Assembly: GCA_950295325.1 (NCBI GenBank)
Contig: OX485809.1
Coordinates: 18,428,144-18,492,143 of the forward strand
Direction of reading: 5' to 3'
DNA: 64,000 bases
Source: Polytrichum commune
Taxonomy: Eukaryota > Streptophyta > Polytrichopsida > Polytrichales > Polytrichaceae
A program made the translations under genes and the position numbers. How positions within the stretch are numbered: the stretch's first letter is position 1; every line of letters starts with the position of its first letter. The notes under the pieces are model-generated. The model had not been told where the DNA came from and searched no databases. It saw only the letters and a list, made by a program, of their open reading frames with translations. Below are positions 1 through 64,000 of this stretch, piece after piece.

Positions 1-446
1 CAATCATGGGAATATTTAACAGTTAGCATTGTGGAAGTAGTCATCCAAATCCTCACGAGCATTTAGAGTAAATTCTCTTTGAAGGAGAGCGAGTGTTTTA
101 GTGTGATGGATGATAGGTGCCAACCGACGCTGTACAATGATCAAGTACTCTGCAGGGAATTTGTGCACTCTAGTTTTTCAATTTTCAGATTTCAAAGAAG
201 ATGCGGTTCTCATCATTTTCCTCGCGGTAGGAAGCCCCCCTGTACTCATTATCCTCCAACCTACCTACATCCTAGATACAAAAACAAGCCATATGATTGA
301 GCCATAGAAAATTGCACTCAGTGGTGCACTACATTCATCACTGAAGGAATCAAAGAGTGAGGTTGATTGTTACTTTACAGAACAAAAATAAACATTTCCT
401 CTGTAATACGCCCCATCATGTCAACTAAACTCAACTTGGGAGACGT
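1..446. repeat. Repeat block A, copy 1
   Basis: This block recurs at 4214-4652 in the same direction with only scattered substitutions; both begin with an AATCATGGGAATATTTAACA-like sequence and end at CTAAACTCAACT. After the shared end, copy 1 runs into the first U2 unit whereas copy 2 runs into the ELIP 3' flank, so the junction is sharp. The short open frames inside (about 65-73 codons) differ between copies and match no family I know, so I treat the block as noncoding spacer of the U2 repeat array. The window starts inside or at the edge of this block. Confidence 0.8.
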
Positions 447-816
447 GTGGACAAGGGTGACAAGCAATGGACGGGGAGAACTGGGCGCTAGTTACAGATG
501 ATCTATTGGTTGAGTTTGAGAAATAACCGGTTGAAGTTCAAGACTTCAGGAAAATGACCGATCAATTTGCAGGAATCTGTGTGATATACATCAAATCATT
601 GAAGAAAACCGGAATGGTGTCAACATGCAACCGGTTGGACTCGGAAACACTAGGATATTGACCGATTGTGCCCTATAATCTCCCCGGCCAGTAGTGACAA
701 GAATTTGGAGAGACATCCAAACCCGAAGTAAGGAAGGAAAGCGAGGGCAGGAATCCTGGAGTGGAGGAAGAAAGGAGAAGAGCACTCGGAGGTGAGGAGG
801 AGCAACACGATGCACT

Positions 817-862
817 GTCCCATAGAGTCTGTAACGGGTAAGGGCTTCAAAGGGATACAAAG
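817..862 (+). promoter_or_regulatory. U2-1 snRNA promoter (USE and TATA)
   Basis: GTCCCATAGAG at 817-827 resembles the plant snRNA upstream sequence element (RTCCCACATCG), and ATACAAAG at 855-862 is TATA-like about 30 bp before the RNA start. The centre-to-centre distance is about 36 bp, which fits the plant Pol II arrangement rather than the shorter Pol III one. All three U2 copies keep both elements at the same distance. Confidence 0.7.
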
Positions 863-887
863 TAAGGAGGGATAGGAATGGAGAGGC

Positions 888-1083
888 ATACCTTTCTCGG
901 CCTTTTGGCTAAGATCAAGTGTAGTATCTGTTCTTATCAGTTTAATATCTGATACGAGGCTCATCGAGTCTCATGATATTAATCTAATTTTTCTTGGGTG
1001 TGGGTTCATCCGGTAGCTTGCTACCAGGACCCGCGCGAGTCGCCTTGGTATTGCACTACTTCCTCGGCAGGTTCAACCCTCCC
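888..1083 (+). ncRNA. U2: U2 spliceosomal snRNA, copy 1
   Basis: The RNA starts with ATACCTTTCTCGGCCTTTTG, the invariant U2 5' end. It contains the branch-point recognition segment (GTGTAGTATCTG) and the Sm-site region, followed by 3' stem-loops. The end is set at about 196 nt, the usual plant U2 length, in the CCTCCCC run. U2 pairs with the intron branch site in the spliceosome. Internal sequence is almost identical to the copies at 3673 and 7948, with a few differences in the 3' half, so the gene looks functional. The exact 3' end is inferred. Confidence 0.95.
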
Positions 1084-2784
1084 CTTACGGGGACCCAAAA
1101 CAATTACAAACAGCAATCTGACTGAGATACTTCTAATTTACAGGGATTTGAACTTCGGATGATTTGAAACGAGTATTGAGTTGATCATTGAGGAAGCTGT
1201 AAGGCGAGGATTCGTGTACACATACAGTAAACCTAAAATGTTGCAACGTATGGAAGGACAACTCTCAATGTGACATGAACCAAATAATTAAGGAGTGTGT
1301 TGTGGCGATTTGCCGCCGTTGTGTTTTGAGTCAAGCAGTTGTGGTGATTCAACTACCTATTTGCGTTGCTGGTGTTTGCGACTTGAGTTTCCCTCCACCT
1401 GAGTTTTGTTGCATCTGTTGAGTAACCCATTTTTGGTTGATGGGTGATTCTTCCTTACATTAACCCCACCTAATTCATTCGTCCACAATCAAAATAAGTA
1501 TAAACATCAAGCTAACACGTAGATGAATCCATAGACACATGAGTTGTGCAACTTGGAGAGGAGTAGAATGTGGAAAAAAAATGTCAAAGGGGGAAGTGGT
1601 CATGTTTTTAGGAAGGAGAATAGTGAGGGCTATTCATTAAGGAGTTATCTATGATGTAAAAGTATCCGGTCTAAATTTTGCAGGGCATTTCGTCTAGGCA
1701 GGTAGCATATGTACAGGTGGAGCCATGATGGAGGTGTATTTCTTGAGTCCTAAATGACTTTGTATACATGCATGAATTAACGTAAATGCCTTGTGGTGCG
1801 GCGAGTTAGTAGTGTGTTAGCAATGGCGCATAGTACTTTATAATGACGGTAGGTGCATAGATTGTTGATGTGGCTCTTTGTATAACAAGAATAGAGGCGG
1901 AGATTTTTTTTTCATTTTGGTGAAGACGAGATAAATTATAAAAGGAGAAAGAGTGGAGTTGAGAATTTGTTGGTTATGGGAATTGCCAGTATATCTTCAT
2001 ATAATTTAAGTGTTTGAGTCATTTTCATTCTATTTTCATAATCATTTCTAGATAAGAAGTACATGGCATTGGAGTCATGGCATGAAATTTCACCAAGATT
2101 CACGTCAAATGAAATGAAGTTCTTCCAGGTTTGTACATCTATTGCATTCCCTTGAATGAATGTTTATTCGACAATTCCTATGCATTATACCTATGTTTTA
2201 AGTAATTCTATACTTATTCTTGAATTATGGACATAATGTAATTTTATGCGTGCAGTTTTATTGGCGGACCCTATGATAGAAATGACAACAACTAATCCTA
2301 GATGTAAACTACTGCATATCTTGTTGTAGAACACTTTGGTTGCGTGTACATCGTGTTATTTGTTGGAAATACACATCTAGCTCGGAAATATTTGAACCTA
2401 TTGCTTCTCAAAGTATGTATAACTGGGGACTTCATTATATTCTTTTAGTTTCTTCTTCCAAATAATGTTGTTTTACAATGTGCATGTCTCAATTGTGCAA
2501 AAAATACTCCCAAGTGCATTATTAATTATGGACAAGTTTTTTATTGTATATATTTACTTGAATCCTAGTAATATGCACACAAGTTCACCATGACCGAGAT
2601 GAAAATTGTTGGGATCTCTATATTATTGAGAATTGCTTCATGAATGCTATCATGTACTTATATAAGTTCCATAACAAACCAAGTTTAAAGGCTTTTATTG
2701 TAGCAATGTTATTTAGAGTTAAATGGTTCATCTTGAATGAGATGAAGCATGTAAGGTGATTATTAATGTGTTCTTAAGTATATC

Positions 2785-2785
<1 letters not shown>

Positions 2786-2827
<42 letters not shown>
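2786..2827. repeat. (CA)n(TA)n microsatellite
   Basis: About 31 bases of alternating A and C are followed by alternating T and A. It is absent from the matching point of the inverted arm (near 9030), so it arose or expanded after duplication. Confidence 0.95.
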
Positions 2828-3601
2828 TTTGGTAGTATTGTCTTGATATCCTTCTTCTCTTTGTTATCCGGGAGGAACACAAAGCTGCCAGACTCCATAG
2901 TTAAGTTCCAATCCCACCCCCCTATGTGCAGCTACAGGTTGGCTAACAAAGTTGGTTCGGTCATTGATTTTGGCTTGGACACACCCAATGCGACTAGACC
3001 CCAAAGATCAACTATAAACACAATTGGGAAGGTGGATGTGATCGCTTGAAGAGAAAGAGAATTTTCAACACAATTTCTTAAAACTTTTGCATGTTATAAG
3101 CCTACGATTTCAAAACTTGAAATGACAATCTGCACGATTCGGAAGTTTTAAGAGGAGGAAACGAATCCTGATCCAATCCTACGACCAAGTTTGTTTGTGC
3201 AATTGGAAATGTTTACAACAGGGACACACACCCAACTTGGGAAACGTGTGTTACAAGGGTGACAAGCAATGAACGGGGAGAACTGGCCGCTAGTTACAGA
3301 TGAGCTACTGGTTGAGTTTGAGAAATAACCGGTTGAAGTTCAAGACTTCAGGAAAATGACTGATCATTTTGCAGGAATCTGTGGAGTATACATCAAATCA
3401 TTGAAGAAAAACGGAATGGTGTCAACATGCAACCGGTTGGACTCGGAAACACTAGGATGTTGACCAATTGTGCTCTATAATCTCCCCGGCCATTAGTGAC
3501 AAGAATTTGGAGAGACATCCAGATCCGAAATAGGGAAGGTAAGCGAGGTCAGGAAGAAAGGAGAAGAGAACTCGGAGGTAAGAGGAGCAACACGATGCAC
3601 T

Positions 3602-3647
3602 GTCCCATACAGTCTGTAATGGGTAAGGGCTTCAGAGAGATACAAAA
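3602..3647 (+). promoter_or_regulatory. U2-2 snRNA promoter (USE and TATA)
   Basis: GTCCCATACAG at 3602-3612 and ATACAAAA at 3640-3647 keep the spacing seen in the other two U2 copies. Confidence 0.7.
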
Positions 3648-3672
3648 TAGGGAGGGATAGGGGTGGAGAGGC

Positions 3673-3868
3673 ATACCTTTCTCGGCCTTTTGGCTAAGAT
3701 CAAGTGTAGTATCTGTTCTTATCAGTTTAATATCTGATACGAGGCTCATCGAGCCTCATGATATTAATCTAAATTTTCTTGGGTGTGGGTTCATCCGGTA
3801 GCTTGCTATCAGGACCCATGCGAGTTGCCTTGGTATTGCACTACTTCCTCGGCAGGCTCAACCCTCCC
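3673..3868 (+). ncRNA. U2: U2 spliceosomal snRNA, copy 2
   Basis: Same 5' end (ATACCTTTCTCGG), branch-site pairing segment and 3' half as copy 1, with a few substitutions (for example GCTATCAGGACCC where copy 1 has GCTACCAGGACCC). Promoter elements are kept. Likely functional; end inferred from family length. Confidence 0.95.
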
Positions 3869-4213
3869 CTTACGGGGACCCAAAACAATCACAAACAGCA
3901 ATCTGACTGAGATACTTCTAATTTAAAGGGATTTGAACTTCGAATGATTTGAAATGAGTATTGAGTTGAACATTGAGAAAGCTATAAGGGGTGGATTCTT
4001 GCATACATACAGTAAACCTAAAATGTTGCAACGTATGGAAGGACAACTCCGAATGTGACATGAAAGAAACAATTAAGGAGTGTATTGTGGTATATTGTCG
4101 CCCTTGTGTTTTGAAACAAGCAGTCATGACGATTTAACCATCTCTTTGCGTTGCAGGTGGTCGTGACTAAAGATCATGAGAATCTGAACAGTAACAAAAT
4201 TTGTTGTGTGCAC

Positions 4214-4652
4214 AATCATGGGAATATTTAACAGTTAGCATTGTGGAAGTATTTATCCAAATCCTCACGAGCATTTAGAGTAAATTATCTTTGAAGGGGA
4301 ACTAGTGTTTTAGTGTGATGGATGATAGGTGCCAACCGACACTGTACATTGATCAAGTACTCTTCAGGGAATTTGTGCACTCCAGTTTTTCAATTTTCAG
4401 ATTTCAAAGAAGATGCGCTTCTCATCATTTTCCTCGCGGTAGAAACCCCCCCTGTACTCATTATTCTCCAACCTACCTACATCCTAGATACAAAAACAAG
4501 CAATATGATTGAGCCATAGAAAATTGCACTCAGTGGTGCACTACATTCATCACTGAAGGAATCAAAGAGTGAGGTTGATTGTTACTTTACAGAACAAAAA
4601 TAAACATTTCCTCTGTAATACGCCCCATCATGTCAACTAAACTCAACTGGTG
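4214..4652. repeat. Repeat block A, copy 2
   Basis: Second copy of the block at 1-446, same direction, roughly 95 percent identical by eye. It ends at CTAAACTCAACT and then unique ELIP 3' flank begins. Confidence 0.8.
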
Positions 4653-4781
4653 CGATGGATATATATCCGAACCTACAATTCAATGTGGCAAGCTCGATTA
4701 TCCTAAAGCTACAATTTGTACATAAGGTTATTTACAAATGCTTTGCCCTAAATGCCAGCAAATTGCGAGCTACGTAGCCAC

Positions 4782-5934
4782 TTAATGGCCGAAAACAGCA
4801 GCGTGGGTAAAGAGCTCGGTGACAATAAGCCCGAAGAAACCCAACATGGCAATACGCCCATTCCATCTCTCGGCTTTGGCTGTGAAAGGCCCGAAACTGC
4901 GAGCATCCGTGGACTCTCCGCTCATGATTGGCACCAGCGATGCGTAAGTGAACACTTGCACAGCCGCTAGGAAGTAAATAAGACCAGGCTGACCAGGGTT
5001 AGACAGCTGCTCCAACACAGTCAATCCTGTCATTCTCTCCGCCACCACTGCCCACACGAATCCCAGCATCGCCTGTAGTACAGCCCAACCAATCCAATTT
5101 TTCAGAAAAATTAAATAGGGAATTAGGGTTTAGGAGTGTCACTTGCAGGCAGTTGTGCTACAACTTTCCCGACAGAAAACAGGGAGATGATATTTGAGAA
5201 AAAAGAGACGTCTGCAGCCAAGTGAAGTGCAACAATCCATGTGAGCAGATGGGTCCAATACTAAGGTGGGCGTTTTGTCATAACACAAATGCATTGATGT
5301 TACATCCGTTTGCTAAATCCTTTGCCGTAGAAAAGGGGTACTTTTGCTGGTTAATCGATTTTCACAGAGGACCTAACAAGAGCAGATAACATTTGAGGAA
5401 GAGAGAGACACTTGCAGAGAAGTGTAATCCACTAATCCAAATTCTACGTATTTATTTCGGTTCGCTCGATCGGATGTGCAGGAAATTTACAAATTACAAG
5501 AAATTGCATACCAATCGGCAGTTGATGGTCTCGGGTGCTGCGCCATCGAAGGCGAAGACGCTCCAGAAGGACTTGCTGCCGGTCTCCGGCCTCCTCTCCA
5601 CCTCGGGGCGAGGGTATAACGATCCAGAAGTGGGCTGGGTGCCCATCACGGATTTCTTCTCGGACTCATTGGTCTCCTGGTTGCGGAGAATGTCGTCCTT
5701 GGTGATGGTGTTTTTCGTGTTCCTGTCCACAACCTCCTTGGCGTCCGCCAGAGGACCCTTTCCACCTTGAGACTCGCAACGCACTCTTCCCGCCAGAGAG
5801 GTCGCCAACCTGGGAGTGCAGGTCACCGACGAATTAGCAATGCTGCATTTCCTGAGCTGAGTCTGGAGAGGCAACGCCGGAAGGCCTCCCGCCTTGGAGC
5901 TGGTGACAGCGTGCGACATCATCAGGGCTGCCAT
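4782..5934 (-). CDS. ELIP: Early light-induced protein (ELIP), 2 exons
   Basis: Exon 1 is 5512-5934 and exon 2 is 4782-5072, joined in phase 0 across a 439-bp GT-AG intron; the product is 237 aa. Residues 1-55 are Ser/Ala/Arg-rich and look like a chloroplast transit peptide. Helix I begins APETINCRLAMLGF at the exon junction, helix II is the LIYFLAAVQVFTYASLVPIM stretch, and helix III begins AERWNGRIAMLGF. This is the three-helix chlorophyll a/b-binding fold of ELIPs, thylakoid proteins that bind pigments and protect against excess light. The usual Gly after Asn in the helix I ExxNxR motif is Cys here (INCR), but the Glu, Asn and Arg ligands remain. The start was chosen as the only ATG giving a transit peptide. 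The gene lies between inverted arms carrying U2 genes. Antisense open frames over exon 1 are shadows. Confidence 0.93.
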
Positions 5935-6122
5935 GATACTTTACTTTGCTTCGGAGTCGCAACCTGCTACTTAACAGCAACTGGGATTGGCGAAGAAGAC
6001 TTCGCTGTATGTGGTGATCGATCGAGAATTGGAGAAGTGGAGTTGAATATCGAGAAAGATTCAATTCTGGAATGAACTCCTACGTACACTGTTTGGGTTG
6101 AATGGAAGGGAAGAGGCTGTGA

Positions 6123-6194
6123 TTTTATAGCAGTAACCGGGAGCCTGGGAGGAGGAGAAGAGGCTGCCAGGTAGGATTCAGAGGGGTACGTGGC
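6123..6194 (-). promoter_or_regulatory. ELIP promoter: TATA box and ABRE/G-box-like site
   Basis: Read on the minus strand, CTATAAAA lies at about 6123-6130, roughly 190 bp before the ELIP start codon. TACGTGGC at 6187-6194 is an exact match to the ABRE consensus (YACGTGGC) about 60 bp further upstream. ELIPs are known to be induced by light stress and desiccation/ABA, so an ABRE here would fit; function is inferred. Confidence 0.55.
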
Positions 6195-6259
6195 CGAACA
6201 TCTGGGGGCCATGTCAGCAATTAAAGGACACTTTGAATTGATGGAATGCATCCCTTTAC

Positions 6260-7600
6260 GGATGGCCTTGCGAAGGAGCTCCTACGTAGGAAGAGTGAGA
6301 GGCTGGCATCTGGATTGATAGTGTGGCGGTTTGCACTTTGAGCCAAAGGGGTTACTTGTTGGCTCCCTGTGTATGGAAACTTGATTTAAATTCTCCCCAT
6401 AATTACATGATTAAATGACTGGCGATCAATAGGATCTGATTGTTTTGCATCCACTTCTACTGTGTCCGTATGTTTTAAATCCATCTCATGGGTCAAAAAG
6501 CAAATGAAGAGCAGACTCCAGCGTCAATGTCAAAATCAACCATTCTCTAGAAATCATCTCCATTTCAATCAACAGATAAGTAAGAACTTCCCCCCATCAT
6601 GTCTCAAGTTCATTAAACTTCATTCCTAGTAGGTATCACACATTCGGTACATTTGATCATTCTTGCACCTTTTGTTATTGATTTTGTAATGCTTAGTTAG
6701 ACATGTATTCAAACTTAAATCAACAAGTTCACTTTGTCTTACGTAGGCCGATGCACTCCATTCCTCTAGGGTATCAGCACCTTCTGTCACTCTCTTGATA
6801 CATTGCTTTTAGTCTCATAAGCCTTTGGGCTTCCCAGACTTTGAAATAAAATTCTATTTCAATTTCAGTCAAAGACTACCGTATACAACCATGTCATCCA
6901 AAAGTAGCTTTATTGCATTCAAATTAATAATAGAATCACCTGAACAAATCATCAAACAGACCACGTAGCCATATTAGCGAATTCATAGAGGTACATTGGT
7001 CCTTGCTGAAGACCCTTAAGATTTTTATTCGGTTTTCAAATGTGTGACCATGAAAGTCAAGACATTGTGCATGTGCAGTTCAGGTGCTTTTGAGGGCATC
7101 TCTGTATGCATATTCAGTTTTCATGATTGCCTGTAAAAATATCCTCTTGCCAGAAATGAGTTTTTGAAGGCTTGATAATTAGCCAGGATCATCGTATATA
7201 TACTTATAGACCAAGTATTCAAGCATTGGTATTTGAGAGATTCAAGCACAGGCAAAAGGATTTGTGAAGCTCTGCTGCTTGCAACTCTACCATGCACATA
7301 CAACCTTGGTCCCTCAAACTCCAACTGATTGTTGTCCAGCTTGAACCACCTTGTAAAGTAACTGATACAACAACAAAATCGCATTTGAGGTGATACTAGG
7401 GTCATCCTGAACGCATAATAAGGCTGGATAATTGACTTCTTGGTCACCAAAATTTCACATTTCGATCAAGTACCTTCAGCATCCATACTGTTACTCATCA
7501 TATCCTTCATCATACTCTCTACGTATTGCATAGACTTTCTGGGGCTTATCACATATTCGTCACAGCAGTCACTGTGGTGACATGTATTGTGTGTTTTCAT
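6260..7600. other. Intergenic, no gene seen
   Basis: ELIP upstream sequence up to the edge of the inverted arm. Open frames are short (up to 109 codons at 7121-7450 minus) with no family resemblance. Nothing repeated within the window was noticed here. Confidence 0.6.
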
Positions 7601-7947
7601 GTCAACCCAGGTGGAGGGAAACTCTAATCACGAACACCTGCAACGCAATTAGGTAGTTGAATCATCATAACAACTTGATTCAAAAAACCAAGGGCGGCAA
7701 ATTACCACAATACACTCCTTAATTATTTGTTTCATGTCACATTCGCGAGTTTCCTCGTCCAAAGTTATCCTTCCATACATTGCAACAATTTAGGTTCACT
7801 ATATACTTCTTCCATACATGAATCCTACCCGTACAGCTTTCTCAACTATCAACTGAACATTCATTTCAGGGCATCTGCAGTTCAAATCCTTTTCATTTGC
7901 ATATCCCTGTAATATTGCTATTTGTGATTGTTTGGGGTCCCCGTGAG

Positions 7948-8143
7948 GGGAGGGTTGAGCCTGCCAAGGAAGTAGTGCAATACCAAGGCGACTCGCGTGG
8001 GTCCTGATAGCAAGCTACCGGATGGACCCACACCCAAGAAAAATTAGATTAATATCATGAGACTCGATGAGCCTCGTATCAGATATTAAACTGATAAGAA
8101 CAGATACTACACTTGATCTTAGCCAAAAGGCCGAGAAAGGTAT
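7948..8143 (-). ncRNA. U2: U2 spliceosomal snRNA, copy 3 (inverted)
   Basis: The minus strand from 8143 reads ATACCTTTCTCGGCCTTTTG and continues through the whole U2 sequence to a CCTCCCC run near 7948. A small difference from copies 1 and 2 is GGGTCCATCCGG against GGGTTCATCCGG. Promoter elements are present, so it looks functional. Confidence 0.95.
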
Positions 8144-8168
8144 ACCTCACATCTGCTATTCCTCCCTG

Positions 8169-8214
8169 TTTTGTATCTCTCCGAAGCCGTTACCGCTTAC
8201 AGACCATATGGGAC
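8169..8214 (-). promoter_or_regulatory. U2-3 snRNA promoter (USE and TATA)
   Basis: On the minus strand GTCCCATATGG (8204-8214) and ATACAAAA (8169-8176) stand about 26-70 bp before the RNA start, as in the other copies. Confidence 0.7.
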
Positions 8215-9999
8215 ATTGCATCGAGTTGCTTCTCCTCGCCTCCTAGTGCTCTTCTCCTTTCTTCCTCCGCTGCAGGATTCATGCCCTCGCTTTCCTTCCT
8301 TACTTCGGGTCTTGATGTCTCTCCGAATTCTTGTCACCAGCGGCCGGGGAGATTGTTGGGCATAATCGGTCAACATCCTAGTGTTTCCGAGTGCAACCGG
8401 TTGCATGTTGACATCGTTCAGTTTTTCTTCAATGATTTGAGGTATATTCCACAGACTCCTGCAAAATGATCGGTCAGTTTCCTCAAGTCTTGAACTTCAA
8501 CCGGCGATTTCTCAAACTCAACCAGTAGATCATCTGTAAGTAGCGGCCAGTTCTTCCCTGTCATTGCTTGTCACCCTTGTCCACACATCTCCCAAGTTGG
8601 GTATGTGTCCCTGTTGTAAACATTTCCAACTGCACAAACAAACTTGGTCGTTGGATTGGATCATGATTCGTCTCCTCTGCTTAAAATTTCCTAATCTTGA
8701 AGATTGTCATTTCAAGTTTGAAATCATAGGCTTACAACATGCAAAAGTTTGAAGAAGTTGCGTTGAACATTCTTTTTTCTCTTCAAGCGATCACATCCAC
8801 CCTCCAAATTGTGTTTACAGTTGAACGTAGCTCGGGGTCTAGTTGCACTGGGTGTGTCCAAGCCAAAATCAATGACCGAACTAGTCTAGTTAGCCAACAA
8901 GTAGCCGCACATAGGGGGTCGGATTGGAGCTTAACTATGGAGTTTGATGGTGTTGTGTTCCTCCCGGATAACGGAGAGAAGAAGGATATCACGCCAATAC
9001 TATCAAACTATATCTACATGTTATAATTTAGAACATGTAAACATCACCTTAAATACATTCATCTTGAGCATTCGTGATGAACCATTTAACTCTAAATAAC
9101 ATGACTAGAATGAAAACTTTCAAACTTGGTATGTTATGGAACATAACTAAATATGTGATATTATTCGTGAAACGATTCCCAATAATATAGAGATCCCAAC
9201 GATTTTCATCTCGGTCAAGGTGAACTTATGTGCGTATTACTAGGATTCAAGTAAACATGGACAAAAGACTTGTCCAGGATTACTAATGCATTGGAGAGTG
9301 TTCTTTGCACATTTGAGATATGCACATTATAAAACAAATTATTTGGAGGAAGAAACAAAAAGAATATAATGAAATTCCCAATTATACATACTTTGAGAAG
9401 CAATATGTTTGAATATTCCCAAGCTAGATGTGCATTTTTGACAAATAACACAATGTACATGCAACTAAAGTGTACTACAATGAGATTTGTAGTTTACATC
9501 TAGGACTGGTTGTTGTCATTTCTATCATAGAACTACACACATAAAATTACATTATGTCCATAATTCATGAATAAGTCTATATTTACTTTAAATATACTTA
9601 TAATGCGTAGGAATTGTCTAATAAACATTCAATCAAGGGAATGTAATAGATGTGCAAACTTGAAGGAACTTCATCTTGTTGGAGGTGAAATTTCATGCCA
9701 TGACTCCTTTGCCAAATATTTCTTATCTAGAATTGATTATGAAAATAGACAAAACCATGTGCAATGTCAATATAAGGAAATGTCCTAGTACCTCATCTCT
9801 ATCCGAGATGAAATCTTTAAAGATGGATATAAAATTCAATCCAAGTTGTTCAGTCAATTCACATAGGTAGAAGTGCAAGTGCAAATACGTTATATAAAAA
9901 AAATCACATCAACGAATAGAACAGTAATCATACCTATTTACCAATCATATCCATCACCCATCATCACAACACAACACCCTAGCAAACTTCTCATGGCCG

Positions 10000-10620
10000 C
10001 AATTGTTGCACATCCGTAGTACCACTAACAATGTCACCATCCAATAAGTCCAACCATATACTAATATTCTTGGAAACAATGACATAGATGAATTAGCTAA
10101 AAGAGGCTTAACTAGCATTACCATTACTCACATTGCCATTCCACCTCATTGGACATCAAATCCCTTGTTGGCCTACCTCTACTCCCTATATATCTACTGG
10201 ACATGATGTAATCTATATATAGCCTAAGATGTAATATCGAAAAGGAACACCTTAGATATATAGTTCCCCTTTGCTACAAACACATACTCATATGTGGCCA
10301 AATGGTCAAATACAAATGTACACAAAGAATGGTATAATCTTATTTGGAACCCCAAACAAACATTTGATGCCCAAATAACTCAAGCACTGAAATTATATGA
10401 AGATAAATTGGCACTTCCTGTAACCAACAATTTCTCAACTCCACCCTTTTCTCCATTTTATTATTTATGTTGTCTCAACCAAAATGAAAATTTCCTCCAC
10501 CTCTTTTCTTGTTGTATAAAGAGCCACATCAACAATCTACTCACCAACTGTCATTATAAAGCAGTATGTGCCATTGCTAACACACTACTAGCTCACCCCA
10601 CCACAAGGCATTTATGTTGA
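10000..10620 (+). pseudogene. LINE remnant: end of RNase H and C-terminal Cys/His finger
   Basis: The + strand near 10050-10130 reads NILGNNDIDELAKRG, the last catalytic-loop segment of a LINE RNase H domain. Further on, an open frame at 10294-10620 contains YYLCCLNQNENFLHLFSCC followed by Asn/His-rich residues. This matches in pattern the finger of the large LINE at 52240-52470 (CSICNSPDADTWLHVLLKC, then RHNKAVWEL versus CHYKAVCAI). The frame is broken between the two parts. A shorter piece lies in the left arm at about 1750-1960 (minus), so the insertion is older than the inverted duplication. Confidence 0.65.
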
Positions 10621-11633
10621 TTCATTCATGCATGTATGCAAAGTCATTTAGGACTCAAAAATTACACCTCCATCATGGCTCCACCCGTACACATGCTACC
10701 TTTTTAGATGTAAATGCCTTGCAAAATTTAGACCATATACTTTTGCATCATAGATAAATCCTTAATGGATAGCCCACCCTATTCTCCTTCGCCTCAATTA
10801 AAATTCGATTCATCGAATTTACTACTGAAATGTTAGATCCTCAACAACGGCTCTTCGACTTGAAGACATGGATTTTGAGGGGGGGGGGGGGAATGGGCAT
10901 GAATAACCCTTTGGATTTTTAGATTGTAATAATTGAAGGAAGGGTTGCACAAGAAAATGCCATGTTCTATACCCCCAAAAAGGACCTTTGACCAATTCAC
11001 CTGGAAAATGACAGGAACTCTTGTGTGATCCATTAGATGGGAACGACTCAATAGTTGAGCACATCCACAAATTTTCATACCCAAGCTGCAAACCACGATA
11101 GGTTAGCCACCTTGTATTCAAGAGTATGTAAATTGTCTCACATTTCTAACCACATAGATGCAAAGAATTCCCTAAATATCAAAGAGTGTCAAATTGATGG
11201 AATTGAACGGTTAGTGTGAGCACAAAGGCCAATTTCACATGAACATCAAAAAAATGAAAATAAAAAATCATCTTTATCAAAACAAACATCATTGATGTTG
11301 CTGCAAAGTTTGCAATGGAGTGACAAGCATTAATTAGAGTCAACACCCTCACATGTGCTACCAACACAACCAAAAAACGTGACCACTTCCCACTTTGACA
11401 TTTTTTTCTTCACATTCTACTCTCATCTTCAAATTGCACAACTCATGTGTGTATGGGTTGATCTCCATGTTAGTTTGATGTTTATATTTATTTTGACTGT
11501 GGATGAATGAATTATGTGAGGTTAATGTAGGGAGGAAATCATCCATCATCCATCATCCAAAAATGGGTTACTCTCCACAGACGCCACGAAACCCAAGCCT
11601 TGGTGGCCACTTCACCTGGGGTCGGTCAATCGT

Positions 11634-11672
11634 ATAGTATAAATATAAAATACATATACTATATATATAAAC
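11634..11672 (+). promoter_or_regulatory. LIFEGUARD gene TATA-rich core promoter
   Basis: A run of TATA-type motifs (AGTATAAATATAAAATAC, then TATATATATAAAC) stands about 290-320 bp before the start codon, immediately outside the right inverted arm. The transcript would have a leader of roughly 250 bases. Which TATA is used cannot be told. Confidence 0.5.
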
Positions 11673-11956
11673 ATGGGTACAAAGTACGGAGACCGTATAC
11701 CACGCCAGCTTCACACAGAGAGGCCACCGTTCTCGTTGCTTCCAGAACTCTCGCGCCCTCCCGCCAATCTTCGCATCCGGATACAAATCCACTCGAGGAC
11801 CGCTACTCACCGCGTTGTGTGTTTCTCCCCACAATCATACAATTCTTCTTCACAAATTGTGGCTTCGGAATCCCTACAAACAATCTGGCGGAGCTCTCCA
11901 GTGCAAATTGAGTCGTCCGGAATTCTTCTGCGGTGAGGGTTTTGTTCTGTGTGGCG

Positions 11957-14951
11957 ATGGCGTGGTACGACAAGAAGCCGGTGTATGGCGACCTGGAGAC
12001 GGGGTACGGGAACACAGCGGCTTTGTATCCTGGAATCCCTGCCGACGAGAATGAGCTTCGGTGGGGTTTCATCCGTAAAGTGTATGGAATTCTGAGTTTG
12101 CAAGTGGTGCTCACCACGTTGGTTGCGGGGATGGTGGTTGTTACTCCTGCAATCACTGAATTCTTCGTTCGCAGCCCCTGGTCTCTTTTATTCATCGCAT
12201 TCTTACCTCTCATATGTAAGTCTCTCTTTGAATCCCACCCCATTTCATCGCTTCAAAACAAATCCCATTCTTGAATTATTGTATATTATCATCGTCTTTT
12301 TCCCATCATATTGCATGGGTTTGGATGGTCTGTGTGTCCCGCGTCTGGAAATTTTCTAACCGCATAATCTCCTATTGGGTACTTGAAAATGATTTTCTTA
12401 ATAATGAAGGTTTTTAGGCTTTCTGTGGCGAGAGGGGATTTATCGCATACGAGCGTACCTCTCATTCGTCCAAACTAAATGCCCTGAAATAGGATGCAGT
12501 CTGGAGGTCATTTATCAAAGTTTAAACACCGGAATTAGGTTCAAAGACCCTGAATTAAGTTTGGTGGAAGTCATTTTGATGCGAATCAGCCACAAATCTA
12601 GATGGGGTCGATATTGGATGGATGAGAGGTGCCCTCGTGTGCAATAATTCCCTCTCATACTACATGAATTTGGAGGGTTTACGTGTCCAGGTTCTAAGAG
12701 CATCTCCTATGGTGACTTGAAAATGATTTTATCATTAATAATTGGCTTTCTAGGGCTTTTTGGCATGCTCATCTCATCCTTACTGCCCACCGACCTTTGA
12801 GAGAGAGACAAGTATTGAAACACTTGTCAAGGTCGAAGGAGTTAAGAGAGAGTTATCTCTTTCTCAAATCGGTGGGCAATGAAGAGTTACGATTTACATG
12901 GACTTCATGAGTGAGATAAGCATCTGGTTGAAAGCCGATTATTGTCAAGAATTGAAAGCTGATAGAATTTAGAGGGTCATCTCTCTGATCAATTGTGGGC
13001 AATGAAGATTTATACATGAAAATTTTGAGATAGGCACGTGACATGAGAGCTGTTTACTATCAAGAATTGAGGGTCGAAGGAGTTTGAGGGTTATTTCTCT
13101 TTCAGTTATTGGTGGGCAATGAAGATCTATGATATACACGGGGTCCATGTGTGAGATAAGTGTGCGGCATGAAAGTCAATTATTTTCAATTTTTGAGGGT
13201 TGAAGATGTTTAGAGGTTTATCTCCTTCTCAGTAAGTGGTGGGCAATGAAATGGACCTTATGAGTGAGATAAGCGTGTGGCATGAAAGCCGACTATTGTC
13301 AAGAATTGACGGTTGAAGTTGTTTAGAGGTTTGTCTCACTCTCTCTCAACGATCGGTGGGGGCAATGACGATATAGGATATACATGGACTTTATGTGTGA
13401 GACAAGCATGCGGCTCGGAAGCCAATTATTAAGAGATTCATGTTACATTGACGATAGAAGCTGCTCTAAGGACATGGTGGTTGGTGGTAGCCGACTAATT
13501 GGATGTTTTTCTTGTATATGGCAGTGATGTGTCCACTATATTATTACCATCAACAGCATCCAGTGAACCTTATCCTTCTCGGCCTCTTTACGGTGGCCAT
13601 CAGTCTCACTGTCGGCCTCTCGTGCGCGCTCACGAACGGTATGCCTCTTGCAACCTTTGTGTAACTCTGCTGACACTTGATTTCAACCCCATTTGCAAAC
13701 TTGTCTACCTCATAATTCACCTCCATTGGAAGCTCTCCCTGATTTGAACCTTAGAAATGGAACAGCCCTTAGCTTCTTGCAATTGTTCTTAAAAGAAAGA
13801 AATGCAGATGGTACTAGTAAAGTTGATCCTCCTCTCCGGGTCTGTTTACTACATGAGGGTTCAATGTCTCGGAGTGTTGAAATGCATTCTTGTACTTGGA
13901 ACATGAAGTATTGCACCTGGATTTGACACGTGTCTCTCCATCACATCATCGGTGACTTTGTGCTGTCAGTTGGTTTTGGAGGCTGAGTGTTTTCGCTCGT
14001 TAGGGTTTCGTGTCACAGAATGTTGAGACACTTGTCTGTACTTGTACCCTAGAGAAAGGTTATTTGCCAGAGAATTTTCATTTCTTAGCAAGCTGTAGCA
14101 AATTATTTCTGTAGTATTTGATGTATGTGATGATCTCATGACTTTGCCCTCCATGTTCCATTTGCCTTCCATGATGCATTAAGCGCACCTCCTTCTCCCG
14201 AGAAAATGTTCACATTGAGGACCAAATGTATTATGCTTCTATCATTCCCTTAGGAGTCTGTGAGCCAACTTGTACTGACACTTCATTGCTCTGGTGATGT
14301 TTGCAGGATTGATTGTGTTGGAAGCACTGATCCTGACAGCAGCAGTGGTGGTGTCGCTCACAGCGTACACATATTGGGCAGCAAAACAGGGTCACGATTT
14401 CTCTTTCTTGGGTCCCATCCTGTTCGCTAGCATTATGGTTCTCTTCTTGTTTGGCATCATTCAGGTACACGCTCAATTGAGAAGACCTACATTTTTTAGC
14501 TTGCAATGTCTTCCAGCTTTGAAATTCAGATTGCCTCTATTTTATTTGTCAATGCTGTACCAGGGTTTGTTTGTAGAAATCTGTTGGAGAAGATACTCCT
14601 TGTCCAAACATTTTGGGCATAACATGATTCTTATCAATGTAGAAATCCATGTTGTTTCACACCGAAATTGAAGCTCAGAAATATGCCACTTACATTGAAC
14701 TGACAAGAATGAATTTGTCTTGGTGGTTGTGTCATCAGGCCTTCTTCCCACTTGGACCCCTCTCACAGATGATCTATGGTGGACTCGCTGCAATCATATT
14801 CAGTGGCTACATTGTCTACGACACTGACAACCTCATCAAGCGCTACTCATATGATGAGTACATTTGGGCGTCAGTGGCGCTGTACCTTGATGTTGTCAAC
14901 TTGTTCATGGCCATCCTGCAAATCCTCAGGAGTTTCCAATCAAATAACTAG
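11957..14951 (+). CDS. LFG: LIFEGUARD / BI-1-like (TMBIM) membrane protein, 4 exons
   Basis: Coding exons are 11957-12215, 13525-13638, 14307-14464 and 14739-14951, all with GT-AG borders, giving 247 aa, the normal LFG length. The N-terminus MAWYDKKPVYGDLETGYG is the cytosolic head with the plant LFG 'DxETG' pattern; the stretch NELRWGFIRKVYGILSLQ opens transmembrane segment 1. Six or seven hydrophobic segments follow, and the C-terminus SVALYLDVVNLFMAILQILR is the family signature. LFG/BI-1 proteins sit in ER, Golgi or vacuolar membranes and restrain cell death, probably by affecting calcium leak. The ATG at 11957 was chosen because the in-frame one at 11933 adds an atypical N-terminal extension. 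Introns 1-3 are about 1309, 668 and 274 bp; intron 1 holds a tandem repeat. Looks intact. Confidence 0.95.
12780..13440. repeat. About 120-bp tandem repeat in LFG intron 1
   Basis: GTGGGCAATGAA-like sequence recurs at about 12872, 12995, 13112, 13238 and 13356 (spacing 117-126). Each unit also has GAGATAAGC, a GGCATGAAAGCC-like segment and TGTCAAGAATTGA. A reverse-oriented piece (GCCCACCGACC) caps the left end at about 12784. Separately, 12365-12430 and 12700-12765 are direct repeats of each other. Confidence 0.8.
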
Positions 14952-14989
14952 GTTAAACCCTGTGCTGGCAGTGCAATGAGTAGCTGGGT

Positions 14990-15360
14990 TATTGACACTC
15001 TAAGCGGACATTGTAAATGCAGAGATCAGCAGATTTTGTACCAGTTTGTAGATGCATAGGAGTAGTGGTTCATGCAGTTTGACTGTACCATAGGTTGTAC
15101 AAACCATATCAACACCAATTTCCACATTGAATTTGCAATGTGTGATGGTTTTGGGTGCTCTATTTAATGAATTGTGCAGTATTCTTGTTTAACAACAGTA
15201 GTGCATCATGATTTGTTTGTGCCTGTCAGTTTACATGGTTTGGCAGTGCATTTTCTGGGAGAGAGGTTCCAGGAAATTATTGTACCTCTCATTTATCCAA
15301 CATAAAAAATTGACTCCAATAGGTTTGGTGCCAATTCTTTTCAAATGATCTTGAGTAGAC
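14990..15360. other. LFG 3' UTR and downstream spacer
   Basis: T-rich sequence after the LFG stop codon, consistent with a 3' UTR; no separate gene seen before the inverted-repeat element at 15364. Confidence 0.5.
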
Positions 15361-15363
15361 TAA

Positions 15364-15715
15364 GCCGGTCCACATGGGGTCCTAAGTCCCAACTGTTTGA
15401 GCCTCAAGAAACCTCTAAAATATAGTTAATTATCATTAAAGTCGGATCTTGATTATTTTATGCAAAAATCTTCATGGGATTTGTGTTGGGAGTTTGGGTC
15501 TAGCTTTCTACTCAACCTAACTCTCAACACAAGTTTTGAGCCTCACCTCCAAAAAGTATTGCCATGTGGGCATCCATGTCATACTTTAGAGTTAGGACTT
15601 GGGACCTTGTGTGAAGTGGTAAGTCCCAACTTCTATGCTCTCAATGGCTAATAGTGCATGCATTGACCTCAAGGGACTTGGGACTTACAATTTGTGACCT
15701 CATGTGAACCGGCCC
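15364..15715. mobile_element. MITE family 1, copy a (PIF/Harbinger-like)
   Basis: About 352 bp with inverted ends: left GCCGGTCCACATGGGGTCC, right GACCTCATGTGAACCGGCCC. It is flanked by TAA on both sides (15361-15363 and 15716-15718), the TWA target duplication of PIF/Harbinger elements. Other copies lie at 24370-24749, 25309-25693 and 35784-36167. The inside has no coding capacity. Confidence 0.8.
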
Positions 15716-16004
15716 TAAGTTGGGGTCTTAAAGCTGACTTTGGTGTCAAATCCACTAACAAAAGTAATTTTTAGGTTGTATTTCAGGGTCTTTTTATGTT
15801 GAATTAATGAGAGATACGCTTGAATACAATGATTCCCTCTCTCCCATTTTCTGTCCGTAGACATGTGAATTGAATTGAGTGAAAGCAAATCATAAATCTC
15901 TCAATCTGGTATATGAAAACATTGAATTGCAACTTTCTTAAATTGATATACATAGATGGTGTAATGATTAAATGTGAAGGACACAAAGTTATTCCAATTT
16001 CTAT

Positions 16005-16085
16005 GATGTAGTTGAAAATGAGACACATTTTGTGTTGGAATGTCCCCATATAACCCAATTAGAGATAAGTTCCGATCACTATCTA
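16005..16085 (+). pseudogene. Possible LINE C-terminal finger remnant
   Basis: In one frame the + strand reads DVVENETHFVLECPHITQLEI, which resembles the conserved (E/H)-HFLLECP end of LINE Cys/His fingers. The flanking frames are broken and no reverse transcriptase is seen nearby, so this is a short degraded piece at best. Confidence 0.35.
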
Positions 16086-16099
16086 ACAATGTAGTTCCA

Positions 16100-17600
16100 G
16101 GGAGCCTCAAGTCTTCTTTTCAATTGGACCATCAAGTTGATATTATCCTCTATCTCATGGAGACTAGCACACTCCACCACTTGAAAAAATTAACTAGTTT
16201 GAAACCATCTTCTTGTACTATCAATCCCATTAGCCTTTACGGCTTCCTGGACTTTTAAATCAATTTCATTTCCTGTCAATTTCAAACTACAAAGGTGGGT
16301 TTACATTGACTAGGGTCGAAGACTAAAGAAACTCCTCCACAAGAGTGTTTGGAAATAAACGTAAAGTGCTACAAGATCCTACCCCCGCTCCTTTCCGTCA
16401 ACTGTACTTAAAAGTGATGGGTTAACTTACTGTTACGTTACCATGCCCAGCAACATACAAATTGGTGGGAGACGACGTGCCATATCCAAAAGCATCTGTA
16501 CCTGGAAATGATGTGGGGAGGTGAGTTGAAGTACTAAGAAATGACTCCGATGTTGCCAAAAGTGAGAATTAGGGTGTTCAAGTTAGTTTGATTCTCTGTA
16601 GTCCCAAAACAAGCATCACGAGAAATAGAGGAATTTTGAAGATTACTGATACCTTGAATGGATGTGGACACGCTAACCTGCATCAAATCTCTCCAATCTC
16701 TCCCAAGGGCAAACCCCGGAACGTTTTCACCCAAATACTTCCACTATGATTGGGTGGACCAGAGCAGTAATGGTGCACAGGAAATCAGAGTTCCCCGGAC
16801 CTTTGGATTTGAGCCAGCCAAATACAAGGTCCAAAGTACACCGATCAAGTGTTTCAACCAGTTCTAACCTCAGAGTCACCAGTCATTGCAAAGGATTACT
16901 CTACTCCTTGGTTGCAGGAGCCCCCAAGAAATTGAACATAAGACGGAGGAGGTAGATAAGCACTTTCTCTAACAGGAACTCTTGCACTGCAGAGGTGGTT
17001 AGATCAAATATAGAAGAGGTACATGAAAAACGAGAAATAACCGAAGACATGAATACACAACAATGACACCCACCACTTTCAGTCCGGACAATTTTCTTAA
17101 GGTTTTCACTTATAAGATGTACAAACTGCACCTTGTCAAGGAAACATGTTGGCTGTGCACCAGAGCCCCTGGCCTGGTATTCATTCCAAGGGTCACAGGC
17201 AGCTGCAGATGACCAGTCAAAGTCTATGGTACATTGAAAGAATGGGGGCCGCAAGGTTCAGGGCACCCATCAAAAAGAATGTGTTGCGTGATGCACTAAA
17301 ACTATGTGGTCCAAGTCGAAAAATATTCTGATTCAATTTCTCCTTTGTTGATCCACCATTTCGTCAGATGGTAGCAGCAGCAGCTGCACACGTGTAAGTC
17401 GATCTTCGAAACCCTGTCAGCCCACACTCTAGCATACTCTGCCTTTCACCCTTTTCTCCTCATTTGTCCTCGTTAGACAGATGGTGTGGGCTTTTCAACC
17501 AGAATTGTAATATCCGTCCAGAACCAAACCTCTTGATTCCGCTTCTTGTATAGTTCGTTACGTTTACTGTTTCTTCCCTTGGTCACCTCGTCATTAACAG
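16100..17600. other. Unassigned region with exon-like open frames
   Basis: No gene recognised. On the minus strand, 17115-17254 is open and reads through PPFFQCTIDFDWSSAAACDP to FLDK followed by a GTGCAG donor-like site; near 16680-16735 another open piece (GENVPGFALGRDWRDLMQ) also ends at a GT. On the plus strand 16658-16867 is open as well. These could be decayed exons or chance. The part next to 17603 is probably the GT8 gene's 3' UTR. Confidence 0.3.
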
Positions 17601-17602
17601 GT

Positions 17603-20600
17603 CTAGCAAATTTTCATGAGAGTGTCTGAGGGGGGCTCTGTTCTGACACTTGTGTAGGCCATCAGAGGCTCACGCTGTGAACTGCGATCTACAATAGCAG
17701 AGACCTCTTTTACAGCCCACCACAGGAAGGGAGTTGCCATGGCAGTGTAGCCAGCAATGGATAAAGCTCGCACTATGCCATTCTTGTAGAAAGGATATGC
17801 CAAAACTAAGAGGGCTCCTACACCCCCGATCCAAGGAGTCAATAGTGGTAGAACAGGAAGTTGGAAGGTGATAATCACTACAATTAGCAGAGAAAGAGAT
17901 CCTAGAAGAAAAATACCCCAACCCATGAAAGGGTGCACAGTTGTTGGAATAATGAAGAAAGGGAGAATGAAACTTCCAACAGTCACGAGAAGAATTAAAA
18001 ATTTCATGGTCAAGGGGTGACACAGAGGTCCATGATCCACACAAGGTCCCCGACCAAAACATGACTTCAATACGTGAGGCTTCTCCATGGCTGGCGCACA
18101 CCGCATCCGAATAATAATGGCCAATAACATGGTCGAAATGAAAAACAAGGCTTCTGCAATCACGACAGGAGTCTCCATTCCATATCTGCAAAACATGCAT
18201 CAGCTTCAATATTGATACAGACAGATTGAGATAAAAGACAATATACCTCTGAATGCGACACTCCTATCTACATTTGGTTAAGCAGTGCACAACTCCAACC
18301 ATTGGGCAGTACATAAAAAAATCCTAACCGTAACACCAATGTTGCACACAAAGGGTGGTCATCGTCAAAAATGAATAATCCTTACAAGTGTTTTTAGTGC
18401 ATAGTGGATGGAAACCAGAGATAGAACCAATCTATTTAGTGAATTTGCCAAGAAGTTACTAACCCAATGGTAGCCACACGCTTTTCATGCCATGACAGTC
18501 CCAACGGCAAAGTTGGCCACGACCACCAATACCATGGCTTCAACATCGGAACACTAGGGAAAGTGATAACACTGTTGGGGCCACATGGAACACTCCATCT
18601 CAGCTTCAAGTCTGGGGTGAAGACATTAGTAAGGTCAGCATGAGTAGGTCAGCAATCTCGAGAGCAGTTTGTAATTGTTTTCATGTACAAGGCAAATGTC
18701 ACTGACACCTCTTTTTTTTATAACAAAGCTGTGGGCAGGAAATTGTCACCTGTACCTATAGAGTGCCTCACATTAAGACAGAAATGTTCCCAAGCATTCA
18801 TACAAAAGAAAGATAGACACACAATCGAGAAGACTCTTAGTGATAAAGAGATTCGAGTACAAACTGGGGACACATCAAGAGAGAAACCAAACTCAGGAGG
18901 ACGCATTCAGATGATATACTTACAGAAGTAAGAGGCATCCATTTGATATCCTAGAGGAAGTCTGAAGAAGCCATCTAATTTTGAGCCGTCGCTGGGAGGA
19001 TGGAACATTGGTCGATCAAGGAGGTCGCTAAAATGATTAGTCAAGAAGCCTTGATCTGCTCCATCTTTGTTTTCCTTCCCAGAATTTATGTCATGCATCA
19101 TGATGTTGAAAGTGTTATTGGATGGCTGCAGACAATCAATTACAAGAATGAGTGAAGCAAAACCAACACCACTGTGTTATCTTGAAAATATATCAACGAT
19201 AGTTATAAAGTACTGAAATTCTAATAGACAAACAGAAGTAGCAAGAAGCAACTCGCCCAATCAGGAGCACTATTCTCGACCAAATGTACTCGATAAAAAC
19301 TCTTGCACAATAGAAATTATAATGTAATTTACCTCCAGAACAAAAAGTCCCGTGTGGAAAATACAAGGATTGATGAAAGCAGCACAAAATTGGCCGCACT
19401 GAAAGAGCTCGTCAGGTCTTCGAAGAAATAGATTGTCGACGTCGAGCATAACAACGCGTTGATATTCTGTCAACTTCCAGGCATAGATTTTGTTCAATGT
19501 AAACATAAAACGCATATCAAAATTCTTTTGGTTTCTGTACGGATTGGGAATATCGCTGACGACCTTCACCTTCACACCCTCGTCATTTCTGCAATACAAT
19601 GCAAGGACAAAATTTCCATTAAAATTCATGGAGGCCATTAAATATAGGTGTCCGAATTTGCCTCAACCGAATGCAATAGCAACCCAATTCTTCAATACAC
19701 GCTACATCAGCCAATAAGCTCGATGTCAATCATTAATTGCAAAAAAAACTCTTAGACCATTACTACCTGATACACAAATCTTACAGCAATTAAACATGCA
19801 AGAATGAATCCAACAAATTTCGAGCATTGACTAATTAACAGAAGGAATAATGTCCGAATCATCCAAAGCTCCTCTGGCTGACCATATCAAGAGACTTCAT
19901 ATACTGGAGGCATACAACGCAAGCTTCAACATCAAATGGAGCTGTTGATCGATTTTCTTGAATACTCGTCAATCAAGAGATATAGCTCTCACTCGCTCAC
20001 CTTAGAACCTGACAATTCGAGATAGAGGCTTTTAAATGTGTGTCTCGAGAAAAATACGCGGTTTTCTCCGATGGGAAATTTGACATTCCTCTTTCTTGGA
20101 CCCTAGCCTTGCACTTCCGTTTCTCCTTAAAAGAACTAAGGACCTTCACGAATACTTGATGCGCTTAGAACTGGATCTCTTTAGAATCTAACATTTGGAG
20201 ATACAAGCTTCTAAATGTGTGTTGAGACAAGAGTTCAAGGTTCCTCTAAAAGGAAAATTCGCCATTCTCCCTTGGCCCTATCCTTGCACTTCCGTTTCTC
20301 CTTGCAACAGCCAAAAGCGCTCACAAACTCTTGATTCCCTCCGGAATGGAGATCTTTCACACTCGCTGATATCTTGCGCAACCAAGACAGAGTTTGAACC
20401 GGTGAAGAATTTCAAAAGTAGAAGACAGAGTCGCATAATTCAAGAGTTGATTGGAATGTCTTACAGTGTCTTCTGCCATTGATCGGGAACGTTCGCAGAA
20501 GCGATGACCACGAGATCTGCATCGACTTGTAAGCGCACAAGCGACTGCAACATGACTCGTGCAGCGATGTAAAACTCATAGTCGCGGGGTGTCCCCATGT

Positions 20601-20811
20601 ACAGCATGGTCGCGTACGCATTCGTCTTTGGCGTTGATTTTGAAGGTGCCAGGACAGCTTCTGACGACAATGCGCTTGCGAAAACCATAAGCGCCAGCGC
20701 TACAAAATTCCGTAGCGTCATTTGAGCGTTTACTGTAGGTCTTCGGTTACCAGCCATCATTGCTAAAGAAAAGCCTTCGGATCGAAACAATAAGCGTCCG
20801 TCTTCGTACAC
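17603..20811 (-). CDS. PGSIP8-like: GT8 glycosyltransferase with C-terminal membrane domain (PGSIP7/8-like), 5 exons
   Basis: Exons on the minus strand are 20465-20811, 19333-19588, 18924-19125, 18464-18611 and 17603-18185; all borders are GT-AG and phases agree, giving 511 aa from the first ATG or 494 aa from ATG 20760. The later start leaves a cleaner signal peptide (LRNFVALALMVFASALSSEA). The GT8 domain begins NAYATMLYMGTPRDYEFY; MLDVDNLFL in exon 2 carries the metal-binding DxD, and GQFCAAFINPCIFHTGLFVL and DGADQGFL are family motifs. LKPWYWWSWP in exon 4 and about five membrane segments in exon 5 mark the plant PGSIP7/8 group, related to inositol phosphorylceramide glucuronosyltransferase (PGSIP6/IPUT1). 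It likely works in the Golgi with UDP-sugar donors; the acceptor is not known from sequence. Looks intact. Confidence 0.92.
20025..20310. repeat. Tandem duplication in GT8 intron 1
   Basis: About 100 bp at 20025-20130 (GCTTTTAAATGTGTG ... CCTTGCACTTCCGTTTCTCC) recurs at 20205-20310 with moderate divergence, spacing 180 bp. It lies inside intron 1 (19589-20464). Confidence 0.75.
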
Positions 20812-20829
20812 TCTTTACAGCACAATGAT

Positions 20830-21215
20830 GAAGGCTTTGGACTTGAGATTCTTCAAGAAATCCCGTATTGTCAATGCGAGCTAAGAGACAGAGCAGATAC
20901 AAAGGTAGTAGTTGACGTTGCCTTCACTCTTAGACTAGGACGGTATAAATTTAACAAGCGACCAGATTTATTGTTTTAATAAATGTCGGTTGTATTACTA
21001 TTGTAGGCTCAAACTAAGGCGGGACACCGAGATCGTAGATACCACGACACCCACGCTCAGCGTCTAACACCGGCCAGCCCCTGCTCAGTCGAAATGAAAA
21101 AAACTCCCGGCAAATAAAAATAAAAACGCTTACAGCGGTGAGAACCGCATCGCATTGCCGTGATCAAGATGGCCGTCGCCAAGGACCGACGGATGAAAAG
21201 AACTTAATCAGAAAC
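20830..21215. other. GT8 upstream region, no further gene seen
   Basis: Probable promoter and 5' leader of the minus-strand GT8 gene. No clear TATA box in the expected orientation was found, and no other gene. Confidence 0.4.
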
Positions 21216-21219
21216 TAAC

Positions 21220-21590
21220 AATCCACTACAAGATCTTGCAGCTTGCGAGAAAGGTCAAGTAAAATGAAGCCACAACAGAGCCATGTGAGAATGGAAACTA
21301 TCCCAGGATTCGAACCACACGCTATGAAGTTCAAACTCCCGAGGATAGTGACTAAAATCGGGAAAAATCAGGTCCAATATTAATTCCAGTACACTTAATA
21401 AGAAGCAAATAGTCCGCGACAAGATCTTGCACGTTGTGAGCAAGATCAAGGAAGCTGAAGCCACAACACCGCCATATGAGAATAGTTCAAGAATAGAAAC
21501 TATCCAACAACTCCAAACTACAAGCTATCAGGTTCAAACTCCAGAGGGCGGTGACTAAAATCGGGCAAAATCAGGCCCAAAACTAGTAAT
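21220..21590. repeat. Tandem duplication, about 180 bp
   Basis: Two units (about 21220-21400 and 21405-21590) share ACAAGATCTTGCA, GAAGCCACAACA, AGAATGGAAACTATCC-like, GTGACTAAAATCGGG and AAATCAGG in the same order. No coding signal. Confidence 0.75.
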
Positions 21591-21924
21591 CCTGTAAACA
21601 CAGCTCTGGGATGTTAAAATCGGGGCTCTCAATCACTAGACGACCGCTGGCAAGCACGCATTTATCGAATGACGGCAAGGTTCGCAAGAGGCAGAGAGAA
21701 ACAGGGGACGACCGCCGATGCACCGGCAATACGCCGAACGTGACTTTGTGAAACCTACACCAAACGAGTTGGAAAAAAATCCAGATTATGCAGAACAACT
21801 CTGCACTCGACCAGAAGGCATCCACACTGCTCCAAATGCAAGTGGGCTTGCAATAGTCGTAGTTGTCGCCGTGTGGAACTCGAACGAGGAGGAGACTCGG
21901 AGAAGAGTGGAGAAGAGTAGAAGC

Positions 21925-22056
21925 GGAAGCGCCATGCCCGAGGAGCGGGCAGAGGAAACAATTTGTTTTTAATCTGCACGGGCACCCGTTCAGCAGACCC
22001 AACATGGATATAAGTTCGCGGAAATTCCCCACATGTACACCATCTTTAGATTCGGG
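21925..22056. repeat. Dispersed direct repeat, copy 1
   Basis: Shares AGCGGGCAGAG, CGGGCACCC, GATATAAGTTCG and ATTCCCCACATGTA with 22360-22475 in the same order. No family recognised. Confidence 0.65.
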
Positions 22057-22359
22057 TAATAACGGGTCACTCATCCAAGAGCAGAAGGGTTATCAGAACT
22101 CGTCACAATTATTCATCCATCTAGGCATATCATTCGTCATTTCTAATATGATGTTCACGAGTTTTCCGATTCCTCTCGGAGAGTGAAAGTATTGTCGGAT
22201 ATTCACATAACCAAACAGTTCATGGACAGAATTTGGGAAATTGTGGATGAGATTCTGCTTCTGTGGATGAAATCTAGTGACGAGTTCTCATAACCCCCCT
22301 TGATCTTGGATGACATACCAGTTATGATGAGGAGGGGACTTGGAGAAAGAGAGAAGTGG

Positions 22360-22475
22360 AGAAGGAACGGGCAGAGAATGGAAAGTTTTCGTACGCGGGC
22401 ACCCTAGCGGCAGACCATACCAACGAGGGGATAAGTTCGTGGATATTCCCCACATGTAGCCGCTTTGTAGATTTT
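22360..22475. repeat. Dispersed direct repeat, copy 2
   Basis: Second copy of the sequence at 21925-22056, same strand, with substitutions and small gaps. Confidence 0.65.
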
Positions 22476-22969
22476 GTCGTGTTCAGAAATCAAATCTTCC
22501 ACTCAAGTGGATCACATGTCGGACACTCAAGTCAAGTTGTACTTGGAAAACCCTGTCCAGTTGAAACTGGGTAGGCCGCGCAGCTTTAGGAGGGCCACCG
22601 GAAATAGGGTGTGTTGTCCACGGAAATAGGGTGCTGCACCCAAATTCAAACCTCTCTGAGATTCCAACCACCTCCATGATTCGACCAAAATGGTCATCAA
22701 TATTAATTATGATGGGATCGGGTTTGAATTCCACAACATGTGTTAGTAGCTTATTAACGTAAGTGGGTGTGTTTTCGGATCATTTTTCATGTTCACCAAC
22801 TTCTACCGATTAGATTTGCACAATAAAAACTCATGTTGCATTAGCAAATCTACAATGAAACATGTGCAAAAAATATAACAAAAAATAACAAATTAAAAAT
22901 TAAACATTAAAACAAAACAAAACAAAAAAAGATTGAGGATCAAGTCTCCTCTGATTCAGTGATGATTAT

Positions 22970-23200
22970 CGGAAATGCATGTTTGTTGATTTCTTAATTT
23001 GATACATAGGTCCTTTCCATTGTGATCACTATTGAGGAGTGTAGAGTAGTGATTAATATTTGAAGATGTAGTCCAATTTCTTTTAAACACGTGTGTTTTA
23101 TGGTGTTTGCTCTTGATCCCCACCAAACCATATACGAATCAAAATGTAGAGATCCGATCAAGAAACCAAGCCACTTAAGACCCATCTACCTTAACCCTTG
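22970..23200 (+). repeat. Dispersed repeat R3, copy 1
   Basis: Contains CATAGGTCC, ATATTTGAAGATGTA, TATGGTGTTTG and CACCA segments that recur in order at 49640-49830 (same strand) and in reverse at 31315-31450. No terminal repeats or coding content were found, so the class is unknown. Confidence 0.6.
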
Positions 23201-23870
23201 TTGATGTATGATCTAAAAATGGTTGTAACGCATGATGAGTATCCAAAAGTCTGCCAATGTACATGTATCCAAAAGAACATCATTAAAAGATTATCTATGA
23301 CTTTCATTCAAGATTTCTGAGGATATTCTTCTTGAATCCGAAAATAATAGGTTCAATTCTTATGAGTTTCATTTTGATGTACTATTGTGCTCGTGTGGAT
23401 TGGCCCATATGGAAGAGAGACTACATATATTGTGTATGAACTGTTATAAATGTATTTATATATTTATATTATCTAAAAATGCGTAATTTACGGTGAAATG
23501 CACGTGGCGGGGGTTGAACATTGTGTAACTTATAGAGAGTTGCATGATTTTTTCATAAGATTGTGCAACTTGGTTCTAAACTTAATGTCAATTTTTGGAC
23601 ATAGCCATCACAACAAGTCGCTTGTTTGTTATTGAAACTTTACGAATGTTGGAATTCAAATAACGTCTGTACCTTTACCATGTTGTTAATTTCTTTATAT
23701 CGGAGGATACCGTATCTTCGTGAGCTTATCTCCAAGTCACGTTCCGTGGGTGTCAAGAAGTGTACCTTGCTTAAACAAAAAGTTTGATGTGGCATATGTA
23801 CACACATGTCAAATTCAACTTCTACATCTATTGTCAAAATCAGTCAATGACATTGGTACACATTCAAATA
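23200..23870. other. AT-rich intergenic, nothing recognised
   Basis: Short open frames only; no repeat seen elsewhere in the window. Confidence 0.5.
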
Positions 23871-23886
23871 TTGTATGTGTGAGAAG

Positions 23887-24033
23887 TTCAAATCCATAAC
23901 AATGTTATGTGGGACTAACAGTGTGCCACGGAATACTCCTTGCATTCATACTAAATGTGAAGAATATCCGGGAATTCTCTGTGGAATATTATCAATCCTA
24001 TTGAACATTGTTATGGATATGAATATTGTTATG
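23887..24033. mobile_element. MITE family 2, copy 1
   Basis: Inverted ends TTCAAATCCATAACAATGTT and AACATTGTTATGGATATGAA bound about 137 bp; the right side extends to ATTGTTATG. Three relatives lie at 28762-28860, 29369-29511 and 42734-42836. The core has GTGGGACT. Superfamily not resolved. Confidence 0.7.
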
Positions 24034-24369
24034 TCAAGCTCCAAAAGCGTTGAGGGTTTAAGACATTGTTCACATATAATAAGCTTGTTGTTCAAAATGG
24101 GAAGCAAGAAGGGATTCTTGTGAACAAAATCACCTCCCACATATATGTATATAGTAAAAACTTACTCCATGTAACTCACAATTAATGAATCTCAAGTGCA
24201 TCTCACATAGAATAATCATGGGTCTTTGAAGCTAATTCCAACATCCAATTTATTCGATAAAAGTAACTTCATGACACTCGCAATATATGTCAAATGTGAG
24301 ACACAATCACATGCTATAAAGGAATTGACTTTCATCTTCGTGAAACAAAGTATGATTATGTGAAATTAA

Positions 24370-24749
24370 GGATTGGTTCTCATGGGGTCTCAAGTCTCAA
24401 GTCCCAACACGGAGGCAAAGTTCAAACTCTTGAGCCTCAAGAAATCATTAAAATATTGCTAATAATTATCATTAATTTTGAATCTTGATTATCTTGCGCA
24501 AAAATTCTCGTGGGAATTAGTGTTGAGAGTTGAGTCTAGCTTTTTTGCTTGACCCAACTGTCAACACAAGTCCCAAACCTCACCTCCAAACAGTGTTACC
24601 ATGTAGACATTCATGTCATACTTGAGACTTAAGACTCGATCGGGACCCGTGTGAAGTGGTAAAGTGCCAACTTCCATGCTCTCAAGAGCTGAGATTGCAC
24701 AAAGTGACCTCAAGTGACTTGAGAAGTTGAGACCCATGTGAACCGGCCC
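24370..24749. mobile_element. MITE family 1, copy b
   Basis: Left end GGATTGGTTCTCATGGGGTC after TTAA, right end GACCCATGTGAACCGGCCC. Internal order of TTGAGCCTCAAG, TTGAGAGTTG and CTCAACACAAG motifs matches copy a. Confidence 0.75.
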
Positions 24750-25305
24750 TCACCATGCCCGCCTCCCCCCCCCCCTCCTTTAACACCAATTTATCATTAT
24801 TGCATTTATTATGAGGAATTATTTAAAGGGTAATAATGATATATCCATAGCCGCCAATGAGACTCATCAGCTCCACAAACATGCTCATGAATGCAGCACC
24901 TTAAATGATCAAGACTGTCAGGCTGGAAAAACAATTTTTGACGAATCACACTCGCCACCCACATCCATTGTCAGTCGTTAGCCTCTCATTGCCAAACCCC
25001 TAGGCAACAACATCACCTTCCAATTCAATTACCCAAACGGGGCGTGCTTCCCCGGACATGGCCTACCAGGATGTTCTTAATGAATTCGATTCAACCTGGG
25101 GAGTCAAAGGCCTTATTGTGATCCAGAGTAACTTAGTTGTCACTTGAAAGGTTAGGCCGCAAATGGGCATTGTTTCTTGATCTCCACTTAGGCTGCGCTG
25201 GATCGCCCATGTTTGGTTGTATTTTGGTTATTCTCTTGCAATAGATTTTTCAATTTGTCCCAAAAACAAACAAACAAACAAGGTGTGCTTCACAGGGGAG
25301 GAGAA
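24750..25305. other. Intergenic, no gene seen
   Basis: Contains a C10 run near 24767 and an (AAAC)n stretch at about 25262-25281, which could be the tail of an unidentified retroposon. No coding signal. Confidence 0.4.
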
Positions 25306-25308
25306 TTA

Positions 25309-25693
25309 GGGCCGGTACACAAGAGGTCCCAAGTTGCAAGTCACTTGAGGTCAATATGTGTAATCTCAACCGTTGAGCATACGGAACTTGGGACTTACCG
25401 CTTCACATGGGTCCCAGGTCCTAGGTCCCAAGTGTGACATGGATGCCTCCATGGCAACATTGTTTGGAGGTGAGACTTGGGACTTGTGTTGAGAGTTGGG
25501 TTGAGCAAAAAGCTAGACCCGACTCTTAACACAAATCTCGCAATTTTTTTGAATAAAATAATCAAGATCTGGCTTTGACGATAATCGGCCATATTTGAAT
25601 GGTTTCTTGAGGCTCAAAAGTTGGGACTTTGCCTCCATGTTGGGACTTGCTAACATGAGTGGGACTTAGGACTTGGGAGCCCACGTTAACCAA
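25309..25693. mobile_element. MITE family 1, copy c
   Basis: Left end GGGCCGGTACACAAGAGGTCCC directly after TTA; inside order is that of the family but inverted relative to copy a. The right end is eroded (CCCACGTTAACCAATC). Confidence 0.7.
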
Positions 25694-25696
25694 TCT

Positions 25697-25975
25697 TCAG
25701 ACACCCACCTCTTTGAGTTGGGCCCCCACCAACATTGCACACTTAAATAAGTGAATTAGGCCCTCACTACATAACATTATCAAAAATGTAGCAGCATGTA
25801 ATTTTTTTTTCAAAGATGATTTGACTTGAGAACTAGCATCAGGAGCCCCACATGAGTCTAGAGGGATCCATTTGAGACAACCAACCAATTTATATCCGGG
25901 GATGGGTTTTTCACTAGACCCATTTTTATCTCGGTAATGTTAGTGGGGGCCTGACTCAAAGAGGTGGTGTCTAGC
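25697..25975. repeat. Inverted-repeat element, about 280 bp
   Basis: CAGACACCCACCTCTTTGAG at the left pairs with CTCAAAGAGGTGGTGTCTAG at the right, and the match continues inward (GGGCCCCCACCAACATT against AATGTTAGTGGGGGCC). About 200 bp of loop. Single copy in the window; probably a small foldback transposon. Confidence 0.6.
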
Positions 25976-25979
25976 CCTG

Positions 25980-28760
25980 GCCATAAAGGAAATGGACTCG
26001 GCAAAGAAACTTCCATGGTTAATTTGGTGTCAATTGTACATAACATTACTCGTGCTAGCATTACCACTCCCTCTATTACATAGTGACCCAATGATCATGT
26101 CCAACCAACCCTACCAACGAAGGTTGGCTAACCCGGACATATCTATATTCAAAACAAACTTTGGTTTGGTACAACCAAACCCCAGCTAGTGGGGTTCCCT
26201 TCTTAAATGTCAAACCATATTCCTATTCAACATTATTTTTTTTGCAAGGGTGACCCAACATATAAGCAAGGTATTGGATTTAACCAAAAAGTCACCAAAA
26301 AGGGAAGAAGAGAGGATTGCAATGCCCTATTTTCAAGGCCAATTCTTGGGTTGTGTCAAATGGTGTCCACAAAAGTGGGTCTCAACACGGACTTGATCTA
26401 TTCCGAGTATGAAAAAACCTTTGGCCCCATGTATGTTGTTACATCAAGCTTGCCGCAATAAGCAACCTCTCGTTTCTCACACGATAACTTTGACTTTGCC
26501 TTTGAAGTCACCTCCTAAGTCCTTACATGAGTGTTGCTCTAAAGTTTAATCCTAGTTGCTTACTCGTTGATCCTCCTCCTCATCGATGGTAAATCTCCAA
26601 CATTCTTATCCTCAAATCCTTCTAAAAAAAACTTAGAATAGCATCAATAAAAAAACATGAACAAATTATTTGATAAAGGTTGTCACAACACTCTAGGAAT
26701 TGGGTACGCTTAGTTGGAGAACAAGTGAAACCAACCTTAAACCTATTGCAGCCAACGATGGAATTGGTGTAGATATCATCCCACATGACATTTGGACGTT
26801 GCACTTGGTTCTTCACAATGTTAACACAATGAATTCCAGACCTTCATCGATTCTACATGACCGTTTATGATGAACTCGAAATGAGATTGAATTTGAATGA
26901 AGTAGATGGATTAGGGTTCAAGTAGGTGGACGTGTATTTCAAGCACATCATTAGCAATCACCGACTCTTGTATATGATTGCAACATATTAAATTTCCTCC
27001 ATTTTGGAGCATATTTGTTACCTTCTATCATTCTTGCATTATGCCCTTCATTGTAATGTGAGTGCACACATGTTCAATTTTGGTTGTTTAGGGGCCTTGT
27101 TGATTTTTTGGGTTGTGTGATTCAAACCCCTGAACTCCATTCCAAAATGTTGATTTTTTTTCACTATGATGATTTTTTTGGGTGTGTGCTTCATAACCAA
27201 TGATTTTTTTTTTTTTTTTTTTTTTTTCATATAAACTTGCTTTGCATCTATGCTTGTTTGTTTGGGTGTGCACTTCAAACCAATGATCTCCATTCTAAGA
27301 GAGTAAGTCCTTGCCATAACTTCCACAAGTTCATGTATGTGCAAAAGGTTTCTTCTCCGTGTCCTTACCACATGTGACAGAGGTGAAGCATTTTGCATCA
27401 TCTCCCATAGGCACCCAAATCCCTGATGAGTTGGTAGGAACCATGAATGATCCATCAATTGTGTACATACATGGCTTGCCTAATTGCCTTTTTGTGGAAA
27501 ACACTTGGCCTATCCTTATGGGCATGTTTCATGATGGTGTCAATAAGGAGTTGGAAGCTCAACTTCATTTCCAAACTTATCAAACCTTGTTTTCCATTCA
27601 TAGAACTTGGAGGTTCCATGTGGCATCTTCCCTCGAGTACACCCCTTGTCACCATTCTCTAGATTGTAAGGTGAAGATAGGTTGTGGACAAAGAGGAAAC
27701 ATTTTATGCACAAATTCATTTGTCATATGTTTTGGTTAGCGAGGGAGTTCTAAAGAAGACATAATCCTCAAAGACATCATGTCCTCTCATGTCGTGCTTG
27801 CTTCATTTGCCTTGCTAACAAGGGCTCAATTTAGGGAGTTGTTTGGGGGATAACTAATGCAAGGAGAGGAATATGTACACCATCAATTGACCCTTTATTG
27901 ACACCTACTTACTACATACCTCCTATTGCATTGGGCTCACGACTTCACCCGAACATATATGTCTTACAAGTATATGGATGTACTGGATAGAGTACATGTG
28001 GTGCGGTAATTATGTGTTGCTTGAAGGCCCTTCCAAACTGTAGAATGGCATGGGTTCATATCCATCTCATCTGAGATACTCGTGGCATTTGAGTGTGGAC
28101 CTCAATATGTCCAATCATTGGATTATGATGATGTTCTTATCTTGGAGAGTCTCTCAATACATGAGGATTGTAGAGTGGTTGGGTGATAACCAAAAGATCA
28201 TTGAACTTCTAAATCTACTCATCATTGGTGCCGTAGTCTTCATCCAAATCAAATCGATCCATGTCTACATTAATGGACTAAACCCTAGTCAATCAACATA
28301 ATGAAATCTAATCAAATAAACCCTAAACCCCGATCGGGGAATCAACCCAATCAAGCAATCCCGCTCGGAAGGCAACCCTACACCCTAATGCAAGCCAACA
28401 TCTTAAACCCTCAAATTCAACGGAGTAAACTCAAATTGTTTCTATTGATATCCATGTTGTTGCAAATAACGGGCAAACATGTCAGCAGAATCAACGGCTC
28501 GCAATGGGTCGAGCATGCACTCGCCAGGAAATAGCACCGGTCCCCTCTTCCTCCCCACCCAAGGACTATTCTAACAAGCTCATACAAGGAGTTTGGTCCC
28601 AATACATACCCAGTACCTCCCCATATTCTTTTCCAGTCAACTTCATTATTCTTTGAAAATTCCCAGCACCAGAGGTGCAACACCCTAGTTGGTGTCATGG
28701 GCATGCATGACAATGGTGATAGAACACCATCGAACACAAGCGTCGTAAACTACCCCACCT
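25980..28760. other. Intergenic, unassigned
   Basis: Open frames of up to 136 codons (27048-27458 minus, 27359-27739 plus, 26207-26461 plus) match no family I recognise. 27100-27300 has a degenerate repeat around GATTTTTTGGGTGTGTGCTTCA with a T-run of about 20 near 27207. A two-unit AAACCCT sequence at about 28316 is too short to be telomeric. Confidence 0.4.
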
Positions 28761-28761
28761 T

Positions 28762-28860
28762 CATAACATCATTCAAACTGGTTGTGGGGAATATCCAGGA
28801 ACATTCCATAGAATACCATCAGTCCCACAGAACACTCTTATGGATTTGAATAATGCTATG
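28762..28860. mobile_element. MITE family 2, copy 2
   Basis: CATAACATCATTCAAA at the left pairs with TTTGAATAATGCTATG at the right; the core AGTCCCAC is the reverse of the family core, so this copy is inverted. Confidence 0.65.
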
Positions 28861-29368
28861 TTTCATCTTACCACGCACATTACATTTTTGTAAAGGTTGG
28901 TCTCAAATTTTGGCAGGCGGCCATGCCATGCCACGCCAGAAAGGGCGGCCGGGCTCTCAGATTTTTGAAGCATGTATGTTTGAATGGACTCACACTCGTG
29001 ACCTGTTTGAATGGAGATAGTTTTGAGTGTTGTCATTTTTCCACAAACACGATAATGGAGCTCCCATCTGGGGTAGGTTACGAGTGGATTGGGGAAAAAG
29101 GCTATAGTTTATCTTTCTCCAGATCTACCTTGGAGATATTTATCCCCGTCAAAGGAGACTTACAACAACACACCGCCACCTGGCGATGACTGGACCACAG
29201 TTTGCCAGCAGCCAATCCCACTTACACACCTGGCACTAATGAACCTCTTCCTATTATAACGTTCGGGTGGCATTATAAGGTAGACGGACACCTTCATGTT
29301 ACCTCTTGAGCAATTTAGCACGCATACAATAAGTGTAGTACAAGCGTGATATTGAAGTGGGTTTTTCA

Positions 29369-29511
29369 CATAGAACTTTATTCAACTCTAGAACATAACA
29401 GTGTTATGTGGGACTGCCAACATTCTACAGATTATTCATGTATATTCTCCACATTCGGTGATAATGTTGTCAGCCTCGTAGAACATTGTTATGGATTTGA
29501 ATAATGTTATG
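29369..29511. mobile_element. MITE family 2, copy 3
   Basis: Left end has TTTATTCAACTCTAGAACATAACA, core GTGGGACTGCC, right end AACATTGTTATGGATTTGAATAATGTTATG in pieces, about 143 bp. Confidence 0.65.
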
Positions 29512-29952
29512 CAAGTATGGAAATTGAGATGTATCACAACCTTTAACCAACCGAAAATATAATAAAATACAATCACGGTTGATTGTCAGTTTTTTATATT
29601 ATCGTAAATTTTCAAAGGCAATATTCTCTCCCAACCCATATTCATAGCACATGTTCGTTTTTTTTATTTAATAATTGGGAGATGAAAACTTGAGTACAAT
29701 CAATGTCCTTTCAACTTACTTTTTCCATCACGTCAATTATGAAGGTTATATGTGTGACTCTTCACGGCTTTTTCCATCACGTTAGAAAAGTGACGACTAC
29801 ATGTGTGGAACTTCACAACTCTAGGGAAGTAGATAGTAAGAGTTTTTTTTTCCAGGGAGGGGGGGGGGGGCTATTGAAAATGTGTGTTGTCTACGATGAC
29901 AAAAGTAGAAGGCATAACATTATTTAGCCTCCTTGTTGAGTTTAGTGGGTCC

Positions 29953-30117
29953 ATGTATTTGCTAGGGTTTACTCTTGAATAATGCAGTTGAGATTGCCAA
30001 AAGTTGCATGTATATGCCATGGTTATTTTGGAATAATGAAGGTGAGGTTCCCAAACGCTACATGCATTTGCCATGGTTATTTTTGAATAATACAAGTGGG
30101 ATTCCCAAATGCTACAA
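29953..30117. repeat. 54-bp minisatellite, three units
   Basis: GAATAAT recurs at 29977, 30031 and 30085, each followed by a GAGATTGCCAAAAG / GAGGTTCCCAAACG / GGGATTCCCAAATG variant and GCATG...TGCCATGGTTATTTT. Confidence 0.75.
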
Positions 30118-30129
30118 AGACAAGTTGAA

Positions 30130-31300
30130 AGTCCGGATTACCGTGAGGGGAATGGATTGGCTATAATGGGTGGAACCTCGAGACCAAGAGTGTTACCTAT
30201 TGTGGTTCATTTTAAGTTTACCAAGTTGGTGTCGGGTTGTTGCTTGTGATGACAAAATCTAGCCACATGTGCATGGGCTTAACCTAACCTCGGCTTAAGC
30301 TAATATCTCAATTATTGGTAATGGGCCCATCGTATTGTTTAGTGAGGAGATGGGACTCATAGGCTGAATGATGTCATGTGATTTTGGTTCACAACACCTC
30401 CAAAAACTTGCCCCTCCCAAGTTTGTTGTTAATTTACTTTGAATTAGGGGGCCAAGCTGGCTAGAATACAACGTACCATAGTAACAATAATTCTTTGTAT
30501 TTTTCATCCTTTCCTTCTTTCCCTTCTCCCATTCAAGCAGGTGTATTGAAACTTTATCTTAAGTGGAGAAGTTGGACAATGAGTGAGTCCCAACACAATA
30601 TAAGGTAGGTTTGTCTTATGTGGTCATTCTTCTTAATTGAGTGCCTATGTTTGGGTGATAATGATAAGGTTTGTAGTTAAGGTTGAACACTAAAAAAGAC
30701 ATGTGTTATGATCATATTCGACTATGTTCTCATGATATAGACACCGTTACAAAAGAATGCAATACACCCTAACTTCCATAATATCACCCAATAATGTCAC
30801 TCCCTCTCTCATATCCCAAAAATCTAGGGAGCGGATGTTCTTAGTTCAAATCTTCCTCTTGTTGTCACATTTCTTTCCCATGTATCACAAGTTTTGACAT
30901 TAAATTAATCCACAAGAGAATCAAACCACGTGCTCACATGCATCACATTGTCATCATTGTCTTTAATTGTCATTATTGCAATCTTGATTTTGTGTTATTC
31001 CATAATGTCACATGCTACACTAATTCTCCATTCTCATGCATCCATGTTAACATTACATACTCTCTTAACATCATGTGCACTTTGGTTGCCACATGCATGA
31101 TATTAGCAAGGTTAGAGTGTAGTCAACGCAATTCAGAGGGCCTACGTGACCAGTTGAAAGCGAAAGATAAAGTTTTTTTTATATTAATTTTTTAATTTTT
31201 TTTTATCATAACTTCTTATTGATGAATATCAACCTTAATCTTTTTCTTTTATATTGGAATGAAAAAGCTCCTTCACAAATGATGTTGAATACTACTTTAC
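30130..31300. other. Intergenic, nothing recognised
   Basis: AT-rich with short open frames only. Confidence 0.4.
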
Positions 31301-31314
31301 AATATCTATCTATC

Positions 31315-31450
31315 TATAGTCTCGTGGCTATAAGGTAGATGGGTCTTAAGTGACTCTTTTCGTATTTAGGCCCCTATAGTTGACTGGTATGTGGTTTGGT
31401 GAGGATCAAAGAGCAAACACCATAAAGACATATTGTAGTTTAGTTTTTGA
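31315..31450 (-). repeat. Dispersed repeat R3, copy 2 (inverted)
   Basis: AAGGTAGATGGGTCTTAAGTG, GGTTTGGTGAGGATCAAAGAGCAAACACCATAAA (in pieces) reads as the reverse complement of the 23090-23195 part of copy 1. Confidence 0.6.
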
Positions 31451-34400
31451 TTCGGTCAAACAACCAGGGAACAATCGGGGAAGACTCAAAAGGTGATCTT
31501 TGTATCATCTAGGTGTCTCAGATAAGTTTTGTTAGAGCAAATATCCGATTATCTCTCATTATTACAGGTTTAGAATGATTGAATGGGGAAATGCTCTCTT
31601 TGTCAGTGCATACAATTGTGACCGTCACTATTCTCACTTTAATTACCCGGTCAATGATTTGGCAGTGAGTTCATTGTACTAAGACCAAGTGTGGTGCTCA
31701 AGCATAGGCGCAGCCATGGTCAATAATCTTTGAGAAGTAACCCGTAACCGCTTGATTGCCAAAGTCAAGGAACCTTTGGCTTAAAGCAATAGTCTAAAAT
31801 TACTTGATTAATTTTAATGTAACTTGAAAAGTCATTTTTCTCATTATGTTTGAACACACATGTAACAATTTAGTTATTGTAATCTCCTCAAGAGTATATC
31901 AAAACAAAGCTATACATAATTCTATATAATGATGGAATTCCTGCATTTGGTCATTCCAAGGACCATTCTATAATGGAGTGTACATGTTGATGCAAATCAT
32001 GGCATCCTTCAAAGATACTCCAAAGGCCTTGAAATCACTTCCTCTTCATTTCCTCAGACTATTTACCATTCGCCTTCCATCTCTTCCGATTAAATTGATT
32101 GGGATCATGAACTACTCATCCTTATTCACAACGTGTAAGGTAAGACAAGTGATTCCCATATTTAGCACCCATCAGGGTCTAGCATAATTCAAATTTTCTT
32201 TGAGTAACTCAACCATTTAGACAAAAAGAAGATGGATATCTTCTGTCATAACAGGGTTCACCCACAGAATTTACTTGCTATTGTCAACTATACAATTGCA
32301 GTATTCACTACAAATCCTCTGGAATTCTCTTCACCTTTGTGGCAAATTAGATTCACTACATCTTCTCATGGCAATCTATTATCACAAAAGGTCTATCAAG
32401 TTACATTGACCCTTATATGCCCCTAGCCTCATATCTTGGTCAGTCTATAGACTTAATTCAAATAGGCCATAGCTAGCCTTTACGCCTAACTCGTTACTTC
32501 GTTCCTCAGTCCATAGCCCTTCAGTGCTCAAACATAAGTAGAGGCAGGGAAGATAATCCTTCAGCAAACATAGACTTTTGACCACACCTTATTATAGACA
32601 ATTCAGGCACATGTTTTGCACAATTTCCTTTATTGAGACAATTGACCGAGTTTTAATCAAGCAGGTAATATATTCCAGATATATCATAGACCAGGGAATC
32701 ACTCCCAAGGCCTCACAAAAGACAAGGTAGATTGTAAAATTAAAATTGTTCTACTTCCGGCAAAATTATGCTTCACATAGAATATTGTCATGTTCACCAA
32801 AAAACTAAGGCTCCTTCTACTTCCCTTTCTTCTCCCTTTATCCTTCCCACATATGCCTATTCCTCATGGGCACATCCTTTCACATCAAAACTTAATCCTT
32901 TTGATTCTATCTTTTCCTAACCCCTAAAGGATTGTCACTATTTTAGCACATGGTAATTGATTATCTAGTTCTTGAGTCCCCTGTTTACACTACATTTCTA
33001 TTATGACTCAAAAAATCCAAAAAATTCCTACCACACACATGTTTAAAAGAGATTGGCCTACATCATCAAATATCAATAACTACTCTACACTTTATAACGA
33101 ACACAATTGGAAAGACCTATGTATCCAATCAAAAAATCAACAAACATACACTTATGATAATCATAACTAAATAAAGGGAAGTTTAATTTTCAATTTGGTT
33201 TTTGCAAACGTTTCATTGTAGATTTGTTAATATGTATATCTAATCGATAGAAGTTGGAGAACATGAACATCGAACCAAACAACACCCACATAACCTAAAG
33301 CTACATTATGCCCCCCCCCCCCCCCCGGCCCACTTTTCCACAAGTAACCGGATTACTTGGGCCCAATTACCTCCAATCTATACTAAAGATGTTGTTCCGA
33401 AATCCGAATCAAAGAGTTTTGGATATGGACATCAATGTGTGCAATTAGGGTTGGCCTTGTTGCAATAGGTCGTCTCTTTACCCATGGAAATTAGCTCGGG
33501 TCAAAACCAATTCTATTAGTCACTCTTTTTGGAGTATTTTGAATATTGATTGGTTGGGCTTTAGGCAATCGTAGATTGGTTCCATATATGGTTATGACAA
33601 ACATGTTTGTTTAGTATATATTGATGAAAACAACTTAAATCTGTTCACACATTGGTTAGACATGATGACAATGAGATTGAAATAAATGGAAATATTTATA
33701 TAACAATAAAAGTAGTGAGCCAAAGACAATTCGCATATTTTTCAAGTCTAAAAATTGGTTGTGCAGCACTCATGGAGCTTTGTGGTTCTAGGCAGGAGTA
33801 ATGATGAAGCATGCCACTTGTGAACTTGGATATTTTAACACGTTTTTTGTGGTTCTCAAATTTCGTTTGATACTTGGCCCCTTTTAACCCTCAAGAAAAT
33901 GGGTTGGTGTCTATTCATTGTTGTAGCAACCATAGTGCAACAAATGTTTCTTGAATTCTATTACTATGGTAATAATTCTTCAAAATAGCGTGGAGTGTCA
34001 ATAACCTAATGTGGGTCAACCTTATTGCAGGTATCACTGTACATTCCATAGATGATGGCAAAATAAACTTGTTGCATAAATATGTGTCTCTCATTCATCC
34101 ATGCTAATAAGCTATAATGTTTACACCTAATATTGTGGGATGAGAGTTAGTGTGGGTAGAAAATATTGTGGGCCACAATACTTTATGTATGGTTGAAAAT
34201 TAGGATGGCTAATATTAACCACTATAAGGCTGGCATTTGGCAAAGCTTGAGAATTTTTTTTTTTTGGTTGAAATAGAGGAGCTAGTACGGTATTCTTTAT
34301 AATGTGTTAGCCGTTTGACCTCCTCTTTCCACCTCTCAACTTATGAGAGATTTTTAGGATCTAAAATAAGGTATGCACATGTGACCCACTATACTAATAA

Positions 34401-35085
34401 GCTAGTTTGGCCCACCCATTCCAATAGGACTCGATAGAATGCCGGGTTTCAATAGCCTAACACCACTTTTTGCATATGATTATTTAAACATCAAGAAAAC
34501 TTGAACGACTTTGTGTTAATCCTCATAAACTTAGGGTTTGACTACTTAAGGATTAAAAATAGGAGTGACCGAAGGGAAGGTGTTATTTTAAAGCCTCGGT
34601 ACCTCAATAAAGTGTGGGTTGGTGGACCTCCCACTTGCACTACAAGTTTGGGGGGGGCATGTGCTCTCGACGTGGGAGGACTGTCATTCTTTATCATCCC
34701 TAGCTCCCCTCCTTTTTGAAGTCGTGTCAATCCACATATAAATAAAAAAGGTTTATTGATGGTTAAAACAAGGAAAGATGGTTAGCGGAATTGGGAAATG
34801 AAAGAACTAAGTTAAGTTACTGAGGCCTTAAGTGGCAATTTAAGAAAATTTTGCTACTTCAAGAATGTTAATTAGCATGAAAAAGTTTCAAAATATTTCA
34901 ATAAAATAGCGAATCTATACAAAGTCTACCCAAAAATTTAAAATAATCATAAATTCACGTGCAACTTATAAAAAAATCTCAAAGTCGTCTTAAGGAGAAA
35001 AACCTTGTATTGTCCTCTAGGGTGTGGGTTGGTATACTTCCCACTTGCAAAACAAGTTTAGGGGGGCATGTGTGGGACCTGCTTG
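31450..35085. other. Intergenic, nothing recognised
   Basis: About 3.6 kb of AT-rich sequence. Open frames are up to 72 codons. A C16 run lies at about 33311. A GTGGGTTGGT...CCACTTGCA...AAGTTT...GGGGGGCATGTG stretch occurs twice (34614 and 35027), a direct repeat of about 60 bp. Confidence 0.45.
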
Positions 35086-35089
35086 AAGA

Positions 35090-35392
35090 CTACACAAAAT
35101 ATGATATTTAGTGTTAGATACACTAAATACGAACACTACACTAAATATCACTAACCCTATGAAAGTAAGTAACATTAAATGTAAACTCAAACACTAAATA
35201 TCATCTATGGTAATATGTGAAAGTTACATGCACGAATTTAGTGTTTTGTAGGAAAGAGGTGGCAACAAGGAAGGCGGCGGCGGCGCATTTATGTCTAACA
35301 CTAATTATCAAAGAATTGAAAATTAATGTTGAGCAGAATAGGGTGGTAAAACACTAAATCTAATCAAACACTAAATATCATATTTGGTGTAG
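35090..35392. mobile_element. MITE family 3, copy 1
   Basis: CTACACAAAATATGATATTTAGTG at the left pairs almost perfectly with the reverse of CACTAAATATCATATTTGGTGTAG at the right. ACACTAAAT motifs repeat inside in both directions. Related copies at 38654-38997, 40975-41163 and 42251-42479. A CACTA-type origin is possible but no target duplication is evident. Confidence 0.7.
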
Positions 35393-35439
35393 TAGACGAT
35401 GATGGTGATGGAGAGATCATATCTTAAGGTCCAATTCAC

Positions 35440-35780
35440 ACATGAGATTAAATGCCCATGACCATTGTAATCTTAAGGTCTCTCATTGGTCGAAAAGGCT
35501 GAGACTCTCCAGGTTCACTTTTACACTAGAAGGTGAGGGCCAAAGAAACTTATCATGGATTAAAAAAGAAGAAGAAGTCTATATGGATTTCTACACGGCA
35601 AGCTATTGGACAATGTTTCATGGTTTCCTGGGATATGCATCAGGTCCACCTCGGGAGGTAGGCCTTATACAAATTCATGCATTTCATGTTAGTTAAAAAA
35701 TTGGTACGGCCTTGGATGAGAGTTGAGGGCCCTCACAATTACATGGGTCATTGCCCTTGGTTTGTGTGTGAAGTTGGATG
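35440..35780. repeat. Single outlying copy related to the 36.2-kb repeat
   Basis: GAGACTCTCCAGGTTCAC, ACTAGAAGG, TTTCATGGTTTCCTGGGATATGCATCAGG, CCACCTCGGGAGG and CCCTTGG occur in the same order as at 36190-36430. The MITE at 35784 sits at the edge of this copy, separating it from the array. Confidence 0.6.
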
Positions 35781-35783
35781 TAA

Positions 35784-36167
35784 GGGCCGGTTCACATGGG
35801 GTCCCAAGTCTCAAATCCCGCCCATGTTAGCAAATCTCAACAGGAGGCGATATCCCAACATTTGAGCCTTTAAACGATCTAAAATAAGATTTATATTCAT
35901 TAAGCTTGGATCTTGATTAATTTATGCAAAACCATTTGCTGAACTTGAGTTGAGTGTTGGGTCTAGCTTTTTGCTCAACCCAACTCTAAACACAAGTCAC
36001 AAGCCTCCCCTTCAAAAACTAATGCCATGTAGGCATCCATGTCATGCTTGAGATTTAGGACTTGGGGCCCTGTGTGAAGTGGGAAGCCCCATCTCCCCTG
36101 CTCTCAACAATTGAGATTGTACGGATTGACCTCAAGTATCTTGAGACCTAAGACTTGGGACCTGTGA
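35784..36167. mobile_element. MITE family 1, copy d
   Basis: Left end GGGCCGGTTCACATGGGGTC follows TAA (35781-35783). Internal motifs match copies a and b. The right end is eroded after GGGACCTGTGACC. Confidence 0.75.
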
Positions 36168-36299
36168 CCATTGCATACTAAATATCTCACTTGTTGAAAG
36201 GGCCGAGACTCTCCAAGCTTAGTTCACACTAGAAGACCCAAGAAAATATCACAAATGAAAGTCTCCACAAATACCTACACGACACACTATAAATAATAT

Positions 36300-37280
36300 T
36301 TCATGATTTGCTGGAATTTGCATCAAACCCACATCGGAGGCCAAAATCCAAAGACTAGTGGATGAGAGTCAAGAGCCCTCACAATAACATGATCACGGCC
36401 CTTGGCTTCATGTGTGAGGTGACCCTTTAATAAGGGGGGACATCTAGCTTGGGCCACGCAAAGTCGACCAAAACCTTTTAATTTATTTGGGTGACAAGCA
36501 AGCAAACATAGACATACATATATATGTTCATGAGTCGTGCAAGGCTCAACTGAGACATGTTTGCTGGAATTTGCATCAAGCCCACCTTGGAGGCCCACAT
36601 CCAAAGACCATTGGATGAGAATCAAGAGCCATCACAATGACATCATCACGGCCCTTGGCTTTATGTGTGAAGTGAGCCTTTCATAAGGGGGGACATCTAG
36701 TTTGGGCCAGGCAAAGTTGGCCAAAACCTTTTGGAATTTTTTGGGTGGCAAGCAAGCAAACATAGACGTACATATATATGTTCATGAGTTGTGTAAGGCT
36801 CAATTGAAACGTATTTGCTGGAATTTGCATCAAGCCCACCTTGAAGACCCACATCCAAAGACCATTGGATGAGAGTCAAGAGACCTTACAATGACATGAT
36901 CACGGCCTTGGCTTCACGTATGAAGTGACCCTTTAATAAGGGGGGGGGGGGCATCTAGCTTGGGCCAGGCAAAGTCGCCCAAAACCTTTTAATTTATTTG
37001 AGTGACAGGCAAGCAAACATAGACCTACATATATATATGTTCACAAGTCGTGCGAGGCTCAACTGAAACATGTTTGCTGGAATTTGCATCAAGCCCACCT
37101 TGGAGACCCACATCCAAAGACCATTGGATGGGAATTAAGAGACCTCACAATGACATGATCACGGCCCTTGGCTTCATGTATGAAGTGGCCCTTTAATAAG
37201 GGGGGACATCTAGCTTGGGCCGGGCAAAGTCGGCCAAAACCTTTTGGATTTTTTTGGTGGCAAACAAGCAAACATAGACT

Positions 37281-37318
<38 letters not shown>

Positions 37319-38095
37319 CACAAGTCGTGCGAGGCTCAACTGAAACATGTTTGTTGGAATTGGCATCAAGCCCACCTTGGAGACCCACATCCAAGACCAT
37401 TGGATGAGAGTCAAGAGCCCTCACAATGACATGATCACAGCCCTTGGTTTCATGTATGAAGTGGCCCTTTAATAAGCGGGGACATCTAGCTTGGGCCTGG
37501 CAAAGTCGGCCAAAACTTTTTGGATTTTTTTGGTGGCAAACAAGCAAACATAGACGTACATATATACATGTTCACAAGTTGTGCGAGGCTCAACTGAAAC
37601 ATGTTTGTTGGAATTTGCATCAAGCCCACCTTGAAGACCCACATCCAAAGACCATTAGATGAGAGTCAAGAACCCTCACACTGACATGATCACGGCCCTT
37701 GGCTTCATATGTGAAGTGATCCTTTAATAAGGGGGGGGGGGGACATCTAGCTTGGGTCTGGCAAAGTCGCCCAAAACCTTTTAATTTATTTCAGGAACAA
37801 GCAAGCAAACATAGACATACATATATATGTTCACAAGTCGTGTGAGGCTCAACTAGGACATGTTTGCTGGAATTTGCATCAAACCCACCTTGGAGACCCA
37901 CATCCAAAGACCATTGGATGAGAATCAAGAGACCTCACAATGACATGATCACGGCCCTTGGCTTCATGTATGAAGTGGCTCTTTAATAAGGGGGGACGTC
38001 TAGCTTGGGCCGGCCAAAGTCGGCCAAAACCTTTTGAAATTTTTTGGGTGGCAAGCAAGCATGCATAGACATATACACATACATACATATGTATC
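36300..38095. repeat. Tandem array, about 255-bp unit, seven units
   Basis: AATTTGCATCAAGCCCACC-type sequence starts units at about 36315, 36568, 36822, 37081, 37358, 37612 and 37871 (spacing 253-277). Each unit has ATGATCACGGCCCTTGGCTT, AATAAGGGGGG of varying G length, CAAAGTCGGCCAAAACCTTTT, AAGCAAACATAGAC, a (TA)n run up to about 34 bases at 37285, and GCGAGGCTCAACTGAAACATG. Antisense open frames repeat with the unit and are not genes. Confidence 0.9.
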
Positions 38096-38099
38096 CAAA

Positions 38100-38650
38100 G
38101 CCACTACCCTGGGGTATGGCCAAGGATGTCCTACGAACAAACACTTTATTCACTCGAGCCCCTCCCTAGAGAGACCGGAGTTCTTCTTCTTCTTCTATAT
38201 GTATATTCATGAGTCATGTGGGGCTCAGCTGGGACCGGTTAGAAGACAATGAAGGAACGAGCGCGGGCAAATACGCGATTCAAATAACACCTACCGTAAC
38301 CTATTGTGAACCTGACAAGGGCCCACATGGAGGTGAGAGGTGGGCTAACTTAGGTAGCACCCTTTGAAAGTGGACCACGACGCTTGAAGTCTTGTGTTAG
38401 GCCTCGTGTTCCGAGAAGGTGCGGCGCTCATTCCTAAAGGCCCACTTTCCCCCAGGACCACCGTTCCATGGAATTCGGTGTCGCTTGCTATGTATGTATT
38501 CGGGCTTACGCAATGCCATGAATCAACATTTTCTTGTTGTCAAGGTACCGATTCTACCAAGCAAAAGATGTGAATTGTTGTATAGTGTCCAAACAACCAA
38601 TTGGACCTTTTGTTGGTGTAAAAGAAGGGATCTTTACCACAATGTGACTT
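38100..38650. other. Intergenic, nothing recognised
   Basis: A short (CTT)n run at about 38183. No gene seen. Confidence 0.4.
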
Positions 38651-38653
38651 CAA

Positions 38654-38997
38654 GTACACTAAATAGGTAGATTAGTGTTAGATGAAGATTAGTGTTAGAT
38701 GCAATAGTTACCTAAAACACTAATTTTCAACTGATATTACAATTAGTGTTTGAATAAGGTTTGAACAAATTATACCTTTTACGAGGTTCTCATATTCTTC
38801 TTCCTTCAATTCTTCATTCCAAGATTTATAAAATATCATCTAACACTAAATGCGCTCATGTAAATATTTAAAGTTACTACTTGGTACAAATAGTGTTAGA
38901 GTTGACATTTAGTGTTCTAACACTATAGAGACAATTTACATTTAGCATTTTCATCAACTATTAGTGTTTCCAACACTAATCTACATGTTTAGTGTAG
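38654..38997. mobile_element. MITE family 3, copy 2
   Basis: GTACACTAAATAGGTAGATTAGTG at the left pairs with the reverse of CACTAATCTACATGTTTAGTGTAG at the right; TTAGTGTT motifs recur inside. About 344 bp. Confidence 0.7.
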
Positions 38998-38999
38998 TA

Positions 39000-40290
39000 A
39001 GTGACACTGAATATTATTAAGAGCTTCACGATGGCTCCACCCATCCATTGACGACGGTATATGATAGGTAGTGGAAAAATATAACCAAATAATATTGGTG
39101 TATTTACTCATAATTTATGATGTGTATTTTTAGATATTGAGTAATTTGAATTTGGATATTGAGATTTTTATAAGTTTTTTATTTGACTATTAGCATCTAC
39201 CATTGGTGGGGGGTAGTGAGAATCGTTCCTACATGTTCCATTTCGAGAGGTTGCTACTGCTACTACTACTATGTCATGTTTCATTATATTACTCTTTATG
39301 AACTAAAATGAGAGAATTCAGGTAACACAACCACTTAAAAGCGTTGGATTTCCAAATCAAATCAAACATTTATTTATGAAATGTCAACTCCATGGCCTCC
39401 TCCTCTAGCTCAAGCAAAAAGGATAACCCCCAATTCTGTCCACTAACACAACATCTAAACATCCGACCACTATCTTCTTTGTGGTTGGACAAATCCAGAG
39501 ATACAAATCTACACCCCATAATTGATAGAATCCATACTGCACCTTGCCATTGTAACCTATGCTGCCATTTATGCAAAAACATGGTTTTACATATTGACAA
39601 GATATTAGATACATGGTTTTGATTTGAACCCTATATGGCAACAAGAAAATGAAGCGCCCTCCTATGTTTGCCAACCGCAAAATATCATACTGACACTTGA
39701 CTTACAATTGACGAGGACATGGTTATTACCGATGTGAGTGAGATTTAAAGATGTGCTCCACCGCCTAGAGTATTTCATAGGAGATATGGGGATTATGTAA
39801 ATAACAATAGTGGTGAGATAGTTAGAAAATCCCGAGTAAATCTATGCTCTATATTGAATGATAGTAAAGTCACAAGATTGCTCCATGTGGATTGCTCATC
39901 ACCCAAATCGTAACATACAAATCATAGCATAATAAACTCCACCCATTTCGTAGCATACATATACAAGAAATTTCCATTTATATCATGAAGGGCCAATTGC
40001 ATAGATGGCCATCGTGAGATCTTCTAGGACTTGCAGACTTCAACCATTATAATCTATCCAAAATGTGATGCAAATTCAAAAGAAAACGCTACTTTGAACA
40101 AAATGAAAGTTATTGTACACCTTTGTTGAATCATCAACATAAATAAATCAATAAATAACCAACATTGGGCAATCTGACATGAATTTGAGCCTATCGGCCC
40201 TACCTTGCTCAAGAATCCTCTTGGTGTAGGGTGGGGTTTGTTGCCTACCTTGCTATGGGTGGGCGCTTGGCTTCTTACCTACCTAGCTAG
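39000..40290. other. Intergenic, nothing recognised
   Basis: AT-rich. Overlapping open frames at 39370-39680 on both strands (up to 91 codons) match nothing known. Confidence 0.4.
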
Positions 40291-40395
40291 TTTTTTTTCT
40301 GTCATGTAGAGAGAGAATTTCACAGTGGGAATCGAACTGCCAACCACTCCAATCAAAAATGGGTATCCCTTCACCATCACCTGGTCGTTTAGAGG
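40291..40395 (-). mobile_element. Candidate tRNA-derived SINE, short
   Basis: On the minus strand GATGGTGAAGGGAT (A-box-like, 40365-40378) is followed by AGTTCGATTCCC (B-box, 40327-40338), a CTCTCTCTACATGACAG segment and A8 at 40291-40298. This order is that of a tRNA-headed SINE with a very short body. One copy only in this window. Confidence 0.45.
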
Positions 40396-40722
40396 CATCT
40401 TGGACCAGAACCATCAACACATTGGCACTATGCTTGCATTAACAAAAATCTTGCTTGACGCGTGGAGGGTTATAGATTCTAGAGTTTTTGATCCATATAT
40501 TGTAGACAAAACCAACATAATTGCAAGCTTGTCGGTCCATTGCAATTAGACAATCTACACTACTAGAGAAATCAACATCCTATTTAACACTAATCTAGCC
40601 CCCCAAGAAAGTGTTGAGAATAATAGTCGACTTGGATGTCGTTCAACACATAATTTGTTGATTCTAGCACATGCAATTTACCTCGTTGGCACGATGTAAA
40701 TTGCACTATTATTCACTTTACT

Positions 40723-40925
40723 TTTTTTTTATAACTTTCACTCGTCTTTTTCACATAGATCTAGGTAGTTATGTCGGTGAAAAAGTAAGAGCATAATTTT
40801 GCTAATGCAACTTAATAGTCTTGGGTGCTAGGCTGGTGGAAATGGTAGTCAATAGGATTTGAACCCGATACACTTCATGGATATGAAGGCAAGTCCTTAG
40901 CCATCAACTCCACTCACATCACATG
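40723..40925 (-). mobile_element. Candidate tRNA-derived SINE
   Basis: On the minus strand TGGCTAAGGACTT (A-box-like, 40891-40903) and GGTTCAAATCC (perfect B-box, 40855-40865) are followed by about 120 bp of body and an A9 run at about 40724-40732. Length near 200 bp is typical for plant SINEs. Confidence 0.6.
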
Positions 40926-40974
40926 TGCACATGACTTAAATATAATGAACTTATTGAGTCGTTGCATGTAAATA

Positions 40975-41163
40975 CTGCACATATTTAATGTCACTTGCTA
41001 TTTGAAATACCGCATTGTTGTATCTATTTACTGTATATCTCATACATTACCAACAAATGTCAAATTGGTTATTTGGACATTATAGAACACCAACATAGGT
41101 AGGAACACATAGGATTGTGTGACTCCAAATAGGAAGTGACACTAAATCTCCACTTTAGTGCAG
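40975..41163. mobile_element. MITE family 3, copy 3
   Basis: CTGCACATATTTAATGTCACTTG at the left and GTGACACTAAATCTCCACTTTAGTGCAG at the right; the interior (AATTGGTT, TTTGGACATTATAGAACA) matches copy 4 at 42251. Confidence 0.7.
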
Positions 41164-41205
41164 TATTCCTAGTGTTGTGTTGCCTTCCATGTGCCAATGT
41201 CCAGG

Positions 41206-41335
41206 GAGATTTTTGGGGTCAGGATCCTGTTGTTTCCAAGTCCAACTGGTTATATCTTATGGTTTTTTTTTCTTTATTGATTTGAGGTGTATTCTATAAA
41301 CTTCCTTTAAAATATTGGTAATTACCCCGAACATT
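41206..41335 (+). repeat. Decayed copy of U2 upstream flank
   Basis: GGATCCTGTTGTTTCCAAGTCCAACTGGTTA, TGATTTGAGGTGTATTCTATAAACTTCC and AAAATATTGGTAA follow the order of the U2-3 upstream flank at 8375-8475. No U2 sequence is next to it. Confidence 0.5.
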
Positions 41336-41860
41336 GTGCAATGAACTTCTTAAAACTTCATCGTGACATTGATAACCTAAGGGGGTTGTTCACACCACGG
41401 AATATGAAGTCGTCTCAAGGCTCTGTAACATCTGGGGTTGGATGTTGAACTCGTCCCGGGACCACTTCGGTTTAAATCAAGTGAGAAAAATGTCAGAGTA
41501 ATCATGAAGTTTGAGGTCCCCAAAATGTACATTTAAAGGCCTACATTATCTAGTGACATGGTCCAATGGGTTTTGTGGTGGAAGGGGCCAAAGAGGTGCT
41601 ATGGCAAAAAAATGTTGTTATAATAATTCTTTAATGGAATTTTTTTTTGGGGAAGAGAAAATGAATGCAAGAGAATGGTCAAACTTTATTTATTTATTTA
41701 TTCTTTTCTAAACTGCTCTTTTTAAGACATATGTTTAAAAAAATCAGCACATTCATATTTGAATGCATGGTCATTCCTCGCGGTCCACAATCGGTTAACA
41801 CCTAGTGAGGGCCCAAAGGCTTTATATTTTGATATGTTAAAAAATCGGATCATGAAAGTT

Positions 41861-41918
41861 GGACCATGAAGTCGGACCATGGGAAAAGACCATCTTCCAT
41901 GGTCCGACTTCATGGTCC
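41861..41918. repeat. Perfect 22-bp hairpin
   Basis: GGACCATGAAGTCGGACCAT plus GG (41861-41882) is the exact reverse complement of 41897-41918, with a 14-base loop. Just right of it is AAACCGGCCCTAA, which looks like a family 1 MITE end with TAA, so the hairpin may be the eroded core of such an element. Confidence 0.85.
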
Positions 41919-42250
41919 ATGGTGTAAACCGGCCCTAACCCACTTTGTATCAAATATTTTGTGGAATACCCTAAACCCATGGAGTAACATGCAGTAATTG
42001 GGCTGAGGTCATTGCCTAATATATGAACCCAGGTACTCACCTTTAGTAGCACTTTTGCATGGAACCTTTACCTGGAACCCTAAACTTAACTTACCCTCCA
42101 TGCATCTGGCTGTTAAGGTATCAGATAGTAAGAAATCAATGACAATTTGTATATTTTCCTATTAGAAAATCACGAATACATAGTGTCCAATCGGGCTTGT
42201 GTCGGAGTTTTTTTAAAACACCTTTCATAATAGAAGGCGTTGTGCATGAT

Positions 42251-42479
42251 ACTACACTAAACATGCTATTTAGTGTCACTTACTCTTTGGAATTATTCAA
42301 CTCTATAACATGTTTACTTCACACCTCATTTTTTTCATCATCAAGGTCGAATTGGTTGTTTAGACATTATAGAACATTGACATCTTTACTTAGTAAAGAA
42401 TGGCATCGATAGTAAAAATGAAATAGGAACGTGTAACTCTGAATAGTAAGCGACACTAAAATGTCGTATTTAGTGTAGT
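42251..42479. mobile_element. MITE family 3, copy 4
   Basis: ACTACACTAAACATGCTATTTAGTGTC at the left pairs with GACACTAAAATGTCGTATTTAGTGTAGT at the right (given in pieces of the same order). About 229 bp and best preserved of the four. Confidence 0.75.
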
Positions 42480-42733
42480 TTTGTGTTGAACCAGGCTTGT
42501 GTTAGAGTATGAAAAAAAGGCCCTCGTAACAGGGTGCATTGCGCTTGGTGTTTCATTGAGAGGGGTGGGGTTTATATTTGGATGGATGTCTCAAATGACT
42601 CTCTCGTGTTGGTGAGACCAAGCATTTGTGTTGGAACTTTGAGCTAGAGATGATTTGTGTCCAGTGCAAATGTGTTGTAGACACCATGATCCTAGTAATG
42701 TCTGTACATTGCAGGTTTATGTGTTGGAATCAA

Positions 42734-42836
42734 CACAACATTATTCGGATCCATAGCAGTATTATGTGGGACTAACAATAATTTAATGGGATATTCTTCA
42801 CATTTAGACACTGTTATGGATTTGAATAATGTTATG
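42734..42836. mobile_element. MITE family 2, copy 4
   Basis: CACAACATTATTCGGATCCATA at the left pairs with TATGGATTTGAATAATGTTATG at the right; core GTGGGACTAAC. About 103 bp. Confidence 0.65.
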
Positions 42837-42839
42837 AAC

Positions 42840-43840
42840 AAGAAAAAGAAGTAAATGTGTTAAATTCAAGACACCACCATTTTGGCAACAACAATAGTTG
42901 TCACAATCAACACAGTTAACATGATTTTTCATGTTGAGTCGGACTATCTTTCCAATAGTGCTTGCAATCGACAATTGGAAGTATTTTGTTTGGACTTTGG
43001 ACCCAAGCATCTTTGATTCCTTTATCACCACAAATTGATGATGCAGGGAGGGAGATTTTACTATTATATCACAAACTGCAAAGGCAAACTAACATAGGCT
43101 AAGTTGCCACATGGAATTTGAGATTGCATAAAATTGTCACTTATCATAGTTGGATGTTGAAATCAATGCTTAACCTTCGATCTAATGGAACCGAAGTCTC
43201 TTTCTTGCATGCACATCAAATTTGAAGCCAACCCATCTGCCTTTTCACTTCACCTCTCCTCTTTCTATCTTTACACCTTCATCTATTCCACCACAACTAC
43301 TACAAATGTGAAAAACATGTTCAGTTCAACTCGAGTCGCCTTTGCTTTCTTGCATGCACCCCAAATTTGAAGCCAAGCCAACCCATACCCAACCCACTCC
43401 TCCTCTTTAGTTCAACTCTAGTGCATAGAGATGTACGTGTATAGAACATGGAAAATTGAATATGTACATCTATAGAACATCTTAAAACTGAAATGTACGT
43501 GCATAAAACATGTAAAATTGGAAAAAAAAGCATCTATAGAAATCTAAAAATGGAAATGTACGTGTATAGAACATGCCCAAAAATGATGGTTACAAGCTTA
43601 ATGGTTGAGCGCTTCAGTGTTCATCACAAAGGCCATAGACTATCTCCGACTTTAGGTTGTCAATGGAATAAACAGTGTAGGTAGAACGGTATGTGCAATG
43701 AGGAAGTTAGCCCACGCTAATCCATCGACATTCCATCTTTATCCATATTATCCAAGAGGTAATTTAGAAGTCTCAAACTTACTAAATGCAAATCATTTCA
43801 CCGCACGATCCTTTCTTATTTTTCCGCTCAATCACAATCC
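42840..43840. other. Intergenic, nothing recognised
   Basis: A direct repeat of about 130 bp spacing (TCGCCTTTGCTTTCTTGCATGCAC against CTCTTTCTTGCATGCACATC; both followed by AAATTTGAAGCCAA) at 43195 and 43330, and three ATGTACGTG(T/C)ATA(G/A)AACATG motifs at 43430-43575. No gene. Confidence 0.5.
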
Positions 43841-43849
43841 TTTAGTTGG

Positions 43850-44170
43850 AATTATCTAAATTCCAACTTGATCCAACCATCCATATTTCTTGTTGGAACT
43901 ATTTAAGTCCAACTTGATCTATTCATTCATTATTCTAGTTGGAACTGTCTAATTCCAACTAGATTCATTTATTAATTAAGAGTTGTCTAGCTCCAATTAA
44001 TAACATCCATCCAGTGGGAGTTGTCTAACTCCAACACAAAGATCTTCCAAAGGAAGTTGTCTAACTCCAATGCAAAGATCTTTGATCGGGAGTTGTTTAA
44101 CTCTTAGGCACAAGTCTTTCTTGGGTTGTTTGACCCGATTCTTTCTTTGGAGTTGCATGCCTCCAAACAC
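43850..44170. repeat. Array of short hairpins, about 40-bp period
   Basis: Short palindromes follow one another: GTTGGAATTATCTAAATTCC, TTGGAACTATTTAAGTCCAA, TTGGAACTGTCTAATTCCAA, GAGTTGTCTAGCTC, GGAGTTGTCTAACTCC, AAGTTGTCTAACTCC, GAGTTGTTTAACTC, GGGTTGTTTGACCC and GGAGTTGCATGCCTCC. The arms change together so that pairing is kept while sequence drifts. A minus-strand frame (43997-44230) shows a matching peptide repeat (DLCVGVRQLP) but is probably incidental. Confidence 0.75.
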
Positions 44171-44277
44171 CATCTGCTCACATGCTAAGTACATCAAAGT
44201 ATGGTTAGTCTTTCTTACTTGCATAATCAACCATTAAATCTTTTAATCCATGTATATCACATCCAAGCTCCATACAT

Positions 44278-44677
44278 TAGAGTTATCCTTGAAGGCTCTC
44301 AAAAACTCATGGTTTCGTAGGGAGTTTTTGCCCACTTTTGATAGTATATAATGTTGAAGGAGTGTTAAAATGGTGTCAAAACCCCCAATTTTAGTGAAAC
44401 GTAGGGGATGCGTTTGGCTTTGGCCAAAAGACGACTATATTAAAACGGATTCATTGTAAACTTTTGAAGGCACATAAATGGTTCTCTCAAAAGCTTGACA
44501 AGGTGTTCACTTTCTTACAACCATCTTTTGGCCAAAGTCAACTACTTCTCCTTCATTTCAATAAAATTGGGGACTTTGACACCACTTAAATGCTTCTTAA
44601 ACATGATTAAATGTCAAAAGTGGGCCAAAACTCCCTACCAAACCATGAGTTTCTAAGAGACTGTAAGGATAACTCTA
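44278..44677. mobile_element. MITE family 4, long inverted ends
   Basis: TAGAGTTATCCTTGAAGG...CTCATGG...GGGAGTTTTTGCCCACTTTTGA at the left pairs with TCAAAAGTGGGCCAAAACTCCC...CCATGAG...CTGTAAGGATAACTCTA at the right, about 70 bp each. About 400 bp long. TTTGGCCAAA motifs lie near the middle. No coding content. Confidence 0.8.
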
Positions 44678-44789
44678 TTGCTTAGCAACACCCTCTTAAT
44701 TTCCACGGTCATAAATGTAGCCAATGGAAATAGACAAGACTTGCATCCTATCAAATTTAACACCGCCATGAATACAAGAGAAAGTTACA

Positions 44790-45210
44790 AATGCTCTCCT
44801 CTACGCTTCCATGAACCAACCCTTATAGGGAGGTACAACGACGTACCTCTCTTTGGGACCCTCCAAAAGTTAGCCTTCCCCACCACACCACACCACACGG
44901 TAACGGTTGTACACTGGTTCCTTGGAGGCAGGGGTTTAGGCATCCAACAAGGAACGACTGACTGTACGGGTTGGTTTGCCCAAATCCCTTGTAACAAGCT
45001 CATACAAACTCAGATTTCAAAACTTTTCCCCCCAAAGTTGATGAAAGTCTCTCCTCTATGCTTCTATAAAATGACCCTTCAAGGGAAGAGATAGATTTGC
45101 ACCTTCTTTGGCACCCTCCACATACTAGCTCCGACCCTAGAGTTTCATAACATGTTCAAATGTAGTATGTTTTAAACCTTTTTCTTTCAATATTGATGAA
45201 ATTCTCTCCT
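44790..45210. repeat. Degenerate tandem repeat, three partial units
   Basis: GAAAGTTACAAATGCTCTCCTCTACGCTTC (44791), GATGAAAGTCTCTCCTCTATGCTTC (45039) and GATGAAATTCTCTCCTCTATAATGCC (45195) start related units with ACCCTCCA and TAGC motifs. Not coding as far as can be seen. Confidence 0.55.
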
Positions 45211-47780
45211 CTATAATGCCTTTTTCATTTGGTTTTCTATCGTCGATTGTTGATTTAAAAAAATAAGAAACATAATACTTTGTGATTATTCCATGATTCT
45301 TTATGGATGAAATAGCCAGAAAAATTTCTATAAATCATGAAAATTGGATGGAATTGCCAACTTTTGGATATACATATTGTACACATTTGGAAGAAACATC
45401 GAGGAATCATCCATATGTGGTTTTGTCATTAATTCCAATGGTTGTAGTGTATGAACCTCTCTTGAAAATGTGAAATGAGGATCATTGTTCCTTATGCTTC
45501 CATTTCAAACCGTGACTTCAAATCTCCTTTCTTTATTATTTTTGTCATTAGTCTAGCAAGGGTCATGAGCGGGACCTGCATATATACTTTACCACTTAGA
45601 AAGCCCGACACAACTTCGTTCTTATTTATTTCACCCTTCAAAAGTTAGCCTCAATTATGAAATTTTATAGCAAATCCACACGAACTCCAATTTCCAGACA
45701 AATAAAAATACGACAATGATGAATTTGTCCTCCTTCAACTTCAAGAGCTCTCTCAAAAAGGCTATGGCATTGTGGCTCCCTATTTCATAACCTTTACATT
45801 CAAGCAACATACGGACCTCGGTCCTTGAACTTATTGTATGTTTTTAAAGCAAATTTCTTATACAACACGTTGTTCTTATACAACACGTTTGTGTGCTAAA
45901 TTGATGTTCTTATATTGTGTGTATAATACATTTTTTTGATATTGTAAGGTCATTATCAAAGCATGAGCAACATCATTTACTACATTAGAACCCACATTAG
46001 ATTTTCATCGGTATAGTCATCACATTGAATCATTTTATGTTAATGTGGATTTGTTTTATGTTATTGGCTCACCCAACATAGTATGGTTGGAGTTTGTTTC
46101 CTACATTCTATGAAGTTTATTCAAGGGTTATTTTACTAAATTTGTGTGAAAAATGATTATTTAATAGGTCTTGTTGGTTAGTCAAGACCTTACAGACCTG
46201 AATGAGCACTTTCAAAATAGTTTTGGACATCATAAAAATTCTCATGGGTACGTAATCCTCAAAAGATCCATGGGACCCACCTTTTTAAAAACTTCAAATA
46301 ATGTGTTTATAGGGAGGTATATGTCCCTTACAATCCAAGAAATGTGCGAGTAGGTCCCAAAACTTGGTTAGAGCCCCCCTACTTATGCTCGTGTCGTAGC
46401 TTCTCTCTCAATCTACTTCATAATTGATTTGATTGAGGATCCCATAAGAATAGAAACTTGCAAATTTTTCACAAACATTCTTCCTCATTAAGAAATGCTA
46501 ACAAAATGAGTTCTTTAGTTGGTTAGTCCACCAACCAGATAAGTATATAGAGCTGGAAGTGTTGACAATACGTCCCACTATCCTTTGAATCTAGATTCAA
46601 CCACTTTCTATAGATGTGATAAGGTAGAAGCGCTCAATTCCATTACATAGTGATCAACCTTGTCACTTATCTTTGCCCCAAAACATGAAACCTTGAAGTA
46701 ATTGAAATACTCAAAATAATATTCCAAGGGCTAGATTTGCAACTCATTGGCTGAGAGAGACCCAAAATCAACATTAACACCATCTGCTTGGGGGGACCTA
46801 TTGAACTTCTTTAACCTTGACTATCTGCCGAAGAAAAAGGAAGTAAAACATCGTCTATACGAAATGAGTGAACAAGGTCCGTTCATCCGTAGTTGGTCAT
46901 ATGCTTGGCAATGGACGGCGATGCAGGCGTAATGCCTACATGTGGTAAGTGGATTGTTGTTGTGTTCGCTTATTAATGGTTTTTAGAGTTTTTTTTTTTT
47001 TGATTGTTACGTTGGAGGTTGATGGAGGGCTTGATGTCTATCAAGTTTGCGTTTGTTGAGGATTAGGTTTGTAAGGAACCGAGTATAGATTTTGCTTAGT
47101 TTTTTCATGAGGTTTTTGATGATGATGGTGATGGGGAGAATAGGTCTTTGAGGAGTTCAATTTAGGGGATCGACTTTCCAACCATGCATGTGCTTTTAGC
47201 GTTGTAATTAAGGGATTATATTTGTAGAAGTTTATGTCGTGTTCAATTTTCAGTGAGGTTATTGTGACCGGATGTGAATTCGGAAAGTTGTATGGCTAGG
47301 AATTTGGACTTTGGTGATGGATGATTTTGTAATGTGTGTGTTGAAGGTGTTCCAAGGTGGATTTTAAGTGTGGGTTTCAAGTGTGAGGGTGATGGGGGGT
47401 GTGGGTGACCATTTATATAGAAGATGGTGGTGTTTGTGAGTTTAAGGGTGACTTCATACATGGCTTGGGGTTGGCCGGAGTACCGGCCCAGTTGTGAATC
47501 ATGAAGCCCTAAATGCGGCTCACTTTTATCAAATTTTTTCAGTCCCAACCTTATCATATTTAAAGTGATGGGTTTTCATTTCAGGTCTTGATGTTTTTGA
47601 GGAAAGTTTTTAGTGAAGAGAATTAATCTTTCATGGGTCAACTGTAAAGATGTTCATTATCCAATGAATGAGCCCAATGTGGCTCATGTTGAGAGTTTGG
47701 GCCGAGGAAAACCTTGTCTTGATTTTTTTAAGCCGACCCGGAGATTTGACACCAAACTTTTGTCACTTAGGACGCCACCT
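45210..47780. other. Intergenic, nothing recognised
   Basis: Open frames up to 104 codons (47243-47557 minus) match nothing known. A T12 run at about 46989. Confidence 0.4.
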
Positions 47781-47781
47781 A

Positions 47782-48083
47782 CACTAGTGGAAAACTATGC
47801 CCAAAAGCACCGGCTCCAGTTCTTTTGACCAGCCTGATCTGCAGCCGCTAAATGACTACAGATTGTTCTTTTTCATTTTGCGACTGCAATTTTCAAAACT
47901 TCAGGGCGTGTAATATACCGTTGGAAAGGTATTTTCAATACCTTTCCAATGGTATATCACAAGCTCCCAAATTTGAATCATTTTAGTCTCTAAACCAAAA
48001 AATAAATCTGCAGTCGTTTAGCGACTGCAAATCAGGCTGGTCAAAAAATCCACAGCTTTTTTGGGCATAGTTTTTCACTAGTG
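47782..48083. mobile_element. CACTA-like foldback MITE
   Basis: Ends CACTAGTGGAAAACTATGCCC and, inverted, CACTAGTGAAAAACTATGCCC; inverted homology continues for about 80 bp. The centre is itself a palindrome (47913-47957, 21-bp arms, 3-base loop, one mismatch). Flanking triplets CTA and CTT differ by one base, a weak fit to the 3-bp target duplication of CACTA elements. About 302 bp, no coding content. Confidence 0.75.
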
Positions 48084-48089
48084 CTTGAT

Positions 48090-49640
48090 GAGTAAATTTT
48101 TGGGCCCAACCCCGATATAAAGTCCTTGGACCAGATTTAATGAAATCGAATGATCCTATTGGTTGAAATTCTTGGAGTTGTGATCGAACCTCAATCCGGC
48201 TCTGATATAAAGTGGGCCTAAGGGAGGTGTAATATTTGGTTTGCATATTGTTTTCATGGTCTTCAAGGTGTTGGGTGGTGGGTTGGAATGTGGGGGTTTG
48301 TTGGGCGTAGTGTATGGCTTGGAAGGTGGCTTGATGCTTGTGTGGGTGGGTGTAGCCATTACCCATTGGTGTGGGAATTAACCCTTCCCTTGTAGGAAAA
48401 AAAAAACTCTCAATCACGCACAAAGATAAACAAGATCTTCAACTACCTTAACAATGCAATTGCAATTGGTCTTGAGTTACAGGGATGTTTGCAACATGAG
48501 AACTTAAATCTCCTAGGAAGCCAAGTGTGATTCCTCTTTGCAATTACACTCTTTGTAGGTGAATATATAGTTGTCTTGGGCACAATGGAGTCACAATCTA
48601 GTAATTGGACACATGATTGATCACACAATGTGAGATCAACTTGTTCATTTGCTCAACAGTCTATGGTACTCTTGTTTTCTTTTTGTAATGCATTGACCTC
48701 AACTATGCTGCATCTACTGAGAAAACACAATTGTCCATGAATAATCATGTCCAGTGGTGGTGAACTTGGAGGAGCACATATATGTCAACTCCAAGTGCAA
48801 TCTTATGTTGAAGTGCAACTTCAACATGATGTTTGTTGTCACAATCGGTGATCATGTCTGAGTTTTCCTCTCATATGTACTCATGACATCCCGAGCATGA
48901 AACATGTTGATCGTGAAGCGAAATTCTTGAAATTTGTCGGATGTACTCTTCAAAAGCAACATTTGTTGATTTCAAGTGAATGCTTCTTTAAACATCAACA
49001 TTCATCGAAATCGATGATAAAGCTCCAAGATGAGTCCAAGCTTTGAAATTAAGTTCTATAAATGCACAAATTGCAGTGAATGACCTAGTATTTCTCTCTC
49101 GGAGTCCTAGTATCTTCACGGACGTAGTACTAGTATCTTCACAGACGTGCATGCTCATATCAACTTCAACCAAAGCAAGTAATGAAGCAGACCCCAACTT
49201 CCTCTCAAGCACAACGCTGCTGATCTCATATTCTTCAACAAATATACCTAAGAAAGCATGGATTGAGCGAAGCCACAAATATAGTGGTCATGGTATGATT
49301 GGTGGAAGTATATCCCATTGCCCAGACACTTAAGGCGGAATAACCTGAGAAGCAATGAACTATATAAGCCTTTTGAGCTGCTGGAGAAATCACACAGACA
49401 GACACTCAGCACAGAGCGAACAATTCTTTCGCCTTTTATTAAAAAATACTGTGCGTTGGGTACGCATACCGGCATATCCTTCTTTTTGAATTGCCCCTTC
49501 ACGAGGCCCACCCAATTCAAATCCAAGCAGGAGCCCATCGTGTAATTTGAGTTTTAAAGTTGCATAAGCTAATTCACGATGAAGCATGATTCAACAGAAA
49601 TCAAAAACTGGATCTACCATGATATAGTTACGATTTTCAA
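48090..49640. other. Intergenic, nothing recognised
   Basis: Open frames up to 146 codons on the minus strand at 47983-48423 run partly into the MITE and match nothing known. A short direct repeat AGTATCTTCAC(G/A)GACGT is at 49109 and 49132. Confidence 0.4.
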
Positions 49641-49830
49641 AAGTCAATGTTTGTTGATTCGTTAACTAAATACATAGGTCCTCCCAATTGCGTATACAAT
49701 TAAGTGTGGAAAGGTTAATATATTTGAAGATGTAATCTAATCTCTTCTAAACATCTGTCTTTATGGTGTTTGTTCTTTGATCACCACCTAATCACACACC
49801 ACTCAAATATAGGTGTCCGATTAAGGCATA
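49640..49830 (+). repeat. Dispersed repeat R3, copy 3
   Basis: ACATAGGTCC, ATATTTGAAGATGTAATC, TATGGTGTTTGTTC and TGATCACCACC follow the order of copy 1 at 22970-23200. Confidence 0.6.
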
Positions 49831-50384
49831 TCTTAACAGATTAGTGGACGAGCTTCGTGCGAGCGAGTATTCTCTTTGCTTCTCTGGACTCAGGTGTGGT
49901 AAAGCGCATCAATTAGGATGGTGAGACTATTCCTGAGCTCATCGGGATGACTTACCCCAAAATCCCTTGCATTTCATTCAATATTCAATAGGGCCAACAG
50001 AAGAGACATGTGTCTTAAGGAATCCGGAGTTGTTCTCCATTCCAAAGTTGGTGGGACTGGACCATGTTGACAAGAGTCTTTACGTTCAAGTCCAGTGAAG
50101 CTAGAAGGTCGCGCAACGACTTTTCATGAACACAAGAATCCTGCTATCGATACTGTCTGATTGCATGCAGTGAAGCTTCTTGGTGTACTAAGCTGGCACC
50201 TCTATTCCATGCCACAAGCACGGCAATAAATGAAACCCAAAAATTTGTGAACGAAGTGCAGCATACAAATAGAGATGCATCCCCCTCACTGAGTATCCGA
50301 AACTGTATTATTGTGAACGACTCATTCTGCTGATTTATACCTAATGCAAGGAAATGTTTGTAGCAGTGCCCGGGAAGTTTTTGG

Positions 50385-50590
50385 GCATAGTCGGCCAAGA
50401 TCCTAGTGATTCTAAATCCAGCCGGTTACATGTTGACATCTTCCGGATTTGCTTCATTCATTTGAGGCATATTCTATAGATTCCTCTAAAATGATTGGTA
50501 ATTCTCTTGAAGTCTTGAACTTCAACCGGTTATTTCTCAAACTCAACCGGTTCATCTGTAACTAACCGCCGGTTTTCCCCGGACATAGGT
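50385..50590 (+). repeat. Stand-alone copy of U2 upstream flank
   Basis: Matches the flank of U2-3 at about 8355-8575 in the same direction: GATCCTAGTG, CCGGTTACATGTTGACATC, TTTGAGGCATATTC, AAGTCTTGAACTTCAACCGG, TTTCTCAAACTCAACC and ATCTGTAA. The U2 gene itself is not beside it. The repeat has several AACCGG(T) motifs. Confidence 0.65.
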
Positions 50591-50599
50591 TTGCAGTCA

Positions 50600-51265
50600 C
50601 TTCACGTGACAAGCTTTCTACAATCCTGAGAGAGCTCAAACCCCAAGTAACCAATTCCTGAATTGTTGCTGGACAATACCGTAGAGCGTTGTCTAGATTC
50701 ACACAAAATAATTGTTTTTTGATAATAGTTTTATGATGTGTTGTAAACACATTGGGCAGGACCATGTTCAATCTAATGTGGAAATTAGCTTGCATCACTC
50801 GAAGTATTGGACTTTGCATCATTCTACAGGTAACATCTTCCTTGTGCAGGCAAGCACCAAAAGCAAAGTTGCTAAGAGCAAATCACTACTCCAAAGAGAA
50901 CCTTGAAATTCTAAAATACATCTAAGACGAGGTTATATTTAATGGAAATCCGCAAAGAAGATTGCAAAGAGGATAAGGAACATAATTGTGTGTGTACCAT
51001 AGATTGATGGGAAGGGTTTTGCACTGGATCAAATTCACTCAGAGTTGAAGTAGTGCAAATCCACGTTGTAACCCACTTCAATTCTCCATGTTTCCACCAT
51101 GTTACTGAACAATCACGTATGTACTATTTTGAGCTTTAATTGTTGCACATTGCAGAAGCCATCTAATATCTAATTTTGAAGGATTCTTTCAAACACACTC
51201 ACTACAACAAAAAACACTCACCATGAGGGTGGTGTTGGATAAGCTATCATGATCCACATGTTTGG
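50600..51265. other. Intergenic, nothing recognised
   Basis: Short open frames only, up to the 3' end of the large LINE. Confidence 0.4.
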
Positions 51266-51512
51266 AAGGATAGATAGATAGAAACTCCGGTCCCAGTTTA
51301 AGGGGACGGCGTGAATGAAGTGTCCGTTCGTATTGTCAAATGACCCGATGTCTGCCAGACAGGGGGAAATTGGGACAGTACTACTCTCCCCTTTCGAGGA
51401 TGAGCACTATTAATAGTAACCAGGAGGCAACGTAAAGGTAACCGATTGCGGTAATTTATCGGGTAGTGACGTCAGTGTTATAGTATAAGTTGCGGATTGG
51501 GGTGCTGGTGGT

Positions 51513-51632
51513 CACCAAGTCATGTTTCCTCGGTTGGTTAAGGGAGGATGTTTGTTCTGTACTTTAGACGGTCTGGGTTCGATTCCCGTTGAGTCCGTTG
51601 GAGCGTTTAAATGTGTAATGCATGACTTGGTG
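51513..51632 (+). other. tRNA-like (Tyr-like) sequence with Pol III A and B boxes
   Basis: Antisense to the LINE. CCTC/GAGG (51528-51531, 51544-51547) forms a D-stem around TTGGTTAAGGG (A-box), then CTGTAC...TTTAG, and GGTTCGATTCC (51576-51586) is a perfect B-box. The order resembles plant tRNA-Tyr (CTGTAGATCCTTAGG...GGTTCGATTCC), with an extra insert of about eight bases and a poor anticodon stem, so it is not a working tRNA. A perfect 12-bp inverted repeat CACCAAGTCATG / CATGACTTGGTG brackets it, and a second D-arm-like hairpin (CTGCC...GGCAG around TGGTTAAAGG) follows at 51633. It may be a SINE head or part of the LINE tail. Confidence 0.55.
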
Positions 51633-52239
51633 CTGCCTAGTGGTTAAAGGCAGGAAAATTGTTACCGACCAACCGGCTTCTACCCTTCTTCCTGAGCTAT
51701 TAGTGTTCATATAAATTAATAAAGGGGTCCTCATTATGACCTCTTCTTTCTTATTCTGTTGGTATTGCTTGGTTGTTTTCAATACGCCTTTTATGTAGAA
51801 GGATTGAACTAGCATGTTGTATGGCAATAGTGTTTATTTCTTTGATTGTATGTTTTATCGAGTTTTCAGGGAGTTTAAATGTTTGTTCCAATTGTTTCAT
51901 TGACGGGGCGTGCGTGGTTCCTCTTGCTCCGGCCGTAATGACTAGAAGTGGCTCTGTTTTCCAGCCATGTTGAGTGATGTCGTTAATTAATGGTTGATAT
52001 TTTTGGATTTTATTGTTAATTGTATCTTGTGGAAATCTGTCATTTGTGTATGTGAATTCGATAAACTGTATCGTCAGATTGTCTGTTGGGTGTGATGGTG
52101 GGGTACTTTGGTGTGGGAGTTCTTTAATACACAGGAGGTCGGGTTTGAATTTAGCGTTACAGTGGCATCTTTATTGTGTATATGTGCATGGGAGGAGCCA
52201 TGTGGGGATTGTATTCTCTTGTGGGCTGTTGTTAAATGT

Positions 52240-52470
52240 TCATGCATTCATGAGGATGTAACATCTGGATTTTTGCGATGATAGGAGTAGTTTTCTTAGT
52301 TCCCATACTGCTTTGTTGTGTCTTTTGGTTCTTAGGGCGTGTATGTGGTGTTGGTTGCATTTTAACAGTACATGTAGCCATGTATCTGCATCAGGGGAGT
52401 TGCAGATTGAGCATGTGATGGATGAGAATCTTTCTATGCCAAAAAATAGTTGTTTTCTGGCATTGCCCAT
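52240..52470 (-). pseudogene. LINE ORF2 C-terminal Cys/His finger
   Basis: Open frame with SSITCSICNSPDADTWLHVLLKC followed by NQHHIHALRTKRHNKAV (given in two parts). The C-x2-C-x8-H-x4-C spacing is the finger common at the end of LINE ORF2 proteins, thought to bind nucleic acid. It is in a different open frame from RNase H, separated by about 150 bp, so at least one break lies between them. Confidence 0.75.
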
Positions 52471-52616
52471 GTATTGTCCCGTTCGGAATTTTAGTAGGCA
52501 TGTTTTTTATGGATCTGTTATTGCAGGGTTAGACCAAAAATTGTTGGATATTTCGTTATCTATATCAGGGTTCATTGTCCATTTGCTAATGTTGGGGAAT
52601 TGTTCTGACATGATTT

Positions 52617-53786
52617 TTAGGTTGTTATCTCGGTCGTGTTTGGTAATGTATGTTTCAAGGCATCTGACAGGGCCCTTGTCAGGTCGTTTGGTTGGGCCAG
52701 GCCATGTGTCTTTTTGAAAGTAGTATGGAGTAGTGTATGCATATTCGTATGATTTTTCAGCAAATCTATATCTTTTTTTGATGCCTTGTTTTCTAGTTGG
52801 TCTGCTTGTTTATTCCCATCAATGTTTATGTGTGCTTTGACTTTATATATCGTGGTAGGTTGTGTTCGGCTTTTTAACATTTTTATCATAGATTTTAATA
52901 TAGTTTTGTCAGCGTTGTTGTTATGGCGGGTGGGGTGTTTTATTTGTGTGTTAAGTACATATAGACAGTTGAGACAGTCTGTGAATATGTGTGCTGGTTT
53001 ATTAGCGTATTTAGTAGTAATTAGTTTGAGTGTTTTGTGTATGGCCATTAGTTCTGCTCTAAAGTTGGTTTGTAGGTCAGGTAGTCTCTTTGATATACGT
53101 ATTTCTGTTTTTATTGGGTTATAGATTTCGTAGCCCGCTTTTTCTTTCTTCCAATGTCCGGCGTTGTCTTTTTTGGGTGGGACAAACGAGCCGTCTGTGT
53201 AGTAGCTGTATTGTGGTGGGAATTTTAATCTAGTGTTGATTTCGTAGTTTGGTAATGGTGGTGTGTTTGTGGTTGACGGGTTAATATGGGGTGGGTAAAG
53301 TAATTTATTCCATTTAACATTTTTGTTTACTGGTGTGTTGTTGGGTGTGGGTGGGGCCTTTTGTATGTGGTCTTGTGCTATTTGTAGATTTTCTATTGTT
53401 GTTTTGATTATATCTATTTGGTTGGGTATGCCAATATTGTGGTTTTGGTGGTGGATACAAAAGATGTGTATTGCTAATGGTTCAATTCGGGGTTTGTTTG
53501 TGTTTTGAGGGGTTGTGGGTTCGTCGTATGTGATGGTATCTGCAGTGAAATGGGTCAGAACATGTGCGTCCGGGAAGGGTCCGGTGTGTGGTGAGTAATT
53601 TTGGTACCAGTTGATGTCCGGTGTGACTAGTAATGTGATGGTGTTTGGGTCGTTTTTGGCTGCTAATCTAGCCCAATGTATTGCTTGTTGGGCCATTTCT
53701 TCATTATGTGGGTGGGCATACCCAATTCCATTCCATTTATATTGGAAGACGGTGCCTAGTGATCCAAAAAACTTTGTCCCTTGCAA
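52617..53786 (-). pseudogene. LINE ORF2: unknown domain and RNase H
   Basis: A 389-codon open stretch. The last 200 residues are RNase H: YYTDGSF (first Asp), FRAELMAIH (Glu), HIFTDCLNCLY (Asp) and HINIDGNKQADQLE (His/Asp) keep the catalytic set. The first 100 residues (GIGYAHPHNEEMAQQAIHW, then ARLAAKNDPNTITLLVTPD) are a separate compact unit seen upstream of RNase H; the HPHN and following strand faintly recall Dam-like methyltransferase folds, which is only a guess. Upstream the frame was open before this piece, so it is part of a longer ORF2, not an independent gene. Confidence 0.8.
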
Positions 53787-54910
53787 ATGAAGAATTTTTT
53801 TTTGTGATGTGTGTAGAACATGTTATTGGTGAGGAGAAGTATGAGTGTGAGATGTTGAATGCTTTTGTGATGGAGTCTAGGAGGTTTTGTGGGAGGGTGT
53901 ATTGAGCTATTTTTAGTGGATCTTTTTTCGATTGTTTAGGGTTATATCTTTGATAGAGCCATACTAATTCTGTTTCAAATGATTGTGTGTGGGGGGGGTA
54001 CTAGACCATGTGTATTATATTTGTCTTTGTTATATTGTTGTCATAGCCATTTTAGTCTAGTGGTTGGGATGGTAATGAGGTGTCTGCCTGTGTCTTCATA
54101 TATGTGTGTTATTTTGTTTTGTGTTTGTATAGTGTTAGTTACAGTGGCAATATCTTTCTCTGGGTTACATTTTATTATTGATATTTGGGTGTGTGGTATT
54201 ATCGTAGATGGTGGTATGAATCTCGAGTCTTTAGTTTGTATAGGGGTTAGATGCGTATTTACTATGCTATTGTAGTAATTGTGTTGATGTCTTGTGTAGT
54301 ATTCTTTTAGTAGTTTAATGTTATGTTCGACTACTGTGGGTTGGTTTAGTGGGAATAGGTCACCTTGTGGTAGTCATTTATTATATGTTGTGTTGTTTTG
54401 AGGTGATCATTGGCATAGATACGTGTTGATTTTTTTTGTTATTTTATATTTATCTTTTGTTTCGTTTGTTTTGTGATTTAGTATAATTTGTATGGAGAAT
54501 TTTAGAGGATTATTTTTTATATTTGGGGGTGGGTTGGGTTGTTCGAGTTGGTGTGGTAGTGGTGGATGCGGGGGGTTTTCCGGCATTCTTGGTGTTAGTT
54601 CGCTATTTTCTGATATGTATTGTGCTTTGAGTGTGCAGACTTGTGGGTGTTGAATACATGGATTTGGGCAGTTTTAGTTACAGCTTTGGTGGCAAAAGAG
54701 TTGTTCCGCTATATGTAGTTTTTTTTTTACTAGTTTTGTCGGTGTTTTGTAATATGTTTGGAAGTCTTTTGGTGACATTAAATTTGTGCCGTTGGGGAGA
54801 AAAATGTGTTTTATTTTTTGTATGTTGTGGGTTAGAAGTTTATGTAGGAGTTTAAGGGATATCTCATTGTCTAGTTGTGGTAGATGAGTTGTGGCTTGTG
54901 TTCTCCATTC

Positions 54911-56660
54911 TTATTCCAGTTCTATCATATGGAGCTGGAAATTTGCTTCTGTGTTTTCGAGGTGAATTTCTCCTTCTTTTTTCATAAGAAATAGTATTCT
55001 TATTATAGGTGATCTGATACAGTCTTGGTATTTAATTCTTTCTATGTCCTCCGCCCCTCCGTGTTTGGCTAGTATATGTTGTATGAGTCTTTTGTATATT
55101 ATTCCTAATCTGCCATGGTCGTTTAATGCGTTTCTGAGTTGTTCACCTATACATCTTAGGTAGGCATCTTTTAGTGAGAAGGCTTCTAATCCAAATAATT
55201 CATGTGGTAGTTGGGTTATTATATTTGCTGTACATTTGGGTAGGCCACATATTACTTTTTGGATTCCGATAATTTTTTTGTCTAATTTCTTAATGGTTGG
55301 CAATGAATATGGGACTGCATAGAAGCTATAGGCTATACCGGCTCTGATGACGGTGTCCACCATGCTTATTTTTTGTTTAATTGTAGCTGGGCAAGTTGTT
55401 AGTTGTTTGCATTGGTCTATTATTTTGTTTAAAGTGATGTGTGTTTGGAGTTTCCATTTAAGTGAGGGTACTAGTTGTATGCTTAGATATACGTAGGATT
55501 CGTTTTGGTGTAGAATAGGTAGTGGATGGTTTTTGTAGCTGATGTTTTGGGCTTGGATTTTGGCTTTGAATGTTTCAGATTTTGTTTTTTTATTTATTTG
55601 GGCATCCTGTGATGGCACATTTTGGCACTCCCAAGTCCATTCCGGCCCAATCACAATATTTGTCTAGTTTATTTAGTTGGATTTGTATTGATTGGAGGTT
55701 GCTTATGATAGCTGCCAGATCATCTGCCGATGCTGCCGAACTAATTGTTAGTTTGGATGTACCAAATGTGTATCCATTTTTCCCTATGTGTAGCCATCTT
55801 AGCAGGGGTTCTAGGAATATCAGAAAGAGGTATGGGCTGAGTGTGTCGCCTTGTATTATGCCTCTTTGTATGGGTATAGGTTTTGTTTTTCCGAAATGTC
55901 CGCCGGTGAATATGGTATTAGAATTTGAATAAATGTTCCCTATTAGGGTCACAACGTCTTCTGGATATCCTAAGTCTTTGGTTATGGCTAATAGTCTTGC
56001 GTGGTCAAGAGAATCGAAGGCGTTTTTAAAGTCGTTATATAGTAGGTATATGTCTTGGTTTGTGAATCGTGCGTCTTCTAGTGCTGCTATCAGAAGTTGA
56101 AGTTGTCTAGATGTGTTTCTTTCTGCTCTGAATCCTTCTTGAATGTCGTGTAAGATTTGGTGTTCTTCTCCGTATGCTGACAGTATGAATGTTAGAGTGC
56201 TCGTAAAATATTTGTATATTGTGTTTGCTAGTGCAATTGATCTATGGTTGGTTAATTTGGAAGGATCTTCCTTTTTATATAAGAGTATAGTTAAGCTTAT
56301 TTTCTATAATTTTGGAATTTTTTTTTGTTTATAGCAGTGAGAGAAGAATAGGAAGAGTAGTTTGTGAAAGCTTTCAGGCATATTTTTTTAAATTATGTTA
56401 GGAATTTTATCTGGGCCGGGTGTTTTGTTGTTGGCTAGGTTTTTAAGGCTTAAGTCGTATGTTTCTCTGTTGAAGTATTCATGTAGCGTGGTTTGTGGGT
56501 TTCTTCTTTTGTCGATAACAAATCCATCAAGGTCATACCATGGGTATTGTCTTACTCTGCAAGTACAATGTGGTGTGTGTTCTGGTTGGTGGTAGCATGT
56601 TGGAACTGTGGGTCTATTACTAATTGATTGTTGTTTGTGGATTTGATTGGCTATATCCAT
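54911..56660 (-). pseudogene. LINE ORF2: reverse transcriptase and post-RT region
   Basis: RT blocks in order: NLANNKTPGPDKIPNII (block 1, near 56400), LLYKKEDPSKLTNHRSIAL (block 2), QEGFRAERNTSRQL (near 56120), YLLYNDFKNAFDSLDH (motif A, catalytic Asp), PIQRGIIQGDTLSPYLFLIF (motif B, near 55860) and AASADDLAAI (motif C), then WAGMDLGVPKCAITGC (motif D/E area). Motif C has Ser before ADD where LINEs usually have Tyr or Phe. The frame has an in-frame TAG where Trp is expected near 56310 and changes frame near 55600; the post-RT piece 54911-55654 (YVYLSIQLVPSLKWKLQTH and onward) continues in the other frame. So the enzyme is not made from this copy as it stands. Confidence 0.9.
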
Positions 56661-57304
56661 TGGTTTTGTAAGGATATTGTTGTCGTTATCTGTAATGCAG
56701 TCTAATGGGGGTGTTTCTTGATTTTTGAAGACTCTTTTGTTGATTTTTTAGGGTTTTTTTTAATATAATTGTCTGTATTTGGATTTAGTTTTTTTGATAC
56801 ATTCTTGGGTGTATTTTGTAGTAATTTTTCGAGCGTGTATATTTGCAGTTTTGGCTATTTGGGCTAATATTTTTATCCATTCTTGTTGGTGGGGTTCTTG
56901 ATTTGGGGGGGGGGGGTGGGATATTAACTTGGGTGTGGTATTTTAGTTCTTCTATTATTGGGTGTGTTGGCAAGTTAGGTGAATTTTTTATGGTGAAAAT
57001 TGTTTTCATGATTAGGTGGTAGGTGGAAAGGTGGTGTTTCCATTTTTTTTGGAGTTTTCTTGGCAAGAAACCTCCTTGTTGTGATGTACGGTTTGTGAGG
57101 TTTGGGAGGGGTGGTGCGCTGCACGTGTCTTGGATTTTGTCAGAATCTTTTGTATTAGGTGGTCTAGTATTATACAAGATGATTGCCATTGGTCGTTTGT
57201 TAGTTGGTCTTTGCTTAGTGTGTTTGTGAGTTTATTTATTTGGAGTGTTTTTTCTTCAAAAAATTTTGTTTTGAAGTTTTCAATATTTGCTTGTGGGATA
57301 GGAT

Positions 57305-58156
57305 TTAATATCCTTGGGATTTATCTGTTATTGTCGGCATACATCGGGCTATTAATGTGTTATTTGGTATATGTAATGTTACTGATGAGTGGTCTGAGTT
57401 AAGGTTGTGGTCATTATTCGTGGTTGATGTGTATAGAGTATTGTTAGTTGTTTTTATGAAGTATCCATCTATTAGGCTAGTTTGGTTATAGTTTTGGCCA
57501 CCTTGTCTAGAATATGAGCTGTTCGTGGGGACGTACGTAAGTTGCAGGCTGTTTATAAATGTACGCCATTCTATATCTTGTGCTTGTGGTGGTGTTGTGA
57601 TGTATTCGTTTTGTCGTCCAATTAGAACTATGTCTCTGTTAAAGTCTCCGCATAGAATGTGTGTATAGTTGGGGTGATTAGTGGTTTGTTGTGTTATGTT
57701 TTGTTGTAATATTGGTATAAATCGTGTATCTGCTTCGTGTGTTGGCATGTAGATGTGTATTATTAGCCATGGTTGTAAGGGTTGGTTCTTTATTTCTATT
57801 ATTTGGAGGTATGATGATATTGCGGCTGGGGTGGGGATTTTAGTAATATTTCTTGGGTATGCATATGTTTTATTTATGAGCGTAAGGAGTCCGCCTTTTG
57901 CATGTGTATATGGCATTCTTTGTTGTATGCATCTTGTTAGTGCATGTATATTGTTGAATATTAGTTTATATTGAGGGAATAGGTTTTGTATATACTTTGT
58001 AGATTTTGTTGCTGTTAGTTTGGTTTCTTGTATAGTGATAATTGCCGGGTTGTTTGGTGTATTGGATATAAGTTGGTGTAGGTTTGGTAGGGCTATATTT
58101 AGTGATGAAGCATTCCATGTGATTATGTGTGTACTGTGATGTGTTGTCTGGTTCAC
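57305..58156 (-). pseudogene. LINE ORF2: APE-type endonuclease
   Basis: About 250 residues with the apurinic-endonuclease-like signature of LINEs: THIITWNASSLN, AIITIQETKL (Gln-Glu), LIIHIYMPTHE, THILCGDFNRD (Gly-Asp-Phe-Asn) and NDHNLNSDHSSV (Ser-Asp-His). This enzyme nicks target DNA to prime reverse transcription. All catalytic motifs remain and the domain itself is uninterrupted, but the frame runs upstream of the first residue given here without an ATG, consistent with being the inside of ORF2. The linker to the 2A motif, about 600 bp, has frame changes. Confidence 0.88.
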
Positions 58157-58748
58157 TTGGGGGTGTTGTGCTGGTGTGTTGGGTAGTGGTGGGGGGTGGG
58201 AGTATTCTATTAGTGGCTCTTTGCATTTTAATGATTCTGTAAGTAGATTTTCTGGTAGAAAAGGGAATTTGTCTTTTATTAATTATAGAGTTAGTGGTTC
58301 AATATTTTGGTTGATGAGGTTATATAATTTTTTTGTTGATGTTGTTAGGTGGGTTTATGATGTCTTGGTTTATTTGCAGGAATTGTGTGTATGGATGTGG
58401 GGTGCTGATGTGTCTTTCCGGTGGGTTTTGGAGTGAGGCCATTTGTTCTAAGACTTTTGTTGTCCAGTCTGGTTCTGGGGTTTGTATGAGTATATGGTTG
58501 CATGTCTCTATTACTGGGCTAATTGTGGTAATAAGTGCGTACAGTATGCGTGGGGGTGGGTGGTGTTGATTTTGGTAAATATATCTTGATAGGTGTGGAT
58601 GGACTGTGGTTGTGTCTTGATGATTTGGGTGTGTTATATTTATGATTGGAGAAAATTGTTTTGCTAAGTGTTGGTACTCGGGTTGTAACTTGATTGTGCA
58701 TTCTATAAAGTATCTTTTGCATTTATTTTTGTGTGTGGATGGGTGTGA

Positions 58749-58991
58749 CTATAGGATGTTGGGCATGGGTCCTGGGTTAGTTTCGATGTCTCCGCTAAGT
58801 ATTAGGAGTAGGTGTAAGAAAGCGTGGATTATGAGGAGGATTTTCCGTTTTTTGTAGGTTGTGTACCATTGTTTTTTGTTATTATTATTGTATGTATTTA
58901 TTACTTCGTAGTCTAGTTTTGTTATTTGGTTTGGGTGTTTGATGTTGTTTTTATGTGTTTGTGTGATGTGGGGCGTGTTTGTCTGTTCCAT
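58749..58991 (-). CDS. 2A-type ribosome-skipping motif at the ORF2 N-terminus
   Basis: The reading frame has ATG at 58991 and ends at 58749; residues 66-75 (58767-58796) are SGDIETNPGP, a perfect match to the 2A consensus D(V/I)ExNPGP. Before it stands a basic then hydrophobic stretch (YKKRKILLIIHAFLHLLLIL), like the signal-like leaders seen before 2A in some animal LINEs. 2A makes the ribosome skip the Gly-Pro bond, releasing the upstream part. The frame continues open upstream without ATG to about 59825 (Lys/Asn/Thr-rich). Five codons after the final Pro there is a stop, so in this copy the motif is not joined in frame to the endonuclease. Confidence 0.8.
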   Translation of the reverse strand: MEQTNTPHITQTHKNNIKHPNQITKLDYEVINTYNNNNKKQWYTTYKKRKILLIIHAFLHLLLILSGDIETNPGPMPNIL

Positions 58992-60093
58992 TATTGCCTT
59001 TTGTGTTTTGTATGATTTCAGTTCTTTGTATGTGTTTTTATCTTTCCAAAGGTGTTTTTTGGTTATTTTCGTGTATTTGTTTGTGAGGTTTGTGTTTGTT
59101 TTTGGTGGTGTTTTTTGTTTTGTTTGGTCTGTAGTATTAAGGGTTGTTTTGTCTTTGTTGTTGTTATTATTATTATTATTATTTTTGTTTTTGGGTGTTT
59201 GTGTTTGTTTAGTGTTTGTTTTAGAGCCTTTGTTGTTTCGGTTAGGGTCGTTTGTTTTATTTTGTTTTATTTGTGTGCAAGTATTGTGTCTGATTGTATT
59301 TGTACTGTTTTGTTTTTTGGGTTTGGGTTTTGTGTTTGTATTTATGAGTTTAGTTGTGTATTTTGTCTTTGTTTTTGTTGTGTTTGATGCATGTATTCTA
59401 AGTATGTATAAGGTATATGAATTAGTATGGGTATTCTTATTTTTTATAGTTTTGGTATTTCTTTGTTTGGGTGATGTTTTATTTGTGTTTGATTTTTGTA
59501 TTCTTATTATTGTTGGGTGTGTTCTTTTGTTATGTTTGTATTTACTTTGTTTTTGTGCGAGGCCGGTAGGCCGAGCCCGTTTTAGGTTTGTTTTGGGGAT
59601 ATTTTTCTTACCTTTGTTGTTTATGGTTATGCGTTTTGCTTCTTTGGTTGTTTGGGGTTTTATGTGTTTAATTGATTTTATGGTTGTGGATGTTGTTTTA
59701 GTTTCCCTTTGTGTGAGGGCATTAGAAAGTGTTATTCCTTTTTTTTGTTTTATGTTTTTGTGTGTTTGTTTAGAGGTTTTGGGATTTTTGTTTTTTGGAT
59801 TTTGGATTTTTGGGGTTATGTGTTGTTACTTTTTGTTTTGTTTGTGCGGCAACGTTAAGAGGTGCTATTTCTTTCTTGTTTTTTGTTTGTTTTAGGTTTG
59901 TTGGGTTTTTTTTTGTATATCTTTTTTGTTTTTGTGTTGTGCTTTTATTTTACCATTGATGGTTTTGCATAGCCTAGGTAGGAGGTATGTCGTGTATTTT
60001 TTGGGGTGGGGTTTTATTTGTTTTTGTTGGGTGTGTTTATTTTTGTTTTTGGGCTTTATGTTATTTGGGGTTGTGTGTTGTTTAAGCTTATTC

Positions 60094-60129
<36 letters not shown>

Positions 60130-61052
60130 TTGGTTTATGGGCGAGGTTGGTAGGCCGGGTTCTTTTTAGGTCTTTGTTTGTCATTATTTTTATTAGTTTT
60201 GTAAGGTTTTGTTTGTTTGTGTGGGGTGGTGAGGTGTATGTCTTTATGTGTTTTGTTTTGTTGATTAGTATGTTTATTTTGTTGTTTTTGTTGTTTTGTT
60301 GCATTATTGTCTTAACATTAATGTTTTTACTTAGCTTAGGTGGTGGGTATATTTTGGGGTGGGGTTTTGTTTGTTGATGTTGCGTGGGTTCATTATTCCT
60401 TTTTGTTTTTATTTTGTATGAGTTGGTGTGTTGTGTTTTGTTTTTTGAGTATATGAGTCTTTTATTGTATTTATTTTGATTATGGGCAAGGTTGGTGGGT
60501 TGGGTTTGTCTTAGGTATTTGTTTTTTGTGAGTATCTCTATATTTTTAAGGTTTCTTTGTCTTTTTGTTTGGTGTTTGTTATAGGGAGGTGGGGTGTTTG
60601 ACCTTGTGTGGTTAATTGTGTATGGTGTTTTTTCGTTGTTGTTTTTTCTTTTGAGTGTGTTATCTACATTTCTTCTAAGTATGTGTTTTTTAGTATTATA
60701 ATTGGTTATTATTTTTTCGGTATTTCTTTGTTTGGGTGTTGTTTTGCATGAGTTTGAGTTTTCTTTGTTTTCTTTGTATTTGTTTTGTACTTGGGCGAGG
60801 CCGGTAGGCCGAGCTCGTTTTATCTTGTGTAAGTTTTTCCTAACTTTCTTTTGGTGATTATTTTGGTGTTTTTTTTATTTTGTAACTTTTTGTGTGTAGG
60901 CGTGGTGTTGTTATGTTGTGTTTGTATATTGCTTTGGTTTTTTGGTTTTTAGGATGTGTTAGTTTTGTTTGTATTAGGTTATGTTTTGGTTGTTTTGGTA
61001 TACTTTGTTTTTGGTATTTTTGTTGTTGTTTTAGTTTATGTGTTTGTGTGTG
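58992..61052 (-). repeat. Low-complexity A/C-rich spacer with recurring motif
   Basis: The + strand is almost wholly G and T (minus: A and C). A 30-base motif GGGCGAGGCCGGTAGGCCGA-like recurs at about 59557, 60139, 60485 and 60792, standing out as the only GC-rich pieces; each has GGCC repeated around a 4-base loop. A (GTT)9-type run is at 60098-60126 and an (ATT)n run at 59164-59183. The minus frame leading to the 2A motif is open over 58749-59825. The long + frame 58939-59895 is a composition artefact. Confidence 0.7.
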
Positions 61053-61281
61053 AGCATTTATGAATGCTTTGGTTTGATTTGGTTTTTTCTTTCTTTTTTG
61101 TTGTTGGTTTAGTTTACGAGTTTGTGTGAAAGCGTTAAAAAATGCTTTGGTTTTATTTGTGTTTTTGTTTTTTTTTTTGGTTTGCGGATTTGTGTGGTAG
61201 CATTTAGGAATGCTTTAGTTGTATGTGTTATTTATTTATTTTATTTTTTGTGTTGCTTTGTTGGTAGCATTTCCAAATGCT
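61053..61281. repeat. Four AGCATT-N4-AATGCT hairpins after ORF1
   Basis: AGCATTTATGAATGCT (61053-61068), AGCGTTAAAAAATGCT (61131-61146), AGCATTTAGGAATGCT (61199-61214) and AGCATTTCCAAATGCT (61266-61281) are spaced 67-78 bp, with loops that differ and arms that are kept (the second has one G-T style change). They start about 90 bp beyond the ORF1 stop on the minus strand. Units around them share GTTTGTGTG and TTTGGTTT(G/T)ATTTG. Confidence 0.75.
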
Positions 61282-61372
61282 ATTGGTTTGTTTGTTTTCA
61301 TTTTTTCCATTTCTTCATTTCTTGTGTGGATACACATTTTTTGTGGGTGGGCTATGTGGTTGTTTTTCCATC

Positions 61373-63148
61373 CTAGTTTTCCAATTGAGGTTGTGTTGGG
61401 GCTAGAATGGAGTCTAGCGCTTTTGTTGTCATACTAACCGCTTGTGATGTTAGTGCAAGTTGTTTTTGGATTTCTGTGAGTTGTTGTTTGACATGTGTTG
61501 TCAAGTTTCGGGTGATTCTTTCTTCGCGTACATCCGCTTCCAAGGATACCTCTTTTTTGAAGTCTCCCATTTCCTTGTGTATTTCTGCTGTGAGTTCGGT
61601 TTTGAGCTCAATTAGGAGTTGTCCATTCCGCTTGTCCATGGCAGTTCCGACTAGTGCGTCTAGGTCGTCATGTGTGATCATGTTACTTTTCCCTTTGCTT
61701 TGCGGTGCATTGCGAGTTGCCTCAAGAGTATCTGCAATTGCTGTGGTTATGTCACAAAACCCGAGTTTTTCTTGCTCCTCCTTAGTAGGTGGTATTGCTC
61801 CTTGCAAGCTTTTTGGATGTGGTGCAAAGCTTACATGCTTACCAAAGATCTCTATTGTCTTGCCTACCCATTGTTTGTAGACAATGGCGTTAAGGCATTG
61901 CACATTAGCCATGCCTTTGTGAAGGTCACCTACTTGTCCTGGAAAGTAAAAGGATGCAACATTGAGCTCACCTAGCACTGCTTTGATGGAGTCCTTTGTG
62001 TCCTCAACCTTCTTCATTTTGTGAAGACCATAAAGGCATAGCATGGTGGCATTCTTCTTTTTGATTTCATCCTCTGTGAGTCCTTCCCTGCGGCTTCTTC
62101 TTTCTGCTTTGGCTACTTGTGGTGTGATTACCTGCATGAGTTCTTGCTTGTATGGGACAAGGTATTGGATGATCATGTTTGCTTGTGTTGGTGTGGTTGA
62201 GATGAGCCATCCCCATGTTTCCTCTTTAACCTTTTGCACACTAGCAATCTCATAGTCATACCCACGTCTGAAACTTTCAATTAGAACATCTCTCTGTAAC
62301 TCACTAGAGGAGATGAGGTGTAGCTTGGGGTTTTCGATTTTTGTAGATAGCAATGTGTTCCTAGCTATGGAATCATAGCATTTGCAAATCTTTCCTAGAG
62401 TGTGAGTTTTGTCTAGTGACAAGATGAAAGGGCGTAGTCCCTTAAGCATGCTAATTCCATCAACTTTAGGATTTTTGAGGTGGATCTTAATGGTCCCTGT
62501 CCAGAACTTGATTTTGTTATTTTTTTCTTTTTCTTTGCAAGGGATGTAAATGGGTTCCGCTAGTCCTATCCCCAATTCGATGCTCATGCATGCTAGTCTA
62601 GTTGTTGCCATGTTGAGTATCTCATTATGAGTATAGTCTGTTGATGGTCTTTCAAAGTGGACAGCTATGTGGTAATCAAAGGAAAGTCCGGTGCCCGGAT
62701 CGACTTCGGTTTCAATGGGTAATTGAGTTAAATTGAAATGTTGCCCACCTTTCCCATCTGGCCTCTCAAGTGGGTAGAGTAGTTGTCTTACATGTGGGAA
62801 TGCAATCTTGTAGAGTTGACTCATCTCCTCTGCTTCTCCTTCGGATATGCCCATTTCGATGAGGTCCTCCTTCTTCATTGATGGCCTACAATCCTTGGTT
62901 TTTACTCCTTCGATGGCGAGCTTCTCCATAGCCAAAATTCCAAGCCAAAAGTCCTTCGGTGTTTCCTTTAATCCGGTTGTAAGCTCTACATTTTTCTTCC
63001 GCTTGCTTGAGCTGCCTCCTTTCTTTGCTTCTTGTGTCCTCTTGGTTTGGGTGGTCTCTATCACCATTGTGTCATCCGTGTCTTCCATGTTGGTGTCAAT
63101 GGGGCTCCTCATGATGGCGTCATGAACTGCTTTGCCTCTATTTGCCAT
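61373..63148 (-). CDS. ORF1 protein of the large LINE (unknown fold, C-terminal coiled coil)
   Basis: Uninterrupted 591-aa frame from ATG 63148 (MANRGKAVHDAIMRSPIDTN). The frame is open further upstream to 63868, but that extension starts only at non-ATG codons or weak ATGs and is compositionally different, so I take 63148. Residues about 20-60 are acidic then basic (KRKK near 60, possible nuclear signal). The middle (about 80-490) is a mix of alpha and beta segments, with IKFWTGTIKIHLKNPKVDG and ASFYFPGQVGDLHKGMANVQ possibly being RNA-binding folds; no zinc knuckle is seen. Residues about 515-580 (LLIELKTELTAEIHKEMGDF and onward) are heptad-like and should form a coiled coil, as LINE ORF1 proteins often do for trimerisation. 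Position and strand suggest ORF1 of the LINE; a separate gene is the alternative. Confidence 0.65.
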   Translation of the reverse strand: MANRGKAVHDAIMRSPIDTNMEDTDDTMVIETTQTKRTQEAKKGGSSSKRKKNVELTTGLKETPKDFWLGILAMEKLAIEGVKTKDCRPSMKKEDLIEMGISEGEAEEMSQLYKIAFPHVRQLLYPLERPDGKGGQHFNLTQLPIETEVDPGTGLSFDYHIAVHFERPSTDYTHNEILNMATTRLACMSIELGIGLAEPIYIPCKEKEKNNKIKFWTGTIKIHLKNPKVDGISMLKGLRPFILSLDKTHTLGKICKCYDSIARNTLLSTKIENPKLHLISSSELQRDVLIESFRRGYDYEIASVQKVKEETWGWLISTTPTQANMIIQYLVPYKQELMQVITPQVAKAERRSRREGLTEDEIKKKNATMLCLYGLHKMKKVEDTKDSIKAVLGELNVASFYFPGQVGDLHKGMANVQCLNAIVYKQWVGKTIEIFGKHVSFAPHPKSLQGAIPPTKEEQEKLGFCDITTAIADTLEATRNAPQSKGKSNMITHDDLDALVGTAMDKRNGQLLIELKTELTAEIHKEMGDFKKEVSLEADVREERITRNLTTHVKQQLTEIQKQLALTSQAVSMTTKALDSILAPTQPQLEN

Positions 63149-64000
63149 TTGTTGATCACAATGTTTGTTAATATTTTGGTAGGTTTGAGGGATAGTGCTT
63201 TTATCTCCTCCTCCTTTTTGCGCGTGCAAGCGGGCTTTATGGAGGAGATTATAGCTTTGGTTACCTTGTCCTAACCTTTTGTATCTACAAGTTGTGACAT
63301 TAGTTGTGTTTATTAGTTTGGAATTAGTTGGTTTAGTGTACATGTTTGGACATAATGCTTTGTTTGGTTTAGTGAAGCTATTTTTTTGCTTAGATTTTGC
63401 TCCTCTACTTTCCACTAGCGCGTGTAGTGGGGCTTTGTAGTAGAGGAGTTTTATTTTATTTATGCAGGTGTTTTCATGGTTGTTATTCAATGTGGAATGA
63501 CATTTCCTATCTATGTGTAGCAAGAGAAAATGGAAAAACATTGTATTCAAAGAGGGAGGAGTCGTACCTTTGTGAGGTGAATTACCTCTATGACCACTTG
63601 GTGTTGTGTTGTTGGGGTTTGTAGGAGGTTGATGCACTGTGTCTTCGGTGGGTGCTGATGCTCTTGTGTTGTTTCGCATGAGGCTTTGGTGAGACGGGTG
63701 AGCTCCGGTCGTTAGTTCCGAAGAGGTAGAGCTGGTGTGATCGAGGCCGGTTTTTGATTGGTGTATGGTCCCGGTGTTTTTCTTATTACTTGGCTTGCCA
63801 ATGCACTCAGGCCATGCCCATCCAACTCGCTCAGATATGGGTTTTTTCTCCTTCCGGGATCCACACACCCTTCACCAACCGGCTCTGGATTACACTTTTG
63901 TGCCTGGGCGCGGTGTGTTCGTGTTTGAGTAGGACCAGCTTGTTAGGTGGCCATGTAGATTCTAAATACTAGAGCCAATGTTCCAACACCAAATTATAAC
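63149..64000 (-). other. LINE 5' leader candidate
   Basis: Minus-strand sequence upstream of ORF1. It is open in the ORF1 frame up to 63868, which may be chance in T-poor sequence. AGAGCCGGTTGGTGAAGGGT near 63880 recalls an internal promoter element only weakly. The window ends before a clear 5' boundary or target duplication can be seen. Confidence 0.4.

Follow-up and report, generated by a model that had tools for sequence, protein, structure and literature searches.

The octapeptide DIETNPGP encoded by a LINE in a land-plant genome is very probably a genuine, selected 2A (StopGo) signal, placed near the N terminus of ORF2 in a Dualen/RandI-like element where, judging from sequence comparison, it would serve a leader-2A-enzyme mode of translation with skipping of the Gly-Pro bond. 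At a 2A signal the ribosome releases one protein and then carries on with the next, and such signals are known mainly from animal viruses and from some animal and trypanosome retrotransposons. The copy described first lies in a stretch of 64,000 nucleotides, here called the window, on the chromosome-size contig C7 of an assembly of 408 Mb in 64 contigs, which was searched as a whole.

The motif and its element in the window

All features of the element lie on the minus strand. An earlier note on this DNA had placed SGDIETNPGP at 58767-58796, and the minus-strand translation bears out these coordinates exactly, with a core, DIETNPGP, that fits the 2A consensus (D/G/C/N)(V/I)ExNPGP; the predicted break falls between the Gly codon at 58770-58772 and the Pro codon at 58767-58769. 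The hydrophobic leader that the note described is there as well, as the stretch ILLIIHAFLHLLLIL (58797-58841) directly upstream of the 2A has a mean Kyte-Doolittle value (KD) of 2.85, the top value of 60 copies jointly with copy L006. The motif also sits, as had been said, on the coding strand between ORF1 (61373-63871) and the endonuclease ORF (57305-58282). ORF1 is an open frame of 832 codons with no Pfam match, and its end, TQPQLEN followed by the stop, is the same in copies L006, L007, L008 and L020.

Between ORF1 and the hydrophobic stretch runs an A/C-rich, T-poor spacer (58842-61372) that aligns patchily between families, and the part of it adjoining the 2A is probably the ORF2 leader. 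Because the sense strand is rich in A and C and poor in T, long upstream open frames mean little alone. The spacer contains a GC-rich island, GGCTCGGCCTACCGGCC (59561-59577, an exact match with 0 expected), and a second island with one mismatch to it (60799-60815). Such islands also interrupt the A/C-rich spacers of several families (L001-L012 and others), and GGCTCGGCCTACCGGCC is possibly a cis-element. Some 2.7-3.1 kb before the 2A, loci L009 and L010 have short tandem repeats (NTILKQNT... when translated), with many shifted self-matches.

Downstream of the motif, the window holds a conserved domain in the frame of the 2A (58320-58748), the AP endonuclease (APE) domain (57305-58282; Pfam PF14529 8.4e-8, PF03372 7.9e-6), a reverse transcriptase (RT) domain (55590-56303; PF00078 1.3e-20) whose best PDB match is R2 and which was also placed by a tree, an ORF with an RNase H domain (52617-53822; PF00075 4.4e-14) and a C-terminal RLE-like segment, KPD...IEFTY...KIQKY, that was aligned with relatives (51751-52170). 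This copy is decayed. An in-frame TAG stop (58749-58751) follows five codons after the 2A and the APE domain lies in another frame, and no intact endonuclease shares the reading frame of the motif in the window; the 142 codons past the TAG stay in the frame of the 2A. Copy L006, which is 95.5% identical to the window copy over 9968 aligned columns, is open at the position of this stop.

Continuity of the motif with APE in one frame, which the earlier note had looked for, is found in L003, L006, L013 and L066 and fails in the window copy and many others. After the motif, 907 codons are open in L003 (the whole frame through the motif being 225+8+907 codons), 353 in L006, where they reach into the endonuclease, and 1306 in L013, and L066 has a single ORF2 of 2372 amino acids with the motif at residue 77 and with APE, RT, RNase H and the C-terminal domain. 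Elsewhere the frame breaks soon after the motif, after 9 codons in L016 and 14 in L015, as it does in the window. A different view, which we consider unlikely, is that ORF2 is initiated at an ATG just after the motif (NPGP-M) by leaky scanning or reinitiation, tuned by an upstream uORF-like arrest peptide. Met does follow the last Pro in 54 of 60 copies, and a similar ORF1 stop in several families and the long spacer would suit such a start, but L013, L016 and L066 and the public proteins P0034, P0041, P0065 and P0071 keep NPGP without the Met, and in the open copies the reading frame runs across the motif without a break. For a -1 frameshift that would join ORF1 to ORF2, the frames at the ORF1 end were inconsistent between the 13 copies compared.

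Constancy of the motif and selection upon it

The strict codon pattern for D(V/I)ExNPGP matched the genome 201 times, against 0 matches for the reversed control and a chance expectation of about 0.4 (equal base frequencies assumed), while a more inclusive pattern gave 415 matches against 0 reversed; chance matching was rejected on these counts. An independent anchor 93 nt downstream of the motif yielded 260 matches and 0 reversed, and copies found with it are thus not selected by the motif. The first 100 of these 260, all on contigs C1 and C2, were read. The strict motif is present in 62 of them, 58 with the same spacing, and the sequences of the remaining 38 were fetched and read individually: 22 have a full octapeptide (11 with DIH, 4 with DIK, 5 with DIEL or DIEI and 2 with A or N at p12). 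In total, 84 of the 100 carry a full octapeptide, in-frame spacing being kept in 80 of these, and 16 are altered, one by a frame shift and 15 by degradation at the same place. Sorted by core, the 100 copies comprise 67 D(V/I)E, 11 DIH, 4 DIK, 2 with A or N at p12 and the 16 altered or shifted. The earlier note had asked whether other copies lack the motif, and none of the 100 is without a trace of it. The DIK variants may be inactive. The variant with H at p14 retains about 90% or more of the activity in reticulocyte lysate according to an excerpt of PMC12846837.

Beyond this genome, 85 related proteins were collected, the first 83 of them 37-92% identical and the last two, P0084 and P0085, belonging to other LINEs. 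The motif site lies upstream of the start of 38 of the 85; of the 47 that span it, the pattern D-x-(E/H/Q)-x-NPGP is found in 42, the most distant being P0081 at 38% identity, and the other five are altered, by a one-residue change in P0056, P0058, P0063 and P0069 and by a cut, altered form in P0070. P0084 is a different APE-RT-RNase H LINE that has DIETNPGP near its N terminus, and its RT groups with that of P0085 and not with the plant elements.

The codons themselves vary. Synonymous codons occur at seven of the eight motif residues (Ile is ATT, ATC or ATA in 19, 20 and 18 cases, and Glu is always GAA), and in NPGP all four codons are used for both prolines and for glycine, so that what is conserved is the peptide and not the DNA. 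Over 60 copies pN/pS was 0.23 for the eight codons of the motif, 0.35 for the 32 codons after it and 0.62 for the 12 before it, ratios that are indicative, as the set (21 copies picked by the motif, 38 picked as not matching the strict pattern, and L066) is biased in both directions. It could be held that the motif is a functionless relic, common by descent only, because the copies fetched all come from a single lineage of elements and many are decayed. The low pN/pS in the face of synonymous variation, the retention of the motif in distant public relatives and its multiplication into tandem, mostly in-frame arrays (below) leave this explanation with very little probability.

The sequence upstream of the core ends in (A/S/C)G in 50 of 60 copies and has L or I at -4 in 55 of 60, and the L-rich (S/C)G stretch fits the "LLLLSG-like" upstream class of 2A that is set out in part of PMC12846837. 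A long hydrophobic leader is restricted to the subfamily of the window and a few others, many families having a short LLxCG-like stretch; the median KD over the 60 copies is 0.46 and 1.6 is reached in only 6. With so few strongly hydrophobic copies a signal-sequence role would be local, and as a general role it was rejected. The earlier note had offered two functions for the motif, and the comparison of copies favours the separation of a leader over the signal sequence. One may still suppose that the region acts mainly as a regulated signal or anchor, with partial skipping and membrane targeting of the unskipped product, as in the sea-urchin NLR proteins that serve as precedent in an excerpt of PMC4981915. 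The long stretch of the window subfamily, with its KD of 2.85, speaks for this; the scarcity of such stretches, the many families with just the short LLxCG-like form and the nearest Met in the window frame, which is 67 codons upstream of the motif, speak against it, and we judge it improbable. The sea-urchin 2A signal sequences resemble the window subfamily in their N-terminal position and hydrophobic stretch, and differ, as far as that excerpt describes them, in that the element here is no NLR gene and the long stretch is not general.

How far coding extends upstream was judged from alignments within and between families. In many cross-family pairs the alignable DNA starts 3-55 nt before the motif and extends up to 5.5 kb beyond it, the greatest length compared; ORF1 is alignable again in several pairs, the spacer between them in patches only. 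In one family of 17 copies, the leader region has 121 pairwise indels of 3n length and 0 of other lengths over 300 nt upstream, with an excess of third-position changes in the 180 nt nearest the motif, and this leader is common to 16 of the 85 public relatives (the 16 being picked by the leader end). A candidate leader start ATG is present in 10 of the 17 copies of this best leader family and lacking in 7, and its site overlaps a GC-rich island of the kind seen in spacers too. In family A this excess dwindles beyond about position -180, and indels of other than 3n length occur there. The four copies of family C seem to evolve as pseudogenes, an excess at third positions being missing (0.23-0.39) even from several bins on the downstream side of the motif. 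The peptide SAYRPRH had been a candidate for a conserved leader start in family C and was dropped, as it overlaps the GC-rich island that recurs in spacers; the evidence for a leader therefore rests on the 180 nt beside the motif.

The class of LINE and its host

The host is a land plant, perhaps a moss. SAM_LFY was found at 4 places in the assembly and in none of 14 control genomes, those with a name all being prokaryotes, and rbcL and rpoA lie on a contig of 146,561 bp (C8), the plastome, where rpoA is open and the ORF beside rbcL is one that we take to be accD-like. The LEAFY exons of three loci have Asp at the position of Arabidopsis His312, presumably the moss-type residue. Seven contigs of chromosome size and the open plastid rpoA may hint at a moss outside the Bryopsida, for instance Polytrichum. 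For foreign contamination, which the earlier note had named as a danger, or for misassembly of some other organism's element into the plant genome, no support was found. The motif matches lie on C1, C2 and C3 (among the matches listed), the window is on C7 and L066 on C5, so that the elements sit on chromosome-size contigs of the very assembly that holds the plastome and the LEAFY genes; the RT, moreover, stands separate from the RT of P0084, the other LINE with a 2A. Contamination can hardly be credited at all.

The element is a LINE of a plant genome, as the earlier note had it, and not of the usual plant L1 kind. Compared with PDB entries, the RT of L066 scores 99.6 bits against R2 and 52.9 against L1, whereas the plant L1-type RT of L067 shows the reverse pattern (L1 139.7 bits, R2 71.5). 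In an RT tree of 12 rows, the four RTs of the 2A element group in a single clade (100/99), with R2 next to it (83/92, not starred), and the human L1 and the plant L1 RTs (L067 and L068) stand together elsewhere (97/95). Membership in plant L1 was rejected, the RT being outside the L1 clade and nearer R2 both in bits and in the tree. L067 and L068, from the same host genome as the 2A element, are plant L1-type RTs with long open frames.

APE was found both in the window and in L066 (PF14529 9.7e-8), and so was RNase H (Pfam). The C terminus has a Cys/His zinc knuckle and RPD...EFTY...KxxKY, kept in most relatives of the alignment, which we take to be RLE motifs, and its only PDB matches were two sequences, 8gh6 and 8ibw, of a single "reverse transcriptase-like protein" (presumably silkworm R2), which cover the knuckle weakly (E 1.7-1.8 and 1.3). 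APE, RNase H and a putative RLE together point to the Dualen/RandI group, and the element is probably a member of it, set beside the group by published descriptions. Like the group as so described, it combines both candidate nucleases and RNase H, with an RT outside L1 and beside R2; unlike it, it has a land-plant host and a 2A. In the parts of the sources used here, Dualen/RandI LINEs are said to encode both nucleases (PMC4640811), RandI is listed for green algae (PMC3747384), and a 2022 review describes land-plant LINEs as L1 and RTE (PMC9033089).

A further segment of the L066 ORF2, residues 1632-1720 (locus positions about 5779-6045), between RT and RNase H, resembles PCIF1_WW (PF12237; 27.4 bits, E 3e-6, below the Pfam cut-off of 31.1); in a LINE ORF2 this is presumably a possible methyltransferase-like domain.

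Tandem arrays and the proposed mode of translation

In the proteins P0023 and P0040 and in a dozen loci, two or three 2A motifs follow one another in one open frame. Three are present in L047, L060 and L069 (in L047 the first is preceded by Arg, and one has the form DIYTNPGP), and two in L031, L033, L036, L043, L062, L065, L070, L071 and L072; L069-L072 were chosen because of neighbouring motif matches. Most upstream motifs are preceded by a repeated leader like YYTWNNSxIILLxG, and the last motif often by LLxLQCG. Of 12 motif spacings below 1 kb among the matches listed, which come from the first 100 of the 415 inclusive matches and some of which are maybe from related copies, 11 are divisible by three (p=4.7e-5 on the assumption of independence). 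The upstream motif is out of frame in L045, L061 and L066 (there the first of two), which looks like the result of frameshifts as tandem arrays decayed, and in L050 a stop separates the motifs. Many upstream motifs are of the DIQ type, and E14Q had an activity of only 56% or 26% in earlier tests, as quoted in part of PMC12846837.

On the reading preferred here, ORF2 would be translated as leader-2A-N-domain-APE-RT-RNase H-RLE. A nascent chain of L-rich-(S/C)G-D-I-E/H-x-N-P-G in the exit tunnel would cause the Gly-Pro bond to be skipped, the leader would be released with the 2A as its tail, and the ribosome would continue with an enzyme that begins with Pro. In the tandem families, two or three 2A modules would free several small leaders before the enzyme is made. 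The benefit may be that the ORF2 protein is freed from its leader, that the amount of enzyme is set, or both. The skipping and its benefit, like the start codon of ORF2 and the function of the RLE, are what we infer from the sequences.

In L1Tc of trypanosomes and in the animal elements, the 2A is reportedly positioned upstream of APE, like here. The same octapeptide in frame with element proteins is what the present LINE has in common with those APE-type LINEs (Odon et al. 2013 for the animal ones), and a land-plant host, an RLE-like C terminus and, in some families, arrays of two or three motifs are what set it apart from them as other papers cite them. With the LLLLSG-like viral StopGo of PMC12846837, in the portion of that paper drawn upon, it shares the core, the class of the upstream hexapeptide and the variant with H at p14, the difference being that it is a cellular retroelement. 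The same portion reports almost no StopGo in plant viruses, six cases being judged to have misassigned hosts, and part of PMC4981915 records that 2A is functional in plants in constructs. Among the matches listed from the open-access PMC literature, no description of 2A in plant LINEs was found.

It seems rather more probable than otherwise that dual-endonuclease LINEs of land plants use natural StopGo, and that some families have expanded it to tandem 2A arrays that split several small leaders off one ORF2. If true, this would be a natural use of 2A by an element of the plant kingdom, with multi-2A polyproteins in a LINE, and dual-endonuclease LINEs would extend into land plants, where the review cited above lists L1 and RTE in the part used here (PMC9033089). 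With its hundreds of copies, such a retroelement would make it clear that plants meet 2A naturally, and plant-derived 2A sequences for biotechnology would follow. It also raises the question of why a LINE would shed the leader of its ORF2.
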